Origin: Gemmatimonadota bacterium
GTDB lineage: Bacteria; Gemmatimonadota; Gemmatimonadetes; Gemmatimonadales; GWC2-71-9
Reading direction: 5' to 3'
DNA: 64,000 nt
Assembly (NCBI GenBank): GCA_040388535.1
Contig: JAZKBR010000002.1
Location: forward strand, 582,485-646,484
Positions 1 to 64,000 of this stretch are shown here, piece after piece (position 1 is the first letter of the stretch; each line of letters opens with the position of its first letter). The notes under the pieces are model-generated. The model made no database searches and had not been told where the DNA came from. It saw nothing but the letters and a program-made list of their open reading frames with translations. The translations under genes and the position numbers were made by a program.

Positions 1-1653
1 GCGTCCGAGCTTGGCGCCGTGATCGTAGTCGATGTACTGCGGCTCATCGGTGGGCTGGTGGTAATCCACCGCGTAGCCGAGCGAGAAGTAGGTGACCGGA
101 ATGCTCTTGGCGAAGTAGCTGACCTGGTCGGAGCGGCAGAAGCGATTCAGGGCGTTGGTGCGATCCCAGGAGTAGTCGATGACCATCGGCTCGCTACGCA
201 CGGCGTTGACCGAATCGACGAGTTCGCCGAACTGGGCCGAGAGTCGGCGCGACCCGAGCATCTGCACGGAGTTGGGGCCACCGAAGCGCACGTCGGTGAC
301 GCGACCCTTGCCGAGCATGTCCATGTTGTGCGCGGCGACGATGGAATCGAGCGGGACGGTCGGATGATCGACAAACCAGCGCGAACCGAGGAGGCCCTTC
401 TCCTCGCCGACGTGCGAGATGAAGATCATCGAGCGGCGTGGCGGCGTCTGCGTCGCAAAGCGTTCGGCGATCTCGAGCAGGACCACGGTGCCGGAGCCAT
501 CGTCGTCGGCGCCGTTGTTGACGGAGTCGCGGCGAATCGGGCGAATGCTGCGCGCCCGTGCGATCATCGAATCGATCAGGTGCTGCTCGGTGGCGGTCGG
601 CGTGCGTGCCGCATCATTGGCGCCCTGCGGGCGGATGATCCGGTTGTAGGCGCGCAGCGAATCGTGATCGGGCGCGGCCGCGTTCATGCCGATATGGTCG
701 TTGTGCGCACCGATCAGGACATAGGTCGCACGGAGGGTCGGGTCAGTCCCCGGCAGGATCGCGATGACGTTGCGCCCCGGGTACTTCGACATCCGCCACT
801 CGTAGCTCCAGGCGCCGGCCACCGGCTGTCCGGTCGCGCCGATGCTGAGCTGGTCGAGTGGCTTGCCGAAGATCTTTGCCGCGGCGGCGAGTGAAATGTT
901 GGCACCACCGGCCGTGGCATTCGCGCCGGGGAGGGTCGCGGGCTTCATCGCGATCCGGCCGGCGAAGACGCCGTTGAGCAGAGCGCGGTTCATGCCGTCG
1001 AGCGAGGCGACGAGGATGGCTGCGGCGCCGGCGTTCTGGGCGCGGTTATCGCGCACCGCGGTGGTGCCGCGCGTTCCCGTTGCCGAGGCGTTCGTCGCGG
1101 CGGGAAGGAAGACCACGACCTTGCCACGGAGCAGGGCCGGGTCGAGGAGGACCGTCGTGTCGCCCCAGCGTCCGCCGAAAACCGTCGGCAGGTTATCGCC
1201 GGTGAATTTTGCCGCGAGGCCGTTGAGAGCCGACGGCGCCGTGGGAACCCAGTCGGTGACCGGCGCGAGCGCAGCACCGCCGATGGCAAGCCGACTCTGA
1301 GCCAGCTCATAGCCGGTTGGCCCGAGCGGCAACTCCTGGAACCAGGTGCCATTGTCGCCGCCCGGCTGGAGGCCGAGGCGCTTGAATTCGCGCGCGATGT
1401 ACTCGGTGCCCTTGAAGTTCCCGAGAGTCCCGGCCTCGCGGCCCATCATCGAGTCATCTGCGAGTTGATAGAGCCGCGTGCGCAGGTCGTTGGCGGTGAT
1501 TGCCGCTTCGGTCGGACGCGGGGCCCAGGTGCGGGGACCCTCGTCGGGCCAGACCACCTTGTCGCCGCTGGGGACGGGAGAATTGCCAGGCCGTGAGCCG
1601 CTGCACGCCGCGAGGGCCGTGAGCAGCGAGAACGCGATGGAGCGATTGCGCAT
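1..1653 (-). CDS. M28 family zinc aminopeptidase (3' end cut by window edge)
   Basis: Secreted or lipid-anchored metallopeptidase of the M28 (aminopeptidase S/Y, glutamate carboxypeptidase II-like) family; 551 codons are visible and the C-terminus runs off the window. The first residues form a signal peptide ending in a lipobox-like AACSGS. The catalytic core shows the expected di-zinc ligands in order: GAHNDHIG (His/Asp), NGADDDGSG (bridging Asp), GEEKGL (Glu pair), HNMDMLG (Asp) and YHQPTDEP (His). A protease-associated-like insert precedes this core. The chosen ATG at 1653 has an AAGGAA ribosome site upstream; an ATG at about 1707 in the same frame is possible. It lies downstream of dnaN on the same strand, separated by a hairpin. 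It probably degrades extracellular peptides; substrate unknown. Confidence 0.9.
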   Translation of the reverse strand, partial: MRNRSIAFSLLTALAACSGSRPGNSPVPSGDKVVWPDEGPRTWAPRPTEAAITANDLRTRLYQLADDSMMGREAGTLGNFKGTEYIAREFKRLGLQPGGDNGTWFQELPLGPTGYELAQSRLAIGGAALAPVTDWVPTAPSALNGLAAKFTGDNLPTVFGGRWGDTTVLLDPALLRGKVVVFLPAATNASATGTRGTTAVRDNRAQNAGAAAILVASLDGMNRALLNGVFAGRIAMKPATLPGANATAGGANISLAAAAKIFGKPLDQLSIGATGQPVAGAWSYEWRMSKYPGRNVIAILPGTDPTLRATYVLIGAHNDHIGMNAAAPDHDSLRAYNRIIRPQGANDAARTPTATEQHLIDSMIARARSIRPIRRDSVNNGADDDGSGTVVLLEIAERFATQTPPRRSMIFISHVGEEKGLLGSRWFVDHPTVPLDSIVAAHNMDMLGKGRVTDVRFGGPNSVQMLGSRRLSAQFGELVDSVNAVRSEPMVIDYSWDRTNALNRFCRSDQVSYFAKSIPVTYFSLGYAVDYHQPTDEPQYIDYDHGAKLGR

Positions 1654-1748
1654 CGGGAGGTTCCTTCGTGGTGCGGTCGAGACGGAGAAGAACGAGTCGG
1701 GGTTCATACGCGCGGCGCGGGTCGGAGGTTACTGCGGAGGCGAGCCCT

Positions 1749-1772
1749 GGGTGCCGCGCAAGCGCAGCACCC
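1749..1772. repeat. GTGCCGC-family hairpin downstream of dnaN
   Basis: Inverted repeat GGGTGC/GCACCC enclosing a GCGC-AA-GCGC core. It sits just past the dnaN stop. It could end the dnaN transcript, but there is no T-run on either strand. It resembles the palindromes at 10871-10890, 28551-28572 and 49161-49181. Confidence 0.6.
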
Positions 1773-1783
1773 ACACCACCCTC

Positions 1784-2896
1784 CTAGTCCAGCAACCTCA
1801 ATGGCATGACGAGCGTCAGGTACGCGGCCGGATCGTCCCAGCCCACGGGTTCCACCGTCGCGGCGCGCTCGGGCGCCTTGAAGGTGAGACGGACCTCGTC
1901 GGTCGGCATGTACTTCAGCACTTCGAGCAGATAGTTCGCGTTGAAGCCGATATCGAGTGGCTCGCCATCGTACGACACGGTGATCTCTTCCTGGGCTTCG
2001 CCGAGGTCGGGCGTGGTCACGGACAACCGGCAGGAACCATCGCCGAAGGACATCCGGATCCGGTGGGTCTGGTCGCTTGCGACGATCGCCATGCGGCGCA
2101 GCGCCGACATCAGCGAGGATTTCTCGGCCGTTGCGACCTTGTCGTTCTCGCGGGGAATCACCTGCTCGTAGTTCGGATACGGCCCTTCGATGAGACGCGT
2201 GAAGACCTGGGTCGTGGCGGACCGGAAGCCGAGGTGATTGTCGGAGCGGCCGATCTCGATTTCATCGTCGGGTCCGAAGAGCTTGCGGAACTGCTCCAGC
2301 GCCTTGGGCGGCACGATGAGCTCGGCTTCCTGCCCGGCGATGCCCTGCAGCGGCACTTCCATCTTGGCGAGGCGGTGTCCGTTGGTCGCGACCATCCGCA
2401 TCCGGTCGGGCATCAGCTGCCAGAGCACGCCGTTGAGGATCGGGCGGCTCTCCTCGGTGCTCGCGGCGAAGGCCACGTGCGCCACCAGCTTCTGCAGATC
2501 GCGGGCAGTGGTCTTGGACGAGCCATCGAAGGCCACCTGCGGGAAGGCCGGGAACTCTTCGCGCGGCAATCCGAGCAGCTTGAATTTCGAGCGGCCGCAC
2601 TCGATGGTGACACGCTGTTCGCCCTGCGTGGTGAGCCGGATGCCGGCACTCGGCAGTTCGCGCACCAGCTCGACCAGCTTGCGGGCCGGGAGCGTGATGG
2701 CGCCTTCCTGATCGACCGATGCGGGCACCAGCGTGCTGACGGCGATGTCGAGGTCGGTGCCGGAAAGTCGCAGCCCATCCTTCGACGCTTCGAGGAGGAT
2801 GTTGGCTAGCACGGGCAGCGTGGTCTTGGATGGCACAGCCGCCGCGACTGCGACGAGTCCCTCCTGGAGCTGCTCACGCGTGATGGTCAACTTCAT
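1784..2896 (-). CDS. dnaN: DNA polymerase III beta subunit (sliding clamp)
   Basis: The 370-residue protein matches the normal size of the bacterial beta clamp and starts with the typical MKLTITREQLQEGL. It continues through the three repeated clamp domains (roughly 1-125, 126-250, 251-370). The C-terminal VMPLRLLD resembles the conserved VMPMRL tail near the peptide-binding pocket. The clamp encircles DNA and tethers DNA polymerase III and other partners. It lies downstream of dnaA on the same strand with 228 bp between them, the usual dnaA-dnaN order, and that gap has origin-like features. Start ATG at 2896. Confidence 0.97.
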   Translation of the reverse strand: MKLTITREQLQEGLVAVAAAVPSKTTLPVLANILLEASKDGLRLSGTDLDIAVSTLVPASVDQEGAITLPARKLVELVRELPSAGIRLTTQGEQRVTIECGRSKFKLLGLPREEFPAFPQVAFDGSSKTTARDLQKLVAHVAFAASTEESRPILNGVLWQLMPDRMRMVATNGHRLAKMEVPLQGIAGQEAELIVPPKALEQFRKLFGPDDEIEIGRSDNHLGFRSATTQVFTRLIEGPYPNYEQVIPRENDKVATAEKSSLMSALRRMAIVASDQTHRIRMSFGDGSCRLSVTTPDLGEAQEEITVSYDGEPLDIGFNANYLLEVLKYMPTDEVRLTFKAPERAATVEPVGWDDPAAYLTLVMPLRLLD

Positions 2897-3124
2897 CGAC
2901 GTCCCCGGGTTGCTGTAGTTCCTGCTAAATACACTTAATAAGACTCTAGTAGTAGTCGTAGAGGGTGGGGAATTGTGGACCCACTCTCCAACTCCATAGG
3001 GCGTAGCGAGCTACGCCCCTGCAACCACGTTGATACCACGTTGACGTTGGGGAACACGCTCCGGTTTCCCCACGACAATCCGCACTGCCAACGTCATCCA
3101 CGATGACGTCATGCACAGTGTGCA
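2897..3124. other. Candidate chromosomal origin (oriC), dnaA-dnaN intergenic region
   Basis: This 228-bp gap between dnaA and dnaN is dense in structure. Read on the minus strand it has a DnaA-box core TCCACA (2974-2979), a C-rich spacer (2962-2973), a run of CTA triplets (2947-2961) resembling DnaA-trios, then an AT-rich stretch (2924-2944). A second box-like site, TCATCCACG, lies at 3094-3102 (7 of 9 to TTATCCACA). Two direct 9-mers CCACGTTGA sit 11 bp apart at 3025 and 3036. Perfect palindromes occur at 2999-3018 (GGGCGTAG/CTACGCCC), 3091-3109 (ACGTCATC/GATGACGT) and 3112-3124 (TGCACA/TGTGCA). Gene context supports an origin; function is inferred. Confidence 0.6.
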
Positions 3125-4516
3125 CTAGACTGTCAACAACTCCGCGCGGGCCGATTCTACGCGCTCCCGGAACTGGCGATCGCGGCCGAGTTGCGACTGG
3201 ACCTTGTCCACCGAGTGGATGACGGTCGAGTGATCGCGGCCACCAAAGGCCTGACCGATCTCGACCAGTTGCATCTGCAGGAGCTCGCGCGCCAGGAACA
3301 TCGCGATCTGCCGCGGCACGGTGAGCGTCTTGATGCGCGCCTTGGACTTGAGCCCCTCGGGGGTCACGCCCCAGCGCCGCGCCACGACCTCCTGGACCTT
3401 CTCGATGGTCGGCAGGGTCCGTGACCGGGCATCGGCCTCGTCGCTGGGCCGCATCTTGTCGGCCAGGGCCTCGCGCGCGAGATCGATCGAGATCTCGCGA
3501 TGCCGGAGCGACGCATAGAGCAGCAGCTTGATGATGCACCCTTCGAGTTCGCGCACATTCGACCGAACGTTTTCCGCGATGAAGCGGAGGACATCGTCGG
3601 GAATGGTCGTCTCGAGGTGATCCTGCTCCTGCTTCTTGCGCAGGATGGCGATCCGGTGCTCGAGGTCGGGCTGCTTGACGTCGGCCACCATGCCCCACTC
3701 GAAGCGGGACACGAGTCGCGCCTCGAGGCCGGGAATTTCCTTCGGCAGGCGATCGGAGGTCAGGACGATCTGCTTGCCTGCCTCGTAGAGCGCGTTGAAG
3801 GTATGGAAGAACTCTTCCTGGGTCGCTTCCTTCCCTTCGAGGAAGTGCACGTCGTCGACGATGAACAGATCAACATCGGCGCGATAGCGACGCCGCAGGT
3901 CGGGCATCGTGCGGCCGTGAATCCCTTCGATCACTTCGTTGATGAACTGTTCGGCGCCAACGTAGAGCACGCGCGCACCGGGGTTCTTCGCCAGAACTTC
4001 GTGCGCGACCGCCTGCATCAGGTGGGTCTTGCCGAGGCCGGTGGGGCCGTAGATGAAGAACGGGTTGTACTGCTTGCCAGGCGCTTCGGCGACGGCGTGC
4101 GCGGCGGCGGCGGCGAGTTCGTTGGACTTGCCGATGACGAACGAGTTGAACGTATAGCGATCGTTGAGCGGCTGGGCGCTGGGGTTCGCCGGCGTCGCGA
4201 GCATCGCACCCGGTTCGGCCACGGCCTGCGGCACGAAGAGATCCATCTGCGGCCGCTTCTGGCGCTCGGCGGCCACGCGGAACGACACGGCGACGGGCTC
4301 GCCGGCGGCTTCGGTCGCGACGGAGGTCAGGGCCACGGCGTATTTCTCTTCGTTCCAGCGCTTCGCGAAGTCGTCAGGGGTGCTGACGACGAGGCTACCG
4401 CCCTCGAAGGAAATGGCTTCATTGGACGCCAACCAGGTCTGGATCATGGCCTCGGGGATATCGCGCTTGGCTCCCTCGAGCACACGCTTCCAGAGATCTT
4501 TGGCGGTCAGCGGCAT
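3125..4516 (-). CDS. dnaA: Chromosomal replication initiator protein DnaA
   Basis: 463-residue AAA+ initiator that binds DnaA boxes and melts the origin. Domain I (about 1-85) contains the typical W.R.L near the N-terminus; a proline/alanine-rich linker spans about 90-120. The AAA+ domain has Walker A GPTGLGKTH at 157-165 and a Walker B region FIVDDVHF. The helix-turn-helix domain IV has the DnaA signature FGGRDHSTVIH near 424-434. Start ATG at 4516. It is divergent from rpmH; a good promoter with an embedded DnaA box lies upstream, suggesting autoregulation. dnaN follows after the candidate origin. Confidence 0.98.
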   Translation of the reverse strand: MPLTAKDLWKRVLEGAKRDIPEAMIQTWLASNEAISFEGGSLVVSTPDDFAKRWNEEKYAVALTSVATEAAGEPVAVSFRVAAERQKRPQMDLFVPQAVAEPGAMLATPANPSAQPLNDRYTFNSFVIGKSNELAAAAAHAVAEAPGKQYNPFFIYGPTGLGKTHLMQAVAHEVLAKNPGARVLYVGAEQFINEVIEGIHGRTMPDLRRRYRADVDLFIVDDVHFLEGKEATQEEFFHTFNALYEAGKQIVLTSDRLPKEIPGLEARLVSRFEWGMVADVKQPDLEHRIAILRKKQEQDHLETTIPDDVLRFIAENVRSNVRELEGCIIKLLLYASLRHREISIDLAREALADKMRPSDEADARSRTLPTIEKVQEVVARRWGVTPEGLKSKARIKTLTVPRQIAMFLARELLQMQLVEIGQAFGGRDHSTVIHSVDKVQSQLGRDRQFRERVESARAELLTV

Positions 4517-4562
4517 CTATTGGGCACGGTTTTTCGGGTAGGTCGGTCGTTCAGGGAGGCCG

Positions 4563-4591
4563 ATTCTAGGTCCCGAATGTGGAAAAGTCAA
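4563..4591 (-). promoter_or_regulatory. dnaA promoter
   Basis: On the minus strand: -35 TTGACT (4586-4591), a 17-bp spacer and -10 TAGAAT (4563-4568), 47 bp upstream of the dnaA ATG. It is close to the sigma-70 consensus. A DnaA-box-like 9-mer lies across the -35/spacer junction. Confidence 0.7.
4579..4587 (-). promoter_or_regulatory. DnaA box within the dnaA promoter
   Basis: TTTTCCACA on the minus strand, one mismatch from TTATCCACA. It overlaps the end of the -35 hexamer and the spacer, so bound DnaA should block its own transcription. Confidence 0.6.
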
Positions 4592-4595
4592 ACCC

Positions 4596-4624
4596 TTGAA
4601 TTCGGGGGTACTGACGGGTAGCTT
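4596..4624 (+). promoter_or_regulatory. Possible rpmH promoter
   Basis: TTGAAT (4596-4601), a 17-bp spacer and TAGCTT (4619-4624), about 30 bp upstream of the rpmH start. The -10 is weak, so this is tentative. Confidence 0.35.
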
Positions 4625-4654
4625 GTCTGGCTCTATTGGAGGGAGTGCCCAGTT

Positions 4655-4816
4655 ATGATGCCGACATACAAGCCGCGCAACAAGCGCCGTATCGCCAAGC
4701 ACGGGTTCCGGAACCGGATGGAAGATCGCTGGGGCCGTGCGGTCCTGTCGCGCCGCCGGAAGAAGGGGCGGAAGCGCCTGTCCGTGTCCATTGGCTCGAA
4801 GCACGCGCGCGTCTGA
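4655..4816 (+). CDS. rpmH: 50S ribosomal protein L34
   Basis: A 53-residue, very basic protein with the L34 pattern: a TYKPRNKRR start, HGFRNRM in the centre and a basic tail rich in R/K ([13 protein letters not shown]). L34 is a small protein of the large ribosomal subunit. GGAGGGA at 4638-4644 serves as the Shine-Dalgarno site; ATG at 4655 or the adjacent ATG at 4658 could start. It is the first gene of the rpmH-rnpA-yidD-yidC cluster and is divergent from dnaA. Its TGA stop overlaps a CTG codon that is the best start for rnpA, and the frame of rnpA stays open through the whole of rpmH. Confidence 0.96.
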
Positions 4817-5160
4817 CCGACCGCGAGCGCCTTCCGCGCTCGCACCGGCTGGTCCGCGGGTCTGACGTTCACCTGGTCCTCCGGACCGGCCGTCGTTCCC
4901 GCCGAGCGCACCTCGACATTTTCTGGACGCCAGCTGTGGCGGGCCATTCGCGGATGGGACTGATCGTACCTCGGTTCCAGCAGAGCGCGGTGGCCCGCAA
5001 TCGTTTGCGGCGGCGGCTCAAGGACCTCTGGCGACGCGAGCTGACCCAGCGCCTGCCCGCTTCGGATGTGGTCTTCCGGGCGCGGAAAGAGGCTTACGGG
5101 GCGTCATTCGCCGCCCTGCGCGAGGAGCTCGCGGCCTGGGCCAGCACGTTCCAGTCGTGA
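4813..5160 (+). CDS. rnpA: Ribonuclease P protein component (CTG start proposed)
   Basis: Protein subunit of RNase P, which with the RNA subunit removes 5' leaders from pre-tRNA. The core is clear: [13 protein letters not shown] aligns with the LPRxxRL start of the family, followed by the RNR-type signature [14 protein letters not shown]. From the CTG at 4813 the protein has 115 residues, the usual family length. There is no in-frame ATG, GTG or TTG between 4648 and the conserved core. CTG overlaps the rpmH stop as CTGA, which suggests coupled reinitiation. The alternative is GTG 4645 or TTG 4636, giving a protein of 171-174 residues that nests rpmH completely, as known in Thermus. yidD follows with a GTGA overlap. 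Confidence 0.9.
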
Positions 5161-5378
5161 AACAGCTCCCTTCCCGGGCCCTCGCCCTCCTCATTCGTGG
5201 CTACCAGCGCTTCATTTCTCCGGCTCTTCCTCCGGCCTGTCGGTACTCACCGACCTGCTCGGCCTACGCGCTCGAAGCGGTGCAGCGCTATGGCGCGCTT
5301 CGCGGGGGATGGCTTGGTCTCAAGCGGGTGGCACGTTGCCATCCGTGGCACCCGGGTGGATATGACCCGGTACCCTGA
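5157..5378 (+). CDS. yidD: Membrane protein insertion efficiency factor YidD
   Basis: A 73-residue protein with the YidD/UPF0161 signature: a hydrophobic amphipathic N-terminus, then [20 protein letters not shown] with its conserved cysteines, an AL.R....G...G..R..RCHP segment, and a GGYDPVP end. YidD helps inner-membrane protein insertion, probably with YidC. GTG at 5157 overlaps the rnpA stop by four bases (GTGA), implying coupled translation. yidC follows 14 bp later. Confidence 0.95.
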
Positions 5379-5392
5379 CACGTGAGCTCACA

Positions 5393-7120
5393 GTGAACGA
5401 CCGCCGACCGCTCTTTGCGATCGCGCTGATCATGTTGATCGCGATGGTTCCCTCGCTGCTTCTCAAGAAGCCGGCCCCGAAGCCGAATGCTGCGGCGGTC
5501 GCCCCCGGGGATACATCGCAGACTCCCGCCCTCACGCGGAGCGACTCCGGGCCACCGGTGATGTCGGCCGCGCCCGCCACCCCCGACAGCGCGGCAATCA
5601 CCGCGCCCGTGGTGGCCGAAGACACCGTGGTGGTGCGCTCGCCGCTCTACCGCTATGCCATCTCGACGCATGGCGGGCGAATGATTTCGTCGCGCTTCCT
5701 GCGCTACAAGTCGATGGCGCGCGGCGACACGCTCGCGACCGGGAAGCCCGATACCCTCGAGCTGCTGCCGGCCGGGACGTCGCTCCTGGATGCCAAGCTT
5801 GCCATCGCCGGCGACACGCTGCGGCTCGATCGCGTGGCCTACACAGCGTCGGTCGATTCGCTCACGCCGAGCGACGGCAACGAGATCGTCACCTTCACCG
5901 GCACGTCCGGTAATTACGGCATCACCCTGCGCTACCACTTCGCGCCGGATGATTTCCGGGTGCACGTCGACGGCGAAGTCACCGGACTCTCGGCGGGGGG
6001 CGGCACCCTGCTGGTCTCGCTGGGCGATGGCTTTCGCGATTCAGAAAAGAATCTCGTCGAGGATCATCGCGAACGCGCCATCGTCACCAAGCAGGACGGC
6101 ACCAAGCTCACGCGAATCATGACCCTGGTGCCGCGCCAGCCGACGACGCTGAGCGGACCCTTCGAATGGGTGGCGGTGAAGAGCAAGTATTTCGTGGTGG
6201 GCGCCTTTGCCTACGACTCACTTGGCCCCAAGCGCTTCAACGGCCGGATCGGTGGTGTGCGGGCGATCGCCCCCGATGCGCTCCCGGAGAAGCCGGTCCG
6301 CGCCAGCATTGCGGCGTCGCTCTCGGTCCCGGCGAGCGGGAAGTTCGGGGTGACGTTCTATGTCGGGCCGATGGAATACGATCGCCTCAACCACATGGGT
6401 CACGATTTCGATGACGTGAACCCCTACGGCTGGGCCTGGCTCCGGCCGGTGATTCGGCCGATCGCGGTGGCGCTGCGCGATCTGTTCATCTGGATGCATC
6501 ACGCACTGGGGCTGGGCTACGGCCTGGTGATCGTGGCGTTCGGCATCATGATTCGCCTGGTGCTCTGGCCACTCAACCAGAAGGCAATGCGGTCGATGAC
6601 CGCGATGCAGGCGATCCAGCCCCAGCTCACGGCGATCCAGGAGAAGTACAAGGAGGATCCCGCGCGGCTGCAGCAGGAGATGTTCAAGCTCTACAAGGAG
6701 AACAACGTCAACCCGTTCGGCGGCTGCTGGCCGATGCTGCTGCCGTATCCGATGCTGGTGGCGGTCTTCTTCGTGCTGCAGAACACGATCGAGTTGCGCG
6801 GCGTGAGCTTCCTGTGGATGCCCGACCTGGCCCAGTTCGATCCGCTCTACATCATTCCGGTGCTGATGGCGTCGTCGATGTTCGCGGTCTCGAAGATCGG
6901 CATGATGGGAATGCCGCCCAATCCGCAGACCAAGATGATGTCGTGGCTGATGCCGCTGATGATGCTGATCTTCTTCTCGAAGTTCGCCTCCGGCCTGAAC
7001 CTGTACTACGCCGTACAGAACATGGTCTCGTTGCCGCAGCAGTGGCTGATCATGAAGGAGCGGCGGAAGGTGATGGAAGCGAGGAATGCGCCGGTGGTGA
7101 TCGGGACGAAGAAGAAATAG
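5393..7120 (+). CDS. yidC: Membrane protein insertase YidC
   Basis: 575-residue Oxa1/YidC/Alb3 family insertase. It starts with a transmembrane anchor (about 5-23), then an Ala/Pro-rich linker, then the large periplasmic beta-domain typical of Gram-negative YidC (about 75-335). The C-terminal 200 residues carry the conserved insertase core with five membrane segments; NPFGGCWPMLLPYPML matches the conserved NP..GC.P...Q.P region, with Y replacing the usual Q. It ends in a basic tail. GTG at 5393 is used as start. The two-domain form implies a diderm envelope. The stop codon abuts a heptanucleotide repeat tract. Confidence 0.97.
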   Translation: MNDRRPLFAIALIMLIAMVPSLLLKKPAPKPNAAAVAPGDTSQTPALTRSDSGPPVMSAAPATPDSAAITAPVVAEDTVVVRSPLYRYAISTHGGRMISSRFLRYKSMARGDTLATGKPDTLELLPAGTSLLDAKLAIAGDTLRLDRVAYTASVDSLTPSDGNEIVTFTGTSGNYGITLRYHFAPDDFRVHVDGEVTGLSAGGGTLLVSLGDGFRDSEKNLVEDHRERAIVTKQDGTKLTRIMTLVPRQPTTLSGPFEWVAVKSKYFVVGAFAYDSLGPKRFNGRIGGVRAIAPDALPEKPVRASIAASLSVPASGKFGVTFYVGPMEYDRLNHMGHDFDDVNPYGWAWLRPVIRPIAVALRDLFIWMHHALGLGYGLVIVAFGIMIRLVLWPLNQKAMRSMTAMQAIQPQLTAIQEKYKEDPARLQQEMFKLYKENNVNPFGGCWPMLLPYPMLVAVFFVLQNTIELRGVSFLWMPDLAQFDPLYIIPVLMASSMFAVSKIGMMGMPPNPQTKMMSWLMPLMMLIFFSKFASGLNLYYAVQNMVSLPQQWLIMKERRKVMEARNAPVVIGTKKK

Positions 7121-7125
7121 AGATG

Positions 7126-7234
7126 AGAGACTAGAGACTAGAGACTAGAGAAGACCTGAGAGGCCGACATCTGATCGAGATGCCGGCCTCTTACATTCTG
7201 CGAGTCTCTAGTCTCTAGTCTCTAGTCTCTAGTC
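7126..7234. repeat. Heptanucleotide repeat pair forming a large inverted repeat
   Basis: The left arm 7126-7150 is tandem GAGACTA units and the right arm 7203-7234 is tandem reverse-complement TCTCTAG units. Between them is a second nested palindrome, GAGGCCG...CGGCCTC with ATCT/AGAT inside. The tract lies between the convergent yidC and the 7233-8072 gene, whose stop codon lies at the edge of the right arm. A cruciform or bidirectional terminator role is possible. Confidence 0.8.
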
Positions 7235-8072
7235 AGGCGCCCACCGGCATTCTCAGTGCCTCGGCGGTACCGACCCGGGCGACACGTTCGGCGCTGATTC
7301 GCCAGGCGAGATAGCGCCCCGTGGCAGGTGGGAGCACCACGTCACCGACCGTTCTGGCCGAGGGCGGTGCGCCAGGAGCCAGCCAGCGAAGCACGGCGCC
7401 GAGTGAGGTCTGCTCAAGGTCGGCCAGGAAGAGCTGGCGCAGCAGCTTTTCCCGTTCCCGCATTCGGTGCAGGGTGCCGCGCGAGATGCCGAGCAGCTGG
7501 TGCGGCTCGAACACGGGGAAGAGAGCGGCGGCGAGGTGGAGGCTGACCCCCTCGAGGTAGGCCCACTCGGCGAGCGGAATCCGGCTGGCGCACTCCCAGC
7601 GATCCCAGGGGTCGGTAGCGGATACCCGAACGGCGGAGTGAGAGTCGGGTGCGCGCCAGCGAGTGATGGCGGCGAGCGATCGGACGAGTGCCACATCGAG
7701 CGCACTCTCATCCCCGCGCTCCACGAAGAGGGCCGCGACCGGCGTGCCGGACGGGATCGGCTCGGCGGCGTCGCCGCTCCCATCGCCAGCAAAGAGAGTG
7801 ATGGTCGCCGGGACAGTGGCTCCCAGGGAGGACGCTCGCGCCGCCGTGTCGCGCAGTCGTTGCTGCCATTCCGGGTCCGCCGCGCGACGGGCAAGGCGGT
7901 GCAGGACGACCGGGTCGAGCGCGAGTGCCAGCTCGTGGTCGTGCGGTGCGCGCTGCAGCCGCAGGGACTCGAGCAACGTCGCATGCCGGGCACGGAAGCG
8001 CGTGCGCGCGTGCGGCGCGTCATCCGCCTCGGCGGCGGCGGCCCAGGGAGAGACCAGATCGTGAAGCGGCAT
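7233..8072 (-). CDS. Unknown protein, 279 aa
   Basis: I do not recognise this family. From ATG 8072 (MPLHDLVSPW) it has 279 residues, is rich in Ala/Arg/Leu, has no signal peptide, and has no clear catalytic motif. The region around 150-230 is weakly reminiscent of degenerate DUF2268-like predicted peptidases but lacks HExxH, so I do not assign that. A longer start at 8138 would overlap the divergent kinase gene and is less likely. It is divergent from the histidine kinase with a very short gap, so they may share a control region. Confidence 0.7.
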   Translation of the reverse strand: MPLHDLVSPWAAAAEADDAPHARTRFRARHATLLESLRLQRAPHDHELALALDPVVLHRLARRAADPEWQQRLRDTAARASSLGATVPATITLFAGDGSGDAAEPIPSGTPVAALFVERGDESALDVALVRSLAAITRWRAPDSHSAVRVSATDPWDRWECASRIPLAEWAYLEGVSLHLAAALFPVFEPHQLLGISRGTLHRMREREKLLRQLFLADLEQTSLGAVLRWLAPGAPPSARTVGDVVLPPATGRYLAWRISAERVARVGTAEALRMPVGA

Positions 8073-8107
8073 TTGGTTGCGAATTGTAGGCGCGGAAGCA
8101 CTATTGA

Positions 8108-10852
8108 GTGAACCGTCGTAGCAATTCGACTTCCCCAAGCACCGGACCCTCGATGCCCTCGGTCGCAGATTCGCTGGTGCAGGCGATGGAAGTCATCGGG
8201 GATGGCGTCTTCCTCCTTGATGCAGGGTGGCGTTTCCGCTACCTGAACGCCGCGGCCGAGAAGATCCTGAGCCAGAGCCGGGAGCACCTGCTCGGGCGCC
8301 ACATCTGGGAAGAGTTCCCGCAATCGGTCGGGACGACGTCGTACCAGGCGTACCAGCGGGCAATGACCGAAGGGGTCACGGTCGAGTTCACGGTCTTCTA
8401 TGAGCGAGTCGGTGTCTGGTTCGCGGTGCGCGCGACGCCGGTCGATTCCGGACTTGCCGTGACGTTCCGCGAAGTCAACGACACAGTGCACTGGGAGCGT
8501 CTGGTCCAGCTATCGCTCGACGGGATCATTCTCGCAGGGCTCGACGGGTACTTCAAACTGGTGAATCCGGCCTTCTGTGCGACCCTCGGCCGGGAGGCCG
8601 AGGAGCTCACGTCCCGTCCGTGGGAAGACTTTGTTCACCCCGAGGACCTGCCGCGCACGAAGCTGGAGCGGGCGTCTCTCGGTAGCGGCGTCCCAACGAT
8701 CCAGTTCGAGAACCGGCTGCGGCACGCGGATGGGAGCTGGCGGTGGATTGCGTGGTCGGTGTCGCCGGCGGTCGACGAAGGGCTGCTCTACTGCGTGGCG
8801 GTGGATGTGACCGAACGCCGGCGCCAGGAAGAACTGGATCGGCGGCACCAACGGATCCTGCGCGACCTGGCGACCGGAGTTCCTTTGCCAGATGTGCTCA
8901 ACCAGGTCGTACGTCGTCTTGAGTATGCCATGCCGGACACGCGCTGCTCAATCCTGCTGGTGACAAACGATGGCCGCCATCTGCGGCATGGCGCGAGCCC
9001 CAGTCTCCCCCTGGCCTTCGTCGCCGCCATCGATGGCGCGGAAATCGGCGAACGGGTCGGCTCGTGCGGAGCGGCAGCGGCGCGCGGCCAAACGGTGATT
9101 GCGGCCGATATCGCGACGGATCCGCTCTGGCAGGACTATCGCGACATCGCGCTGGGCAACGGCCTGCTGGCATGCTGGTCGGTTCCGTTCCGTTCGGCAC
9201 GTGGCGCGGTACTAGGCACCTTCGCGGTGTACTACGGCGAGATCCGGATCCCCACTGCGGTCGAGCTCGAACTGACTCAGGAGATGGCAGGGCTCGCCGC
9301 CATCGCGGTAGAGCGCCGTGCGACCGAAGATGAGCTGCGATTGCTGCAGACGGCGATCAACAACCTCAATGACTCGGTGATGATCACCGATGCCGAACCG
9401 ATCGAGGCGCCAGGGCCGACGATCCGTTTCGTGAATCCGGCGTTCGAACGGATGACCGGGTGGCGGCCGAGCGAGGTGATCGGAAAATCGCCGCGTTTCC
9501 TGCAAGGGCCGCGCACCGACCGCGCCACCCTCGACCGCGTGCGCACCGCGCTCGCCTCGTGGAAGCCGATCCGGGTCGAGCTCTGCAATTACACGCGTGA
9601 TGGCCGGGAGTTCTGGATCGAGCTCGACATTTCACCCGTGACCGACGACACCGGCTGGTACACACACTGGGTGGCGGTGGAGCGCGACATCTCCGAGCGC
9701 AAGGCGCTGGAAGCACAGCTGCTGCAATCGCAGAAAATGGAAGCGGTCGGTCGACTCGCGGGCGGCATTGCGCACGACTTCAACAACATGCTCACCGCGA
9801 TCAACGGATTTGCGGAACTCCTCGCGCTTGATGTGACCGATCCGCGACCGGCCCAGCACATTCAGGAGATCCAGCGCGCCTCGGCGCGTTCGGCCGAGCT
9901 CACGCGGAAACTGCTCGCATTCAGTCGACGGCAGGTGCTGCAGCCCACGGTGATCAACCTGTCACACCTGGTCGACGGGATGGCGATGATGATTGGTCGC
10001 CTGGTTGGCGAGCATATCGATCAGCGGGTGCGTCTCGCGGCCGAGCCGGTGCTGACACTGGCCGACCCGAATCAGATCGAACAGGTGCTGCTGAATCTGG
10101 TGCTCAACGCCCGTGATGCGATGCCGGAAGGAGGGCGTCTCACCGTCGAGACCGGTCTCATCACGATCGACGCCACGTCAGCCGAAGCGCATGAAGGGCT
10201 CGAGCTTGGCGATTTCGCGATGCTGGTCGTGAGCGACACCGGGGCCGGGATGACCCCCGACGTACGAGAGCGGATCTTCGAGCCGTTCTTCACGACCAAG
10301 AGCGAGAGTGGCGGCACGGGCCTCGGGCTGGCCACCACCTTCGGTATCGTCAAGCAGAGCGGCGGGCAGATCCACGTCTACAGCGAGCCCGGCATCGGTA
10401 CCGCGATGAAGGTGTTCCTGCCGGTTGCGATGGCGTCGGCGCTCAAGCAGCAACCCGCCGCTCGGCCCGCGCCGCGGCTCGCGGCGCAGGGGACCGTGCT
10501 GGTGGTCGAGGATGAACAGCTGGTGCGCTCGCTCATTGCCCGGACGCTGCAGCGGGCGGGCTATCAGGTGTTGACGGCCGATGGCCGGGCCGAGGCCGAG
10601 GCGCTGGCGCGTGATCACACCGGCAAGATCGACATGCTGCTGACGGATGTGGTGCTGCCGCAGGCCAATGGACGGAAGGTCGCCGAAGCGGTGACGCGCT
10701 TCCGTCCCGGCATTCCCGTGGTGTACATGTCGGGGTACACCGAGGATGCCATCGTGCATCAAGGTGTGCTCGATCCGGGGATCACCTTTCTCGAGAAGCC
10801 GTTTACGCGGGAGGAACTGCTGCAGCGCGTCGCGAGCGTGCTTCCAGGGTAG
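8108..10852 (+). CDS. Hybrid sensor histidine kinase (PAS-PAS-GAF-PAS-HisKA-HATPase-REC)
   Basis: 914-residue cytoplasmic-looking hybrid kinase without obvious membrane segments. Order: PAS1 (about 15-130), PAS2 (about 130-245), GAF (about 250-400), PAS3 (about 415-535), HisKA with the phosphoacceptor in GGIAHDFNNML (about 555), HATPase_c with N and G boxes (LVLNARDAMPEGG, DTGAGM, GGTGLGLA), and a C-terminal receiver (about 795-914) with acceptor Asp in LLTDVVLP and Lys in FLEKPFT. PAS3 has the LOV-like GKSPRFLQGP, but Pro replaces the flavin-binding Cys, so blue-light photochemistry is not expected. GTG 8108 gives the longest form; ATG 8153 is an alternative that leaves a more normal divergent spacer. 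Partner regulator not seen. Confidence 0.92.
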   Translation: MNRRSNSTSPSTGPSMPSVADSLVQAMEVIGDGVFLLDAGWRFRYLNAAAEKILSQSREHLLGRHIWEEFPQSVGTTSYQAYQRAMTEGVTVEFTVFYERVGVWFAVRATPVDSGLAVTFREVNDTVHWERLVQLSLDGIILAGLDGYFKLVNPAFCATLGREAEELTSRPWEDFVHPEDLPRTKLERASLGSGVPTIQFENRLRHADGSWRWIAWSVSPAVDEGLLYCVAVDVTERRRQEELDRRHQRILRDLATGVPLPDVLNQVVRRLEYAMPDTRCSILLVTNDGRHLRHGASPSLPLAFVAAIDGAEIGERVGSCGAAAARGQTVIAADIATDPLWQDYRDIALGNGLLACWSVPFRSARGAVLGTFAVYYGEIRIPTAVELELTQEMAGLAAIAVERRATEDELRLLQTAINNLNDSVMITDAEPIEAPGPTIRFVNPAFERMTGWRPSEVIGKSPRFLQGPRTDRATLDRVRTALASWKPIRVELCNYTRDGREFWIELDISPVTDDTGWYTHWVAVERDISERKALEAQLLQSQKMEAVGRLAGGIAHDFNNMLTAINGFAELLALDVTDPRPAQHIQEIQRASARSAELTRKLLAFSRRQVLQPTVINLSHLVDGMAMMIGRLVGEHIDQRVRLAAEPVLTLADPNQIEQVLLNLVLNARDAMPEGGRLTVETGLITIDATSAEAHEGLELGDFAMLVVSDTGAGMTPDVRERIFEPFFTTKSESGGTGLGLATTFGIVKQSGGQIHVYSEPGIGTAMKVFLPVAMASALKQQPAARPAPRLAAQGTVLVVEDEQLVRSLIARTLQRAGYQVLTADGRAEAEALARDHTGKIDMLLTDVVLPQANGRKVAEAVTRFRPGIPVVYMSGYTEDAIVHQGVLDPGITFLEKPFTREELLQRVASVLPG

Positions 10853-10870
10853 GCTGTTGCTTCTATGTGG

Positions 10871-10890
10871 GTGCCGCGCTCGCGCGGCAC
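10871..10890. repeat. GTGCCGC-family hairpin
   Basis: Perfect palindrome GTGCCGCGC-TC-GCGCGGCAC immediately after the histidine kinase stop. It may act as a transcript end or REP-like element; same family as 1749-1772, 28551-28572 and 49161-49181. Confidence 0.7.
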
Positions 10891-10935
10891 TGATCCCTCC
10901 AGCGACAGACAGTTCGCCCGACGATTGAGCCCCAT

Positions 10936-11086
10936 CGGGTGTCACATCGTGGGCTCCCTCTCCGCGGCTGCATTGGCCCGACTGCGCGTCGAGCTGGCGA
11001 CATTAGAGCTGGTGCGCGGGGCTGCATGAGGCTCCTCACGCTTCGCTCAGGACAGGCGCTCCGAGGGACCCACGACGCGACGCCCG
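10936..11086. repeat. Palindromic MITE-like element, copy 1
   Basis: About 150 bp bounded by imperfect inverted ends (CGGGTGTCACATCGTGGG at 10936-10953 and CCCACGACGCGACGCCCG at 11069-11086). It shares GGGCTCCCTCTCCGCGGCTG with the copies at 13798 and 28401. The middle contains a CTTCGCTCAGGA REP-like piece. It lies between the histidine kinase and rhomboid genes; the 316-bp gap otherwise holds nothing coding that I can support. Confidence 0.7.
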
Positions 11087-11169
11087 CGAAACTCCGCCTG
11101 CGTATGGACGAAGGCCGGCACCTCATCGAGATACCGGCCTTCAGATCCACCATCCATCATCCTGTGACT

Positions 11170-12033
11170 TCAGTTGTTCTGCCCGCCCCGTTTCCGCTCC
11201 GCAACACTATCGAGGAATTTCCGCTCTGCCGGCGTGAGTGACGCGATGCCGGTAGCGCTGATCTTGTCGAGCACGCGATCGATTTCAATCGCCTCGCTGT
11301 TGTCCTTCGCGGCGGGCGTGGGAGCAGCAGCCACCGGCTCGCTTCGTGTCTGCAGTACCGGTTGCTGGCCGACCTCGGCACCACGTGAAGGGACCGCGAC
11401 CCGTGGCCGCATCATTGGCAAACGGGGAGTTTCCGTGGGATGTGTGATCCCCTGGAGCGCGAAGAAGAGCCAGCCCCCGCCGAGTCCGCCGAGGTGCGCG
11501 TAGTGGGCGATCTGTCCGCCGCCGATCATTGCGCCGATGACATCCATGGCCGCGAGGAGCCAGACCATCCGTTGCGCCTTGATCGGAAACGGGATCGGGA
11601 AGATCATCAGCTCGGCGTCCGGAAGGTACTTCGCGAAGCCGTACGCCAGACCGAGGATCGCGCCGGACGCGCCGACGAAGGGCGCGACGGTGACGAAGCC
11701 GGTGTAGTAGAGCGCCAGCGAGAAAACCGCGCCGCAGACACCGCAGTAGAGATAGTAGAGCAGGAAGCGAGTCGAGCCGAGTCGGTTTTCGACGATCGGG
11801 CCGAAGACAAAAAGGCCGAGCGAGTTGCCGAGCAGGTGGAGCAGGCCACCGTGCACGAAGATGTAGGTGAAGAAGGTCCACGGCCGCTGGAAGGCGAGAC
11901 CCGGCGCGAAGGTCACCAGTTCGGCCAGCGTCTCGGAGGTGAAGATCGTCTGCTGCAGCAACAACACGACTGCGTTGATCGCGAGGAGGCGACCAACCCA
12001 GGGAGTGATGCGGCTCAGCGGTGATTCGTTCAT
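11170..12033 (-). CDS. Rhomboid family intramembrane serine protease
   Basis: 287-residue membrane protease that cleaves transmembrane segments within the bilayer. Six hydrophobic segments span about 15-200. Catalytic features are present: the H..LN-type segment HGGLLHLLGN (oxyanion Asn near 70), GASGAILG with nucleophile Ser123, and HYAHLGG with catalytic His near 180. The last 85 residues form a polar tail rich in Pro/Ala/Arg, probably cytoplasmic. ATG at 12033. It is 23 bp downstream of ddl on the same strand and probably co-transcribed. Substrate unknown. Confidence 0.93.
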   Translation of the reverse strand: MNESPLSRITPWVGRLLAINAVVLLLQQTIFTSETLAELVTFAPGLAFQRPWTFFTYIFVHGGLLHLLGNSLGLFVFGPIVENRLGSTRFLLYYLYCGVCGAVFSLALYYTGFVTVAPFVGASGAILGLAYGFAKYLPDAELMIFPIPFPIKAQRMVWLLAAMDVIGAMIGGGQIAHYAHLGGLGGGWLFFALQGITHPTETPRLPMMRPRVAVPSRGAEVGQQPVLQTRSEPVAAAPTPAAKDNSEAIEIDRVLDKISATGIASLTPAERKFLDSVAERKRGGQNN

Positions 12034-12056
12034 CTGCTCCGTTCCAATCTTCGAAG

Positions 12057-13070
12057 TTACTGCAACGCCAGTTCGCAGATCCGCTCACACAACGACGGGA
12101 AATCGATTCCGGCCGCCGCCGCCGACTGTGGCAGCAGGGAGGTCGCCGTCATTCCCGGCAGGGTGTTGACCTCGAGGCAGTAGAGCTTGCCTGAGGGGGA
12201 GAGCCGGAAGTCGACTCGGGAATACCCCTTGAGCTTGAGCGCCATATGCGCGGCCACGCCCAATCGCTGCACTTCCCACGCCACCGTCTCTGAAATATCG
12301 GCCGGGAAGATCTCTTCTGACATCCCCGGGGTGTACTTGCACTCATAATCGAACAGTTCGTGCTGGGGGATGATCTCGCCAACGGCGAGGGCATCGTTGT
12401 CGAGGATTCCCACGGTCAGTTCGCGCCCCGGGACGAAGGCCTCGATCATCACCTCGTCGTCGTGCTTCTCGGCCTCGAGAATGGCGGCCTCCAGATCGGC
12501 CGGATTCCGTACGACGGTGAGCCCGACGGTGGATCCCTGCTTGCTAGGCTTTACGACGACCGGGAAGCCAAGGTTTTGCATTACCTCGTCGGCGGTGGCC
12601 GGCGCCATTGCATACGGAGCGGTCGGGACACCGTCCTGGAGGAAGAGGCGCTTGGCGATGTCCTTATCCATCGCGAGGCCGCTGCCGAGGGCCCCGGAGC
12701 CGGTGTAGCGGATCCCGGCGACATCAAGCAGGTGTTGCAGGGTGCCATCTTCGCCGCGGCCGCCGTGCAGTGCGAGGAAGACCACATCCGCCTCGCGGAG
12801 AGCCGGGAGGGCGAGCAATCCGCCGAAGATGTACAGCTGCTCCTGTGCGGCCAGCGCCCGCACGTCGGGCGGGTTGGCGCCCACCCTCGCTCCGAGGAGG
12901 GCGGCCTCACTGGCGGCATCGACCAGCCCGGTGGTGGTGTCGACCACGGCGACGTGATGGCCGCGTGAACGGAGGGCTGCGACAACCTGGCCGGCCGAGG
13001 CGAGGGCGACTTCGCGTTCGGCAGACGAGCCGCCAGTGAGGACGGTGATGCGGAGGGCAGGAGTGGTCAT
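12057..13070 (-). CDS. ddl: D-alanine--D-alanine ligase
   Basis: 337-residue ATP-grasp ligase joining two D-Ala residues for peptidoglycan precursor synthesis in the cytosol. The N-terminus has TGGSSAEREVAL, the Ddl signature loop. The middle has LHGGRGEDG, and the ATP-grasp core has PVVVKPSKQGSTVG. The C-terminal signature includes RVDFRLSPSGKLYCLEVNTLPGMT with metal-binding Glu and Asn. Length is normal. It is divergent from rsmD across about 80 bp and upstream of the rhomboid gene. Confidence 0.96.
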   Translation of the reverse strand: MTTPALRITVLTGGSSAEREVALASAGQVVAALRSRGHHVAVVDTTTGLVDAASEAALLGARVGANPPDVRALAAQEQLYIFGGLLALPALREADVVFLALHGGRGEDGTLQHLLDVAGIRYTGSGALGSGLAMDKDIAKRLFLQDGVPTAPYAMAPATADEVMQNLGFPVVVKPSKQGSTVGLTVVRNPADLEAAILEAEKHDDEVMIEAFVPGRELTVGILDNDALAVGEIIPQHELFDYECKYTPGMSEEIFPADISETVAWEVQRLGVAAHMALKLKGYSRVDFRLSPSGKLYCLEVNTLPGMTATSLLPQSAAAAGIDFPSLCERICELALQ

Positions 13071-13151
13071 GCGTGGATCCTAGCAGGGGCGACGGAGATA
13101 GACCAACTTGCACGCAGCGGGGGATCCATCCCCGAACAGCCGAGGCTCCAA

Positions 13152-13715
13152 CTGCGCATCGTCAAAGGGAAATTTGCGGGACGTCACCTCACCTCACCGG
13201 CGGACAAACGGGTGCGGCCCACGGCCGAGCCGGTCCGGAATGCGGTGCTGACCTTGCTGGAGCCGGAGCTGAAGGGGGCGCGCATTCTCGATCTCTTTGC
13301 GGGCACCGGTGCGCTGGGGCTCGAGGCCATTTCGCGCGGTGCCAAGACCGCGGACTTTGTGGAATTTCGGCCGGCGTCTCTGCACGCGTTGAAGGCGAAT
13401 GTTGCCGCGCTGCACCTGCTCGAGCGCACCCGGATTTTCAAGAAGGATGCGGTGCCGTTCACGGCGCTGCTCGAGGCCGATCGTTACGACATTGCCTTCT
13501 GCGACCCGCCGTACGAATCGAAAGTGCTCGACCGGATTCTCGAGATGTGGAAAGCGACGCCGTTCGCCCGGCTGCTGGTGGTCGAGCACGCGACGAGTCA
13601 CGTGTTGCCGAGCGGGTCGATGCGGAAGAATTTCGGGGATGTGAGTGTGACGATTTACAAAAGCTCGAGAAGCGAGAAGCGGGAAGCGAGAAGCGAAAAA
13701 GACGTGTCATTCTGA
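13152..13715 (+). CDS. rsmD: 16S rRNA (guanine966-N2)-methyltransferase RsmD (CTG start proposed)
   Basis: SAM-dependent methyltransferase that modifies G966 of 16S rRNA. The N-terminus from CTG 13152 reads (M)RIVKGKFAGRHLTSP, matching the family start RI..G...GR.L. Motif I is LDLFAGTGALGLEA and the catalytic motif is FCDPPYES. No ATG, GTG or TTG in this frame precedes GTG 13212, which would delete the conserved start. GAGG at 13142-13145 sits six bases before the CTG, supporting it. The result is 187 residues. The last residues (SEKREARSEKDVSF) derive from a GAGAAGC heptanucleotide tract that has invaded the 3' end. Confidence 0.9.
   Translation: MRIVKGKFAGRHLTSPADKRVRPTAEPVRNAVLTLLEPELKGARILDLFAGTGALGLEAISRGAKTADFVEFRPASLHALKANVAALHLLERTRIFKKDAVPFTALLEADRYDIAFCDPPYESKVLDRILEMWKATPFARLLVVEHATSHVLPSGSMRKNFGDVSVTIYKSSRSEKREARSEKDVSF
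13668..13700. repeat. GAGAAGC heptanucleotide tract inside the rsmD 3' end
   Basis: Four to five tandem 7-bp units of the GAGAAGC type encode the SEKREARSEK tail of RsmD. They show the repeat expanding within a reading frame. Confidence 0.7.
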
Positions 13716-13775
13716 GCGAAGCGAGCCGGAGGCGAGCGCAGTCGAAGAGCCTGCCCTGAGCGCAGCGAAGGGATC
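13706..13775. repeat. CTGAGCG REP-like pieces after rsmD
   Basis: Two CTGAGCG(A/C)AGCGA segments in tandem (TCATTCTGAGCGAAGCGAG and CCCTGAGCGCAGCGAAGG). They belong to the same dispersed family as pieces near 13928-14006, 20148-20222, 38080-38152, 49186-49210 and 59080-59120. Confidence 0.65.
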
Positions 13776-13797
13776 TCTGGCCGACATCACCATGCAC

Positions 13798-13923
13798 CGG
13801 GCGTTGCATCGTGGGCTCCCTCTCCGCGGCTGCATTGCGCCGACGGACATTACGCTAGCGACTCCGTAGACTCCGTTCGCGGCTTCATGAGGCCGCTCTG
13901 AGGGACCCACGACGCAACGCCCG
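13798..13923. repeat. Palindromic MITE-like element, copy 2
   Basis: 126 bp with 18-bp terminal inverted repeats matching at 17 of 18 positions (13798-13815 and 13906-13923). Inside are GGCTCCCTCTCCGCGGCTG and CGCGGCTTCATGAGGCCGCT. It carries no coding sequence. The copy at 28401 is in opposite orientation. Confidence 0.75.
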
Positions 13924-13927
13924 CGAG

Positions 13928-14006
13928 TTGTCGCCCTGAGCGAAGCGAGGGGGCGAAGCTCACAGTACAATGATGCTCCGCCCCCTCGCTTCGCTCAGGG
14001 TGACAA
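13928..14006. repeat. CTGAGCG inverted repeat
   Basis: A long near-perfect inverted repeat: TTGTCGCCCTGAGCGAAGC... pairs with ...GCTTCGCTCAGGGTGACAA around a short centre. It lies between convergent rsmD and the cystathionine synthase gene and could terminate both. Confidence 0.7.
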
Positions 14007-14052
14007 CCCTGTGGTTCGCCCATCTGTCATCCGTCATCCGTCATCCGTCATC

Positions 14053-15441
14053 CTATCTGCCAATCATCAACTGCAACACATCGTATCTGCTCACGATGCT
14101 CACCAGCTTGCCATGCTCCGTGACCAGTGCCGCGGGCATTTCGCGGGTGAGCATCTGCGCCAGGTGATCGACCGTGACGGTGGTGTCGACCGTGGGGAAG
14201 GGCGCCTCCATCACTTCGCGCACGGACCGATCGAGCAGCGCAGGCTGCTCCAGCGCCAGCGTCATCAGCTGCGCTTCGGCAAGTGAGCCGACGCAGACGC
14301 CGTTCTCGATGACGGGCAGCTGCGATACATCCCAGGTGCTCATCAGGTTCAGCGCCTGGCGCACCTGCGCAGCCGGTGCCAGCTGCACCAGCGGCGGCGC
14401 CTTGCCGGTGCGGCGCGCGAGCAGGTCGCTCACCGTGCGCTTCGGCGTGTCGAGCAGCTGATTCTCCTGCATCCATTCGTCGTTGAAGAGCTTGGAGAGA
14501 TAGCGCTCGCCGGTGTCGCAGAGAATGGTGACGACACAGGCGTTGGGGTCGTCGAGTTCACGTGCGACCTGCAGCGCAAGGAAGACGTTGAGGCCGCCGG
14601 AGCCGCCGACGAGAATCCCTTCTTCCCGCGCGAGCCGACGTGAGACGGCCATCGCATCCTTGTCCGAAGCCTGCCGAAATTCGTCGATGACATCCCACCA
14701 GAGCGCGCTGGGCACCTTGTCGCCGCCGATCCCTTCGACCTTGTAGGGCGCGCCATCGGTGCCGAGGGTGCCGGTGCGGTGATAGGCGGTGTAGAGCGAG
14801 CCGACCGGATCACCGGCGATGACGCGGATCGCGGGATTCTGTTCCTTGAGGAACCTGCCCGCACCACTCACTGTGCCGCCGGTGCCTGCGCCCGCGATGT
14901 AGTGCGTGATCTTGCCGCCGGTCTGCGCCCAGAGCTCGGGGCCGGTGGTGGCGTAATGCGCTTCGGGATTGAGCTGGTTGTAGAACTGGTTGGCGAGTAT
15001 CGCGCCCGGCGTGTCGTGGGCGATCTGCTTCGCCTTCATGATGTAGTTTTCGGGATGGTCGGGCGGAACGGCCGTGGGGGTCGTCACCACTTCAGCGCCG
15101 TAGGCCTTGAGGAGCCGGACCTTTTCCTGGCTCATCTTGTCGGGCATCGTGAAGATGCAGCGATATCCCTTGATCGCCGCCGCGATGGCGAGCCCGACGC
15201 CGGTGTTGCCCCCGGTTCCCTCGACAATGGTCCCGCCCGGCTTCAGCTCGCCCGACCGCTCCGCCCCTTCGATGATGGCGAGACCGATCCGATCCTTCAC
15301 CGACCCTCCCGGGTTGGCGTATTCTGCCTTGCCGTAAATCGGGGTGCGGATCCCGGCCCCGATTCGTGCGAGCCGGATGAGCGGGGTCTGGCCGATCGTG
15401 TCGAGCACGGAGGCATAGGGCGTCGGGTGAGGCGACGTCAT
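14053..15441 (-). CDS. cbs: Cystathionine beta-synthase
   Basis: 462-residue PLP enzyme that condenses serine and homocysteine to cystathionine in the transsulfuration route. The fold-type II core (about 1-330) has the PLP lysine in GGSVKDRIG (Lys49), EGTGGNTGVG that holds substrate, and the phosphate-binding GAGTGGTVSGAG. The C-terminal 130 residues contain two CBS domains, usually a regulatory module, so O-acetylserine sulfhydrylase alone is less likely. ATG 15441 overlaps the stop of the upstream lipoprotein gene by one base (TGATG), suggesting coupled translation. Confidence 0.92.
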   Translation of the reverse strand: MTSPHPTPYASVLDTIGQTPLIRLARIGAGIRTPIYGKAEYANPGGSVKDRIGLAIIEGAERSGELKPGGTIVEGTGGNTGVGLAIAAAIKGYRCIFTMPDKMSQEKVRLLKAYGAEVVTTPTAVPPDHPENYIMKAKQIAHDTPGAILANQFYNQLNPEAHYATTGPELWAQTGGKITHYIAGAGTGGTVSGAGRFLKEQNPAIRVIAGDPVGSLYTAYHRTGTLGTDGAPYKVEGIGGDKVPSALWWDVIDEFRQASDKDAMAVSRRLAREEGILVGGSGGLNVFLALQVARELDDPNACVVTILCDTGERYLSKLFNDEWMQENQLLDTPKRTVSDLLARRTGKAPPLVQLAPAAQVRQALNLMSTWDVSQLPVIENGVCVGSLAEAQLMTLALEQPALLDRSVREVMEAPFPTVDTTVTVDHLAQMLTREMPAALVTEHGKLVSIVSRYDVLQLMIGR

Positions 15442-15827
15442 CAGCTGGAGTCCTTGGGGCTCAGGAGAGAATCAGGGAGGGTAAAGCGGATCGGGACCTG
15501 GATCGGGGCGACCACGGGCTTGCCCCCCTTCCGGGCAGGGGTAAACCGGAGCGACTGGGCGGCGGTGAGGGCGGCGGCATCGAAGGCCGACTGGCCGCTG
15601 GAGGTGGCGATCCTGGTCGAGTCGCGGATGACGGTTCCCGTGGTGTCGACCACCACATAGAGCATCACCTCACCCTGGACCCGGCGATTGAAGAGCTCGG
15701 CCGGATAGGGGATCTCGGGTTGACCCGCAATCGGAACCGCCGGGGTGATCGGCTCCTCCGCCGGCGGCTTCTTGCTGCACCCGACCGCGAGAACGGCGAG
15801 CACCGCACACGTGAAAATCCGGGTCAT
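15441..15827 (-). CDS. Lipoprotein with TonB-type C-terminal domain
   Basis: From ATG 15827 the protein has 128 residues. It has a lipoprotein signal (VLAVLAVGCSKK lipobox), a Pro/Glu-rich linker and a TonB C-terminal-like domain: P.YP..L....V.GEV..YVVVDTTGTV, then FDAAALTAAQSLRFTPA and a PVRF-like end. This is the TonB family energy-transducer fold, but a membrane anchor and proline-rich periplasm-spanning arm are missing. It may be a periplasmic binding or structural module rather than a true TonB. It lies directly upstream of cbs with overlapping ends. Confidence 0.8.
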   Translation of the reverse strand: MTRIFTCAVLAVLAVGCSKKPPAEEPITPAVPIAGQPEIPYPAELFNRRVQGEVMLYVVVDTTGTVIRDSTRIATSSGQSAFDAAALTAAQSLRFTPARKGGKPVVAPIQVPIRFTLPDSLLSPKDSS

Positions 15828-15882
15828 GGGGTTGAACCTAATCGGCATCGGACACTCCTACCGCCGGGGGATGCGCGCGAGG

Positions 15883-16362
15883 TCAGCGCTGGCGAGAACG
15901 GAAACGCGCAACGTTGGCCCGGTTGCCACACTCGCCCTTGTCGCACCATCTCCGCGAACGGTTGCGGGACTCATCGAGAAAGAGACGGCCGCAGGTGCAC
16001 GCCTTCAGCCGAGCCAGGTTGGGGGAGTCGAGGAGCCGCGCCGCCGACCAGGCCACCGGCCAGAGGAGGCGAGAGGGGTCGTCCCTCCCCTCGCTCAACC
16101 AGCCCCAGCCGTAGCCTCGCACCGTCGGCCTGAGACCGCGACGACCACCCGCCCCGGAGAGGATGCGGTTGAGCGCCGCAAGGTCGCTCTCGCGGGCGCC
16201 GATGCCGCGCGCCTCGGCGTCGAGTAGCCGTTGCAGAGCGGTGCGGAAACGGCGGATTTCCACATGGGTTCGGGGGTCGAGCGGGCCGCTCTCGAGGAAC
16301 TCCTCGGGGTTTCCGGGGAGGTGGATAAAGTCGAGGCACAGCACGCCGGCCGACGTGGACAT
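15883..16362 (-). CDS. CGNR zinc-finger / ABATE domain regulator
   Basis: 159-residue protein. The N-terminal half resembles the ABATE domain (LDFIHLPGN near the start) and the C-terminal 45 residues are the CGNR zinc finger: CTCGRLFLDESRNRSRRWC followed by CGNRANVARFRSR. Zinc ligands are the Cys pairs C.C and C...C. Family members are predicted DNA-binding stress or metabolic regulators. The ATG at 16362 is immediately preceded by an inverted repeat GTAATCA/TGATTAC that may be its own operator. It is divergently placed relative to nothing close; the next gene upstream is on the same strand. Confidence 0.88.
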   Translation of the reverse strand: MSTSAGVLCLDFIHLPGNPEEFLESGPLDPRTHVEIRRFRTALQRLLDAEARGIGARESDLAALNRILSGAGGRRGLRPTVRGYGWGWLSEGRDDPSRLLWPVAWSAARLLDSPNLARLKACTCGRLFLDESRNRSRRWCDKGECGNRANVARFRSRQR

Positions 16363-16392
16363 GTAATCACCATACAGCGTTTTGATGATTAC
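16363..16392. promoter_or_regulatory. Possible operator upstream of the CGNR regulator gene
   Basis: Inverted repeat GTAATCA (16363-16369) and TGATTAC (16386-16392) with a 16-bp spacer in an AT-rich patch directly before the start codon. The position suggests autoregulation; unproven. Confidence 0.4.
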
Positions 16393-16415
16393 CGCAATGA
16401 GTCACGACGCGGTTA

Positions 16416-17450
16416 TTACTGCTGCACCATTGTGAGAGCAGCCCGGAAACCGGAAGTACCCATCCGGGCCGATGCGTCCTTGGCCAGCACCAAAGCGAAC
16501 TCTGTTTTCCCGGTCACCGTGTCGAGCGGCAGGAGGCCCTGGGCGAGCTGCGCCACCGTCTCGGCAAAGGTCGGAATGTTCGCCGGGTCGGGGTCGAGTG
16601 GCGGAATTCCCTCGCCGTCCTGCAGCCCGAGCAGGATGAAAAGAATGGCGTAATTGATCGAGACGACCTGCTGCATCAGCTCGAGTTTGGCGTGCTGGAA
16701 CGGGCTCGGCTCGCCGCCGAAATACCCCTGGACCAGGAGGCTCTCTGCTTCAGCCGGAAGTCGGAACCAGTGCCGGACGGTGGCGAGGTCCTGCATTGGA
16801 TCGTTCTGCCAGGCGGACTCCCAGTCGATGATCCAGAGGCGGCTGCCATCGAACAGCAGGTTGCCAGGATTCAGGTCGTTGTGGGAGGCCCCGAGCACCA
16901 TGTGGGGCTCGAGGGCGGCGCGTACTTCGGCGAAGCGCTCGAGGTAGGTGACGATGAACGGCGGGAGCTTCTGGCCGGCCGCCTCGATGACCTGCAATCC
17001 GCCGTCGATGCACTTGAAGACATCGAGGAACTCCGGTCCCGGGGGGCCGTCGTGGAGCCGCCGGAGCATCGCCCCGAGCTCGCCGAAGAGCCGGTGGTCG
17101 GCACGGAAGGCGGCACCGACCGGCACGCTTGGAATGAACGCGGAAATCACCACCCCGGCCGCTGGGTCGGCGAAGTAGACCTCCGGGGCGACTCCATCCG
17201 CCGCTGCAGTGGCCATCATCGCAAACTGGCGCACGGGATCATTGAACGGCTGCGGATTGATCACCACCCGGACCACGGCAGAGCGACCGCCGGAGTCTGC
17301 CCGAAAGGTCAGGGCACCGGAGCGCCCTCCCGAGAGAGGAGTGAGGACTCCGGATGCGCTCGGTCCGAACAGCTCGCTCAGGCCGCGGCGGAGCGCCTCG
17401 CGGTGCGGCTCCGGCACCAGCCCGTCGATGGCGAATCCGGCGGTCGACAC
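16416..17450 (-). CDS. Aminoglycoside/choline-kinase-like phosphotransferase
   Basis: 344-residue protein-kinase-like phosphotransferase (APH/ChoK fold). The catalytic loop is ASHNDLNPGNLLFDG with catalytic Asp, followed by the metal-binding LWIIDWESAWQNDP. A glycine-rich N-lobe (LSGGRSGALTFR) and VVRVV lysine-less strand come first. Substrate is unknown; LicA/choline or small-molecule kinases share this pattern, and it is not diagnostic of antibiotic resistance. Its start overlaps the stop of mutS on the same strand, so the two are probably co-transcribed. Confidence 0.88.
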   Translation of the reverse strand: MSTAGFAIDGLVPEPHREALRRGLSELFGPSASGVLTPLSGGRSGALTFRADSGGRSAVVRVVINPQPFNDPVRQFAMMATAAADGVAPEVYFADPAAGVVISAFIPSVPVGAAFRADHRLFGELGAMLRRLHDGPPGPEFLDVFKCIDGGLQVIEAAGQKLPPFIVTYLERFAEVRAALEPHMVLGASHNDLNPGNLLFDGSRLWIIDWESAWQNDPMQDLATVRHWFRLPAEAESLLVQGYFGGEPSPFQHAKLELMQQVVSINYAILFILLGLQDGEGIPPLDPDPANIPTFAETVAQLAQGLLPLDTVTGKTEFALVLAKDASARMGTSGFRAALTMVQQ

Positions 17451-20098
17451 TATCCCTCCAGCTCGTCGCGCATCCGGGCGAGTTCCTGCAGGGCCTGGAT
17501 CGGCGTGAGCGAGTTCGGGTCGAGTGCGCGGAGCTGTGCCGCCATCGCCGTTGATCGCTTCTGTTCGGGCGAGGGTTCGGCCGGCCGCGACAGGGCATCG
17601 AAGAGCGAAGGCTGCGCCGGATCGGGATCACGCGGGGCGTCGCCCGGCACCATTCGGTGACCGGTTTCGAGGGTGCCGAGCACTTCCCGCGCGCGAGTCA
17701 CGACCCCGCCTGGGAGACCGGCGAGCTGGGCCACGTGGATGCCGTAGGAACGATCGGTGCCGCCGGCTTCGAGTTTGTGAAGGAAGACGATCCCGTTTCC
17801 GGATTCCCGAACAGCCACGTTGAGATTGCGCGCGTGCGCGAGCTTTTCGGGGAGCTGCATCAGCTCGTGATAATGGGTCGCGAACATCGTCCGACAGCCA
17901 ATACGGTCGTGGAGATGCTCACTCACTGCCCACGCGATAGCGACGCCATCGTAGGTGCTGGTGCCACGACCGATTTCGTCGAGCAATACCAGGGAACGTG
18001 CGGTGGCGTTGTGGAGGATCGCCGACGTCTCGCTCATTTCGACCATGAAGGTCGACTGGCCACGCGCGAGGTTGTCGCTCGCCCCGACGCGGGTGAAGAG
18101 TCGATCGGTGACGCCCACACTGGCGGACTCCGCGGGGACGAAGCTCCCCATCTGCGCCATCAGCACACAGAGGCCGATCTGTCGCAGGATCGTGCTCTTG
18201 CCGGCCATGTTGGGTCCGGTCACGAGGAGCACTCGAGCGGCTTCATCGAAGTGCACGTCGTTGGGTACGAAGCGCTCGCGCGCCATCATCCGTTCGATCA
18301 CCGGATGACGACTCGCCACCAGCGTCAGGTCGTAACGATCGTGCACCTGTGGCCGCACATAGCGCTCGACCACCGCAGTCTCCGCCAGTGAAGCCAGCAC
18401 GTCGAGGCGGGCGAGCAGGCGCGCGGTGTCCTGGATTCGCGTGATCGCGACGGCGACGAGGTCCCGTAACTCGGCAAAGCGCGCGCCCTCGCGTTCGGCG
18501 ATTCGCTCTTCGGCGCCGAGGACCTTCGCCTCGTAGTCCTTGAGTTCGGGCGTGACATAACGCTCGGCATTGGTGAGTGTCTGCCGGCGCTCGTAGTCGG
18601 CGGGCACACTCGAGGCGTTGGCATTGGTGATCTCGATGTAATAGCCGAAGACGCGATTGAACGCGACCTTGAGCGATGAGATCCCGGTGCGCTCACGTTC
18701 CCGCTGCTGAATGCCCGCGAGTGATTGCTTGCCGTTGTCGCGCAGGTCGCGGAGTTCATCGAGTTCCGCGTCGTGCCCCGGTGCGATCACACCGCCGTCG
18801 GCAATGCTTATCGGCGGCCTCTCGACCAGGGCCGCGGACAGGGTGGTGGAGAGATCTGCGAGGACGTCGAGCTTCTGGCTCACATGCTCGAGGAGCCCCG
18901 GCGTTACGGGCGCAGCAAGCTGCGCCCCAACATTGGAGCTCCGCGCAGCATCGCCATCTACAAGGACGCGGACCGCCGCGAGGACGGCCGGAAGCCTGAC
19001 GAATGAGTCACGGAGTGCTCCTAGCTCCCGCGGATTCGCCCGCCCCGCGGCCGCACGCGCGGCGAGGCGCTCCACGTCGCGCACGCCATCGAGGGCGGCC
19101 CGCAATTCGGCGCGCAGTCGGCCGGCGTCCACGAGTGTGCCCACAGCATCGAGTCGCGCGTTGATCTTGCCCGGGTCGCGCAGTGGCGAGAGGACCCATT
19201 GCCGCAACAGGCGGGCGCCCATCGGTGTCATGGTTCGATCGAGCGTCTCGACCAGGGTGACACCCTTCGCACCGGCGCGCAGCGGTTCGACCAGCTCGAG
19301 GTTGCGGCGCGTCATTTCATCGAGCCAGCAGAGTTCGTCGCTGCGCCGCACGGTGGGGCGGCTGAGTTGCGGCAGCCCCTGCGGCTGCAACTCCATCACA
19401 TACCGCAGTAACGCGCCCGCTGCGCCCACGGCGGGTGCATCAGCGGGAGCGAGGCCGAGGCCATCGATTGATGCGAGCTGCAGGCGACGCGCAAGTTCTT
19501 CGGCGGCGAGTTCAGGGTCGAATTCCCAGCGTTCGCGTGGGGTGCGCAGCACACCGTCTTCGAGCGGGACGGCACTGTCCTTCGGCACGATGACTTCCGC
19601 GGGCGCGAGGCGCCCCAGGGCCTCGGCCAGCCCATCGCTCGCGACGGTCTCGAGCAGGAACTCGCCGGTCGAGAGGTCGAGTGCGGCGACGCCGTTGGTC
19701 TGCTCACCGGTAGTGACGGCAACCAGCCAGTTGTTCCGCGACCCCGGCATCCAGTCTTCATCGAGGAAGGCGCCCGGTGTCACCGTCTCGACCACGGCAC
19801 GCTTGACGATTCCCTTGGCGAGCCGGGGGTCTTCGACCTGTTCACAGATGGCGACGCGATAACCCTGGGCGACGAACTGTCGCAGATAGCCCGCAGCTGA
19901 CTTGACGGGAACGCCGGCGAGCGGGACACCGTCGCCGCGTGCGGTCAGCGTGATGTTCAGCGCGCGCGCAGCAACCTGCGCGTCTTCGTAGAACATCTCA
20001 TAGAAATCGCCCATCCGGAAGAAGAGGATCGCGTCGGGATGACGCGCCTTGATCTCGCGGTACTGGACGAGGAGCGGTGAGGCGGCGGGAGAGGACAC
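17450..20098 (-). CDS. mutS: DNA mismatch repair protein MutS
   Basis: 882-residue mismatch-recognition ATPase. The mismatch-binding motif is present near the N-terminus (GDFYEMF, with Phe32 and Glu34). The connector, lever and clamp domains follow. The ATPase has Walker A GPNMAGKST at 628-636, Walker B LVLLDEIGRGTST, and a signature FATHYHEL. The tail ends in a short helix-turn-helix dimerisation region. Start GTG at 20098. No mutL is seen nearby. A repeat pair follows its 5' side at 20116-20257. Confidence 0.97.
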   Translation of the reverse strand: MSSPAASPLLVQYREIKARHPDAILFFRMGDFYEMFYEDAQVAARALNITLTARGDGVPLAGVPVKSAAGYLRQFVAQGYRVAICEQVEDPRLAKGIVKRAVVETVTPGAFLDEDWMPGSRNNWLVAVTTGEQTNGVAALDLSTGEFLLETVASDGLAEALGRLAPAEVIVPKDSAVPLEDGVLRTPRERWEFDPELAAEELARRLQLASIDGLGLAPADAPAVGAAGALLRYVMELQPQGLPQLSRPTVRRSDELCWLDEMTRRNLELVEPLRAGAKGVTLVETLDRTMTPMGARLLRQWVLSPLRDPGKINARLDAVGTLVDAGRLRAELRAALDGVRDVERLAARAAAGRANPRELGALRDSFVRLPAVLAAVRVLVDGDAARSSNVGAQLAAPVTPGLLEHVSQKLDVLADLSTTLSAALVERPPISIADGGVIAPGHDAELDELRDLRDNGKQSLAGIQQRERERTGISSLKVAFNRVFGYYIEITNANASSVPADYERRQTLTNAERYVTPELKDYEAKVLGAEERIAEREGARFAELRDLVAVAITRIQDTARLLARLDVLASLAETAVVERYVRPQVHDRYDLTLVASRHPVIERMMARERFVPNDVHFDEAARVLLVTGPNMAGKSTILRQIGLCVLMAQMGSFVPAESASVGVTDRLFTRVGASDNLARGQSTFMVEMSETSAILHNATARSLVLLDEIGRGTSTYDGVAIAWAVSEHLHDRIGCRTMFATHYHELMQLPEKLAHARNLNVAVRESGNGIVFLHKLEAGGTDRSYGIHVAQLAGLPGGVVTRAREVLGTLETGHRMVPGDAPRDPDPAQPSLFDALSRPAEPSPEQKRSTAMAAQLRALDPNSLTPIQALQELARMRDELEG

Positions 20099-20115
20099 GG
20101 GACAATTCTAACCGA

Positions 20116-20257
20116 AGAGACTAGAGACTAGAGACTAGAGAGGGCTGTCACCCTGAGCGCAGCGAGGGGGCCGAACCGTCGCTTCCACCGAAGGCCCCGC
20201 CCCCTCACTGCGTTCAGGGAGACTTCGGCCTCTCTAGTCTCTAGTCTCTAGTCTCTA
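20116..20257. repeat. Nested inverted repeat with GAGACTA heptamer arms
   Basis: Outer arms are GAGACTA-type heptamers (20116-20141) and TCTCTAG-type heptamers (20231-20257). The inner arms are CTGAGCG pieces: CCCTGAGCGCAGCGAGGGGG and CCCCCTCACTGCGTTCAGGG. It separates mutS from the DUF2911 gene, both on the minus strand. The TAG stop of the DUF2911 gene abuts the right heptamer arm. Confidence 0.8.
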
Positions 20258-21415
20258 CTTCACCACGATCGGCACCGTCCACCGAAAGGTTCCCCATTCA
20301 AGCGCGAGGTTCCCCGAATTCTTCGTCGCCGGTTCCACGGTGATCGTGAAGCGCTCGACGGGAACCTTGTTGGTTCCGACAGTGAGCGGGATGTGGCCGA
20401 GGTCCTGAGCAGGATCGTAATTGGTGCCCCACTGGCCGAATTGCTTGTTCACGATCAGCTGCACTCCGGCTCGCGATGGCAGGGTCCAGAGCGTGTAGGT
20501 GCCGGGAGCGAGCTCAAGCCCTTCGAGTTTGATGGCGGCCGTGGTAGTGAACTGTGTCGCGGCGTTGGCGCCGGTGCGCCACACCTCGCCGTACGGAATG
20601 ATGCCACCGACCAGGACGCGCCCACGGGCCATCGGCCGGCCATAGTCCACCGTAATGGTGGCCTTGCCGACCTTGCTCTGCGCGGCCCCGCGCACGCTCA
20701 ACATCCCGACGACCGGACTGCTCTTCTCGGCCGCCGCAAACCTCTGCGTGATGGCGGCGACGTCGGGCGCCGAGGCCAGGCGCTCGACTTCAACGAGGTA
20801 GGTGGTCTTCGCGCCCGAGTAGGAGCTCATCCGCCCCTGCGGATCCATATGGATCTGGCCAAAGCCCGCGAGGGCGGTGGTCGTGATCTCCCAGACATTG
20901 CCGCGCTTGCGCAGTGCGCCTTCGTCGAGCATCAGGCGACCGGGGATGAACTGCCGGATGGGGAGCGGGTTGCCCTTTCGTTTCGCTGCCGCGGCGGCGA
21001 GCAACTCGTAACTGCCGAACATGTAGGTGGACCACGGCATCGTGAGATAGCCGGAGTTCGACAAGGTCACGTTCCGCGTACCGGCATCGGTCTTGTGCGC
21101 AATCCGGACAGAGTCGCGTCCGAACGCCGCCGTCACGTGAATGGTGCGCGGGTCATTGCCGAGGGGATTCGGGGTCGAGATATCGACGGTGAGGTCACGC
21201 ACCGTGCCGTCGGGGGCGAGCGCCATCTCCGCGTGCCGCTGGATCACGCGTGGCGCACGCTCGACCTGGTCAATCACGACTCGCGTCGCGCTCCGGGTGA
21301 CGCGCTCCACCGAGATGGTGTCTCGGCCGAGTCGTGAGATGAAGCCGTACGATTGGGCCTCGAGACGAGCAGCGAGAAGGGAAAGCGCGAGAAGCGAGAG
21401 GACGCGGATTGGCAC
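20255..21415 (-). CDS. DUF2911 domain secreted protein (paralogue A)
   Basis: From GTG 21415 the protein has 386 residues with a signal peptide ending near ARLEAQS. The C-terminal half (about 235-386) is a DUF2911 domain: VDYGRPMARGR, then GEVWRTGANAAT, APGTYTLWTLP, and an EWGTFRW ending. DUF2911 function is unknown. The N-terminal half is a separate beta-rich region (SRLGRDTISVERVTR). The gene next upstream is a paralogue with the same organisation, so this is a tandem duplication. The start was chosen because the signal peptide begins there and GAGATCCAGG precedes it. Confidence 0.85.
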   Translation of the reverse strand: MPIRVLSLLALSLLAARLEAQSYGFISRLGRDTISVERVTRSATRVVIDQVERAPRVIQRHAEMALAPDGTVRDLTVDISTPNPLGNDPRTIHVTAAFGRDSVRIAHKTDAGTRNVTLSNSGYLTMPWSTYMFGSYELLAAAAAKRKGNPLPIRQFIPGRLMLDEGALRKRGNVWEITTTALAGFGQIHMDPQGRMSSYSGAKTTYLVEVERLASAPDVAAITQRFAAAEKSSPVVGMLSVRGAAQSKVGKATITVDYGRPMARGRVLVGGIIPYGEVWRTGANAATQFTTTAAIKLEGLELAPGTYTLWTLPSRAGVQLIVNKQFGQWGTNYDPAQDLGHIPLTVGTNKVPVERFTITVEPATKNSGNLALEWGTFRWTVPIVVK

Positions 21416-21513
21416 CTGGATCTCACCGTGAAGGTTGGGTCTTGTGGCAGGGGCGCAGCATGCTGCGCCCCTGCGCCGACGCCTGTCTCGCGCGTCCGGT
21501 CTTATGAGCGCCC

Positions 21514-22692
21514 CTACCGCACCACGATCGGGGCGGCCCACCGGAAGGTATCCCATTCGATCACCAGTTTGCCCGTGGTGGCAGAAACCGGCACGATCGA
21601 CATCGTGAACTTCTCCACCGGTGCGCCGAGTTTTTCGGTGGTTACCGCTACCCGCCCGAGATCCTGCTCAGCGTGGTATTCGGTACCCCATTGCTTGGTC
21701 TGCTTGTTGACGATCAGCTGCACACCACTCGCGGTGGGGAGGGTCCAGAGTGTGTAGGTGCCGGGCGCAACGTCGAGCCCACCGATGGTGAGCGCCGTGC
21801 TCGTCGTGAACTGGGTTGCGGCGTTGGCACCGGTGCGCCACACCTCGCCGAGCGGGACGACATTGCCGAGAATTGTCCGACCTCGCGTGAGCGGGCGACC
21901 ATAGTCGACCAGCAGCGCTGCCGTCCCGACGGTGGCACGCGCGGTGTCGCGGACGCTCAACGCGGCGGCCGGGCCGGCCGCCTTTTCGGTTGCGGCGAAT
22001 CGTGCTGCGATGGCCTCGATGTCCGGTGCCTTCGCAAGGCGCATCGTTTCGAGCTTGATCGTGGTCGCCGCGGCCGACATCGAGAGCAGTTGTCCCTGCG
22101 CGCTCACCTTGGCGACAATTGGGGTCCCGAAGAAGTCGATCGAGGCCCCGCCGTTGGCGAGACGCTTGATGAAATTGTGCGAGACGGCTCGTCCGCCGGG
22201 GGAATAGGCACCGACGGGAATGCTGTCGCCGCTGCGCTTGAGCGCCGCCGCGAAGATCATCTCGTAGGAGCCGGGGCCGTAGAGCAGCCACGGCATCGCG
22301 AGGGCGTCGGTATAGGGAATGGTGCTGCTCTTGACTGTCGTGTCGACGTTGTTCGATGTGTTCAGGTGCATCTCGGTGCCGGCGAAGTGCGCCTGGAGGT
22401 GCGACGACGAGGGCCGGCCAGCATCCGGATTGAGCACCTTGGTGTCGAGCACGTAGAGCTCGATCGATCCATCGCCCTTGAGGGTGGCCTCGTAATGACG
22501 CTGCACCACTCGCGGCGAGCGCTCGATGATGTCGCCAACGACCTTGTCGCCGGTCCGGGTGATCCGCTCGACGACAACGGTATCGCGCCCCAGTCGCGAG
22601 ATCAGTCCGTAGCTCTGTTGGGCTTCGGCCGCTTGCGGCGTGAACAGCGCCACGACCAGGAATGCGGCGGGGAGCAATGGCATCGAACGCAT
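21514..22692 (-). CDS. DUF2911 domain secreted protein (paralogue B)
   Basis: From ATG 22692 the protein has 392 residues, with a signal peptide (LLPAAFLVVALFTPQAAEAQ). It shares the N-terminal SYGLISRLGRDTVVVERITR and the C-terminal DUF2911 signatures (VDYGRPLTRGR, GEVWRTGANAAT, APGTYTLWTLP, EWDTFRW) with paralogue A immediately downstream. ATG 22683 is also possible. Role unknown; both probably act in the periplasm or outside the cell. A strong hairpin at 22743-22775 separates it from the SPOR gene. Confidence 0.85.
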   Translation of the reverse strand: MRSMPLLPAAFLVVALFTPQAAEAQQSYGLISRLGRDTVVVERITRTGDKVVGDIIERSPRVVQRHYEATLKGDGSIELYVLDTKVLNPDAGRPSSSHLQAHFAGTEMHLNTSNNVDTTVKSSTIPYTDALAMPWLLYGPGSYEMIFAAALKRSGDSIPVGAYSPGGRAVSHNFIKRLANGGASIDFFGTPIVAKVSAQGQLLSMSAAATTIKLETMRLAKAPDIEAIAARFAATEKAAGPAAALSVRDTARATVGTAALLVDYGRPLTRGRTILGNVVPLGEVWRTGANAATQFTTSTALTIGGLDVAPGTYTLWTLPTASGVQLIVNKQTKQWGTEYHAEQDLGRVAVTTEKLGAPVEKFTMSIVPVSATTGKLVIEWDTFRWAAPIVVR

Positions 22693-22742
22693 GGCAGGCT
22701 CACTTCGGTAAGGAGAGATCGGCAAACAACCGGGCGTGAAAC

Positions 22743-22775
22743 GGGGGATGCGCCTCCTACGCTGGCGCATCCCCC
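22743..22775. terminator. Hairpin between SPOR and DUF2911 genes
   Basis: Perfect 12-bp inverted repeat GGGGGATGCGCC / GGCGCATCCCCC around a 9-nt loop, between two minus-strand genes. It is followed on the minus strand only by GTTTCAC, so intrinsic termination would be weak; it may mark the end of the holA-SPOR transcript. Confidence 0.55.
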
Positions 22776-22818
22776 GGGTTCCATTCTGGCGCTGCGCCGC
22801 GCCGCACGAAAGGGCGCC

Positions 22819-23736
22819 TTACGGAACCTGAACAACAAAGGGTGCGCCGCCGAGCGCCGCCTTCAGTGCCCCCACCTTCGCCGCCGCTGCTTCCCGGGAC
22901 TTGAAGGGCCCGGCCTGTACCTTGGTGAGGCCACGCGGCCCGGCCACCTGATAGGCCTTGAATCCGGCCTTCTCGATCTTGCCGACGGCTTTCCGGATCG
23001 CGGCCTTGTCACTGATGGCGGCAACCTGAATCCGCCAGGGACCTGCGGTGCTCGTGGCCACGGCCGCCGGGGGCACCGGCTTGGTGCGCAGCGAGTCCGC
23101 GCGCGGCGGCGCGGATTCCACGGGCTTGCTCCGCAGCGAGTCCGGGCGCGAGGGCGCTACCTCGACGCCGGCCCCGACGCTGCAGCGTTGCTTCGAGAAC
23201 TCGAGCTGGTTCTTCAGTTCCACATCATCGCCGACCAGTGCGAGGCCGCGGACGATCCATTCGCAGCCGAGCTGAACCTCCTTCCGGTCGAATGCGGCGC
23301 GCGAACCCCAGAGCGCGGCAGCGGGGAGGATGCCGGAATTGGGGTAATCGGTGAAGAGACGACGGATCCGGCTGACGGCCGCTTCACTGTTGCCGCTGCC
23401 GTAGTCGAGTTGCGCCAGACGGAGCATCGCCTTGTCGGCCCAGGCGGACGAAGAGAATTCAATCGCGACACGCGAGAACTGGATCTTCATCTCCTCCCCG
23501 GTCTTCGCCACCATCGCCGCAGTGTAAAGCGCTTCGGGATAGAGCGGGTCCGTGGAGGGGGTCTTCGCCAGCAGCTTGGTGATCAATGCGCGGGCGGAGT
23601 CGCCGTAAGTGTCCTGCGACAGGCGAATGATCTCCTGCAACGCCGGATTGGTGGGGCCTTGTGCCGCGACCGTCGCGACTGGTGCGAGCAGGAGCGCGGC
23701 AGCGAGCAAGTGGGTGCGAGTGATGTGAAAGTTCAT
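22819..23736 (-). CDS. Secreted SPOR-domain protein with tetratricopeptide-like N-terminus
   Basis: 305-residue protein with a signal peptide (LLAAALLLAPVATVAAQ). Residues about 30-180 form helical repeats resembling tetratricopeptide units (LYPEALYTAAMVAKTG, AMLRLAQLDYGSGN). A proline-rich linker follows with two similar PPRADSLRTKPV-type blocks. The C-terminal 70 residues are a SPOR domain (WRIQVAAISDKAAIRKAV, VQAGPFKSREAA), which usually binds denuded peptidoglycan glycans at division sites. ATG 23736 overlaps the holA stop (ATGA), so it is coupled to holA. Confidence 0.86.
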   Translation of the reverse strand: MNFHITRTHLLAAALLLAPVATVAAQGPTNPALQEIIRLSQDTYGDSARALITKLLAKTPSTDPLYPEALYTAAMVAKTGEEMKIQFSRVAIEFSSSAWADKAMLRLAQLDYGSGNSEAAVSRIRRLFTDYPNSGILPAAALWGSRAAFDRKEVQLGCEWIVRGLALVGDDVELKNQLEFSKQRCSVGAGVEVAPSRPDSLRSKPVESAPPRADSLRTKPVPPAAVATSTAGPWRIQVAAISDKAAIRKAVGKIEKAGFKAYQVAGPRGLTKVQAGPFKSREAAAAKVGALKAALGGAPFVVQVP

Positions 23737-24788
23737 GCAGCCTTCTTCGCCCGTGAGGCGGCGAGAGTGAGAATCAGGTCGGTGATTACGCCCACTTCGT
23801 CGGAAATGGTCGTGCTCTTGAGCGCGGCGTCGGCGGTGAGTGTGTTCGACACGGCGGCCTCAAGTCGTGGCAACGACCAGCGACCCACGACCTCGGCGAC
23901 GAGGCGGGTGAACGGATCGTAGCTGCCGACCCCAGGGCGCCGTTCGAAGCAGAGTTTCTTCGTGGCTTCCGCCAAGGCACGATCGCGGATCTTTCGTGCT
24001 TCGGCCGTGGCGCGGGCCCAGCGCAATACCAGCAACGAGGAACCAAGCAACGTGACCAGCTTGACTCCGGAATTGCCGCTGACATCGAGAATGCGCGGCA
24101 GCAAGGTGACGGCCGCTGCGGTATCGTCACGCAGGACCGCGTCGCGCCAGTCGTCGAGCGTCTCGCCGAAACGCACCCCCACGAGGTCGCCCACGGTCTC
24201 GCGGTCGATCGGGCCGGTGATCTGCAACCCGCTGAGCTTGGCCGTCTCGGCGCGCAGCATACCGAGGTCACCGCCGGTGGCACGCAGCAGATGTTCGCGG
24301 GCGTCAGTGGCGAGCGCGATGCCAGCGGCCTGCAGCTGGATGTCGAGCCACTCGTCGAGCGCGTCGCCGACGAGCGCAGCGCAGTTCACGGAGACGCAGT
24401 GTTTCGCGAGGTCGTCGTCGGCCTCGTCGTCGTTGCCCTGCACGATGACCAGAACCGTCTCCGGCGCCGGGCGTTCGAGATACTTCACCGCCGGCTGTTT
24501 CCCCTTGCTCTTGCGTTTCCACGCCTCGACGTCGCGCAGCACGACCACGCGCCGGTCGGCCATCATCGGCAAGGTCGAGCACGCCGCGGCGAGCTGATCC
24601 GGTTCGATCTGCTGGGCGGAGAGGATGTCCAGGTTGAAGTCGCGGAGCCCGGGGTCGAGGATCCGGTCGAGGAGGAGGGCAAGCGCCTCGTCCTTGAGGA
24701 TCGCTTCACTCCCGTGGAGATAGTACGCGGCCGCCGGGGCGTCCTTGGCGAGGGCGCGTCGCAGCTGGTCGGGAGAGAGGCGGGGCAT
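23733..24788 (-). CDS. holA: DNA polymerase III delta subunit
   Basis: 351-residue clamp-loader subunit that opens the sliding clamp. The N-terminal LHGSEAILKDEAL matches the HolA G.E..L..E pattern; the middle shows RRVVVLRDVEAW and the domain III region ends with a helical collar. It is a degenerate AAA+ protein and lacks a Walker A motif, as expected for delta. Start ATG 24788 is typical for the family length. Overlaps the SPOR gene (ATGA) and lies 18 bp downstream of the Nudix gene. Confidence 0.9.
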   Translation of the reverse strand: MPRLSPDQLRRALAKDAPAAAYYLHGSEAILKDEALALLLDRILDPGLRDFNLDILSAQQIEPDQLAAACSTLPMMADRRVVVLRDVEAWKRKSKGKQPAVKYLERPAPETVLVIVQGNDDEADDDLAKHCVSVNCAALVGDALDEWLDIQLQAAGIALATDAREHLLRATGGDLGMLRAETAKLSGLQITGPIDRETVGDLVGVRFGETLDDWRDAVLRDDTAAAVTLLPRILDVSGNSGVKLVTLLGSSLLVLRWARATAEARKIRDRALAEATKKLCFERRPGVGSYDPFTRLVAEVVGRWSLPRLEAAVSNTLTADAALKSTTISDEVGVITDLILTLAASRAKKAA

Positions 24789-24806
24789 ACCCGAATCTAA
24801 GGGCGT

Positions 24807-25349
24807 CTACCGGGGTCTGACGAAGGTGTTGGCGAAGAGCACCGCCGTGAGGGTCTTGCAGTCGGTGATGACCCCGCCGTGCACCATTTCAAGCACCGCC
24901 GACCAGCGCAACGGATGAACGGCGAGCACCTCGTCGGCCTCCAGCGCGTTGGCGCCCGGCGTCAGCTCGGCGGCGAGGTAGAGGTGGATGACCTCATCGG
25001 TGAAACCGGGTGTGGTCCAGATCTGCGTCAGCTTCTCGAGTCGTTCGCAACGATAGCCGGTCTCCTCGGCGAGCTCGCGATGGGCGGTCTGGTCGGGGTG
25101 CTCGTCCTTGTCGCGCCGGCCCGCAGGAATCTCCCAGAGATAGTCTCCGGTGGCATGACGGAATTGCCGGATCAGGAGCACTCGCGGATCGGGGTCTGCC
25201 GGATCATCGAGAAAGGGGAGGACCGCCGACGCGCCAGGATGCCGCAGCATCTCGAGCTCGCCCACGTTGCCGTTCGGAAACTGCACCGTGTCGATGTCGA
25301 GGGAGACCACGCGGCCGGTGTGGACTCGTACAGTGGAGAGGAGGGTCAT
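24807..25349 (-). CDS. Nudix hydrolase, ADP-ribose pyrophosphatase type
   Basis: 180-residue Nudix enzyme. The Nudix box GRRDKDEHPDQTAHRELAEE plus TGY fits GX5EX7REUXEEXGU. The domain before it contains VLLIRQFRHATGDYLWEIPAG, typical of ADP-ribose pyrophosphatases that cut ADP-ribose to AMP and ribose 5-phosphate. No signal peptide. Upstream of holA on the same strand. Exact substrate unproven. Confidence 0.9.
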   Translation of the reverse strand: MTLLSTVRVHTGRVVSLDIDTVQFPNGNVGELEMLRHPGASAVLPFLDDPADPDPRVLLIRQFRHATGDYLWEIPAGRRDKDEHPDQTAHRELAEETGYRCERLEKLTQIWTTPGFTDEVIHLYLAAELTPGANALEADEVLAVHPLRWSAVLEMVHGGVITDCKTLTAVLFANTFVRPR

Positions 25350-25359
25350 GCTGAAAGAT

Positions 25360-25434
25360 AGAGACTAGAGATGAGAGACTAGAGGATGACACGGCCCTCT
25401 CTAGTCTCTCATCTCCAGTCTCTCGTCTCTAGTA
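25360..25434. repeat. GAGACTA heptamer inverted repeat
   Basis: Left arm 25360-25384 (GAGACTAGAGATGAGAGACTAGAG) and right arm 25400-25434 (degenerate TCTCTAGTCTCTC units) form a palindrome between the Nudix gene and the M16 peptidase gene. The right arm supplies the last codons and stop of the M16 gene. Confidence 0.75.
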
Positions 25435-26868
25435 GCTCTGAACTTCTATCGGCCCCAGCTTCAGCTTCTCGATGCCCGGCCGGATCTTGGCGAGGTCGCC
25501 GACGATGACCACGGTGAGATGGCCGGTATCGATATGCGCCTTGGCCACGCGCTCGACATCCGCCGCCGTAACGCGCTGAATGGCGGCGAGCTCCTGGCTC
25601 ACCGCGGCGAGCGGCTGGTGGAAGAGCAGCGACGTCGAGAGCGCGCCGGCGATCTGGCCCGCCGTTTCGTAGTCACCGAGCGAGCCGAGGACGAGGTAGT
25701 TGCGCGCACGACTGAGCTCGACAGGTGACACAGGTTCGGCGCCCATCTTCTTGAGTTCACGGAAGAAGACGATGAGCGACGAATCGGTCACGTTGGTGCG
25801 TACCGCCGAATTGGCGAGAAACGGTCCGGTGACCGGTGCGAATGAGAATCCTGCCCCGGCGCCATAGGTATAGCCCAGCTGCTCGCGGAGAATGTCATTT
25901 AGGCGCGAGGAGAAAGAGCCCCCAAGGATGGTGGACATCACCTGGACCGCAGCGTAGTCGGGATTGCTGCGACTCATCCCCGGCGCGCCGATGAAGATCA
26001 CTGACTGCGCGGCATCGGGCTTGTCGACGAGAATGATGTGCGTGGCCGAGGACGGCGCGGCGGCAACGGTTGCGGCTGCGGGCTTGGTCAGCGACGAAGC
26101 CGGCGCCTTCCAGCCGCCCATGGCCTTGGTTGCCCAGAGTCGTGCCTCGGCGAGCGTGACGTCGCCGGAGAGGATGAGCGTCGCGCGACGTGGGTCGGCC
26201 GCACGCTGCCAGTAGTTGCGGACACCGGCCGAGTCGAGCGCGGCAGTGCTGGTGGAATCGCCGCCGATGTCACGATGGAGCGGATGGTTCGCGGGGTAGA
26301 CATTGCGGAAGAAGACCCGCTGGGCCACCTGGCCCGGAGAATCCTTGGCGCGAAGGAGCGAGGCCAGGCGCAAGTCGCGCTCGCGCTTCACGTCGGCTGC
26401 GTGAAAGGCCGGTCGCAGGAGCATATCGGCGAGCAGGGCGAACCCTTCGCTCACTGAGCGCTTCGGTACCGACAAGGTGAGGGTGGTGTTCTCCCACCCC
26501 GCGCCGGCGCCGAGACGAGCGCCGATGAAATCTGATGCCTCGGAGAACTGCAGTGCGCTGCGACTCCCGGCGCCTTCGCTGAGCATCGTCGCGGCAAAAG
26601 CGGCAATGCCTGGGGCGACACCAGTGAGGCGGGCACCACCGTCGAGAATCAGGCGCGCCTCAACCAGCGGTACTTCGGCGTTGCGTACCACCATCAGTCG
26701 CAGGCCGTTGGGGAGCACGGCTTCCTGGACGGCGGGCACGGTCAGTGTTGGCGTGGCACCGAGCGCCGGCGCGGTCGTGACCTGTGCGCCAACGCTACTG
26801 ATCGCGGTACCCAGCGTCACGGCGGTCACTACCGCGGCACGGCGGAAGCTCAAGGGAAAGTGGTTCAC
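25429..26868 (-). CDS. M16-family peptidase, catalytically inactive partner
   Basis: 479-residue secreted member of the pitrilysin (M16) family with a signal peptide. It has two M16 domains: an N-terminal domain starting LPNGLRLMVVRNAE and a C-terminal domain with GGSFSSRLNDILREQLGYTYG. The HxxEH zinc motif is missing; the corresponding segment reads AFAATMLSEGAG. In other bacteria such proteins pair with an active M16 subunit, and the neighbour encodes one. The GTG start at 26868 overlaps the active gene's stop (GTGA), implying coupled production of a heteromeric peptidase. Confidence 0.9.
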   Translation of the reverse strand: MNHFPLSFRRAAVVTAVTLGTAISSVGAQVTTAPALGATPTLTVPAVQEAVLPNGLRLMVVRNAEVPLVEARLILDGGARLTGVAPGIAAFAATMLSEGAGSRSALQFSEASDFIGARLGAGAGWENTTLTLSVPKRSVSEGFALLADMLLRPAFHAADVKRERDLRLASLLRAKDSPGQVAQRVFFRNVYPANHPLHRDIGGDSTSTAALDSAGVRNYWQRAADPRRATLILSGDVTLAEARLWATKAMGGWKAPASSLTKPAAATVAAAPSSATHIILVDKPDAAQSVIFIGAPGMSRSNPDYAAVQVMSTILGGSFSSRLNDILREQLGYTYGAGAGFSFAPVTGPFLANSAVRTNVTDSSLIVFFRELKKMGAEPVSPVELSRARNYLVLGSLGDYETAGQIAGALSTSLLFHQPLAAVSQELAAIQRVTAADVERVAKAHIDTGHLTVVIVGDLAKIRPGIEKLKLGPIEVQSY

Positions 26869-28220
26869 GGGGTGACCCTCCGCTCGGCGGCGAGCTCTTT
26901 CTTGCCCATCGGTACGACCGATACAATGGCGCGCGGCCCGAGGAGATACTTGCTCACCACGCGCCGGACGTCATCGGCCGTGACGGCACGCAATTGGTCG
27001 AGATTCTTCTGGAAGCCATCGGGTTCACCGGTCTGGTAGTAGTAGCGGTTGAGCTGGTCGGCCTTGCCCTGCACCGTCTGGATGCGGCGGATAAAGCCGG
27101 CTTCGAGCGAGTTGCGCGCCTGCTGCAATTCGCGTTCGGTGGGGCCCTTGTCGGCCAGCTTGCGGAGTTCATCGTCGACGGCGCGCTGCAGTTCGGGAAG
27201 CGCGTGACCCGGACGTGCCGTGGCGGTGACGCCGAACGTGCCGGCCAGCTTCCGGTGGTCGGGGCCGGCGCCGACATCGGATGCCGTCTGGTCAGTGTAG
27301 ACGAGTCGCTGATCGAGGCGGGAGTTCTTGGCACCGCTCAGGACATACGCCGCGACCTGCAGCGCTGCGTCATCGGATGCGCCAGCGCGCACCGACTCGA
27401 AGTTGTAGTAGAGCCGAGGCAACTGCACGCGGTCTTCGAGCACCGCAGTCGTGTCGGCCAGGAGTTGCGGCTGTACCGGATCAGGACGATCGATCGCCGG
27501 ACCACGCGGAATCGCACCGAAGTAGTGCTTGACCAGCGCGAGCACCGAGTCGCGCTTCACAGCGCCGGCCACGGTGATGACCGCGTTGTTCGGTGCGTAG
27601 TAGGTCCGGAAGAAATCCTTGACGTCTTCGAGCGACGCCGCGGAGAGGTCGGCCATCGAGCCGATCACTGGCCAGCTGTACGGGTGTGTCGACGGATACA
27701 TCAGCTTCGGCATCACGTCGGCGACGAGGCCGTAGGGCTGGTTCTCGTAGCTCTGCCGCCGCTCGTTCTTCACGATGTCGCGCTGGGCGTCGACCTTTGG
27801 GGTGTCCATCGTCGGCAGCAGAAAGCCCATCCGATCGGCATCGAGCCAGAGCATCAGCGGCAGCGCGGAGACGGGACCCGCTTCGTAGTAGTTGGTCCGG
27901 TCTTCGGTGGTCGAGCCGTTGTTGTCGGCGCCGGCCGCTTCGAGGAGGCGATCGAACTGGGGATAGGGCGCGTGTTCGGATCCCATGAACATCAGATGCT
28001 CGAACAGGTGCGCGAAGCCGGTGCGTCCCGGTTTTTCGGAGCCGGAACCGACCCAGAACCAGGTATCGACGGTAACAATCGGGGCCGAGGCGTCTTCGTG
28101 GACGATGAGCCGGAGCCCGTTCGGCAGGGTGTCGACGGTGGCAGGCACCTTGATCCCCTGGGCCGACAGCGAGGCGCTGCCGCAGAGGAGGAGGGTGCCG
28201 ACGAGGAGGCGTAAACGCAT
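26865..28220 (-). CDS. M16-family zinc peptidase, active subunit
   Basis: From ATG 28220 the protein is 451 residues with a signal peptide (LLVGTLLLCGSASLSAQ). The inverted zinc motif HLFEH is present at 71-75, followed by the downstream Glu region (NERRQSYENQPYG). The C-terminal half carries the second M16 domain with LVYTDQTASDVG. It probably degrades peptides in the periplasm together with the inactive partner encoded next. The longer reading frame upstream runs into a repeat element and lacks a signal peptide, so it was not used. Confidence 0.92.
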   Translation of the reverse strand: MRLRLLVGTLLLCGSASLSAQGIKVPATVDTLPNGLRLIVHEDASAPIVTVDTWFWVGSGSEKPGRTGFAHLFEHLMFMGSEHAPYPQFDRLLEAAGADNNGSTTEDRTNYYEAGPVSALPLMLWLDADRMGFLLPTMDTPKVDAQRDIVKNERRQSYENQPYGLVADVMPKLMYPSTHPYSWPVIGSMADLSAASLEDVKDFFRTYYAPNNAVITVAGAVKRDSVLALVKHYFGAIPRGPAIDRPDPVQPQLLADTTAVLEDRVQLPRLYYNFESVRAGASDDAALQVAAYVLSGAKNSRLDQRLVYTDQTASDVGAGPDHRKLAGTFGVTATARPGHALPELQRAVDDELRKLADKGPTERELQQARNSLEAGFIRRIQTVQGKADQLNRYYYQTGEPDGFQKNLDQLRAVTADDVRRVVSKYLLGPRAIVSVVPMGKKELAAERRVTP

Positions 28221-28400
28221 ACGAAGTCCCGGAGGCGAGAAGCGAGGGCTGTGGAGGGTGCGGACTCTACGAAAATAGCGGGGGGAGGATTCGGGTTGTC
28301 GGTCGCAGGAGTCCGGGGGCCGCATCGGTCTCGTGCCTGCGCCAGTTCGCGCCGGGGGCACGACGCCGTGGGCTCCCTCTCCGCGGCTGCCAGATGTGGG

Positions 28401-28525
28401 CGGCGTTGCATCGTGGGTCCCTCGGAGCGGCCTCATGAAGCCGCGAGCGGAGCCTACGGCGTCGCTAGCGTAATGTTCGTCGGCGTAATGCAGCCGTGGA
28501 GAGGGAGCCCACGATGCAATGCCCG
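28401..28525. repeat. Palindromic MITE-like element, copy 3 (reverse orientation)
   Basis: About 125 bp with inverted ends GGCGTTGCATCGTGGG and CCCACGATGCAATGCCCGC. It contains the same internal blocks as copy 2 but in reversed order. A partial fragment (28359-28395) with GTGGGCTCCCTCTCCGCGG abuts it. It lies upstream of the M16 pair. Confidence 0.75.
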
Positions 28526-28550
28526 CGCGACTCCGCCGTCGGGTGACACC

Positions 28551-28572
28551 GGTGCCGCGCGAGCGCGGCACC
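28551..28572. repeat. GTGCCGC-family hairpin
   Basis: Perfect palindrome GGTGCCGCGC-GA-GCGCGGCACC between the MITE-like copy and the beta-CASP gene end. Confidence 0.7.
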
Positions 28573-28605
28573 ACCGGTTTCGGCAGGGAGATCGTCGATT
28601 GCGCG

Positions 28606-29997
28606 CTAAAGCTCGACGCGTTCTCCGTGCGCCGGAATGTGCACTTCCTTGACGCCTTCCTCTTCGAGGAGTGCTTTCATCGCGACCAGCGATTCCGGCT
28701 CGCCGTGCACGCAGAACGCGCGGGTGATCGGCCCGCCCAAGTTGCGGACCCACTGCCGCAATTCGTCGCGACCGGCGTGCGCCGAATAGCCATCGATGGT
28801 GGCGACTTCGGCATTGACCGTGTGCATTTCACCCAGTAACCGCACTTCCTTGATGCCGGACTGGATCCGGGCACCCAAGGTGTACGACGCCTGGAAGCCG
28901 ACGAAGAGAATGCAGTTTTTCGGGTCGCCCATGTTGTTGGCAATGTGGTGCACGATGCGGCCGGCTTCGGCCATTCCTGATGCGGAGATGATGATGGCCG
29001 GGCCCTGCAGCTGGTTGAGGGCTTTCGACTCCTCGACGCTGCGGACAAATCGTACCAGGTGATGATCGAAGATCCGCTTGTCATTGCGGATGAACGCCTC
29101 GGTGTCGTCGAAGAGTTCGGGGTGCAACCGGAAGATGTCGGTTGCTTCGACCGCGAGCGGCGAGTCGATATAGATCGGGACCTCGGGGATGCGCTTCTCT
29201 GCGGCCAGCTCGTGCAGCGCGTAGATCAGCTCCTGGGTGCGGCCCACGGCGAACGATGGCACGATGAGTTTGCCGCCCCGCGCTGCGACGCGGTTCACCA
29301 CCTCGGCGAGATTTGCCGTCGCATCGCGCTGCGTGTCGTGATTCTTTCGAGCATAGGTGCTCTCGATGATCAGCGTATCGATGGCGCCCTTCGGACCCTC
29401 GGGATCGCGGATGATCGGCTGGCCCCAGCGCCCGATGTCGCCGGAGAAAACCAGGCGATGCGGCGTGCTGCCGCCGATCTTCACTTCGACGTTGGCACTG
29501 CCGAGGATGTGGCCGGCATCGCGGAAGGTGACGGTCAGGTCGCCGGCAGCAGAGAAAGGGCGGTTGTAGGGATGCCCCTCCATCAGCTCCTGCACCCGGA
29601 TGGCGTCCTTCTGGGTGTAGAGCGGCGCCGAGCCGGGAAGTGCCCGCCCCTTCTTCTGCAGCCACTTGAAATCGCTTTCCTGGATGTGCGCCGAGTCGGC
29701 AAGCATGATGGCGCAGAGATCGCGCGTGGCCGGTGTGGCGAAGATGCAGTTGTCGTACTGGTGCGCCCCGAAGAGGGGCAGCCGGCCGGCGTGGTCGATG
29801 TGGGCGTGCGAGAGGATGATCGCATCGAGCTGGCGCGGATCGAACGGGAGCGTCGCGTTGAGGCGATTGGATTCTTCGCGCTTGCCCTGGAAGAGGCCGC
29901 CGTCCAGCGCCACACGATGGCCGCGCCACTCGAGCAGATGACACGAACCGGTCACCTGACCTGCCGCACCCCAGAACGTGAGAGTTGGTCCGTTCAT
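28606..29997 (-). CDS. Beta-CASP metallo-beta-lactamase-fold ribonuclease (CPSF73-like)
   Basis: 463-residue cytosolic enzyme of the RNA-processing beta-CASP group. The metal-binding motif SHAHIDHAG is at 63-71, the downstream His in DAGHILGS, the bridging Asp in FSGDIGRWG, and the beta-CASP motifs include IESTYARKNH, ASGMAEAGR and the terminal YSAHAGRD. The C-terminal RNA-specificity domain is present. Such proteins are endo- or 5'-exoribonucleases. It is the last gene of the upp operon; ATG 29997 overlaps the YdcF-like gene's stop. A paralogue without catalytic residues lies two genes upstream. Confidence 0.94.
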   Translation of the reverse strand: MNGPTLTFWGAAGQVTGSCHLLEWRGHRVALDGGLFQGKREESNRLNATLPFDPRQLDAIILSHAHIDHAGRLPLFGAHQYDNCIFATPATRDLCAIMLADSAHIQESDFKWLQKKGRALPGSAPLYTQKDAIRVQELMEGHPYNRPFSAAGDLTVTFRDAGHILGSANVEVKIGGSTPHRLVFSGDIGRWGQPIIRDPEGPKGAIDTLIIESTYARKNHDTQRDATANLAEVVNRVAARGGKLIVPSFAVGRTQELIYALHELAAEKRIPEVPIYIDSPLAVEATDIFRLHPELFDDTEAFIRNDKRIFDHHLVRFVRSVEESKALNQLQGPAIIISASGMAEAGRIVHHIANNMGDPKNCILFVGFQASYTLGARIQSGIKEVRLLGEMHTVNAEVATIDGYSAHAGRDELRQWVRNLGGPITRAFCVHGEPESLVAMKALLEEEGVKEVHIPAHGERVEL

Positions 29998-30590
29998 TGG
30001 AAGATTCCCCTCAGAAGGATGACCGGCAGCTTGGCGCCTTCTGCCAGCAGATAACCGATTTCAGTGGAGAACGAGCGCGAGATCGGTGATGAGTGTGTCG
30101 GCGACGTGAACGCGGTGAGTCCGAGACGGTGTGCTTCGAGCCGCAATCGCGCGAGATGAAAGGGGTCGCTCACCAGGATCACCCGCTCCTTCCCGGCGCC
30201 GTGGAGATACTCGGCGACGGCATCCATCGACCCGGCGGTAGTGCGACCCTGGGGTTTCACTACTACGACGCCGGCGGGGATGCCGCGCGACACCAGGTAG
30301 CGCTGTCCGGCGGTCGCCTCACTCATCCGGTCGCCTTCGACGATGCCACCGGTGACGACGATGAGATCGGCGTAGCCCTCCCGGAAGAGGGAGGCGCCGT
30401 GGTCGAGTCGCGCCTTGAGTACCGGCGACGGGCGACCGTCGTACTGCGCGGCGCCGAGGATGACGATGGCATCGGCGGGGGTGCGCTGATCGAGCCGCGA
30501 GACGATCAGCACGACCAGGAATGAGAGGAGATAGAACCCGCCGATCCCGATCGCAATCGCGGCGAGCCAGCGACGCGATGCCGTGGTCAG
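29994..30590 (-). CDS. YdcF/SanA-like DUF218 membrane protein (CTG start proposed)
   Basis: DUF218/YdcF family protein. From GTG 30512 only 172 residues are obtained and no membrane anchor. Reading upstream in frame to CTG 30590 adds 26 residues that contain a clear transmembrane helix (WLAAIAIGIGGFYLLSF). This fits the usual single N-terminal anchor. CTG overlaps the TGA of the beta-CASP-like gene as CTGA, implying reinitiation. The soluble domain shows DAIVILGAAQYDG, TGGIVEGDRMSE and VILVSDPFHLAR, typical of the family. Members are thought to act on cell-envelope polymers; no substrate is known here. Confidence 0.82.
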   Translation of the reverse strand: MTTASRRWLAAIAIGIGGFYLLSFLVVLIVSRLDQRTPADAIVILGAAQYDGRPSPVLKARLDHGASLFREGYADLIVVTGGIVEGDRMSEATAGQRYLVSRGIPAGVVVVKPQGRTTAGSMDAVAEYLHGAGKERVILVSDPFHLARLRLEAHRLGLTAFTSPTHSSPISRSFSTEIGYLLAEGAKLPVILLRGIFQ

Positions 30591-31945
30591 AAGGGGAACG
30601 ACTCCCCTTCGCGGGGCACGATCACGTCGCGCACGCCCTCCTCGCGGAGGATGGTGACCATCATCGCGACCGCGAGATCATCGCCGTGGACGACGAAGGC
30701 ACGCTTGATCGGCCCGCCGAGCGCACGCACCCATTCGCGCATCTCCTCGCCGCCGGCATGGCCGGAATAGGCGGCAAGTGTTTCGACTGCGGCCTTCCGT
30801 TCGACCACTCGATCCTCGATGGTGACCCGTTCAGCGCCATCCTGGAGCAGGCGACCGACGGAGCCTTCCTCGAGGAAGGAGAGGAAGAGGAGGGTGTGGC
30901 GGACGTCTTCAAGGCAGCGACGAAAGTGATGCGCCGATCGACCCGAGTCGCCGGTCTCGCTCGGTGCCACGATGATCGCGGGGCCATCGAGGGAGTCGAG
31001 GCGAGCACGGGCCGACGCATCGCCGATGTACCGCAGCAGGGCGCTGTCGAAGGCGCCGCCTTCATCGCGATAGGTACGCTCGTCCCGGGCGATCGATTCG
31101 GGGTGCAGCCGGATCATCGTCGGGAGACAGACCGGGGTCGGCGTGTCCATCCAGATCGGAATATCGGGAATCCGGCCAGCACGCCAGAGTGCCTGCACCG
31201 CGCGGATGAATTCGTGGATCGGCCCGAGCGACGACGCGGGCACGATGACTTGCCCGCCCCGGGTCACGGCGTTGTTGATGATCGCCGCGAGCTGGGTCTG
31301 CGCCTCTTCGAACGAGGCGTGCTCTTCGTGCGCGAAGGGCGAACCGACGATGAGGGTGTCGACCTGTCCCGGCACCGATTCCGGATCGCGCAGCAGCGGC
31401 GATCCCGAACGGCCGACGCAACCCGAGTAGACGATGCGGTGCGAACCGCCTTCGCCAGTGCGGAGTTCGATCGACGCCGAGCCGAGAATGTGGCCGGCAT
31501 CCGAGAATTCGAAGACGAGATTGCGACGGAGGTGCAGCGGCCGATGATAGGGCTGCCCGACAAAGAGCTCCTGCGCCGCCACGACATCGTCCAGCGTGTA
31601 GAGTGCGTTGTCCCCCTCGGCCGCGAGGTCGAGCGCCGCCTCGGCGAGGAGGATCGCGGCCATGTCGCGACTACCTGGTGTGGCGTAGATCGGCCCGCGA
31701 TAGCCGTGACGCACCAGCTGTGGGACGCGACCGGCGTAGGCGAGTCCCGCCTGCGAGAGGAGGAGCGCGTCAACCCGCTTCGGGTCGAGTGGCAGCTCGC
31801 GATTCTTGGCGTCGGCCTGGGCGACGTTGCCCTGGAAGAAACCGGCGTCGAGGAGGACGCGGGCACCGGCGGCTTCGAGCAGCATCATCGAGCCGGTCGC
31901 GGTGGCGGCGCCGCCAAAGAAGGTCAGCGTACGAGGTGCGCTCAT
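30587..31945 (-). CDS. Beta-CASP paralogue lacking catalytic residues
   Basis: 452-residue protein plainly homologous over its full length to the active beta-CASP enzyme at 28606-29997. The metal motif HxHxDH is lost: active SHAHIDH is replaced by SQAGLAY (64-70). The bridging Asp is Cys (YSGCVGRSG) and the Glu of motif A is Gly ([12 protein letters not shown]). DAGHILGS and the terminal GHAGGEE remain. It should not hydrolyse RNA but may bind RNA or the active partner. The stop of upp overlaps its start (ATGA). Confidence in the homology is high; the role is inferred. Confidence 0.88.
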
Positions 31946-32583
31946 TTGGTCCCGAAGAGTCGGTCCCCGGCATCACCAAGCCCGGGGAGAATGTATCCGT
32001 TGGCGTTCAGGCCGCGGTCCAGCGCCGCGGCATAGATCGGCACATCGGGGTGCGCTGTAGTAAACGTGCTCACGCCTTCGGGGGCCACAACCAAACAGAG
32101 CAGGGCGATGTCGGTCGCCCCCGCCCGCTTGAGCTCCGCGACCGCCTCGACCGCCGATCCGCCCGTGGCCAGCATCGGATCGAGCACGAAGAAGCGATGG
32201 TCGGCCACAGGAGTCGGCACCTTGAAGTAATACGATACCGGCTGCAGCGTCTCGTGGTTTCGATAGAGCCCGATGTGCCCCACGCGGGCGTTCGGGATCA
32301 GCTGCACGATCCCCTCGACCATCCCGAGCCCTGCCCGGAGGATCGGCACCAGCGCCACCTTGGGTGCCACGCGCTCACCCATCGTGGTCTCGAGCGGCGT
32401 GACGACCTCGACCGGCTCGGTCCGGAGGTCCCGGGTCACTTCATAGGTCATCAGCGAAGCGATCTCGCCGACCAGTTGCTTGAAGTCCCGGGAGGAGGTG
32501 CTCGCGTCGCGAAGGAGCGCGAGCTTGTGCCGGATCAGGGGATGATCGAGGACCGTGAGGCCTCGGCGCGGAGACGAAGGCAT
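31942..32583 (-). CDS. upp: Uracil phosphoribosyltransferase
   Basis: 213-residue pyrimidine-salvage enzyme converting uracil and PRPP to UMP. It has the type I PRTase pattern: [20 protein letters not shown], the substrate region [13 protein letters not shown] and the PRPP loop [13 protein letters not shown]. The C-terminal uracil-binding [13 protein letters not shown] is typical. It heads the four-gene minus-strand operon; its stop overlaps the beta-CASP pseudoenzyme start by four bases. Confidence 0.96.
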
Positions 32584-33015
32584 AGCTGTATAAGGTCTAG
32601 CCAGCGGCGGCGGGGCGCAATGACGGAGCCATGGGGATACCGGCCCGACACCCGTAAGCGCCGAGCCTGCGCGGCGCCAGTCTCCGCTGCGCTCGAGGGC
32701 TTCGGTCAGGGGGCCGCCCTCGTCGGATCAAATTCCGCGCGTCCGCGATTCGCTCGAGTCCGCCGCCGGGCGCGCTGCCCGCGCCCGGTTCGGCGGCTCG
32801 TCTTCGCGAATCGCCCGCCGGCGCCAGAGCGCCGGCCCCGGACGCGCTCCCTATTGATCCTCCTCTGACGGCCCCCCGACCTCGCCCCTTCTCGCTTCTC
32901 CCCTCACCCCTCACCCCTCACCCATCTCCCATCTCCCATCTCCCTTCTCCCTTCCCCGGTCTGTTGTCGACACTACCGTATACTTCTCTGATCCCACGCC
33001 AACCGAGAGTCCTCC
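32584..33015. other. Intergenic region with TCTCCC heptamer tract
   Basis: Between divergent upp and the next plus-strand gene. No coding sequence supported. A reverse-complement GGGAGAA heptamer tract occupies 32883-32955. A -10-like TATACT lies at 32979-32984, ahead of the 33016 start; no convincing -35 is seen. Confidence 0.5.
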
Positions 33016-33981
33016 ATGCGCCTCTTTCTCATGTCGACCCTCCTCGTCGCCCTGGTTTCGCTCGGGGCGCAGGCCCAGACCAATCCGTTCCGGGCCAAGC
33101 TCAAGGGACTTCCCTCGTACACCGTGGAGTACAGCTACGGCGGCGACATGAGCGGAACCGGGAAGACCAGCTCGGCGGATGATCGCTTTGCGTCGTCCGA
33201 GACGAGGACGGGGAAGTTCTTCGGCAAGCAGACGACGACCTCGACCTGGTCGATGACCGACGGCGATTTCATCTGGAGTGCCGATCTCGAGAAGAAGACC
33301 GGCCTCAAGTCGGTGAATCCGTTGCCATCGATGGCGAAGGCGTATGACGATCTCGATCGCGATGGGAAGGCCCGCTTCACCTCGAACATGAAGGAGATGA
33401 TGCAGTTCGTGACTCGCGCATTTCCCGGGATGCCGTTCGATGGCGAGAAGAAGGGAACCCGTACCTATGCGGGCGAAAGCTGCGAGCTGACCGAGATGGG
33501 AAGCTTCTCCTTCTGCACGATGAAGTCGGCGCCGATCGTGCTGTACTCCGCGGGCTCCTTCATGTGCGTGAACTTCGAGCAGACTGCGACGAGCGTGCGC
33601 CGCAGCAGCGATCCGTCACTCTTCCAGGTTCCGGCGGACGTGAAGTGGACCGAGAATCTCGATCGCGCCCGCGCCGATTCGGGCGCGCGCGCCTTCATCG
33701 GGCAGTTCGCGTCGCAGGCGATGACCGACTCGATCGCCAAGGCAAAAGCCGAGATGGCGGCGAAGTCCGGCAATGCGAGCAATGGTCAGCAGGCGCAGAT
33801 GACGCCGGAGCAGCAGAAGCAGATGTGCGATGCGCTCAAGAACTTCTCGATTTCGACTGCCTTCAACAACGCAATGAAGAATGCCTTGAATCAGGCGAAG
33901 AACGACGCGATCAATGGTGCCGCGGAGGGTGCCGCGAACAAGTTGAAGCGCGGCCTCGGCGGGCTGATCAAGCGGCCATGA
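33016..33981 (+). CDS. Secreted protein of unknown function, 321 aa
   Basis: A signal peptide (MSTLLVALVSLGAQAQ) is followed by a polar domain with several aromatic-rich stretches and a cysteine cluster. The C-terminal 90 residues are helix-prone, with Gln-rich GQQAQMTPEQQKQM and a basic [10 protein letters not shown] end. I do not recognise the family. Four cysteines in the middle half (CELTEMGSFSFC, MCVNFE) suggest disulfides. Start ATG 33016 follows a -10-like box at 32979. The next gene overlaps its stop. Confidence 0.8.
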   Translation: MRLFLMSTLLVALVSLGAQAQTNPFRAKLKGLPSYTVEYSYGGDMSGTGKTSSADDRFASSETRTGKFFGKQTTTSTWSMTDGDFIWSADLEKKTGLKSVNPLPSMAKAYDDLDRDGKARFTSNMKEMMQFVTRAFPGMPFDGEKKGTRTYAGESCELTEMGSFSFCTMKSAPIVLYSAGSFMCVNFEQTATSVRRSSDPSLFQVPADVKWTENLDRARADSGARAFIGQFASQAMTDSIAKAKAEMAAKSGNASNGQQAQMTPEQQKQMCDALKNFSISTAFNNAMKNALNQAKNDAINGAAEGAANKLKRGLGGLIKRP

Positions 33982-34496
33982 AACGGATCGCAGCATTCCT
34001 GATCGCGATCTCGGCGTGTCGCGCAGCCCCGGTAGCGACGCCGACCTCTGCGCTCACGCCGGCGCACAGCGCCGCGATTGCCGACAGCGTCTCCGCCACT
34101 CTCGGCGAGTATCGCGCCGCGTTTGCCGCGCGCGACATCGATGCCACGATGCGCTTCTATGCCGACGACCCGCGCTTTCGCTGGGTCGAGGACGGCGAAC
34201 TGCGCTACTCCTCGAAGGCCGAGGTTGCCGCGGCGCTCCGCGCCTTCGTGCCGTCGCTCAAGGCGATCGAGCTGTCGTATTACGACCCGGTCGTGACGCC
34301 GCTCGCTCCCGGGGTGGCCGTCGTGGCCACCCGCTTCGCGCAGAAGATCACCGACAGCGCCGGAGTCATGCGGGGCTTTGCCGGGGCGATGTCGATGACG
34401 CTGATCCATGGCGACTCGGGGTGGCGCTTCCTGGTGGGCCACACCTCGTCCCTGGTGCCGCGCCCGCCGACGGCAACGAAACAGGGGGCGGGGTAG
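33978..34496 (+). CDS. NTF2/SnoaL-like lipoprotein
   Basis: 172 residues from ATG 33978 (overlapping the previous stop as ATGA). A lipobox-like [10 protein letters not shown] ends the signal. The mature part resembles an NTF2/SnoaL fold: [21 protein letters not shown], then ATRFAQKIT and a hydrophobic strand series. Such proteins bind or hydrolyse small molecules; function unknown. Coupled translation with the preceding secreted protein is likely. Confidence 0.75.
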
Positions 34497-34527
34497 TCCC
34501 TGCGCGACGGATCGGCTAGCGTTCAGC

Positions 34528-35109
34528 ATGGCTGATACTGAAAAGACGACCCCGACCGTTGCGCCCGATCCTATCGGCCAGCGGATGTTCAAGGCCCGCA
34601 CGATCATCATCTCGGGCGAAATCACCCAGGAACTCTCCGAGAAGGTGACGGCGCAGCTGCTCGCGATGTCGGCCGAGTCAGCGACCGCCCCGATCACCAT
34701 CTACATCAATTCGCAGGGTGGTCACGTCGAGGCCGGCGATACCATCCACGACATGATTCGCTACGTCCTGCCCAAGGTCCGCATCGTCGGAACCGGGTGG
34801 GTGGCCAGCGCTGGCGCGCTGATCTACGTGTCGGTGCCGCGCGAAGATCGTTTCTGCCTGCCGAATACCCGCTTCCTGCTGCACCAGCCGGCCGGCGGGA
34901 TGGGGGGCACGGCGTCGGATATTGCGATCGAGGCGCGCGAAATCGTGAAGATGCGGGAACGGCTCAACGAGATCTTCGCCCGGGAAACCGGCCAGAGTGT
35001 GGCGCGGATCGTTGACGACACCCATCGGAACTTCTGGCTCGGCGCCGAAGAGGCCAAGGCCTACGGGCTCGTCGGATCGGTGATCTCGAAGCAATCGGAG
35101 CTGAAGTAG
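34528..35109 (+). CDS. clpP: ATP-dependent Clp protease proteolytic subunit ClpP
   Basis: 193-residue serine peptidase that degrades substrates unfolded by ClpX/A/C. The nucleophile is in [11 protein letters not shown] (Ser94) and the catalytic His in FLLHQPAGG (His119). The usual acidic member of the triad (Asp185 of E. coli) aligns with Asn168 in [11 protein letters not shown], giving a Ser-His-Asn arrangement. [17 protein letters not shown] is typical of ClpP. No adjacent ClpX or second clpP is visible. Start ATG 34528 has GCTAGCG upstream. Cytoplasmic. Confidence 0.9.
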
Positions 35110-35213
35110 GCCGGTTGCGGCGCATTCTGCGCGACGGTCTAGCGCAAAGCACGGGTTCAGGGTAATCTCACGAGTGACTTCTGGTTCCTGGCCCCCCTGC
35201 TGAGGTTCCGTCC

Positions 35214-35528
35214 GTGTTCACTTCGCGTCTTTCTGGTGTAGTTCGGGATTCCTCTGGTCGAGCGATTCGCAGCGCGGAGTTGACGCTGCTACCACTCAAC
35301 CTGCGCGCCATCTCCGGGGTCGGCGGCGAGTTCGCCTTCCTGATCCCCACGGGCGGCCGCTTCACGCTGCACGTCGCGGCGGCTGGTCACACGCCTGTCT
35401 CCCTCGAAGAGATCGATCTTCCGCGCGGCGCGGTGTTGCGTCAGGAGATGACGCTTTCGCCGCGACAGCCCGTGCCGGTCACCCGCGTCTGGCGTGACGG
35501 CATGGCGCACCGGGCCTCGGTTCGGTAG
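35214..35528 (+). CDS. Small carboxypeptidase-regulatory-like domain protein
   Basis: 104 residues from GTG 35214. Residues about 1-80 match the carboxypeptidase regulatory-like/Cna-B fold: LSGVVRDSSGRAI, then ISGVGGEFAFLIPTGG and FTLHVAAAGHTPVSL. It has no visible signal peptide, which is unusual for this mostly extracellular fold. Its stop TAG overlaps the start region of the methyltransferase in another frame. No role can be assigned. Confidence 0.6.
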   Translation: MFTSRLSGVVRDSSGRAIRSAELTLLPLNLRAISGVGGEFAFLIPTGGRFTLHVAAAGHTPVSLEEIDLPRGAVLRQEMTLSPRQPVPVTRVWRDGMAHRASVR

Positions 35529-35530
35529 TC

Positions 35531-36283
35531 GACGCGGCGTTCCCCGATCACTTTTCCGGCGTCGCCGCCGGCTACGCCGCCTTTCGTCCGCACTATCCTG
35601 AAACACTCTTCGACTGGGTCGCCCTGGCGGCCCAGCGTCGCGACGTGGTCTGGGACTGCGCCTGCGGAAGCGGTCAGGCCACAGCTGCGCTGGCCGGACG
35701 CTTCGCGCTCGTCATCGCGACCGATGCGAGTGCCGAGCAACTCACCCACGCGCCGGCCTTACCACACACCATCTGGCAGGTCGCACCCGCCGAGGCGAGC
35801 GGGCTTCCCGACGCCTCGGTTGACGTCGTGGCGATTGCCCAGGCGCTGCACTGGTTCGACCTGTCACGCTTCTGGCCCGAAGTCCGCCGCGTGGTCCGGC
35901 CCGGCGGGCTGATCGCTGCCTGGAGCTATGGGCCACAGCGTGTGGCCGAGCCCAGGGTGGATGCACTGCTGACCGACTTCTACACCAGCACAGTGGGCCC
36001 TTTCTGGCCGGCCGAGCGGCGCCACGTCGACAGCGGCTACACCACCCTCGCCTTTCCGTTTGAGCGGCTCGCGCCGCCACGGTTCGCGATGGTGCAGGAG
36101 TGGGCCCTGCCGCAGATGCTTGGTTACGTCCGTTCGTGGTCCGCAACGCAACGCTACCGGACCTCCGAAGGGCGCGATCCGGTGCTCGAGCTCGAGCCAC
36201 GACTCTCCGCGGCGTGGGGTGCCGGTACGCACGAGGTACGCTGGCCGCTCACCGTCGTCGCGGGAACCATCGGCGTCGACTGA
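35531..36283 (+). CDS. Class I SAM-dependent methyltransferase, start codon not found
   Basis: Homology begins at about 35546: PDHFSGVAAGYAAFRPHYP, a conserved methyltransferase N-terminus. Motif I is VWDCACGSGQATAALA, motif II ATDASAEQL, and LPDASVDVVAIAQALHWFD is motif III/IV. The frame is open from 35498 but contains no ATG, GTG, TTG or CTG before 35645, where GTG would remove the N-terminal helix. Coordinates are therefore approximate. Possibilities are a sequence error, a -1 shift from the preceding gene, or a non-standard start. Substrate unknown. Confidence 0.75.
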   Translation, partial: DAAFPDHFSGVAAGYAAFRPHYPETLFDWVALAAQRRDVVWDCACGSGQATAALAGRFALVIATDASAEQLTHAPALPHTIWQVAPAEASGLPDASVDVVAIAQALHWFDLSRFWPEVRRVVRPGGLIAAWSYGPQRVAEPRVDALLTDFYTSTVGPFWPAERRHVDSGYTTLAFPFERLAPPRFAMVQEWALPQMLGYVRSWSATQRYRTSEGRDPVLELEPRLSAAWGAGTHEVRWPLTVVAGTIGVD

Positions 36284-36342
36284 CGCTGGCGCCTCGGCGC
36301 CTCTCGTGGCATCGTTGTGTCTCCTCTCGCCCAGAGTCCTTC

Positions 36343-36936
36343 ATGCGCTGCCACGCCTTCGCGTTTGCATTGCTTGTGTCCGTTGCCCCTGCTGCGGTCG
36401 TGGCGCAAGCGCCAATTCCACCTGCCGATCAGCAGATCGCCGTTGCGGTGCTGCCGCTGCCGGCCGAGTTCCGCGCCGATGCCACCGTCCTCGGCTACTC
36501 GCCGGAGGGGAAGCTGGTGACGCTGCGCCCGGGGAAGGGGGCGATGACCTGTCTCGCCGACGACCCCAAGGAAGAGAAGGCCTTCCACGTCGCCTGCTAT
36601 CACAACTCGATGGAACCGTTCATGGCACGCGGCCGGGCGCTGCGCGCGAGCGGCGTGACCGGCGACAAGGTCGACAGCGTACGCTTCAAGGAAGTGAAGG
36701 CCGGCAAGATCCGGATGCCGAAGCAGGCCGCGCTCTGGTCACTTTCGGGCGATGCGTCGGTAGTGGATATGGCTGCCGGGAAGGTGACGCCCGCCGCTCG
36801 CGCGCTCTACGTGGTGTACATGCCGTATGCGACGCCTGCGACGTCGGGGATCCCGGCGGCACCAGTGCGCGGCGCCCCGTGGGTGATGTACCCGGGAACT
36901 CCCAAGGCACACATCATGTTCGTGCCATCGATGTAA
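36343..36936 (+). CDS. Secreted protein of unknown function, 197 aa
   Basis: A signal peptide (FAFALLVSVAPAAVVAQ) precedes a protein with no recognised domain. TCLADDPKEEKAFHVAC has two cysteines and is the most distinctive patch; the end is GTPKAHIMFVPSM. ATG 36343 chosen for the signal peptide. It follows the methyltransferase by 59 bp and may be co-transcribed; no function is assigned. Confidence 0.78.
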   Translation: MRCHAFAFALLVSVAPAAVVAQAPIPPADQQIAVAVLPLPAEFRADATVLGYSPEGKLVTLRPGKGAMTCLADDPKEEKAFHVACYHNSMEPFMARGRALRASGVTGDKVDSVRFKEVKAGKIRMPKQAALWSLSGDASVVDMAAGKVTPAARALYVVYMPYATPATSGIPAAPVRGAPWVMYPGTPKAHIMFVPSM

Positions 36937-36962
36937 TCGGCACGACCTGACCGGAGAGCGTG

Positions 36963-37520
36963 GTGCACCAGGATCTGGCGGCGATCGAGCAGGAGTTGCA
37001 TGCGGCGCAGGCGGACGCTCATCGGATCGCCGACGCGGTCGATGAGGTCACCTGGACCACACGTCCTGCGACGAACTCGTGGTCGATGAGTGAATGTGTG
37101 GCGCACCTCACGCTTTCGACGGAAGCGTTCCTGCCGACGTGCAACGCCGACATCGCGCGCGATGAGGTACGAGCACGGCCCGCGCCGGTGCACATGCGAC
37201 GCGACCTGATGGGGTGGGTGCTTTCGCGCACGATGGAGCCGCCGGTGCGGGGAAAGTTCCCGACGGCGGCGGGTTTCATTCCCGGTGGCAGCGCATCACG
37301 CAGCGAAACGCTGGCGGCCTTTGACGCCTCACAGGTTGCCCTGCTCGATCTGTTGCGGCGTTGTGACGGGATCGACATCACCCAGGTGCGGGTGACTTCG
37401 CCGTTCAACGCCCGGGTGAAGTATTCGCTCTTCTCGATGTTCCGGATCACCACCGCGCATCAGCGACGGCATCTCTGGCAGGCCGAGCGGGCGCGCGACC
37501 TGGTCGTCGCGGGTCGGTAG
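36963..37520 (+). CDS. DinB-family protein (first of two)
   Basis: 185 residues from GTG 36963 (GTG 36960 is adjacent). DinB four-helix fold: SWSMSECVAHL on helix 2 with a metal-ligand His, and HQRRHLWQAERA on the last helix with two more His. Family members are often thiol-dependent metalloenzymes (bacillithiol or mycothiol-related) or have unknown roles. The neighbour at 37565 is another DinB-fold protein. GGAGAG precedes the start. Confidence 0.8.
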   Translation: MHQDLAAIEQELHAAQADAHRIADAVDEVTWTTRPATNSWSMSECVAHLTLSTEAFLPTCNADIARDEVRARPAPVHMRRDLMGWVLSRTMEPPVRGKFPTAAGFIPGGSASRSETLAAFDASQVALLDLLRRCDGIDITQVRVTSPFNARVKYSLFSMFRITTAHQRRHLWQAERARDLVVAGR

Positions 37521-37564
37521 GTGATTGTGATGGTGCGGTGTTGTCCACTCTGTGAGGTTGCCTG

Positions 37565-38062
37565 ATGATCGACGCAGTCCGCCGCTGCATGTTCCGCGAA
37601 CTCGATGGTTTTGCGGCCGAACTCGATGGCTATCCCGACGATGCCGCGGTGTGGACCGACCTTCCCGGCTTCGCGAATTCCACCGGCACGCTCACGCTGC
37701 ACGTCTGCGGCGGACTGCGCCATTTCATCGGCGCCGGTATAGGTGGCAGCAGTTATGTGCGTGATCGCGATCTCGAATTCTCGAAGCGCGGAGTGTCACG
37801 AGCCGAACTGCACTTGCTGCTGGCGGTCACGCGCGACGAAATCGCGCGGGCGTTCGAACTGTTCGACCCAGCAAAGCTGTCCGAACAGTTCCCGCTCGAG
37901 ATGGGCGGCCATCGAATCCGCACCGACCTGATGCTAGTGCATCTCACCGCGCATCTTGGCTACCATCTCGGGCAGGCCGATGGACATCGGCGGGCGACGA
38001 CGGGAGAGCGGAAGAGCGTGGGGGCGATGGGCGCGACGGCGATACTAGAGACTAGAGACTAG
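37565..38062 (+). CDS. DinB-family protein (second of two)
   Basis: 165 residues from ATG 37565. The fold is suggested by TLTLHVCGGLRHFIG and the terminal HLTAHLGYHLGQADGHRR, which offers several His ligands. The last residues (ILETRD) and the stop codon come from a GAGACTA heptamer tract. It is 45 bp downstream of the first DinB gene. Confidence 0.78.
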   Translation: MIDAVRRCMFRELDGFAAELDGYPDDAAVWTDLPGFANSTGTLTLHVCGGLRHFIGAGIGGSSYVRDRDLEFSKRGVSRAELHLLLAVTRDEIARAFELFDPAKLSEQFPLEMGGHRIRTDLMLVHLTAHLGYHLGQADGHRRATTGERKSVGAMGATAILETRD

Positions 38063-38214
38063 AGACTAGAGCCGCGTCATCCTGAGCGTAGCAACCCGAA
38101 GGGTTGCGAAGTCGAGGGAGGCCGAGCTCCGCCCCCTCGCTTCGCTCAGGGTGACTGGACTCCGTCGCCCTGCTTCAGTCTCTAGTCACTAGTCACTAGT
38201 CTCTAGTCTCTCTA
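38044..38214. repeat. Nested inverted repeat with GAGACTA heptamer arms
   Basis: Left arm (38044-38072) of GAGACTA units, right arm (38177-38214) of CTCTAGT/CACTAGT units. The inner arms are CTGAGCG pieces (CCTGAGCGTAGC and CGCTTCGCTCAGGG). It lies in a 185-bp gap between the DinB gene and the Lrp-like gene. The left arm provides the DinB protein's stop codon. Confidence 0.8.
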
Positions 38215-38247
38215 AGTTGAACTTCGCTATTCATCGGAGCTTCGCGT

Positions 38248-38529
38248 ATGGTCACCGCCGTCATCCTGCTCACGGTTCAGCGCCAGCATATCAAGAGTGT
38301 CGGCGAGCGTCTCGCGGAGATGCCCGAGGTGAGCGACGTCTTTTCGGTCGCGGGGAAGTTCGATCTCGTCGCGATCGTGCGGGTGAAGGCCAACGAGGAT
38401 CTCGCCGACCTCGTGACCGAACGGATGGTGCGGCTCGAGGGGATTACCGGGACCGAGACGCTGATCGCGTTCCGGGCCTACTCGCGCAAGGATATCGAAG
38501 CGGGGTTCTCGCTCGGCGCGGAGGGGTAG
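38248..38529 (+). CDS. Stand-alone Lrp/AsnC ligand-binding domain protein
   Basis: 93 residues: a RAM (regulation of amino acid metabolism) domain alone, without a helix-turn-helix. VTAVILLTVQR begins the beta strand pattern, with MPEVSDVFSVAGKFDLVAIVRV typical of Lrp/AsnC domains. Such proteins probably bind amino acids or act as accessory subunits. It lies 7 bp upstream of the SMR exporter gene and is probably co-transcribed with it. Confidence 0.88.
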   Translation: MVTAVILLTVQRQHIKSVGERLAEMPEVSDVFSVAGKFDLVAIVRVKANEDLADLVTERMVRLEGITGTETLIAFRAYSRKDIEAGFSLGAEG

Positions 38530-38536
38530 GGCAGGA

Positions 38537-38875
38537 ATGCTGACCGAATCGCGCGCCTGGGCGTATGTCGTGGTGGCCGGCTTTCTCGAGGTCGGCTGGG
38601 CGATCGGACTCAAATACAGCGAGGGGTTCTCGAAGCCGCTGCCGAGCGCGTTGACGATTGTCGGGATGGTGATGTCGATGTGGCTGCTCGCGCAGGCACT
38701 GCGGGTGCTGCCGGCCGGCACAGGCTACGCGGTCTGGACCGGGATCGGCGCGGTGGGCACCGCGATTCTCGGCATCGCGCTGCTGGGGGAATCGCGCAGC
38801 GCGCTGCGGTTGCTCTGCATCGCGATGATCGTCGGCGGGATTCTCGGTCTCAAGCTGGTGAGTGATCGGCCCTAG
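38537..38875 (+). CDS. SMR-family exporter, Gdx/SugE type
   Basis: 112 residues with four transmembrane helices. It carries the Gdx (SugE) signature: GFLEVGWAIGLKYSEGF with the essential membrane Glu18. Gdx proteins export guanidinium in exchange for protons; other SMR proteins export quaternary ammonium compounds. The Gdx signature makes guanidinium the best guess. No guanidine riboswitch is visible upstream. It follows the Lrp-type gene. Confidence 0.88.
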   Translation: MLTESRAWAYVVVAGFLEVGWAIGLKYSEGFSKPLPSALTIVGMVMSMWLLAQALRVLPAGTGYAVWTGIGAVGTAILGIALLGESRSALRLLCIAMIVGGILGLKLVSDRP

Positions 38876-38898
38876 GGGCGGCGGGGCAGGGTTCCCGG

Positions 38899-38928
38899 TT
38901 GCCGGACCCCCCCACCGCGGGCTATAAT
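38899..38928 (+). promoter_or_regulatory. Promoter of tRNA-Phe
   Basis: TTGCCG (38899-38904), an 18-bp spacer and a perfect TATAAT (38923-38928), 12 bp before the mature tRNA 5' end. Confidence 0.75.
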
Positions 38929-38940
38929 CCCGCCCTGTCC

Positions 38941-39013
38941 GGCCAGGTAGCTCAGTTGGTAGAGCACGTGACTGAAAATCACGGTGTCGGGGGTTCAATT
39001 CCCTCTCTGGCCA
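38941..39013 (+). tRNA. tRNA-Phe(GAA)
   Basis: A 73-nt cloverleaf: acceptor arm GGCCAGG/TCTGGCC (G7-T66 wobble), D arm GCTC...GAGC, anticodon stem CGTGA/TCACG with loop CTGAAAA (anticodon GAA), T arm GGGGG-TTCAATT-CCCTC, discriminator A. CCA is not encoded. A strong terminator follows at 39016. This is the likely integration target of the adjacent island. Confidence 0.96.
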
Positions 39014-39015
39014 CT

Positions 39016-39041
39016 GGGGCCTCCCAACGTTGGGAGGCCCC
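39016..39041 (+). terminator. Terminator after tRNA-Phe
   Basis: Perfect palindrome GGGGCCTCCCAA/TTGGGAGGCCCC (12-bp stem, CG loop), then GCTCGTTTCC. Confidence 0.75.
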
Positions 39042-39059
39042 GCTCGTTTCCGGTAACGT

Positions 39060-39146
39060 GTGACTGAAAATCAACGGTGACGGGGGTGGAGCTGCGGCGA
39101 CTGCGTCGCCTCGCTCGCCTTCGGCTCAATTCCCTCTCTGGCCACT
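39060..39146 (+). pseudogene. Duplicated 3' half of tRNA-Phe, interrupted
   Basis: GTGACTGAAAATCA (39060-39073) repeats the anticodon arm and TCAATTCCCTCTCTGGCCACT (39126-39146) repeats, base for base, the T-arm/acceptor end and 2 bp downstream of the tRNA gene at 38995-39015. Between the two parts is a 40-bp insert (GGTGGAGCTGCGGCGACTGC...). The pattern is what integration at a tRNA 3' end leaves behind. Confidence 0.8.
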
Positions 39147-39157
39147 ACGAAACAGTG

Positions 39158-39188
39158 AAGGGGTCCTCGAATGAGGACCCCTTCTTTT
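39158..39188 (+). terminator. Terminator after the tRNA-Phe remnant
   Basis: AAGGGGTCCTC-GAAT-GAGGACCCCTT followed by CTTTTC: an 11-bp stem and a T-rich tail. Confidence 0.75.
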
Positions 39189-39478
39189 CATGCGGGTCGG
39201 GGGTGGAGCCGCGGGGACTGCGCTCCACGGTTTGATGTGGAGTTTACCCAATTCGCGGCCCCCCACTTCAAGCACCAACTTCCCGTTCGCGACCCAAAAA
39301 AGTCAGGGTTTTCCCTGACTTTTCTGCGTTTTCCTTGACAGGCGACGGGGGCTGCCAGCTCCTTTTTCGCGCCACACGCACCGATTCCTCAAAATCATTT
39401 GAGCCTTGGTTGATCCCCGATTGTTAGCTCGGGGCTCCGCGTGTGAGCAACCTCCACTTCTTCGTCTGAGGATTACCG
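39189..39478. other. Island left border spacer
   Basis: 290-bp stretch with no coding sequence that I can support. 39197-39225 repeats CGGGGGTGGAGCCGCGGGGACTGCG seen inside the tRNA remnant (39079-39105). A bidirectional hairpin terminator lies at 39298-39323. Lower G+C toward 39400. Confidence 0.5.
39298..39323. terminator. Bidirectional terminator
   Basis: AAAAGTCAGGG-TTTT-CCCTGACTTTT, an 11-bp stem flanked by A and T runs that suits both strands. Confidence 0.75.
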
Positions 39479-40939
39479 ATGCGAATGCGCAGTATCGGAA
39501 GGAAACTGGTGACATGGCTGGCACCGGGCGCACTAGTCGCTATTCTGGCGGCTTGCGGAGCAGATATGCCGAGTATCCCTGAGGCGGGAGGATGGGAGCT
39601 GGTCCCCCAACTCCCCGTGGCTGTGGTTGATGCCCACGGCTATTTCGCATCGATCGGGTGCAAGCCTGTTCAGGGAAAGGGTTTCAAGGGAGTTATTGCC
39701 GTAACAAGGCAAAATGGAAAAATGGCAGCTTTCGACTGCTCCTCCGCGAATCGCGATTCGGTTTCGGCTGCCGAGGAGCGATATGCAGCGGCATTACAGG
39801 CCGCCCAGCATGGCCCGAACGCCCTAATGGGCTATTACTCGTGGGTGTGGCTTTCCTACCAAGAGTGCACCACCCAAACGACACCCGCCGTTAATACGAA
39901 TAACCCATACGCTGGATACGTCCGGGTGATCTATGACGGTGTGGACTACGGCGATTATTGGGTTCCAGCCGGACCGGCTTCGACCTCTGCGGATGTCCGT
40001 GTTTGTGAGTTTGTCGACGTCTATCTAGGGACCTGGCACCCTGGCACTACCAACCCGAACGAAGAGCCCCCCCCGCCATCGGGCTCTGGCGGGACCCCCG
40101 CGGATCCGAACAATCCGAGTGGTAGGTACGTCACTGAAATTCAGGTCTCCCCTACAGGGGAGAACTACCAACTTGGAAGTGCAGCTTGGTTCACGGCGAC
40201 GCTGAAATTCAATGATGGATCTACCGAGTCCCGGAACGCGGCGGACTTCATTTGGATGAGCTTCAATACCTCCATCGCCCACACAGGAGACAAGGGCGAA
40301 TTCGTCTTCTCCGGTCAAGGAACCACGACAATCCAAGCGGCGCTCGTCGGTGGCAACGGGGTTGTTGGGACTGCGACTGTTACGGTCACCCTGGCCCCGA
40401 CAGATACGCTTTGCAAGGGCTGGTCAGCAGATCGCAGGATTACAACCTCGGCCGGGAAGGTTGATGGAATCCTAGGCAGCCAAATGATCCAAGACTCAAT
40501 GCGGGCTATGTTTACGGATTCGTATGGACCACTCAACAGCCCCAAGCCGCAGACGAGCAGGGTTGAAATCGGCGCAGTTGTATACCGCGAGACTGCCGGT
40601 GGACCCCTCAAGTTCGCCCGTCTTCCCAGCGGGCCCCTGACCGACAATTGCGGTTGGGATTTTCCAGGCATCGGATATCCGGGAGTCGTGGCGATTATTC
40701 ACACCCACCCAAACCTTGATGGTCAGCAGGTGACCTGCAATCGAACAGCGAGGGTCGATACCGCCGCAGCACTGTTGAACGGCGGTGGTTCGAGCAATGA
40801 CTGGCAGGCACAGGCGGGCTCGACTTTTCCGTGGTATACGATGGACCCGGAACATGTATTCCGGCTCGACTCCTCCAGTTCGCCGACGGCGCCAGATTAC
40901 TGGAATGTTGGTACTCTGACCTGCTTCAGCCGTCCATGA
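39479..40939 (+). CDS. Lipoprotein with Ig-like domain and C-terminal JAMM-like motif
   Basis: 486-residue exported lipoprotein: LVAILAACGAD lipobox with Cys26. The first 190 residues are unrecognised. A Pro/Gly-rich linker (about 196-213) leads to an Ig-like (Big-type) domain (about 218-305, YVTEIQVSPTGENYQLG, ending TATVTVTLAP). The last 150 residues carry HTHP at 408-411 and S-x-x-D at 438-441 (SSND), with a candidate Glu363 in RVEIGAVVYRE. This reproduces the JAMM metal pattern E-HxHP-SxxD, close to DUF4329-type domains. A metal-dependent peptidase or amidase role is inferred. The stop overlaps an ATG in the next gene's frame. G+C is visibly lower than in core genes. Confidence 0.8.
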   Translation: MRMRSIGRKLVTWLAPGALVAILAACGADMPSIPEAGGWELVPQLPVAVVDAHGYFASIGCKPVQGKGFKGVIAVTRQNGKMAAFDCSSANRDSVSAAEERYAAALQAAQHGPNALMGYYSWVWLSYQECTTQTTPAVNTNNPYAGYVRVIYDGVDYGDYWVPAGPASTSADVRVCEFVDVYLGTWHPGTTNPNEEPPPPSGSGGTPADPNNPSGRYVTEIQVSPTGENYQLGSAAWFTATLKFNDGSTESRNAADFIWMSFNTSIAHTGDKGEFVFSGQGTTTIQAALVGGNGVVGTATVTVTLAPTDTLCKGWSADRRITTSAGKVDGILGSQMIQDSMRAMFTDSYGPLNSPKPQTSRVEIGAVVYRETAGGPLKFARLPSGPLTDNCGWDFPGIGYPGVVAIIHTHPNLDGQQVTCNRTARVDTAAALLNGGGSSNDWQAQAGSTFPWYTMDPEHVFRLDSSSSPTAPDYWNVGTLTCFSRP

Positions 40940-40959
40940 CATTTTTTTCGAGGATCTCA

Positions 40960-41397
40960 ATGCAAGACACGGTGACAACACTTCGGCGTGGCCTGGTTTT
41001 CGGCGCGATCGTACTGACGATTGCCGTCGCACGAGCGACTTCCCAGAGCGGTGGCGCTTGTGGTGAAGCGACGCATCCCAAGTCGGCCGCCCTTGCCGCT
41101 TATGCCAAGCGTTTCGTTTCCCTGCCCGCATTTCAGCGGTTCCGGGATCAGTTTCATGTGCCGACTGCAGATTCGTCCTCAGTGCGGATTGAAGCAGTGG
41201 ATTCGCTATGTGTTCGGGCCAGCGCTCTAATCAGCCAGGTGCTGAACGAACCAGAATCCACGGCTCGACGGATATACCTCGTCAAGGCGGGTGAGGTCTT
41301 CTTCGCGGAGGATCCCAAAGTGAAATCCGGTGAATGGACGAAGACATACGTCATTGACTCCTCAATGACTCGGATCTTGTCGAGCGTTGGGAGGTAG
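40960..41397 (+). CDS. Small secreted protein, island paralogue 1
   Basis: 145 residues from ATG 40960, chosen for GAGG at 40950-40953; ATG 40936 overlaps the lipoprotein stop as an alternative and would couple translation. A hydrophobic signal segment (LVFGAIVLTIAVARA) is followed by a domain with VDSLCVRASALI, RRIYLVKAGEVFFAEDP and a C-terminal IDSSMTRIL. These positions correspond to shared positions in the proteins at 42813 and 43318. I do not recognise the family; the genes seem to form a local set with the JAMM-like lipoprotein. Confidence 0.75.
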   Translation: MQDTVTTLRRGLVFGAIVLTIAVARATSQSGGACGEATHPKSAALAAYAKRFVSLPAFQRFRDQFHVPTADSSSVRIEAVDSLCVRASALISQVLNEPESTARRIYLVKAGEVFFAEDPKVKSGEWTKTYVIDSSMTRILSSVGR

Positions 41398-41722
41398 GAC
41401 GAGCCAGCCGGTCCCCTCCTGCTTTTCGGCGGGGGGGGCACGGCAGGCTCCGAAGCATACTTCATCGACTTCGCGCTCGATGATCTCCTGCCCATGGCGC
41501 TACAATGGCGGCATTTTTCGGTCAAGCCTGAGAAACTATCGTATAGCTGCGAGTGAGTTGGAAAGAATTTCGATTCCGTGATTTCTCAGGTCCATCCGAG
41601 AAGGGTTTCAGGAGTCGGGGGGCGGGCGTGCCGGGGTCATCTGGTCTGCCTGCCCCCATGCACGCAGCGAGAGCTCGCGGAAAAGGAGGATGACCTCTGG
41701 TCCAGCGCGGCGCTGCCGTTCC
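41398..41722. other. Low-information gap inside the island
   Basis: About 325 bp without a supportable gene. Short open stretches exist in several frames, but none matches a family I recognise. It ends at the integrase remnant. Confidence 0.4.
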
Positions 41723-41923
41723 CTAGCTTGCTCGTGGCCTTCGGAGCGGGGTGACCGGCGTCTCACCACTTCCAAGTGCTGCTGCCATATCGGCCCCAGC
41801 TCGTTCCGAAGCGAAGGAGAGCGGGTCGTTGGCAAGGTGGGCGTAGCGCTGGGTTGTGCTCGCTTGAGTGTGTCCCAGCAGGCCTCCAATCAACACCAAG
41901 GACGAACCGCCACCCACGGCAAC
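41723..41923 (-). pseudogene. Tyrosine recombinase (integrase) C-terminal remnant
   Basis: About 67 codons matching the end of a phage-type tyrosine integrase: VAVGGGSSLVLIGGLLGHTQ, then ASTTQRYAHLANDPLSFASER. The GLLGHTQ His and the catalytic Tyr in QRYAHL are retained. The upstream HxxR region and everything N-terminal are absent; the sequence switches at about 41923 to a peptidase fragment on the other strand. Typical of a decayed mobile element. Confidence 0.8.
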
Positions 41924-41927
41924 CGTA

Positions 41928-42155
41928 GCGTATGACCCGCTTTTCCTCGCAATAAACAACACACCATCGGACGGGCATCTGTGGGAGATTCTACAGACAG
42001 GTATGCATGAAGCTGTTCACGCGCGAACGGGCATCGTCACCGACCACCACAGACTGCCTAACGGTGAAGATGACGCGGAGCACTACGAAAACCACGAGTA
42101 CTTCAAGTACATCGACGTAGCGGGGCCTAACTCATGTCTTATCCCCCATCCTTGA
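41928..42155 (+). pseudogene. Truncated HExxH metallopeptidase-like fragment
   Basis: About 75 codons, AYDPLFLAINNTPSDG followed by TGMHEAVHARTGIVTDHH, with a HEAVH zinc motif, then HYENHEYFKY and a stop. No start or N-terminal half is present, and the break is directly beside the integrase remnant. It overlaps the next gene's start by 22 bp. Confidence 0.6.
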
Positions 42156-42679
42156 ATCGCCTCCAACTGCTGGGGCTGTTTGTGGTACTCCTGGGACCGC
42201 TGTCGTGCATATCGGCTCAGCAAAGCGCTAGGGCACGGAGCGGGCTCAAAGACCCTAGCCCTTGGGAAGTGCTCAACGGCTACCTAAGTCATCGATTTGA
42301 CATCGTGGATACACCGACAGTTCTGGTCCTCTGCGGGATCTCACCTGCCGATGTCGCTCCAACGGATATCGTCAAGTCCCCGAGAATGTCGGGGCGGCCG
42401 CTCTTTCCACGGGCGTATGCCGACACGGTGCTTTTCGATTCACGCTGCGAAAAGGGCCAGCAGGATTATTCTGGCGGCGGGAAGAAGAATGTCCTCTGGA
42501 TTGATTCACTGAGGGTGACCGCGGACAGTGCATGGATTGTCGCGCGCGCCCAACCGGTCTCCAAGCCGGGACGTGAGGGGGGGCAGCTGAGAGAAAGGTT
42601 CCTCTGGGTGCTCGGTCAAGAGTATCCCGGAACGAAGTCGATCATCTTCTTCGCGCGGCCAGTCCGAGCCGTAAACTAG
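42134..42679 (+). CDS. Secreted protein of unknown function, island
   Basis: 181 residues from ATG 42134, with a signal peptide (LLGLFVVLLGPLSCISAQQ; Cys may be a lipobox). Mature part: VLCGISPADVAP, RCEKGQQDY and WVLGQEYPGT stretches; no domain recognised. Not obviously related to the three 145-residue island paralogues. Confidence 0.65.
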   Translation: MSYPPSLNRLQLLGLFVVLLGPLSCISAQQSARARSGLKDPSPWEVLNGYLSHRFDIVDTPTVLVLCGISPADVAPTDIVKSPRMSGRPLFPRAYADTVLFDSRCEKGQQDYSGGGKKNVLWIDSLRVTADSAWIVARAQPVSKPGREGGQLRERFLWVLGQEYPGTKSIIFFARPVRAVN

Positions 42680-42812
42680 AAGCCTTTGTCCCGTGGACCC
42701 CTGCCGACAATGGCAGGGGTCACGGGCCCTGGTTCTCGTTGAGGAGGTCTCAGAAAGGTGCACGCGAGACCGCCTGCGTCAGCAGGTTCGCGATAGGAGG
42801 ACCAACGCAACG

Positions 42813-43262
42813 ATGAAATTTTCTATTTCCCTTCCTATCTCCGTCGCCACATTACTAGTCGTGACGAGAGCCCCGGCGGTCCGGCAACCGCACCTGCGGG
42901 AGGCGTCCTTTTCCCAAGGGTGCATTACCGGTGCCGATGAAAGCGCGAACATGTTGGGTTTTTTCAGGGCGATTGCATCGTCGGATCTGGCCGAAAACGC
43001 GCACCAGCGGTTGATCTACAAAATCAGCAAGGTGGAACGCCGTCAGGTGAAATTGGTTGCGACGAACTCTGTCTGCGCGAAGGCAGCTGTCACGATCAAT
43101 CGGGACCGAGGCGTTCCTGACTCGACGTCTCGATCGGTGATTCTGATCAAGATCGACACGATCTACATCGCGAGTGACCCAGCGGAACGGGCAGGAGAGT
43201 ACGGCGTGAGCTACCGCATGAACTTCCGATGCGACTCGATCCTCGCGCGGTTCGTGGAGTGA
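42813..43262 (+). CDS. Small secreted protein, island paralogue 2
   Basis: 149 residues from ATG 42813 with AGGAGG upstream at 42795-42800. A signal segment (LPISVATLLVVTRAP) precedes a domain with TNSVCAKAAVTINR, PDSTSRSVILIKIDTIYIASDP and YGVSYRMNFRCDSIL. The match to paralogue 3 (VCAKAIVTINR, TTSRSIVLIKLDTAYVARDP, YRMNHALDSVL) is strong over the C-terminal half. Function unknown. Confidence 0.78.
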   Translation: MKFSISLPISVATLLVVTRAPAVRQPHLREASFSQGCITGADESANMLGFFRAIASSDLAENAHQRLIYKISKVERRQVKLVATNSVCAKAAVTINRDRGVPDSTSRSVILIKIDTIYIASDPAERAGEYGVSYRMNFRCDSILARFVE

Positions 43263-43317
43263 TTGGTTCGGGTTCTCCCCTCGATTTCGGGAGCCGCAGC
43301 GCACCTCGAGAATTCTG

Positions 43318-43755
43318 ATGAAACACCTGCTTGGATTCGGAGCAACCGTCCTCCTGTCGGCTGCTGCCGCAACACCTCACATTCCCGCGTATCCCGCAAT
43401 GGGTACGCAGCGCTGCGTCCGCGACAGCGCATTGCTGGCCGCGGAACTGTACCAGTTCCGGGAAATGGTGTCCGACACCGGCGAACTCGCGGTGCTGGGC
43501 CGCCAGGGGTACCAGTTGCCCGCAATGGATAGCACGAAGGTCACCGTGGTGACGCACGACGCGGTCTGTGCCAAAGCGATCGTAACGATCAACCGGTTCG
43601 GCGGGGCACCAGATACGACGTCGAGGAGCATTGTCCTGATCAAGCTCGACACCGCCTACGTCGCGCGTGACCCGAAGCAGTTCGCTGGCGAATTCGCCAT
43701 CCACTATCGAATGAATCACGCGCTCGATTCCGTACTGGTCACGCCGATCAACTGA
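43318..43755 (+). CDS. Small secreted protein, island paralogue 3
   Basis: 145 residues from ATG 43318, with a short hydrophobic signal (LLGFGATVLLSAAAATP). C-terminal half VCAKAIVTINR, TTSRSIVLIKLDTAYVARDP and YRMNHALDSVL closely matches paralogue 2 and more weakly paralogue 1. It is the last gene of the island before core-like sequence resumes. Function unknown. Confidence 0.78.
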   Translation: MKHLLGFGATVLLSAAAATPHIPAYPAMGTQRCVRDSALLAAELYQFREMVSDTGELAVLGRQGYQLPAMDSTKVTVVTHDAVCAKAIVTINRFGGAPDTTSRSIVLIKLDTAYVARDPKQFAGEFAIHYRMNHALDSVLVTPIN

Positions 43756-43884
43756 ACAACTACGACTGCCGGCCCCGGCTCTGCGCCGTTCAGGTCGGAA
43801 AACGCAAAGGGGCTCCCCACCGGAAAGCCCTTTCCGAACATCCATCGTTCATCGTCCCTCGCCCATGACCCATCACCCCCAAGT

Positions 43885-45375
43885 TCATCCCGCCGCGATG
43901 AGCTCCGCGCCAACACTCCGCATCGCCGCCACCGTCTCGTCAATATCCTGCAGTGTCGTGCGGTGCGAGCAGATCGAGAGCCGCTGCGTCACCCGGCCGC
44001 GAATGCGCGTGGTCATGGTGAAGGCGATCTGTCGCTTGACCAGTTCGTCGGCCACGCGCTGGTTGAGTTCGTCGAGCTTCGCATCGTTGCCCTTGAGCGC
44101 GGCCGGGACGTAGCGGAACGAATAGATGTAGAGCGCCGGTTCCGGCTGCACGACCTCGAAATCATCCGACGCCGCCACCAGTGCGTGCAGATGCTTCGCG
44201 CAGGCGATGGTGCGCCGGAAGATCGCGCGATATCCCTCGACGCCATACAACCGCAGCGACATCCAGACCTTGAGCGCGCGCCAGCCACGCGAAAGTTGCG
44301 GTCCGTAGTCGAAATAGTTGAGTCCGGCATACTCGCTCGGCAATGAACTCTGCAGGTAAGTCGCCTGGGTCGCGAAGGCAGCGCGCAGCGCTTCCGGGTT
44401 GCGCACCAGCAGGCAGGCCGCTTCATATGGCGCGCCGAGCCACTTGTGGGCGTCGAATGACACCGAGTCGGCGCGCTCCATCCCGACAAAATGCGGCGCG
44501 AGCTCCGGCAGGATCGCACCGAGTGATCCGCAGGCGCCATCGACATGGAACCAGAGATTGCGGCGCGCCGCGATGTCTGCGAGCGCATCGAAATCATCGA
44601 GCGCACCGACGTTGATCGAGCCGCCGTGACCGACGATGCAGAAGGGCGTCTTTCCGCTGGAGATGTCTTCATCCAGCATCTGCTCGAGGGCGCCGAGGTC
44701 GATGGTGAAGTCGGGCTTGCTCGGCACCTTGCGCAGGGCATTGCGACCGAGACCAAGAAGATTGACCGCGCTCTGGAACGAGACGTGGGCCTCGTGGTCG
44801 GCCATATAGACCGTGAGCTGGCGGACGCCGCCCGAGCCTTGCAGCCCGTGGGCGTCGATATCCCAGGTCGCCTTGTTGACCAGGGCCGCGCGCAGCGCCG
44901 CGACATTGGCCATGGTGCCACCACTGAGGAAGATCCCGCCGGTGTCGGCGCCGTAGCCGATTATCTCGCCGAGCCAGGCAATAGTGCGGCGTTCGATTTC
45001 GGTGGCCGCCGGTGATGCCTTCCAGCCGCCGAGGTTGGCGTTGAGGGTGGCCGCGAGCGCGTCGGCGATGGCGCCCATCTGGGTGCCCGATCCGTTGACG
45101 AAGCCGAACCACTTGGCGTGACCCGTGAACGACGAATTCGGGACGATCTTGCTGGTCCAGTCGGCGAGGATCGCGTGGGGGTCTTCACCCAGCTCGGGGA
45201 CCGGGAGGTCGAACAGGGCGTGGACCGCGGCTGGCTGCTGCGCCGGAAACGGGGCGGCATCCTTCAGATCAACGAAAAAGGCGGTGATGAGGTCGATGGC
45301 CTCGCGACCCAGAGCGCGAAACGCTTCTGGGGGGAGATCGACGAAGGGCGCCGGCGCTTCAGTACGGATAGACAT
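43885..45375 (-). CDS. PLP-dependent group II decarboxylase
   Basis: 496-residue aromatic-amino-acid/glutamate-type decarboxylase. The PLP lysine is in SFDAHKWLGAPYEA (Lys311), and the PLP-binding Asp is in WFHVDGACG (Asp279). FGFVNGSGTQMG and FLSGGTMANVAA, the N-terminal landmarks, are present. Whether it acts on Trp, Phe, Tyr, Glu or another substrate cannot be told. Start ATG 45375. Divergent from the ADOP permease. Confidence 0.92.
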   Translation of the reverse strand: MSIRTEAPAPFVDLPPEAFRALGREAIDLITAFFVDLKDAAPFPAQQPAAVHALFDLPVPELGEDPHAILADWTSKIVPNSSFTGHAKWFGFVNGSGTQMGAIADALAATLNANLGGWKASPAATEIERRTIAWLGEIIGYGADTGGIFLSGGTMANVAALRAALVNKATWDIDAHGLQGSGGVRQLTVYMADHEAHVSFQSAVNLLGLGRNALRKVPSKPDFTIDLGALEQMLDEDISSGKTPFCIVGHGGSINVGALDDFDALADIAARRNLWFHVDGACGSLGAILPELAPHFVGMERADSVSFDAHKWLGAPYEAACLLVRNPEALRAAFATQATYLQSSLPSEYAGLNYFDYGPQLSRGWRALKVWMSLRLYGVEGYRAIFRRTIACAKHLHALVAASDDFEVVQPEPALYIYSFRYVPAALKGNDAKLDELNQRVADELVKRQIAFTMTTRIRGRVTQRLSICSHRTTLQDIDETVAAMRSVGAELIAAG

Positions 45376-45514
45376 GGAACAGATTATGTCGGAGGAGACG
45401 CTTCATCGCCACCTGTGCCGGGGTGAAAAACATTCCAGAAGGGGCGTGCAACCGGTTGGCGAGTGATCTCATCTAATCCGGGGTCTGCCACCTCTCCCTT
45501 CTCCCAGGTGCCCC

Positions 45515-47959
45515 ATGCCCGACCTGCGCCAGGACGTTCGCCTCGCCCTCCGATCGCTTTTTCGCCGGCCCGGTTTCGTCGCCGTCGTGGTCCTGACCCT
45601 CGGCCTCGGCATCGGCGCCAACAGCGCCATCTTCTCGGTGGTCAACGCCGTGTTGCTCAAGCCGTTGCCATATCGGGACCCTGGCCAACTGGCGATGATC
45701 TGGAGCAAGTGGACGAACTTCGAGAAGACCTGGCTCTCGCCCGCCGAATACCTCGACTACCAGAAGCAGAGCCGGCTCTTCACCGATGTGGCCGCGTGGG
45801 ACGAAAACGGCGAGGCAGCGCTCACGGGAGCAGAGGGCGCGCAGAGCGTCACGGCGGTCGAAATGACGGCCAATTTCCTCGATGTGGTGGGGATGGTGCC
45901 AGCGGCTGGCCGGGTCTTCACGCCCGAGGAAGACATCCCCAACGGGCCGCCCGTGGTGATGATCGGCTACGAGTTGTGGCAGCAACGATTCGGCCGTGAT
46001 CCGTCGATCGTCAATCGCATCATCCAGATCGACGGTGAATCGCAGCAGGTCGTAGGTGTGTTGCCGAAGGAGTTCAAGTTTCCGCTCGAATTCCAGAGTC
46101 GCACCACGGCACAACTCATTCAGCCAGCGCGAATGGATCGCGCGGCGCCCGCGCGAGGGAATCACGGCTGGTATGGTGTCGCGCGGCTCAAGCCCGGTAT
46201 CACGGCTGCGATGGTGACGCCGGAACTCGACAACCTCGCCAAGGGGTGGACGAAGGCGGGGCTCTATCCCGTCGGAATGCAGTTCACGGCGTTCTCGGTA
46301 CCGATGATCGAGCAGGTCAGCGGCAACGTGCAGCTGGCCCTGCTGGTGCTCGCTGCGGCGGTCGGCCTGTTGTTGCTGCTGACTTGTGCCAATGTTGCCA
46401 ACCTGGTGCTCACGCGCGCCGACAGTCGCAGTCGCGAGGTCGCGGTGCGTGCCGCACTCGGCGCGGGCAAAGGCGAGCTGCTGCGCCTTGCGCTTACCGA
46501 GAGTATGCTGCTCGGTCTCGGTGGCGGCTTGCTCGGACTCGTGCTCGCGTGGGGTGGTGTGCGCATCCTGGTGGCCCGCGCGCCGACCACGATCCCGCGA
46601 CTCGCGGAATTGCACGTCGACTGGCGCGTGGTGGCGTTCACCCTGGTGCTGAGTCTCGTGACCGGCGCGCTGTTCGGTCTGTTGCCAGTGGCGCGGGTGT
46701 CGCAGCTTGATCTCGCGAATGCACTGCGTGACGGATCGCGCGGCGCGAGCGACGGCGCAGAGCGGAAGCGCGGGCGCACGTTGCTGGTGGTGGCCGAGAT
46801 GGCACTTGCGGTGCTGCTGGTGATCTCGGCCGGGCTCACGATCAAGTCGTTCCGCAACCTGATGCAGGTCGATCCGGGGTTCGATACCCGGGGCGTGCTC
46901 ACGATGCGCACCTCGCTGCCGTCGGCCACCTACGCCGATGAGCGCGCGGTCCTGAACTTCTATCGCAACTTCGGCGATGAAGTGCGGCAACTTCCCGGGG
47001 TCCAGTTCGCGGGCTTCGGTCGGGTGCTCCCGCTCGCGGCCGAAATGGGTGATGCCGGAATCGCGATCGAATCGCATCCCACGCCGGCCGGTGTGCCAGG
47101 CAATCAGGCCGACTGGCAGGCGGCATCACCCGGGTACTTCGAAGCGATGAAGATCCGGTTGATCACCGGGCGTTACATCGACAACAGCGACACCAAGGAT
47201 GGTTTACAGGTCGCGGTGATCAACGAAGCACTCGCCAAGGAGTACTTCCCGAACGAGAACCCGATCGGTCAGCGGGTACGGATGGGCGGACAGGATCGGC
47301 CCTGGCGCGTGATCGTCGGCGTGGTCGGCAACTATCACCACAACGGCCTCACCGCGACGTTCAAGCGGGCGTTCTTCATCCCGGCAGAACAATGGAGCAA
47401 CTCCTACGGCCAGCCGCGCCGGGCGATGACACTGATCGTCCGCAGCAGCGGCAATCCCAAGGAACTGATCGGACCGATCGCGGCGATCGCGAAGCGGCTC
47501 GCGCCGGACGTTCCGGTGACGCAGATCACGACGATGGACGATGTGCTCAGTGCTGCGACCCAGGAGCAACGGTTCACGATGGCGCTGATGGCGGGCTTCG
47601 CGTTGCTCGCGCTGGTGCTCGCGGCGGTCGGCATCTACGGGGTGATCTCGTACTCGGTGAGTCAGCGAACGCGCGAGATCGGCATCCGGCTCGCCCTCGG
47701 CGCCGACGTCGATTCGGTGCGCGGGCTGGTGCTGCGGCAGGGGATGGCGCCGGCTGTGGTCGGAATCGGCGTTGGCCTCGCCTGCGCGCTCCTGCTCACG
47801 CGTTACCTCGGCTCGCTGCTGTATGGTGTAGCTCCAATCGATGCGTTCACCTTCGCCACCATTCCGCTGTTGCTGCTGCTGGTAGCGGCCGGATCGGTCC
47901 TGCTGCCGGCGATGCGCGCGAGCCGGGTCGAGCCGGTGGAAGCACTGCGGGGCGAGTAG
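45515..47959 (+). CDS. ADOP-type ABC transporter permease (duplicated FtsX/MacB)
   Basis: 814-residue permease of the acidobacterial duplicated orphan permease (ADOP) group. The start PDLRQDVRLALRSLFRRPGF is characteristic, with TM1 (LTLGLGIGANSAIFSVVNAVLLK) followed by a MacB-like periplasmic domain. A first FtsX block of three TMs spans about 270-420, a fourth TM lies near 427-445, then a second periplasmic domain and a second FtsX block to the end (REIGIRLALGADVDSV, ending MRASRVEPVEALRGE). No ATPase subunit lies next to it, typical of the group. Substrate unknown. Confidence 0.92.
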   Translation: MPDLRQDVRLALRSLFRRPGFVAVVVLTLGLGIGANSAIFSVVNAVLLKPLPYRDPGQLAMIWSKWTNFEKTWLSPAEYLDYQKQSRLFTDVAAWDENGEAALTGAEGAQSVTAVEMTANFLDVVGMVPAAGRVFTPEEDIPNGPPVVMIGYELWQQRFGRDPSIVNRIIQIDGESQQVVGVLPKEFKFPLEFQSRTTAQLIQPARMDRAAPARGNHGWYGVARLKPGITAAMVTPELDNLAKGWTKAGLYPVGMQFTAFSVPMIEQVSGNVQLALLVLAAAVGLLLLLTCANVANLVLTRADSRSREVAVRAALGAGKGELLRLALTESMLLGLGGGLLGLVLAWGGVRILVARAPTTIPRLAELHVDWRVVAFTLVLSLVTGALFGLLPVARVSQLDLANALRDGSRGASDGAERKRGRTLLVVAEMALAVLLVISAGLTIKSFRNLMQVDPGFDTRGVLTMRTSLPSATYADERAVLNFYRNFGDEVRQLPGVQFAGFGRVLPLAAEMGDAGIAIESHPTPAGVPGNQADWQAASPGYFEAMKIRLITGRYIDNSDTKDGLQVAVINEALAKEYFPNENPIGQRVRMGGQDRPWRVIVGVVGNYHHNGLTATFKRAFFIPAEQWSNSYGQPRRAMTLIVRSSGNPKELIGPIAAIAKRLAPDVPVTQITTMDDVLSAATQEQRFTMALMAGFALLALVLAAVGIYGVISYSVSQRTREIGIRLALGADVDSVRGLVLRQGMAPAVVGIGVGLACALLLTRYLGSLLYGVAPIDAFTFATIPLLLLLVAAGSVLLPAMRASRVEPVEALRGE

Positions 47960-48026
47960 GGGATCAAGTACAGTATCATTCCCCCGGGGACGAATTGATC
48001 AACCGATTTCGGGCGGACGTGCTGCG

Positions 48027-48530
48027 ATGATCACCAAGGACCAGCTGGCGCATGCGATGATGCACGAGTGCGATGTCTGCATTCACCTGGCCACCAAGTT
48101 CACGCCGGAGGGATACGGCTATCGGCCGAGCCCGGGTCAGCGGAACACGGTCGAGCTGATGCAGTACCTCTCCTTCGCGATGTCGACGGCGCTGGGCGTG
48201 TTCCGTGATGGCGACTGGTCGGTGTTCCGCGCCGCCGCGGAAGCCGCCAAGTCGCTGACCCCGGCGGAGTTCCCGGCCGCAATGCTCGAGGAGAAGGCCG
48301 CGATCAAGGCGTTCTTCGACGGGCTGACCGAGGAACAGCTGGAGCACCAGGAGGCAACACTGCCGGGGGGGCGGGGGAAAGCGCCGCTCGGGGTCGCCAT
48401 TCTCGGGGGGCCCTTCAGCTGGCTGCCGGCCTACAAGCTCCAGCTCTTCCTCTATGCCAAGGCGGCGGGGGCCGCCGACATCGGGACCAGCAACGCCTGG
48501 CGGGGCGTCGATATGCCCCCCAAGGCGTAG
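48027..48530 (+). CDS. DinB-like small protein
   Basis: 167 residues from ATG 48027. MMHECDVCIHLATKF has two His and two Cys near the N-terminus; NTVELMQYLSFAM is a helix typical of DinB/DUF1569 proteins. PAYKLQLFLYAKA follows the next helical region. Assignment to the DinB superfamily is weak and by pattern only. A possible -10 CAGTATCAT lies 40 bp upstream. Confidence 0.6.
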   Translation: MITKDQLAHAMMHECDVCIHLATKFTPEGYGYRPSPGQRNTVELMQYLSFAMSTALGVFRDGDWSVFRAAAEAAKSLTPAEFPAAMLEEKAAIKAFFDGLTEEQLEHQEATLPGGRGKAPLGVAILGGPFSWLPAYKLQLFLYAKAAGAADIGTSNAWRGVDMPPKA

Positions 48531-48613
48531 CCCGTTCCAGCCATCGCGGCGGAAGCGTCCGGACCCTAGTATCATATGCGCTCCTGACGCTTCCCCTCTG
48601 AGGGTTGGACCCG

Positions 48614-49099
48614 ATGCCACAACCGTCTCCCTATCGCACGCTCTCCCAGGCCCGTCGCATCGGGCTGGTGGCCCACGACATCTCCTCGAGCCGTGATTCG
48701 AAGAACAGCTATATCCAGCGGATCGTCGCGCGGGGTGGCGGCTTCCGGCCTGAGAAGCTGCGGGAATGGGCGCCGGAACAGCTGGCCCGCGAGATCGTCC
48801 GGCACGGACTCGAGTCATTGCAGGACGAGCTGACGCTGTTGCAGACCCTCTACGTGGAACTCGAGCCAGGCTTGCAGATCGCTTTCCTCGACCTGGCCGG
48901 GGTACGACGTGACGGGGCGAATATCCCGGACGACCTGAAGACACCGTTTGCCGATGTACCAACCGTGCGGAAGGCGGCGCTCGCGTTGCTGGAACAACAG
49001 GGCGAGGATGCCCGTCACTATCTCCATACCATTGCGCTGTACAACACCGATGCGTGGCCGGGGTTGATGGCGGTGCTGGTGGAGACGGAACCGAAGTAG
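48614..49099 (+). CDS. Unknown protein, 161 aa
   Basis: From ATG 48614, 161 mostly helical residues without a signal peptide. ESLQDELTLLQTLYVELEP and HYLHTIALYNTDAWPG are its distinctive parts. I recognise no family. It is followed by a GGGAGAA heptamer tract. Confidence 0.6.
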   Translation: MPQPSPYRTLSQARRIGLVAHDISSSRDSKNSYIQRIVARGGGFRPEKLREWAPEQLAREIVRHGLESLQDELTLLQTLYVELEPGLQIAFLDLAGVRRDGANIPDDLKTPFADVPTVRKAALALLEQQGEDARHYLHTIALYNTDAWPGLMAVLVETEPK

Positions 49100-49104
49100 A
49101 AGAA

Positions 49105-49152
49105 CGAGAAGGGAGAAGGGAGAAGGGAGAAGGGAGAAGGGAGAAGGGAGAG
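49105..49152. repeat. GGGAGAA heptamer tract
   Basis: Six to seven tandem units of GGGAGAA just after the 48614 gene. Confidence 0.85.
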
Positions 49153-49160
49153 CCCCCGGT

Positions 49161-49181
49161 GGTGCCGCTCTTGGGCGGCAC
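49161..49181. repeat. GTGCCGC-family hairpin
   Basis: GGTGCCGC-TCTTGG-GCGGCAC, adjacent to the REP-like CATCCTGAGCGAAGTCGAAGG at 49184-49204. Confidence 0.6.
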
Positions 49182-49215
49182 ATCATCCTGAGCGAAGTCG
49201 AAGGATCTGTACCAG

Positions 49216-50028
49216 ATGAATTCCAAGCCGTCGAGCCCGAAGAAGATCAAGCAACTCCTGGCGACGCTGCCCGCCAAGGCGCAGCGCGGGAGCAAGCCGC
49301 GCTGTCATCTGCTCACGCACGGGACGCGGGTGCAGGTCGCGGCGCGACTCAGTGCGCTGATGGGTGTGTGGGGGAGTGTCGCGCCGACCGATTCCTGGCT
49401 TCCCGAAGGATTCGAAGATCCGAGTGAAGCGGAGTTGCCGCTCGCCCCCGAGCTGCTGACGCCGGTGGTTCGCGTCGGCCTCGCGCGGTGGTGGCTCCCC
49501 AGCGAACGGCTCGCCGACCGCACACCCAACTGGGACATCGCGAGCAGCTGCACGATCGATGGCCGTCGCGGCCTGCTGCTGGTGGAAGCCAAGGCGCACG
49601 AGAATGAGCTCGCCAACACGGTCTCCGGTCGCAAGCTCGACACCCGCAATCAGGGTGACCAGGCCACGCGCGACGCGAGTCATCACCAGATCGGCGTCGC
49701 GATCGAGCAGGCCCGCGCCGGATTGCAGGCGGCGAGCGGGTTGCCATGGGAGATCCGGATCGACTCGCACTACCAGCTCGCCAGTCGCTTCGCGTGGGCG
49801 TGGAAGGTCGCGCAGCTCGGCGTGCCGGTGGTGATGGTGTATCTCGGCTTCCTCGGCGCCGACGAGATGAAGGATCGCGGTGCGCCGCTCGCGAGTGCCG
49901 GGGAATGGGAGGCGCTGGTTCGCGCGCATGCCAAGGGAATGGTGCCGGGCGAAGTGTGGGGGAGCCAGATCGATGTGGCGGGTGTGCCGCTGATTCCGCT
50001 GATCGGGAGTGTGGTGCAGGAACTCTAG
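49216..50028 (+). CDS. Predicted PD-(D/E)XK nuclease-like protein
   Basis: 270 residues from ATG 49216. The middle has NWDIASS (Asp107) then GLLLVEAKAHE (Glu124, Lys126), matching D-(E/D)xK spacing of PD-(D/E)XK endonucleases. VMVYLGFLGADEMKD follows. No named family is recognised, and catalysis is not certain. It sits 54 bp before the Fe-S nuclease gene, so the two may form a module. A heptamer tract separates them. Confidence 0.6.
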   Translation: MNSKPSSPKKIKQLLATLPAKAQRGSKPRCHLLTHGTRVQVAARLSALMGVWGSVAPTDSWLPEGFEDPSEAELPLAPELLTPVVRVGLARWWLPSERLADRTPNWDIASSCTIDGRRGLLLVEAKAHENELANTVSGRKLDTRNQGDQATRDASHHQIGVAIEQARAGLQAASGLPWEIRIDSHYQLASRFAWAWKVAQLGVPVVMVYLGFLGADEMKDRGAPLASAGEWEALVRAHAKGMVPGEVWGSQIDVAGVPLIPLIGSVVQEL

Positions 50029-50065
50029 AGACTAGAGAATAGAGACTAGAGACTAGAGACTAGTT
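50025..50065. repeat. GAGACTA heptamer tract (single arm)
   Basis: Five or six imperfect GAGACTA units between the two nuclease genes. The opposite inverted arm is absent, unlike at 7126 or 20116; the 49216 gene ends at its first unit. Confidence 0.75.
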
Positions 50066-50082
50066 TCCCTCCCGGTATTTCC

Positions 50083-51909
50083 ATGCGACATACGCTTTCC
50101 AAGTCCGACTTCAAGCTGGCGCGCTCATGCGTCACCAAGCTCTACTACAAAGAGCTCGGCTTTCCGCAGAATACCGCCGACAATCCCTACCTCGCGATGC
50201 TCGCCGAGGGCGGGTATATGGTGGAACAACTCGCCAAGTTGATGTTTCCCGACGGGGTAGCTGCGCCGTATGACCGACGCGATCCCGTGGGTTCAGCCGC
50301 GGGTACTCGCGACCTCCTGCTGCAGGATCCGGTCACGCTCTTCGAGGCGACGCTGCTCGCCGATCGCCTGCTTGCGCGTGTCGATATTCTGCGCCGCGCG
50401 GGAAATCGCTTCGACCTCATCGAAGTGAAATCGGTCTCCTTCGACAGTGACGAATCACGAGAGAACCCGGCGGGTCCGTTTCGTGGCAAGCGTGCGCCGC
50501 ACGGAATTACCACCAAGTTCCAGGAGTATCTCGAGGATGTTGCCTTTCAGGTGTTCGTGCTCCGGCGTCTGTACCCCGGCGCCGAGATCGTGCCGCACCT
50601 GATGCTGGTCGATCAGGCGCGACGCACCGGGATCGAAGGGCTGCCGGCGATGTTCCGGGTAGAGCGTTCTGCGGATGGCGGGGAGTTGCGGGTGGAGTTC
50701 CTCGGTGATGTTGCGGCAGTGCGCGCAGATCAGTTGCTGGCACAGGTCAACGTGGCCGATGAAGTGGCGATGCTCCTCGACGAGGTAGGCACGGCCGCCG
50801 ATCACTTCGCCACGCTGCTCGGTGAGGATGGACCGGTCAAGGAGCAGCGAGCGATTGACTGGGGTTGCCGCGATTGCGAATTCCGGGTTGACGCGGGCGA
50901 GCCGTTGAATGGCTTTGCGCAATGCTGGGGCCGACTCGCGGAACCGTCGCCCCACCTCTTCGAGCTCTACAAGTTCGGCGCCACGAAGTACGATGGCGCG
51001 CGGCTGGCCGACGTCATGATCCAGAACGGCATGACATCGCTCTATGATGTGGATGGCACGCATCTCGTGAAGAAGGACGGCTCACCCACGGCCAGCTCGC
51101 GGCGACAGCTGATCCAGATCGAGCATACCAGGCTCAATCGACCCTGGATCGGGGATGGGCTTCGGCCAGCGCTTGAGGCGCTGCGCTTGCCACTTCACTT
51201 CATCGATTTCGAGACCTCGTTGCTGGCGCTGCCGTATCACAAGGGGATGCGCGGCTACGAGAAGGTGGCGTTCCAGTGGAGTTGCCACACCGTGGTCCAG
51301 GCCGGTGACGCGCCGGTGCATAGGGAATGGCTGAATACTCGCGAGAGCTGGCCGAACGCGGAGTTTGTGCATTCGTTGCGCGAGGCAATCGGCGAGAGCG
51401 ACCCGGTGTTGACCTGGTCGCCCTACGAAGGGAGTGTGCTCCGGGAGATCCGGTCTCAGCTCGCTCGATACAACGCCGCGGATCCCGAGCTCGAACAGTG
51501 GCTCGATCGCGTCGTCGACGAACGCATCGTGGATCTCTGCCGCCTTTGCGAACAGCAGTTCTTCCATCCTGGTATGCGCGGCCGGGTGTCGATCAAGGTC
51601 GTGCTCGACGCATTGTGGAAGGCCGATCCGGTCATGCGCGAACGGTACGCCGAGTGGATGGGCGTTGCGGATGCCGACGCGGCGACCGGACCGTATGAGG
51701 CGTTGCCGCCGGTCGTCATCGGAACCCGGGAGCTGAACGTCGCCGACGGCACCGGGGCGATGCAGGCGTACACCGCGATGCTCTATGGTGCCGAACGCCT
51801 TGATCCCGAGATTCGCAAGAGCTGGGAATCCCTGTTGCTACGGTACTGCAAACTCGACACCCTGGCGATGGTGCTGATCTGGGACCACTGGCGGCGGGTG
51901 ACGGCCTGA
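50083..51909 (+). CDS. Cas4/RecB-like Fe-S nuclease fused to a DEDD exonuclease domain (DUF2779-like)
   Basis: 608 residues. N-terminal half: Cys16 in ARSCVTKLYYKE, PD-(D/E)XK residues Asp101 and Glu114-x-Lys116 (FDLIEVKSVS), then Cys262, Cys265 and Cys281 (GCRDCEF, FAQCWG). One early and three late Cys are the Fe-S pattern of Cas4/AddB nucleases. C-terminal half: FIDFETS (Asp375, Glu377) and LTWSPYEGSVL match the DEDD/DnaQ-like motifs ExoI and ExoII, as in DUF2779. The activity should be DNA processing; biological role unknown. No cas genes or CRISPR array are near. Confidence 0.85.
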   Translation: MRHTLSKSDFKLARSCVTKLYYKELGFPQNTADNPYLAMLAEGGYMVEQLAKLMFPDGVAAPYDRRDPVGSAAGTRDLLLQDPVTLFEATLLADRLLARVDILRRAGNRFDLIEVKSVSFDSDESRENPAGPFRGKRAPHGITTKFQEYLEDVAFQVFVLRRLYPGAEIVPHLMLVDQARRTGIEGLPAMFRVERSADGGELRVEFLGDVAAVRADQLLAQVNVADEVAMLLDEVGTAADHFATLLGEDGPVKEQRAIDWGCRDCEFRVDAGEPLNGFAQCWGRLAEPSPHLFELYKFGATKYDGARLADVMIQNGMTSLYDVDGTHLVKKDGSPTASSRRQLIQIEHTRLNRPWIGDGLRPALEALRLPLHFIDFETSLLALPYHKGMRGYEKVAFQWSCHTVVQAGDAPVHREWLNTRESWPNAEFVHSLREAIGESDPVLTWSPYEGSVLREIRSQLARYNAADPELEQWLDRVVDERIVDLCRLCEQQFFHPGMRGRVSIKVVLDALWKADPVMRERYAEWMGVADADAATGPYEALPPVVIGTRELNVADGTGAMQAYTAMLYGAERLDPEIRKSWESLLLRYCKLDTLAMVLIWDHWRRVTA

Positions 51910-51952
51910 CCGCAAGTAGATTTCGCCATCATCACCCACCGGACCCAAGCCC

Positions 51953-52324
51953 ATGACCCGATGCAGCATCGTTCTCACCGCCACCATCGCCATCACGGCT
52001 GCGGCGTGCGCCCCGGCTCCCAAGGCCGATCAGGTCGCGGCCGACACCTTGAAGCCCGCAACGGCCGCAACACCCGCGTCACCGAGCGTCGCCGCGGCCT
52101 TCCGCTGCAGCGATTCCTCGCAGGTGTTCGCGCTCTTCCGCAGCGATGCCGCTGGCAAGTCCGAGGTCGCGCTCGCCGTGGGCGATGAGCGGCTGCATCT
52201 CCCGCAGCTGGTCGCCGCATCGGGTGCGCGGTACGGCGACTCCACGACCACGTTCTGGAACAAGGGCGATTCGGCGACTTTCTCGCGTGGCGGCAAAGCG
52301 CTCGCCTGTCACGTCGAGAAGTAG
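51953..52324 (+). CDS. MliC-like lysozyme-inhibitor lipoprotein
   Basis: 123 residues from ATG 51953. Lipobox ITAAACAPAP, then an Ala/Thr linker and an MliC fold: FRCSDSSQVFALF, LHLPQLVAASGARYGD, TTFWNKGDSATFS and a final ACHVEK. The two mature Cys would form the family's disulfide. MliC blocks c-type lysozyme at the outer surface. Good family match; activity not proven. Upstream of the glycosylase gene by 2 bp. Confidence 0.82.
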   Translation: MTRCSIVLTATIAITAAACAPAPKADQVAADTLKPATAATPASPSVAAAFRCSDSSQVFALFRSDAAGKSEVALAVGDERLHLPQLVAASGARYGDSTTTFWNKGDSATFSRGGKALACHVEK

Positions 52325-52326
52325 CC

Positions 52327-52989
52327 GTGGCCCGGAAGGATCCCACCCGACTTGGTGGCAGCACCAAGCGCCGTCGTGACCCGCATGCGGCGGTGGCTCG
52401 GGAACTCTGCGATCGCCACCCGCGACTGGCTCGTCTGGTGGAGCTCACCCATCCGCTCGAACGGACCATCCCGGATGCGCGGCCGATCACGCACCTCGCC
52501 GTGCGGACCATCGTGGCGCAGCTCGTCTCGGCGCCTGCGGCGCGCACCATCATGGGTCGGCTGATCGACGCGCACGGCGACATCGACGGTATCGTGACCT
52601 GGGCCATGAGCGTCCCGGAGGATGCCCCGCCGATGCATTCGCTCTCACGCGCCAAGCGGAAGGCCATCGCCCACTGGGGCCGCTTCATTCTCAGTGATGG
52701 CGACCCCCGGCAGCGCTGGGCCGCGCTCTCCGCCGACGAACTGCTCACCGAGATCATGAAGTTGCGCGGATTCGGTCGCTGGAGTGCGCAGATGCTGGCG
52801 ATCTTCGGCTTTGGCCACGCCCAGGTCTGGCCCGAGGGCGATGCCGGAGTGATGCGCGCAGCAAGAGTGGTGTTCAAGGGGATGCGCCAGCCGACGGTGC
52901 GCCGACTGATCGCCGGGCACGAGAGTCACGTGGCGATCTGTTGCTGGGCGTTACTGGATACCAATCGGCTGGGGGAGTTTCACGAATAA
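52327..52989 (+). CDS. HhH-GPD DNA glycosylase (AlkA-like)
   Basis: 220 residues from GTG 52327. The helix-hairpin-helix is KLRGFGRWSAQMLAIFG, followed by the catalytic Asp in VWPEGDAGVM. This is the AlkA/3-methyladenine glycosylase arrangement; the Fe-S cluster of EndoIII-type members is missing. It removes alkylated bases. It follows the MliC gene by 2 bp. Confidence 0.88.
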   Translation: MARKDPTRLGGSTKRRRDPHAAVARELCDRHPRLARLVELTHPLERTIPDARPITHLAVRTIVAQLVSAPAARTIMGRLIDAHGDIDGIVTWAMSVPEDAPPMHSLSRAKRKAIAHWGRFILSDGDPRQRWAALSADELLTEIMKLRGFGRWSAQMLAIFGFGHAQVWPEGDAGVMRAARVVFKGMRQPTVRRLIAGHESHVAICCWALLDTNRLGEFHE

Positions 52990-53033
52990 GGGAGAAGGGA
53001 GAAGAGGGAAGGGAGAAGGGAGAACGGAGGAGG
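52987..53033. repeat. GGGAGAA heptamer tract
   Basis: Degenerate GGGAGAA units beginning at the glycosylase stop codon. Confidence 0.75.
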
Positions 53034-53100
53034 GAAGGCCTGCCGCGGATCGCTACCCCGGCATTACCTTTTTTGCTGACTCCGTGACCAGGGTGATCCC

Positions 53101-53214
53101 GTGAATGTGAATCCGCTCTCCGAGCTGCGCCAGATTATCGCCTTCCTCGCCATCTTCGTGGTGACCTTCATCGTGGCCAACGGCGCCGCCAGGGCCGCCG
53201 GCCACAAGGACTGA
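53101..53214 (+). CDS. Short single-TM protein, 37 aa
   Basis: GTG 53101 opens a 37-codon frame: MNVNPLSELRQ, a TM segment IIAFLAIFVVTFIVAN, then a short GAARAAGHKD tail. AGGGTGA precedes the start. It ends 7 bp before the convergent lipoprotein gene. Short and unrecognised, but the start signal, TM and tail are consistent with a real gene. Confidence 0.5.
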   Translation: MNVNPLSELRQIIAFLAIFVVTFIVANGAARAAGHKD

Positions 53215-53220
53215 GCCCGG

Positions 53221-54381
53221 TCAGGGCACTGCAAGCAGGTTGAACTGCCACACCCCGCTCAACGGGGTGACCGCCCCCGGGAGCACCGGGAAGCTCAGGA
53301 AGGGTCCACTGAGCGCCTCATCCAGCTCGCCAAAGACCTGCAGGACCGACTGTGGTGTGAGCAGCCAGTAGCCGTATGCGGGCTGATTGTTGTCGTTCGT
53401 GGTAATTGAACAGCGACACGCTTCGGCGCCGACCACCACCGGGAAATTCGCGCGCGCCTTCTTCCCACTGAAGTTGTGCAGCACCGGATTGAAATAGACC
53501 CGACCATCGTTCAGGATGTTGTCGATCACCAGCGGTACCGCGCCCGTCGGGTTGAGGATGGGCGGAAAGGTCTCGGTGATGGTTTCGCCGCGACCCAGTG
53601 GCGGGATGAGGCGCCATGACAGCGTGAGCGTCGGCGTGAGTGGGCGTTCGATGGTCGTCGAGCCCTGCGCCCCGGCCGTCCCGACCACCACGCCATTCTG
53701 CATGATCTCGGCGGAGTACATCAGGTTATTCGTGACTTCGATCCGGAAGCGCGCCTGCGCGAGCGGGGTGACCCGCACGAGTGCCTGACCAATCACGTTC
53801 CCGATTCTGGCGGAAATGGTGGATTCTCCCAGCGCCACGCCGGTCACCACGCCTGTGGCATCGACCGTGGCGGCGAGCGGATTGAACGAAGACCAGACCG
53901 CCTGCGGGTTGGCGACGGGATTGCCGAACTCGTCGATCGCCGAGAGGATCATCGCACGCGTGCCCCCGGGAAGCATCTCGACTGTGTCCGGCTTCACCTT
54001 GATCGTCTTCACCTCGGCAGGGATGATCGTGAGCGTGGTGCTGGCGCTCTTGCCGGAGGCCGTCGCAGTAATGGTCACCGGCCCACCCGGATCGAGACCC
54101 AACACGAGGCCGGTCTGGGTCACGACCGCACGGGTCGCGTCACTCGTCGTCCACGCGAAGGTTGCGTCGCTGACAACGAAGCCGGTCGCGTTGAAGGCTG
54201 TGCTGACCACCTGCTGCGTCGCGCCCGACTTGATTGTCGCGGATGTCGGGTCCACGACGACATGATCCACTGCTGGGGGCGGGGGCGGCGGTGGTGGCGG
54301 CGTGATGCCACCGGTATCGCCGCCACAGGCAGCGAGGAGCACCAGCCCCGCGACAGCGATACGCGACGTGATGGCGCTCAC
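53221..54381 (-). CDS. Lipoprotein with bacterial Ig-like domains
   Basis: 386 residues, lipobox AACGGD, then a run of nine prolines and two Big_2-like repeats (about 38-120 and 120-200): VDHVVVDPTSATIKSG and KTIKVKPDTVEMLPGG. The C-terminal 185 residues are unrecognised, with two Cys (ACRC). Probably a surface or periplasmic adhesin-like protein. ATG 54381 overlaps the stop of the upstream secreted-protein gene (ATGA). Confidence 0.85.
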   Translation of the reverse strand: MSAITSRIAVAGLVLLAACGGDTGGITPPPPPPPPPAVDHVVVDPTSATIKSGATQQVVSTAFNATGFVVSDATFAWTTSDATRAVVTQTGLVLGLDPGGPVTITATASGKSASTTLTIIPAEVKTIKVKPDTVEMLPGGTRAMILSAIDEFGNPVANPQAVWSSFNPLAATVDATGVVTGVALGESTISARIGNVIGQALVRVTPLAQARFRIEVTNNLMYSAEIMQNGVVVGTAGAQGSTTIERPLTPTLTLSWRLIPPLGRGETITETFPPILNPTGAVPLVIDNILNDGRVYFNPVLHNFSGKKARANFPVVVGAEACRCSITTNDNNQPAYGYWLLTPQSVLQVFGELDEALSGPFLSFPVLPGAVTPLSGVWQFNLLAVP

Positions 54382-55022
54382 TTGGCGGCGACCACCGAGA
54401 GGTCGGCGACGTGCAGGTTCAACTGATGGTTGATACGCATTCCCACGACCCCATCGACCGCGAGATCCTTGCGAGGCTTCGCCGCCACGATCGTGCCGTT
54501 GATGAGAAACTGGACTGCATCCTTCGTCGCCTGGATCGAGAGCGTGTTGAGCACATTCGCCGTGTCGGTTGCCGCGATGGTCTTGATGGCGGGGGCAGCG
54601 GTCCAGGGAGTCACGTCGGCCGTCGCGTCACCGTTGCGGGTCTTGATGAGAAACTTGCCGTCGTTGCGGATCACGAAATAGAGATAGCGTTGCGTCGCCC
54701 CGGGAAGGTCCTTCCCGCCCACCATCAGGCCATACGCCTCGGGGTGGGCCGAGGCCGGGCCGAAGAAGTACACCTTCATCGTCGCGGTGTAGGCGCCGAC
54801 CCCGGTCATCTCGGGGCGATAGAAGATCCCCGCGACGTTGCCGGTGGTGATGTGCCACCCTGGCTTCATCTCGACGAAGGCCAGCTGGGAGATCTCCTTG
54901 TTGCCGTCGGAGCGGACCTGCCAGCCAAGTCCGCGGGCATCGACCCGGGTCGGAGCGGCCTGCTGGGCACCGACGGCGGCGGGGGCGAGCAGGATCGCGG
55001 TCAGGGCGAGGGTGCGACGCAT
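54378..55022 (-). CDS. Secreted beta-sandwich protein, unknown
   Basis: 214 residues from ATG 55022 with a signal peptide (ALTAILLAPAAVGAQQ). The body (VEMKPGWHITTG, RYLYFVIRNDGKFLIKTRNG, DAVQFLINGTIV, GVVGMRINHQLNLH) resembles DUF1080-like or concanavalin-like sandwiches. Not assigned further. Operon partner of the Ig-like lipoprotein by start/stop overlap. Confidence 0.75.
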   Translation of the reverse strand: MRRTLALTAILLAPAAVGAQQAAPTRVDARGLGWQVRSDGNKEISQLAFVEMKPGWHITTGNVAGIFYRPEMTGVGAYTATMKVYFFGPASAHPEAYGLMVGGKDLPGATQRYLYFVIRNDGKFLIKTRNGDATADVTPWTAAPAIKTIAATDTANVLNTLSIQATKDAVQFLINGTIVAAKPRKDLAVDGVVGMRINHQLNLHVADLSVVAAK

Positions 55023-55210
55023 CGAGGGTCTCCGGGAAATAGGATGCACGGTGAAATCTATCTGCCCACGGCGTCCGTAGGGGTCTCCGGAAGTACTGCA
55101 ACGGCCGGGGGCGGCCGTGCGTCTCATCCTGCAGCCCCAGCTAGCCGTATATTGTCTGGACCGAACACATTGCAGGATCACAACCAACCTGGCGACCACC
55201 CGGATTCCTG

Positions 55211-57136
55211 GTGACTGACAAGCTTCTCGACGACCTCAAGCTCGCCCTCGGCGATGCCTACAGCATAGAGCGCGAACTCCTCGGGGGCGGGATGAGTCGC
55301 GTCTTCGTCGCGATGGAGCACGCGCTTGGTCGCGAAGTCGTCATCAAGGTCCTGCCACTCGAGCTCGCGGCCGGCGTCAATCGCGAACGATTCCGTCGTG
55401 AAGTGCAACTCGCGGCCCGGCTCTCGCATCCTTATATCGTGCCGTTGCTGCACGCGGGCGAACACGGCGAACTGCTCTGGTTCACGATGCCGTTCATTCC
55501 CGGCGAGTCGCTGCGCACGCGCCTCGAACGCACCGGTCCGCTCAGCGTTCCCGAGACCCTGCGCCTGCTCCACGACACAGTTGAAGCGCTGGCGTATGCC
55601 CACTCCCGTGGCGTCATCCATCGCGACATCAAGCCCGGCAACATCCTCTCCGATGGTCATCACGCGATGGTCACCGATTTTGGTGTGGCCAAGGCGCTCT
55701 CGGCGTCGATGCCGATGGGCCCGATTGCCGGACATACGACGTCTGGCATGGCGATCGGCACACCGGCCTACATGGCGCCGGAGCAGCTTGCGGCGGATCC
55801 GTCTGCCGATCATCGCGTCGACATCTATGCGGTCGGCCTGCTCGCCTACGAACTGCTGACCGGTGCGAGCCCCTTCGCGGCCGCATCGCCGACGGCAACG
55901 ATGACCGCCCAGCTCACACGCACGCCCGACTTGCTGCATCTGCAGCGACCGGAAGTGCCGCCCGCGCTCTCGGCGCTGGTGCAGCGTTGCCTCGCCAAGG
56001 ACCAGGAAAATCGCCCGGTCGATGCGAAGAGCGTGCTGACAGATCTCGACAAGATCTCCGGTGCGATCGCGGCCGACGCGCATCGCTCCACCTCGGGTGA
56101 GACGGCGGCGCGGGCGCTGGTCCCGGCATCGCCGTGGCCGTTGCTGCTGGCCACCGGCGCCGTCATCTCGCTGGTTGCGGGTGGTGTCTGGTATGCGCAA
56201 CGTGGCACGCCACCAGCAGCGCCAGGACGCGTGGACACGCTCACGGTGCTTGCCCCGCGCGACACCGGCGCGAGTGGCGCGCCGCTGCAGTCGCCGGCCT
56301 CCAAGCCATTGACCCACGCGGACTCGTTGCGCATCGCGCAGGCACTGCGCGCCGAACTCGAGCAGCTGGATCCCAAGTACAAGACGAGAGCGGTGACGAC
56401 CGAGGCGCCGAGCGCCGAGATTTCGCTCGAGCGGCAGCTGGCCACCACCGACTCGCTGGTACGGATCCGGATCGCGGAGTTCTCCTCGCAGGCGACGTTG
56501 CGGCGCATTCCGGGCGTGGGCGATGCCATTGCGAGTGTCGGTCCTTCGGTCGCAGGCGGGGTTGGTGTCGGCGGCAAGCCCACGACCGGCGCCCCCAGTG
56601 CGCCAACGGTGTTCGTGACCGGCCCGCGTCGGGTGATGGTGGTGATGTCACCGCCGCGCGGAAGTCCCGATCCGGCGCTGCTCGCCCTCAACGAGGCGGC
56701 AATGCGCGAATTCGCCAAGCGCATTTCCGCGAGTGGTGGCTGGGATGTCATCACGCCGGAGCGGGTACAGGGGATGCGGGAGAGCGATTTCAGTGGTGCG
56801 GAAGCGCTGGTGACGGTCGGGCTCGCGCACACGCAGTCTTCGGCAGACTCGACCTACCTCCGCATCGGGATCCGGACCCTTACCCCGGGCTCGTCGTTCG
56901 GGTACCGGGTGGTCACGAGCAACGCGGTACTCAACCCCACCAATCTCGATCCATTCCGGTCGTGGATGGCGCAGGCGCTCGAGGTGATGCGCGACCTCAG
57001 GAACCTGCCGTCAGGCGCTACATGGCAGCTGGATATGGGCCGCTTCCGTGACAGCATCGGCCGCTTCACCAGCCGGCCCCGTCGCGACTCGACGTTCCGT
57101 CGACCACCCCAGAGCCCAGAGCCGCCGCAGCCGTAA
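55211..57136 (+). CDS. Ser/Thr protein kinase, TM-anchored (first of two)
   Basis: 641 residues from GTG 55211. Kinase domain (about 18-285): glycine loop LGGGMSRVF, Lys46 in VVIKVLP, catalytic IHRDIKPGN (Asp139), and DFG at 156-158. A single TM follows (about 305-325, WPLLLATGAVISLVAGGVWY). The outer region (about 330-641) is Ala/Thr-rich with a TolB-N/FlgO-like segment (RVMVVMSPP, WDVITPERVQGM). It is a receptor-type Pkn. Its role is unknown; the neighbour is a paralogue. TATATT at 55149 is a possible -10. Confidence 0.93.
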   Translation: MTDKLLDDLKLALGDAYSIERELLGGGMSRVFVAMEHALGREVVIKVLPLELAAGVNRERFRREVQLAARLSHPYIVPLLHAGEHGELLWFTMPFIPGESLRTRLERTGPLSVPETLRLLHDTVEALAYAHSRGVIHRDIKPGNILSDGHHAMVTDFGVAKALSASMPMGPIAGHTTSGMAIGTPAYMAPEQLAADPSADHRVDIYAVGLLAYELLTGASPFAAASPTATMTAQLTRTPDLLHLQRPEVPPALSALVQRCLAKDQENRPVDAKSVLTDLDKISGAIAADAHRSTSGETAARALVPASPWPLLLATGAVISLVAGGVWYAQRGTPPAAPGRVDTLTVLAPRDTGASGAPLQSPASKPLTHADSLRIAQALRAELEQLDPKYKTRAVTTEAPSAEISLERQLATTDSLVRIRIAEFSSQATLRRIPGVGDAIASVGPSVAGGVGVGGKPTTGAPSAPTVFVTGPRRVMVVMSPPRGSPDPALLALNEAAMREFAKRISASGGWDVITPERVQGMRESDFSGAEALVTVGLAHTQSSADSTYLRIGIRTLTPGSSFGYRVVTSNAVLNPTNLDPFRSWMAQALEVMRDLRNLPSGATWQLDMGRFRDSIGRFTSRPRRDSTFRRPPQSPEPPQP

Positions 57137-57237
57137 GACCGACGGGGAAGGGGGAAGGGGGGAGGGGGAAGGGAGGGCCCCGAAACAGCCAGGGGTTGCC
57201 GCCGTAGGGACCCCTCACGTTTCATTCTGGAATCCCA

Positions 57238-58989
57238 ATGGCCTCGGAATCGGTGTCCCCAGAGTTTCTCGCCCTCCAGACCGCCGTCGCCGGTCGCTAT
57301 TCGCTGGTCCGTGAGCTGGGTCGGGGCGGTATGGGGGTCGTCTTTCTGGCCCGCGAAGTCGCCCTCGACCGACTGGTCGCCGTCAAGCTGCTTCCTCCCG
57401 CCCTCGCTGCCAACGCCTCGCTCCGGGATCGCTTTCTCCGCGAGGCGCGCACCGCCGCTCAACTTTCACATCCTCACATCGTGCCGATTCACGCGGTCGA
57501 GTCGCAGGAAGCGCTGGTCTTCTTCGTGATGGCTTACGTCGAGGGCGAAACGCTTGGCGAGCGGCTCCATGCACACGGGGCGTTGCCGATGGCCGAAGCG
57601 CTGCGAGTGACACAGGAAGTGAGCTGGGCCATCGCGCACGCGCACGCGCGCGGCGTGATCCATCGCGACATCAAGCCCGACAATATTCTGCTCGAAGAGG
57701 GAGGCGACCGCGCCGTCGTGACCGACTTCGGCATCGCTGCGGTGGGCGAGGGCGATACCCCGGCCGGCACGGCCGTCGGCACAATGCACTACATGAGTCC
57801 GGAACAGGCGCTCGGTGGTTCGCCCGATGTGCGTGCGGATGTCTATGCGCTGGGTGTCACCGCGTTCACGGCGCTCGCGGGCCGGCGACCCTTCGAGGGC
57901 GCCGAAGGACGCGCGCTGCTGGCGCAGCAGGCAGGAAGTGACGCGCCGTCAATCCGGACGCTGGTTCCAGCACTGGCCGTGGCATCCGCAGCGGTCATCG
58001 ATCGGGCGATCGCCCGGGACCCGACTTCACGCTGGGCCACGGTCGAGGAGTTTGCATCAGCGCTGCACGCCGCACGCGCACTGGAGCCGCAGCTTCCGGT
58101 GTCGCTCCGCAAATTCGCACATGAGGCCGTTGAGTATAGCGACCGGATGACCGCGGTTGCCGGTGGCGCCGGCAGCGCCGCGGCCGCGGCGTTGATGATC
58201 GACATGGTGGTCCGGCACGACTTCCTCGGCATCGCCACCACGCTCTTCACGGTCGTCGCAGCGCTCGGAGCCGGAATGGCGGTGATCCTGCTTGTGCTGC
58301 AGGCGACCGCAATCCGGCAACTGGCAAAGTCGGGCTACTCGCGCGAGGCCGCACTGCGAGCCGTCCGGCAGCTCGATGGTGAACTTGAAGAGATGTCTCG
58401 AGTTCCCACGGGCCGGCTCGGAGGATTGTGGGACCGACCCGTTGCCGTGAACGGCCTCGGTGTAACCGCAACGCTCCTCGGCATCGTCGGCACAGTGAAA
58501 GTCAATGACTGGTTCGCCATCATTTTCATATTGTTGGCGCTGATTGCTCCGGTGGTGACGGTCCGCCGACTGGTGCAGCTCCACGGTGTGAAGGGATCGT
58601 GGTGGGGTCGCTTCCTCGGGACGCGGGTGGGACGCTGGTTCTGGGGTGGCGCAACGCTCGGGCAAGGCCGCGTGCGCCAACTCCCCTCCTCGGGCGAACC
58701 GACGGCGCTGGCCCTCGGCGGCGCGATCCACGAGCTCTACGACGCGCTGCCCTCCGCCGAACAGAGCCTACTGGCTGAGGTTCCCGGGCTGATTGATCGC
58801 CTCTCGGCGCGCGCGCTCGACGTGGCTGATTCGCATCGCATCGACGCGATCATGGGCCTCGAGACGTTGCGACTCGACCTGATGAAACTGCGCGCCGGCC
58901 AGATCGCCGCGAACAGCATTACCGAAGGGATCGAGGCACTGAAGCACGTGGGGCGGAAGGTGGATGCCTTGCTAGAGACTAGAGACTAG
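57238..58989 (+). CDS. Ser/Thr protein kinase with two TMs (second of two)
   Basis: 583 residues from ATG 57238. Kinase domain (about 20-285): GRGGMGVVF glycine loop, Lys50, IHRDIKPDN (Asp144), DFG 163-165. The tail has two predicted TM pairs (about 302-350 and 405-440) rather than an outer sensor. The last residues LLETRD and the stop codon derive from the following GAGACTA tract. Related to the kinase immediately upstream, so a tandem duplication is likely. Confidence 0.92.
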   Translation: MASESVSPEFLALQTAVAGRYSLVRELGRGGMGVVFLAREVALDRLVAVKLLPPALAANASLRDRFLREARTAAQLSHPHIVPIHAVESQEALVFFVMAYVEGETLGERLHAHGALPMAEALRVTQEVSWAIAHAHARGVIHRDIKPDNILLEEGGDRAVVTDFGIAAVGEGDTPAGTAVGTMHYMSPEQALGGSPDVRADVYALGVTAFTALAGRRPFEGAEGRALLAQQAGSDAPSIRTLVPALAVASAAVIDRAIARDPTSRWATVEEFASALHAARALEPQLPVSLRKFAHEAVEYSDRMTAVAGGAGSAAAAALMIDMVVRHDFLGIATTLFTVVAALGAGMAVILLVLQATAIRQLAKSGYSREAALRAVRQLDGELEEMSRVPTGRLGGLWDRPVAVNGLGVTATLLGIVGTVKVNDWFAIIFILLALIAPVVTVRRLVQLHGVKGSWWGRFLGTRVGRWFWGGATLGQGRVRQLPSSGEPTALALGGAIHELYDALPSAEQSLLAEVPGLIDRLSARALDVADSHRIDAIMGLETLRLDLMKLRAGQIAANSITEGIEALKHVGRKVDALLETRD

Positions 58990-59166
58990 AGACTAGAGAC
59001 TAGAGACTAGAGGAGAAGGGAGAAGGGGGAAGGGAGAAGGGAGAAGGGAGAAGGGAGAGTGGAGAAAGCGAGAGGTCCTTCGACTTCGCCCGCTTCGCGG
59101 GCTCCGCTCAGGATGACAACCGCTCCTCCCTTCTCCCTTCTCCCTTCCCCCTTCCCCCTTCTCCTC
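58974..59166. repeat. GAGACTA and GGGAGAA heptamer composite
   Basis: GAGACTA units (58974-59012), then GGGAGAA units (59013-59058), a REP-like CCTTCGACTTCGCCCGC piece, and reverse-complement TTCTCCC units (59125-59166). The GGGAGAA arms are inverted around the REP-like centre between the convergent kinase and deoxyhypusine-synthase-like genes. Confidence 0.85.
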
Positions 59167-60210
59167 TTACCAGTTGAGGATCAACGCAAACATCAGCGGC
59201 GCCACGATGCTGGCGTCGCTTTCCACGATGAACTTGGGCGTGTCGATGGCGAGCTTGCCCCAGGTGATCTTCTCGTTCGGCACGGCGCCGGAGTAGGAGC
59301 CGTAGCTGGTGGTGCTGTCCGAGATCTGGCAGAAGTAGCCCCAGACCGGAATGTCATCGCGCTGCAAGTCCTGGTGCAGCATCGGAACAACACAGATCGG
59401 GAAGTCGCCCGCAATCCCGCCACCGATCTGGAAGAAGCCGATGCCGCCCGGGACATTGCTGTTCTTCGTGTACCAGTCGGCGAGCACCATCATGTACTCA
59501 ATGCCGGTGCGCACAGTGTGGACGTTCTTCACATCACCCGAGATGACGTGGCCCGCGAACATGTTGCCGAGAGTGGAGTCTTCCCAGCCGGGAACCACGA
59601 TCGGCAGGTTCTTCTCGCAAGCCGCCAGCAGCCAGGAGTCCTTCGGGTCGATCTGGTAGTACTGCTTGAGCTTGCCGCTGCGCAGCACCCGATAGAAGAA
59701 CTCGTGCGGGAAGTAGCGCTCGCCGGCCTTGTCGGCCGCAACCCACTCATCGAGCACCGCTGTCTCGAGCCGGCGCATCGCTTCCATCTCGGGAATACAG
59801 GTGTCGGTGACACGGTTCATGTGACGATCGAGCAGCTTCTGCTCATCTGCCGGTGTGAGGTCGCGATAGTTGGGGACGCGCTCGTAGTAGTCGTGCGCCA
59901 CCAGGTTGAAGATGTCTTCCTCGAGGTTTGCGCCGGTGCAGGTGATGATCTGCACCTTGTCCTGCCGGATCATCTCGGCGAGGGAGAGGCCGAGTTCGGC
60001 GGTGCTCATCGCACCGGCGAGGGTGATCATCATCTTGCCGCCACCGTCGAGGTGGGCGGTATATGCGGTCGACGCGTCGACCAGAGCCGCCGCGTTGAAG
60101 TGGCGGTAGTGATGGCGAACGAACTGTGAAATCGGGCCCGACTGGGACACTGCGCCTCCCCACGTGATCTGCTGTCGCTGCACTGGTGGGCCCGCTGGTC
60201 GGGCCGTCAC
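59167..60210 (-). CDS. Deoxyhypusine-synthase-family protein
   Basis: 347 residues from GTG 60210. The family's motifs are visible: GGKMMITLAGAMSTAELG, IITCTGANLEEDIFN, GGGIAGDFPI and KITWGKLAID, which holds the expected active-site Lys. In eukaryotes and archaea this enzyme modifies eIF5A/aIF5A using spermidine. Bacteria lack that target, and homologues of this type act in polyamine (homospermidine) metabolism or are unassigned. The gene ends at a heptamer arm. Confidence 0.88.
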   Translation of the reverse strand: MTARPAGPPVQRQQITWGGAVSQSGPISQFVRHHYRHFNAAALVDASTAYTAHLDGGGKMMITLAGAMSTAELGLSLAEMIRQDKVQIITCTGANLEEDIFNLVAHDYYERVPNYRDLTPADEQKLLDRHMNRVTDTCIPEMEAMRRLETAVLDEWVAADKAGERYFPHEFFYRVLRSGKLKQYYQIDPKDSWLLAACEKNLPIVVPGWEDSTLGNMFAGHVISGDVKNVHTVRTGIEYMMVLADWYTKNSNVPGGIGFFQIGGGIAGDFPICVVPMLHQDLQRDDIPVWGYFCQISDSTTSYGSYSGAVPNEKITWGKLAIDTPKFIVESDASIVAPLMFALILNW

Positions 60211-60255
60211 GAAAATACCCGCCCCGCCGCCCCGCGCCACCCGTTACGTTCCGGC

Positions 60256-61440
60256 GTGCCTCTTCCCGAACGTCTTTCCTGCTGGGCGATGACCGCGCCC
60301 GGCGTCGAGCTGCTGACAGCGGCCGAACTCGTGCGTCTGGGCCTCACGCCGGGCGCCTCTGAGCCGGGCGGGGTGGAGTTCACCGCCAGCGCGGCCGAAC
60401 TCGCCCGGGCGCTGCTCTGGTTGCGGACCGCCAACCGGATCACCGTGCGACTTGCCGAGTTCCGGGCGACTTCGTTTGCCGAACTGGAGAAGCACGCCAA
60501 GCGAGTGGCATGGGGAGATGTCGTGACGCCGGGCGGGGCGGTGCATTTCCGGGTGACCTCGAAGAAATCGAAGCTCTACCATCAGGACGGCATTGCCGAA
60601 CGACTCGAACGGAGCGTCGCGGGAGCAGTGGCGGGCGTGACGGCGATTCGCGCGCCGTCGGTGGCCGAGGAACTCGAGGATGACGTTGCTGCCCTGCCGG
60701 AGGTGCAGCGGGTGATCGTCCGGGTCTTCCGGGATCAGGTCACCCTCTCGGCCGACGCTTCCGGTGCGCTGCTCTACCTGCGCGGCTGGCGTCAGGCGGT
60801 CGCGAAGGCGCCACTGCGCGAAACGCTGGCGGCCACCCTCATTGCCGCGAGCGGGTGGAGCGGCGAGGAATCGCCGCGCGGTCCGCTGATGGATCCGTTC
60901 TGTGGTTCGGGGACGATTCCGATCGAGGCAGCGCTGCTGGCACGCCGGATGGCGCCAGGGCGCGGTCGGCGCTTCGCGGCCGAATCGTGGCCCGGCATCG
61001 GCACCACGGCGACCGGGCGGGCCGCGATCTGGAGTGCCGAGCGTGCGCACGCCAAAGCACTCGAGCTGCCACTGTCTCGCGTGGTGATCGCGGGATACGA
61101 TCGCGATGCCGGCGCCATCGCCGCTGCCATCGCCAACGCCGAGCGTGCGGGGGTGTCGGCGGACGTGAGCTTCTCACGGCAATCACTGTCGCAACTGCCA
61201 ACCGACGACGGTGAAGGGTGGCTGGTGACCAATCCACCGTACGGCGCGCGGATCGGTGAACGGACAGCGTTGCGCGATCTCTACGCCACGCTCGGTCGGG
61301 TGATGGCGGAGCGGCGGCCGGGGTGGCATCTCACGATGTTGAGCGCCGACCGGATGCTTGATGCGCAGTTGCGGTTGCCGTTGCACGAGGCGCTGCGGAC
61401 GACCAACGGTGGGATTCCGGTGCGGGTGGTGAGGTCCTGA
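60256..61440 (+). CDS. THUMP-domain SAM-dependent RNA methyltransferase (RlmL-like)
   Basis: 394 residues from GTG 60256. THUMP-like N-terminus (about 50-160, with VHFRVTSKKSKLYHQDG), then a Rossmann methyltransferase with MDPFCGSGTIPIEAALL (motif I) and VTNPPYGARIGER (NPPY catalytic motif). It likely makes N2-methylguanosine in 23S rRNA or tRNA. Divergent from the deoxyhypusine-synthase-like gene across 45 bp. Confidence 0.9.
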   Translation: MPLPERLSCWAMTAPGVELLTAAELVRLGLTPGASEPGGVEFTASAAELARALLWLRTANRITVRLAEFRATSFAELEKHAKRVAWGDVVTPGGAVHFRVTSKKSKLYHQDGIAERLERSVAGAVAGVTAIRAPSVAEELEDDVAALPEVQRVIVRVFRDQVTLSADASGALLYLRGWRQAVAKAPLRETLAATLIAASGWSGEESPRGPLMDPFCGSGTIPIEAALLARRMAPGRGRRFAAESWPGIGTTATGRAAIWSAERAHAKALELPLSRVVIAGYDRDAGAIAAAIANAERAGVSADVSFSRQSLSQLPTDDGEGWLVTNPPYGARIGERTALRDLYATLGRVMAERRPGWHLTMLSADRMLDAQLRLPLHEALRTTNGGIPVRVVRS

Positions 61441-61460
61441 GGCGAACAGGGTGACGCCGA

Positions 61461-62420
61461 TTATTTCGGCGTGAGCAGCGACCACCCTCGCGCGCCGAGC
61501 CGGAAGAGATCGCTCGATGGCTGGTCGTCGAAGCCACCGAAGAGCAACAGCGAACCCGCACGTGAATCGAGGGCCATGACCGGGAAGCGGCGACGCGGAC
61601 CATCGATCGGCAGTCGACGCCAGGTCGTGCCGTCGTAGCCCCAGGTCTCGTTACCGTGTTCGCCACCGGGTCCCATCCCGCCGTAGAGGACGATCACTCG
61701 CCGCGCAGGATCCCAGTGCATCGCGTGATGATTTCTGCCACCGGGTCCCCGCACCCGGATCTCACGCCAGGTGGTGCCGTCCCATTCCCAGGTGTCATCG
61801 AGTGCGGAAGCCTCAGGATCGAGCACCGCGGCGCCGCCATACAACACGACGCGGCCGCGAACCGGATCGAATGCCATCGCATGCAGGGTGCGCGCCGACG
61901 GGCCGTCGGTCGCTCGGCGTGACCACTGCGCACCATTCCATTCCCAGGTGTCATTGAGCAGTCCGGCGGTGCCGGCGCCTCCGAAGAGGACCACTCGGGA
62001 TCGCTTGCTGTCCCACGTCATCGCGAAGACGGATCGTGCCGGTGGGCCAGCGGTGACGATCTCTCGCCACTGCTCGCCGTCACGTAGCCAGGTATCGCCG
62101 AGCGGTCCGGTGGTGCGGGTATCGCCACCGAAGAGGACGAGCTGATGCCGGGAGGAGTCGTATACCATCGCGGGCCCGTTCCGTCCGCTCGGCCCTGGCC
62201 TGGTCGAACGGCTCCAGCGATCGCCGGCAAACTCCCAGGTGTCGCCACTATATCCGCCGCGCAGGAAGCCGCCGAAGATGACGAGACCCCGTGCAGGGTC
62301 GAAGGCGCCGGCAGCAGAGTAGGCGTGTGGCGGCGCGCCCTCGGTCTGGGCCAGCGCAGCAGGAGCGTGTGCGACGGCCGTCAGCAGAAACAGGGAGACG
62401 GTGACCTTGCTTCGCATCAT
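61461..62420 (-). CDS. Kelch-repeat secreted protein (second)
   Basis: 319 residues from ATG 62420, which overlaps the previous gene's stop (ATGA). A signal peptide (VSLFLLTAVAHAPAALAQ) precedes five or six kelch-type blades, each with LVIFGG/VVLFGGA..., (N/D)TWEW..., and a RxxHAM-like turn. A six-bladed propeller is expected. Function unknown; no enzymatic motif. Paralogue of the gene upstream. Confidence 0.85.
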   Translation of the reverse strand: MMRSKVTVSLFLLTAVAHAPAALAQTEGAPPHAYSAAGAFDPARGLVIFGGFLRGGYSGDTWEFAGDRWSRSTRPGPSGRNGPAMVYDSSRHQLVLFGGDTRTTGPLGDTWLRDGEQWREIVTAGPPARSVFAMTWDSKRSRVVLFGGAGTAGLLNDTWEWNGAQWSRRATDGPSARTLHAMAFDPVRGRVVLYGGAAVLDPEASALDDTWEWDGTTWREIRVRGPGGRNHHAMHWDPARRVIVLYGGMGPGGEHGNETWGYDGTTWRRLPIDGPRRRFPVMALDSRAGSLLLFGGFDDQPSSDLFRLGARGWSLLTPK

Positions 62421-63430
62421 CGGGGAATGATTCTCTGCCATCGATGCCCATCCCATTCCCAGGTGTCGCTCATCAACTCGCCGTTGCTGCTCCCGCCGTA
62501 GAGTACGGTGACGCCGCGCGCCGCATCGTAGGCCATGGCGTGGAGTGAGCGCGGTCCCGGTGTTGGTCCGGTGAGAGGAATTTCCGTCCAGTGCTCGCCA
62601 TCCCATTGCCACATGTCGCCGTGTTCCTCCGACATCCCGGCTCGGCCGCCGCTGTTCCCGCCGTAGAGGAGCACGACACCGGCACGTCGGTCGAACGTCA
62701 TGGCGTGACGATTGCGCGGCGACGGGCCAGTCACCGCTCGCTGTAGCCACGACTGCCCGTTCCACACCCAGGTGTCCCCGAACGATGGCTGGGGCTGACC
62801 TTCAGCGGGTGAGAGTCCGACCCCGCCGAAGAGCAGGACGACCTTGTGCTTGCTGTCGTACGCCATCGCGGTGACCGCGCGGCCCGGTGGGCCGGCGGTG
62901 GCAACCTGCCGCCAGTTGATGCCGTTCCAGCTCCAGCTATTACTCGGCCACGCAGGTCCGCTGCGATCGTCGCCCCCGAACATCAGAGTGACTCCGCGTG
63001 CTTCGTCATAGGCCATCGCGAAGTGTCCCCGAGGCCGCGGTGTGCTGTCGCTTCCGGCACGCCAGCGGGCGCCATCCCACTCCCACGTGTCGTTGCGCAG
63101 GCCGCCCTGCTTGCCGACCCAGCCACCCCAGAGCATGAGTCGATCACGTTGGGTGTCGTAGACCGCGGCACTCGCGCTGCGTGCGGTGGGACCTGCGCCG
63201 GGAAGTCGGGACCACACCGCGCCGTCCCAGCTCCAGAGTTCCGTGGAGTCGGGCATCTGCGGCGAGGCGTAGCCGTCGACGAGGATGACTCGACGAAGCT
63301 GGTCGTGATAGATGAGCGAATGAGTGATGCGGGGACCCGGCGTGGAATCGCGCTGTGCTGCTGCAGGAGCTGCTCCCGCAGCGAGCAGCGCAACAAGCGC
63401 GGTTCGGTACCATCGTGTGGCTGGGGACAT
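62417..63430 (-). CDS. Kelch-repeat secreted protein (first)
   Basis: 337 residues from ATG 63430. A signal peptide (VALLAAGAAPAAAQ) then kelch blades with VILVDGY, LMLWGGW, VTLMFGGDDR, VVLLFGGVG and VTVLYGGS strands, each near (D/S)TWEW or NSWSW. Same layout as the downstream paralogue; translated with it through an ATGA overlap. Function unknown. Confidence 0.85.
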   Translation of the reverse strand: MSPATRWYRTALVALLAAGAAPAAAQRDSTPGPRITHSLIYHDQLRRVILVDGYASPQMPDSTELWSWDGAVWSRLPGAGPTARSASAAVYDTQRDRLMLWGGWVGKQGGLRNDTWEWDGARWRAGSDSTPRPRGHFAMAYDEARGVTLMFGGDDRSGPAWPSNSWSWNGINWRQVATAGPPGRAVTAMAYDSKHKVVLLFGGVGLSPAEGQPQPSFGDTWVWNGQSWLQRAVTGPSPRNRHAMTFDRRAGVVLLYGGNSGGRAGMSEEHGDMWQWDGEHWTEIPLTGPTPGPRSLHAMAYDAARGVTVLYGGSSNGELMSDTWEWDGHRWQRIIPR

Positions 63431-63493
63431 GCGACAATTCTACGGGTGCAGCAGGGGCTGGTTTCGGGCAGATACGCGGTGTGTACTCGCTGT

Positions 63494-64000
63494 TTACCTG
63501 TCGGCCGAATGCGTGTCTGCTGCCCCGGTGGCGGTGGCTCCACCAGTCACCACCAGCACCACCGCTGGCACCAGCAACGCCGTCGCGGCCACGACACGGC
63601 CGCCAATCCGTTCACCGGCAAAGAGGGCGCCGAGGCCGAGTGCCACGATGGGATTGATGTAGGTGTAACTCGCCACCGCGGTCGCGTCGACGTGGGACAT
63701 GAGCCACTGGAAGACGGTGTAGGCGAGCATCGATCCGAAAACGGTGAGGTAGCTCCACGCCAGCACGGAGCGCAGCGACACGGCGTGCGGGTCGAACGCG
63801 CTGATCTCCCCGAGCAGGGTCCCGGCCGTGAGCGCAATCAATCCGCCAGCGAGCATCTGCGCCCCGCTGCTCATCAGCAGGTCGGGCGCGTGCGGCCAGT
63901 CGCGACCATACGTTGCTCCCACACCCCAGGCGATCATCGCGATCGCGATGAGCACGAGTCGCGGCACATCGTGCACGGCGGTGAGGGTGGCGCTTCCGAG
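63494..64000 (-). CDS. EamA/DMT-family transporter (5' end cut by window edge)
   Basis: The C-terminal 168 codons are visible; the frame is open to the right edge, so the start lies outside. At least five hydrophobic segments occur (LVLIAIAMIAWGVGATYG, GGLIALTAGTLLG, SYLTVFGSMLAYTVFQWL, NPIVALGLGALF, LLVPAVVLVVTGG). VASYTYINPIVALGLGALFAGE is the EamA repeat signature. Substrate unknown. Confidence 0.9.
   Translation of the reverse strand, partial: LGSATLTAVHDVPRLVLIAIAMIAWGVGATYGRDWPHAPDLLMSSGAQMLAGGLIALTAGTLLGEISAFDPHAVSLRSVLAWSYLTVFGSMLAYTVFQWLMSHVDATAVASYTYINPIVALGLGALFAGERIGGRVVAATALLVPAVVLVVTGGATATGAADTHSADR

Follow-up and report, generated by a model that had tools for sequence, protein, structure and literature searches.

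In polymorphic-toxin loci, the activity of the toxin resides in its C-terminal domain and the gene that follows encodes the antidote, an arrangement described both for polymorphic toxins in general (PMC3482391) and for SitA (PMC5562445). Domains of the JAB/JAMM type were predicted to occur in such toxins in 2012, and were suggested to be nucleases (PMC3482391). The literature that we found shows no target for a JAB/JAMM toxin. Likewise, we found no paper that treats polymorphic toxins in Gemmatimonadota by name, and searching for the older term "Gemmatimonadetes" led only to broad surveys.

The DNA examined here (hereafter the window) is a stretch of 64,000 nt from a Gemmatimonadota genome of 3.7 Mb. 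It contains a gene for a predicted lipoprotein with a C-terminal JAMM domain (P0001) that is followed immediately by a gene for a small, putatively exported protein (P0002). To judge from its sequence, this pair, which recurs in other genomes of the phylum, has the look of a competition toxin and its antidote from a family not described before. The features of the locus are collected in Table 1.

Table 1. Features at and around the JAMM lipoprotein gene, in window coordinates
Feature	Position	Strand	Remarks
tRNA-Phe (GAA), neighbor of the island insertion	38941..39014	+	ARAGORN
Degenerate partial tRNA-Phe copy	39058..39146	+	direct repeats D3, D5
Inserted island	39015..43880		~4.9 kb; right edge not sharp
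P0001, lipoprotein with C-terminal JAMM domain, proposed effector	39479..40939	+	486 aa; frame ends exact
Cys26 codon, predicted lipid-attachment residue	39554..39556	+	LVAILAAC, lipobox-like, judged by eye
Ig-like region, residues ~203-312	40085..40414	+	weak LigA/Lig and BglH matches
JAMM metal/catalytic residues	40565..40801	+	Glu363 40565-40567, His408 40700-40702, His410 40706-40708, Ser438 40790-40792, Asp441 40799-40801
P0002, small exported protein 1, proposed cognate immunity/inhibitor protein	40936..41397	+	family A2; overlaps effector stop
Tyrosine integrase/recombinase, C-terminal fragment	41723..41890	-	right limit approximate
HExxH (MHEAVH) open frame, surviving 3' part of what may be a second effector	41868..42155	+	true start lost at integrase junction ~41890
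P0005, exported 181-aa protein, possible partner of the HExxH frame	42134..42679	+	overlaps HExxH frame by 22 nt
P0003, small exported protein 2, paralogue	42813..43262	+	43% identical to P0004, E 6e-24
P0004, small exported protein 3, paralogue	43318..43755	+	model pLDDT 80.7

The N-terminus of P0001 (MRMRSIGRKLVTWLAPGALVAILAACGAD) has the appearance of a lipoprotein-type signal, and a lipobox-like cysteine is also present in many relatives of the protein, again as judged by eye. These features suggest that P0001 is exported and lipid-anchored, in agreement with a first-pass annotation made from the letters alone. The same annotation had proposed an Ig-like domain, for which there is weak corroboration. 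The region matches LigA/Lig and BglH chains at E values of 0.003-0.006 (phmmer), and residues 200-310 also match Ig-like parts of other Gemmatimonadota proteins, while none of the Pfam Ig models matches P0001. Searches of the window proteins against Pfam and NCBIfam returned nothing credible. Upstream of the lipoprotein gene, past the tRNA-Phe remnant, are two strong hairpins (39157-39184 and 39298-39323), the first of which is followed by TTTT.

Toward its C-terminus, P0001 carries Glu363, HTHP at residues 408-411 and SSND at residues 438-441 (Ser438-x-x-Asp441), which had been recognized at first reading as a JAMM-type metal motif. In an alignment of 26 relatives, E363, H408, H410 and D441 are the sole invariant columns, and this pattern rules out an HxHP motif that arose by chance. 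Ser438 is usual rather than invariant, and the cysteine columns are nearly invariant across the 26 domains.

Structure prediction for this domain used three sequences as input (the models overall rest on 3 and 5 sequences) and gave a weak model, with a pLDDT of 57 and a pTM of 0.61. A Foldseek search with this model yielded no significant match; the best was RadC, at an E value of 0.07, and the first matches were cytidine deaminases, which have the same fold as JAMM proteins, interspersed with RadC, BubCD and AMSH-type JAMM proteins. Despite the weakness of the model, all 50 best entries after structural re-alignment belong to the JAMM/MPN family (Z 6.2-7.8), so structure prediction sides with the JAMM proposal. 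From the sequence motif and the model together, the C-terminus of P0001 is predicted to be a JAMM metal-enzyme domain with the deaminase-like JAMM/MPN fold.

A comparison with JAB proteases and with DUF4329 (PF14220) had also been offered, and only part of it stands. The likeness is there: four of the 26 members touch DUF4329 (best E 9.5e-5), the best value for any relative over all comparisons being E 8.8e-5, and an hhalign comparison with one Rhs-DUF4329 protein from a genome of the same order (G004) superposes the E, HTHP and SxxD elements, with an E value of 2e-4 and a probability of 47%. Membership is another matter, because PF14220 does not match the window protein at all and scores 16.3 bits (G251) and 14.5 bits (G143) in relatives, below its gathering cut-off of 28.6 bits. 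By Pfam's own cut-off, then, the window protein is not a member of DUF4329, and its classification as an ordinary member of that family was rejected.

When the whole of P0001 was searched against 298 Gemmatimonadota genomes, only three other JAMM-type matches were found besides Ig-like matches, and each of the three has a gene for a small exported protein of the P0002 family behind it. Searching from the small-protein side revealed further upstream JAMM genes that the P0001 search had missed. A profile built from six JAMM domains (A1) locates 30 loci with the domain, which are divergent from one another (mean JAMM identity ~24%) and come from 27 of the 395 genomes searched. At 26 of these 30 loci, a gene matching the profile of the small family (A2) lies downstream on the same strand at E <= 0.1 (and at 25 of them with E <= 0.01). 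Its start is usually -22 to +112 bp from the JAMM stop, and two genomes (G242 and G039) have two tandem partner copies each. The four loci that lack a partner are two contig ends (G260 and G054, the latter with a cut-off signal-peptide frame that begins downstream), an Rhs C-terminus (G118) and a doubtful match (G115). Among loci outside profile building, the partner is present in 18 of 23 at E <= 0.01. Profile A2 found no partner in the 50 control loci (0/50), the one control match being the window itself. An association between the two gene families in other genomes, on which the first-pass annotation had staked its proposal, is therefore evident.

Additional searches were less productive. 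Profile A1 is too poorly conserved for a contig scan. An A3 scan recovered two loci, each with a partner gene; these relatives, from public records, are both from Gemmatimonadaceae. A genome-contig scan with P0001 recovered no relatives, phage and plasmid collections held no match to P0001, PHROGs gave nothing consistent, and searches of the sequences of solved structures with A1 and A2 found nothing.

Over 22 clean pairs, the distances between JAMM domains correlate with those between their partners (Mantel r 0.36, p 2e-4). The partners that were examined have a hydrophobic leader, with export judged by eye, and behind it a mature part in which two cysteines are usual. Adjacency and co-divergence thus indicate, at the sequence level, that the JAMM gene and the small gene form a functional pair, although these two properties alone do not separate an inhibitor from a subunit or a substrate.

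Three paralogous small secreted proteins had been said to follow the lipoprotein. Their paralogy is borne out (P0002 and P0004 are 30% identical, E 5e-9), but their contiguity is not: the last two lie 1.4-1.9 kb further on, and a broken integrase end, the HExxH fragment and exported P0005 are situated between P0002 and P0003. The start of P0002 overlaps the stop codon of P0001 (ATGA); translation may instead begin at a later ATG, at 40960. The fold of the small protein is well predicted and has no clear structural match (best E 0.3). The best re-aligned match is a cystatin, at a Z score of 4.6 (VIA) that is below the meaningful level and makes the likeness a hint only, and a viral structure library gave nothing. 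The small family is present in 40 of the 298 genomes, where its genes stand singly or in tandem, and is commoner than the JAMM domain. On another contig of the window's own genome (G000:C7:280775-281677; L005), one long frame contains two tandem small-family domains with no JAMM gene upstream; these are possibly spare immunity genes, or they have another role. In three further genomes (L116 in G122, L122 in G080 and L120 in G070), the small domain sits behind what we read as carboxypeptidase-regulatory-like lipoprotein parts, with no JAMM gene nearby. Because the domain is fused to other exported lipoprotein parts in this manner, its family must be broader than immunity alone. Among the three options for the small proteins, immunity or inhibition fits best, and a substrate is also possible.

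The locus lies on what had been suspected to be a mobile island, and comparison with a relative substantiates this view. In a genome of the same genus (G012), the ~4.9-kb insertion beside tRNA-Phe is absent, and a decarboxylase gene is found about 105 bp after the tRNA. The degenerate tRNA-Phe copy consists of an anticodon-arm piece, GTGACTGAAAATCA, and a 24-nt 3' end at 39123-39146 that is identical at 23 of 24 positions, and it is a probable attachment-site remnant. The G+C content is 56-61% in the island versus ~60-67% in its flanks, and no attR or other right-hand attachment repeat of the island was found. The integrase fragment was recognized from a weak Phage_integrase match (E 0.02) and from the residues ...GGLLGHTQASTTQRYAHLAND... 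in its translation. The HExxH remnant resembles an HExxH piece in another genome (G078), with a score that 0.2% of shuffles reach. P0005 has no clear relatives in the 298 genomes, and none that are convincing were found for P0006. Taken together, 41868-42679 looks like the relic of a second pair of effector and partner that was cut by the integrase end.

Unlike front parts bear the JAMM domain in different genomes: that of the window, a DUF4114-like one (G251), those of G018 and G048, and that of the A8 group, a larger set with common Ig-like repeats. Searching for the A8 front part in 89 genomes of the order revealed alternative C-termini on this common front part at two loci, one intact and one broken, with the front part being that of a relative and not of the window protein. 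In G037, an intact A8 front part has a different C-terminus and is followed by a different exported gene, whereas in G078 it has a frameshifted HExxH end. At the G037 locus (L156, 1210-3653), the A8 carrier ends in an unassigned C-terminal domain, and the exported gene overlaps its end.

A domain related to JAMM also scores weakly on the Rhs C-terminus of G118 (E 0.009), and an Rhs-DUF4329 protein is present in the same order (G004). In the latter genome (L151, 1261-2793), two consecutive Rhs C-terminal cassettes agree exactly in their Rhs ends and differ in their tips, that of the first being DUF4329; this locus reads as a tandem array of orphan Rhs toxin tips in the phylum. Broken effectors stand beside intact partners in two genomes (G163 and G267). 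In G163, the JAMM frame is cut near what, by our reading, resembles the end of an IS3-type transposase.

We consider it probable, at roughly 0.6, that P0001 is a polymorphic-toxin-like lipoprotein effector and that P0002 is its exported cognate inhibitor, or immunity protein. A lineage-specific lipoprotein front part would present the C-terminal JAMM metal-enzyme domain, which in a recipient cell would cleave a protein outside the cytoplasm, in either the periplasm or the envelope. The product of the adjoining small gene would be exported to that compartment too and block the JAMM domain there, and kin would thereby be spared. The extra small paralogues may be spare immunity genes from past or neighboring effectors, and the HExxH fragment with P0005 may be what is left of another effector pair. 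Transfer of the lipoprotein to the recipient might proceed through membrane contact or in vesicles. The leader of the partner and the conserved cysteines in its mature part fit neutralization outside the cytoplasm. Moreover, because effector and partner both appear to be exported and are Cys-bearing, action and inhibition would most simply take place there, and this would make a peptidase more probable than the nuclease activity suggested for Tox-JAB domains.

The interbacterial role is suggested on architectural grounds. Several points speak against an effector and its immunity protein, namely that the small domain is fused elsewhere, that no secretion or transfer system is tied to the pair and that exchanged C-termini are known from one intact (G037) and one broken (G078) locus. 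A broader proposal is possible but distinctly tentative: that Gemmatimonadota phylum-wide have outer-membrane lipoprotein toxins with interchangeable metallopeptidase tips (JAMM and HExxH) that act outside the cytoplasm, each with its own exported inhibitor.

The same lipoprotein, with its Ig-like front part, exported partner and tight operon, would also suit a surface peptidase that serves its own cell and has an inhibitor or chaperone dedicated to it. Such an enzyme would process proteins of its own envelope or of the environment, with the small protein holding it inactive during export and no competition involved, and all of the pairs could be a patchy, non-toxic protease-inhibitor set. Fusion of the small domain to other lipoproteins agrees with this arrangement. 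We nevertheless regard it as unlikely, given the patchy distribution and tRNA-island setting, the decayed effectors beside intact partners, the other C-termini on a common front part and the weak match on an Rhs C-terminus.

Rather more improbable is a polymorphic effector whose JAMM domain is a nuclease in the target cytoplasm, with the exported partner intercepting it during its passage through the periplasm. Nuclease activity has been proposed for Tox-JAB toxins (Zhang et al. 2012; PMC3482391), to which the domain bears a likeness through Tox-JAB-2/DUF4329; RadC is its top Foldseek match (E 0.07), and every SitA C-terminal domain tested to date works in the cytoplasm (PMC5562445). However, the partners are exported, and the conserved cysteines in both proteins suit an oxidizing compartment. 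Finally, a small protein that serves as JAMM substrate or second subunit, being cleaved or carrying activity rather than neutralizing, would equally be expected to show strict adjacency and co-divergence, but it is highly improbable because the small family outnumbers JAMM and survives as single copies, as tandem copies and next to broken JAMM genes, and because its alignment shows no conserved tail at the C-terminus of the kind that marks cleaved tags.

If P0001 and P0002 are indeed effector and inhibitor, the exported, Cys-bearing partner of a JAMM effector points to action outside the cytoplasm, and the pair points to a competition system in Gemmatimonadota. It also offers a two-gene system for testing both target and inhibitor. 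To our knowledge, no JAMM toxin has previously been shown to attack the cell envelope, and members of this family would be the first if the envelope-acting reading is true.

Among described systems, Tox-JAB-2/DUF4329 (PF14220) of Rhs and other polymorphic toxins (PMC3482391) shares with the window protein the JAB/JAMM fold, the E/HxH/S/D motif, a C-terminal position and a downstream partner. It differs in that the window protein and nearly all of its relatives miss PF14220 or fall below its cut-off, in that the window carrier is a predicted lipoprotein rather than an Rhs protein, with an HTHP-SxxD gap of about 25-30 residues, and in that its listed partner is Imm-NTF2-2, whereas the partner here is exported and has conserved cysteines. 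Tox-JAB-1/Imm65 of Bacteroidetes (PMC3482391) likewise combines a JAB toxin domain with an exported (lipoprotein) immunity protein, but its carriers are Rhs proteins from Bacteroidetes only; Imm65 was compared here by its description. The SitA/SitI system of myxobacteria (PMC5562445), which we compared by description, was considered as an orthologue and rejected. SitA has been reported from Myxococcales only, carries nuclease tips that act in the cytoplasm and uses TraA/B outer-membrane exchange, features not seen for the window pair. What SitA and, by prediction, P0001 have in common is a lipoprotein effector with a variable C-terminal domain, an immunity gene (here proposed) directly downstream and a setting among mobile elements.
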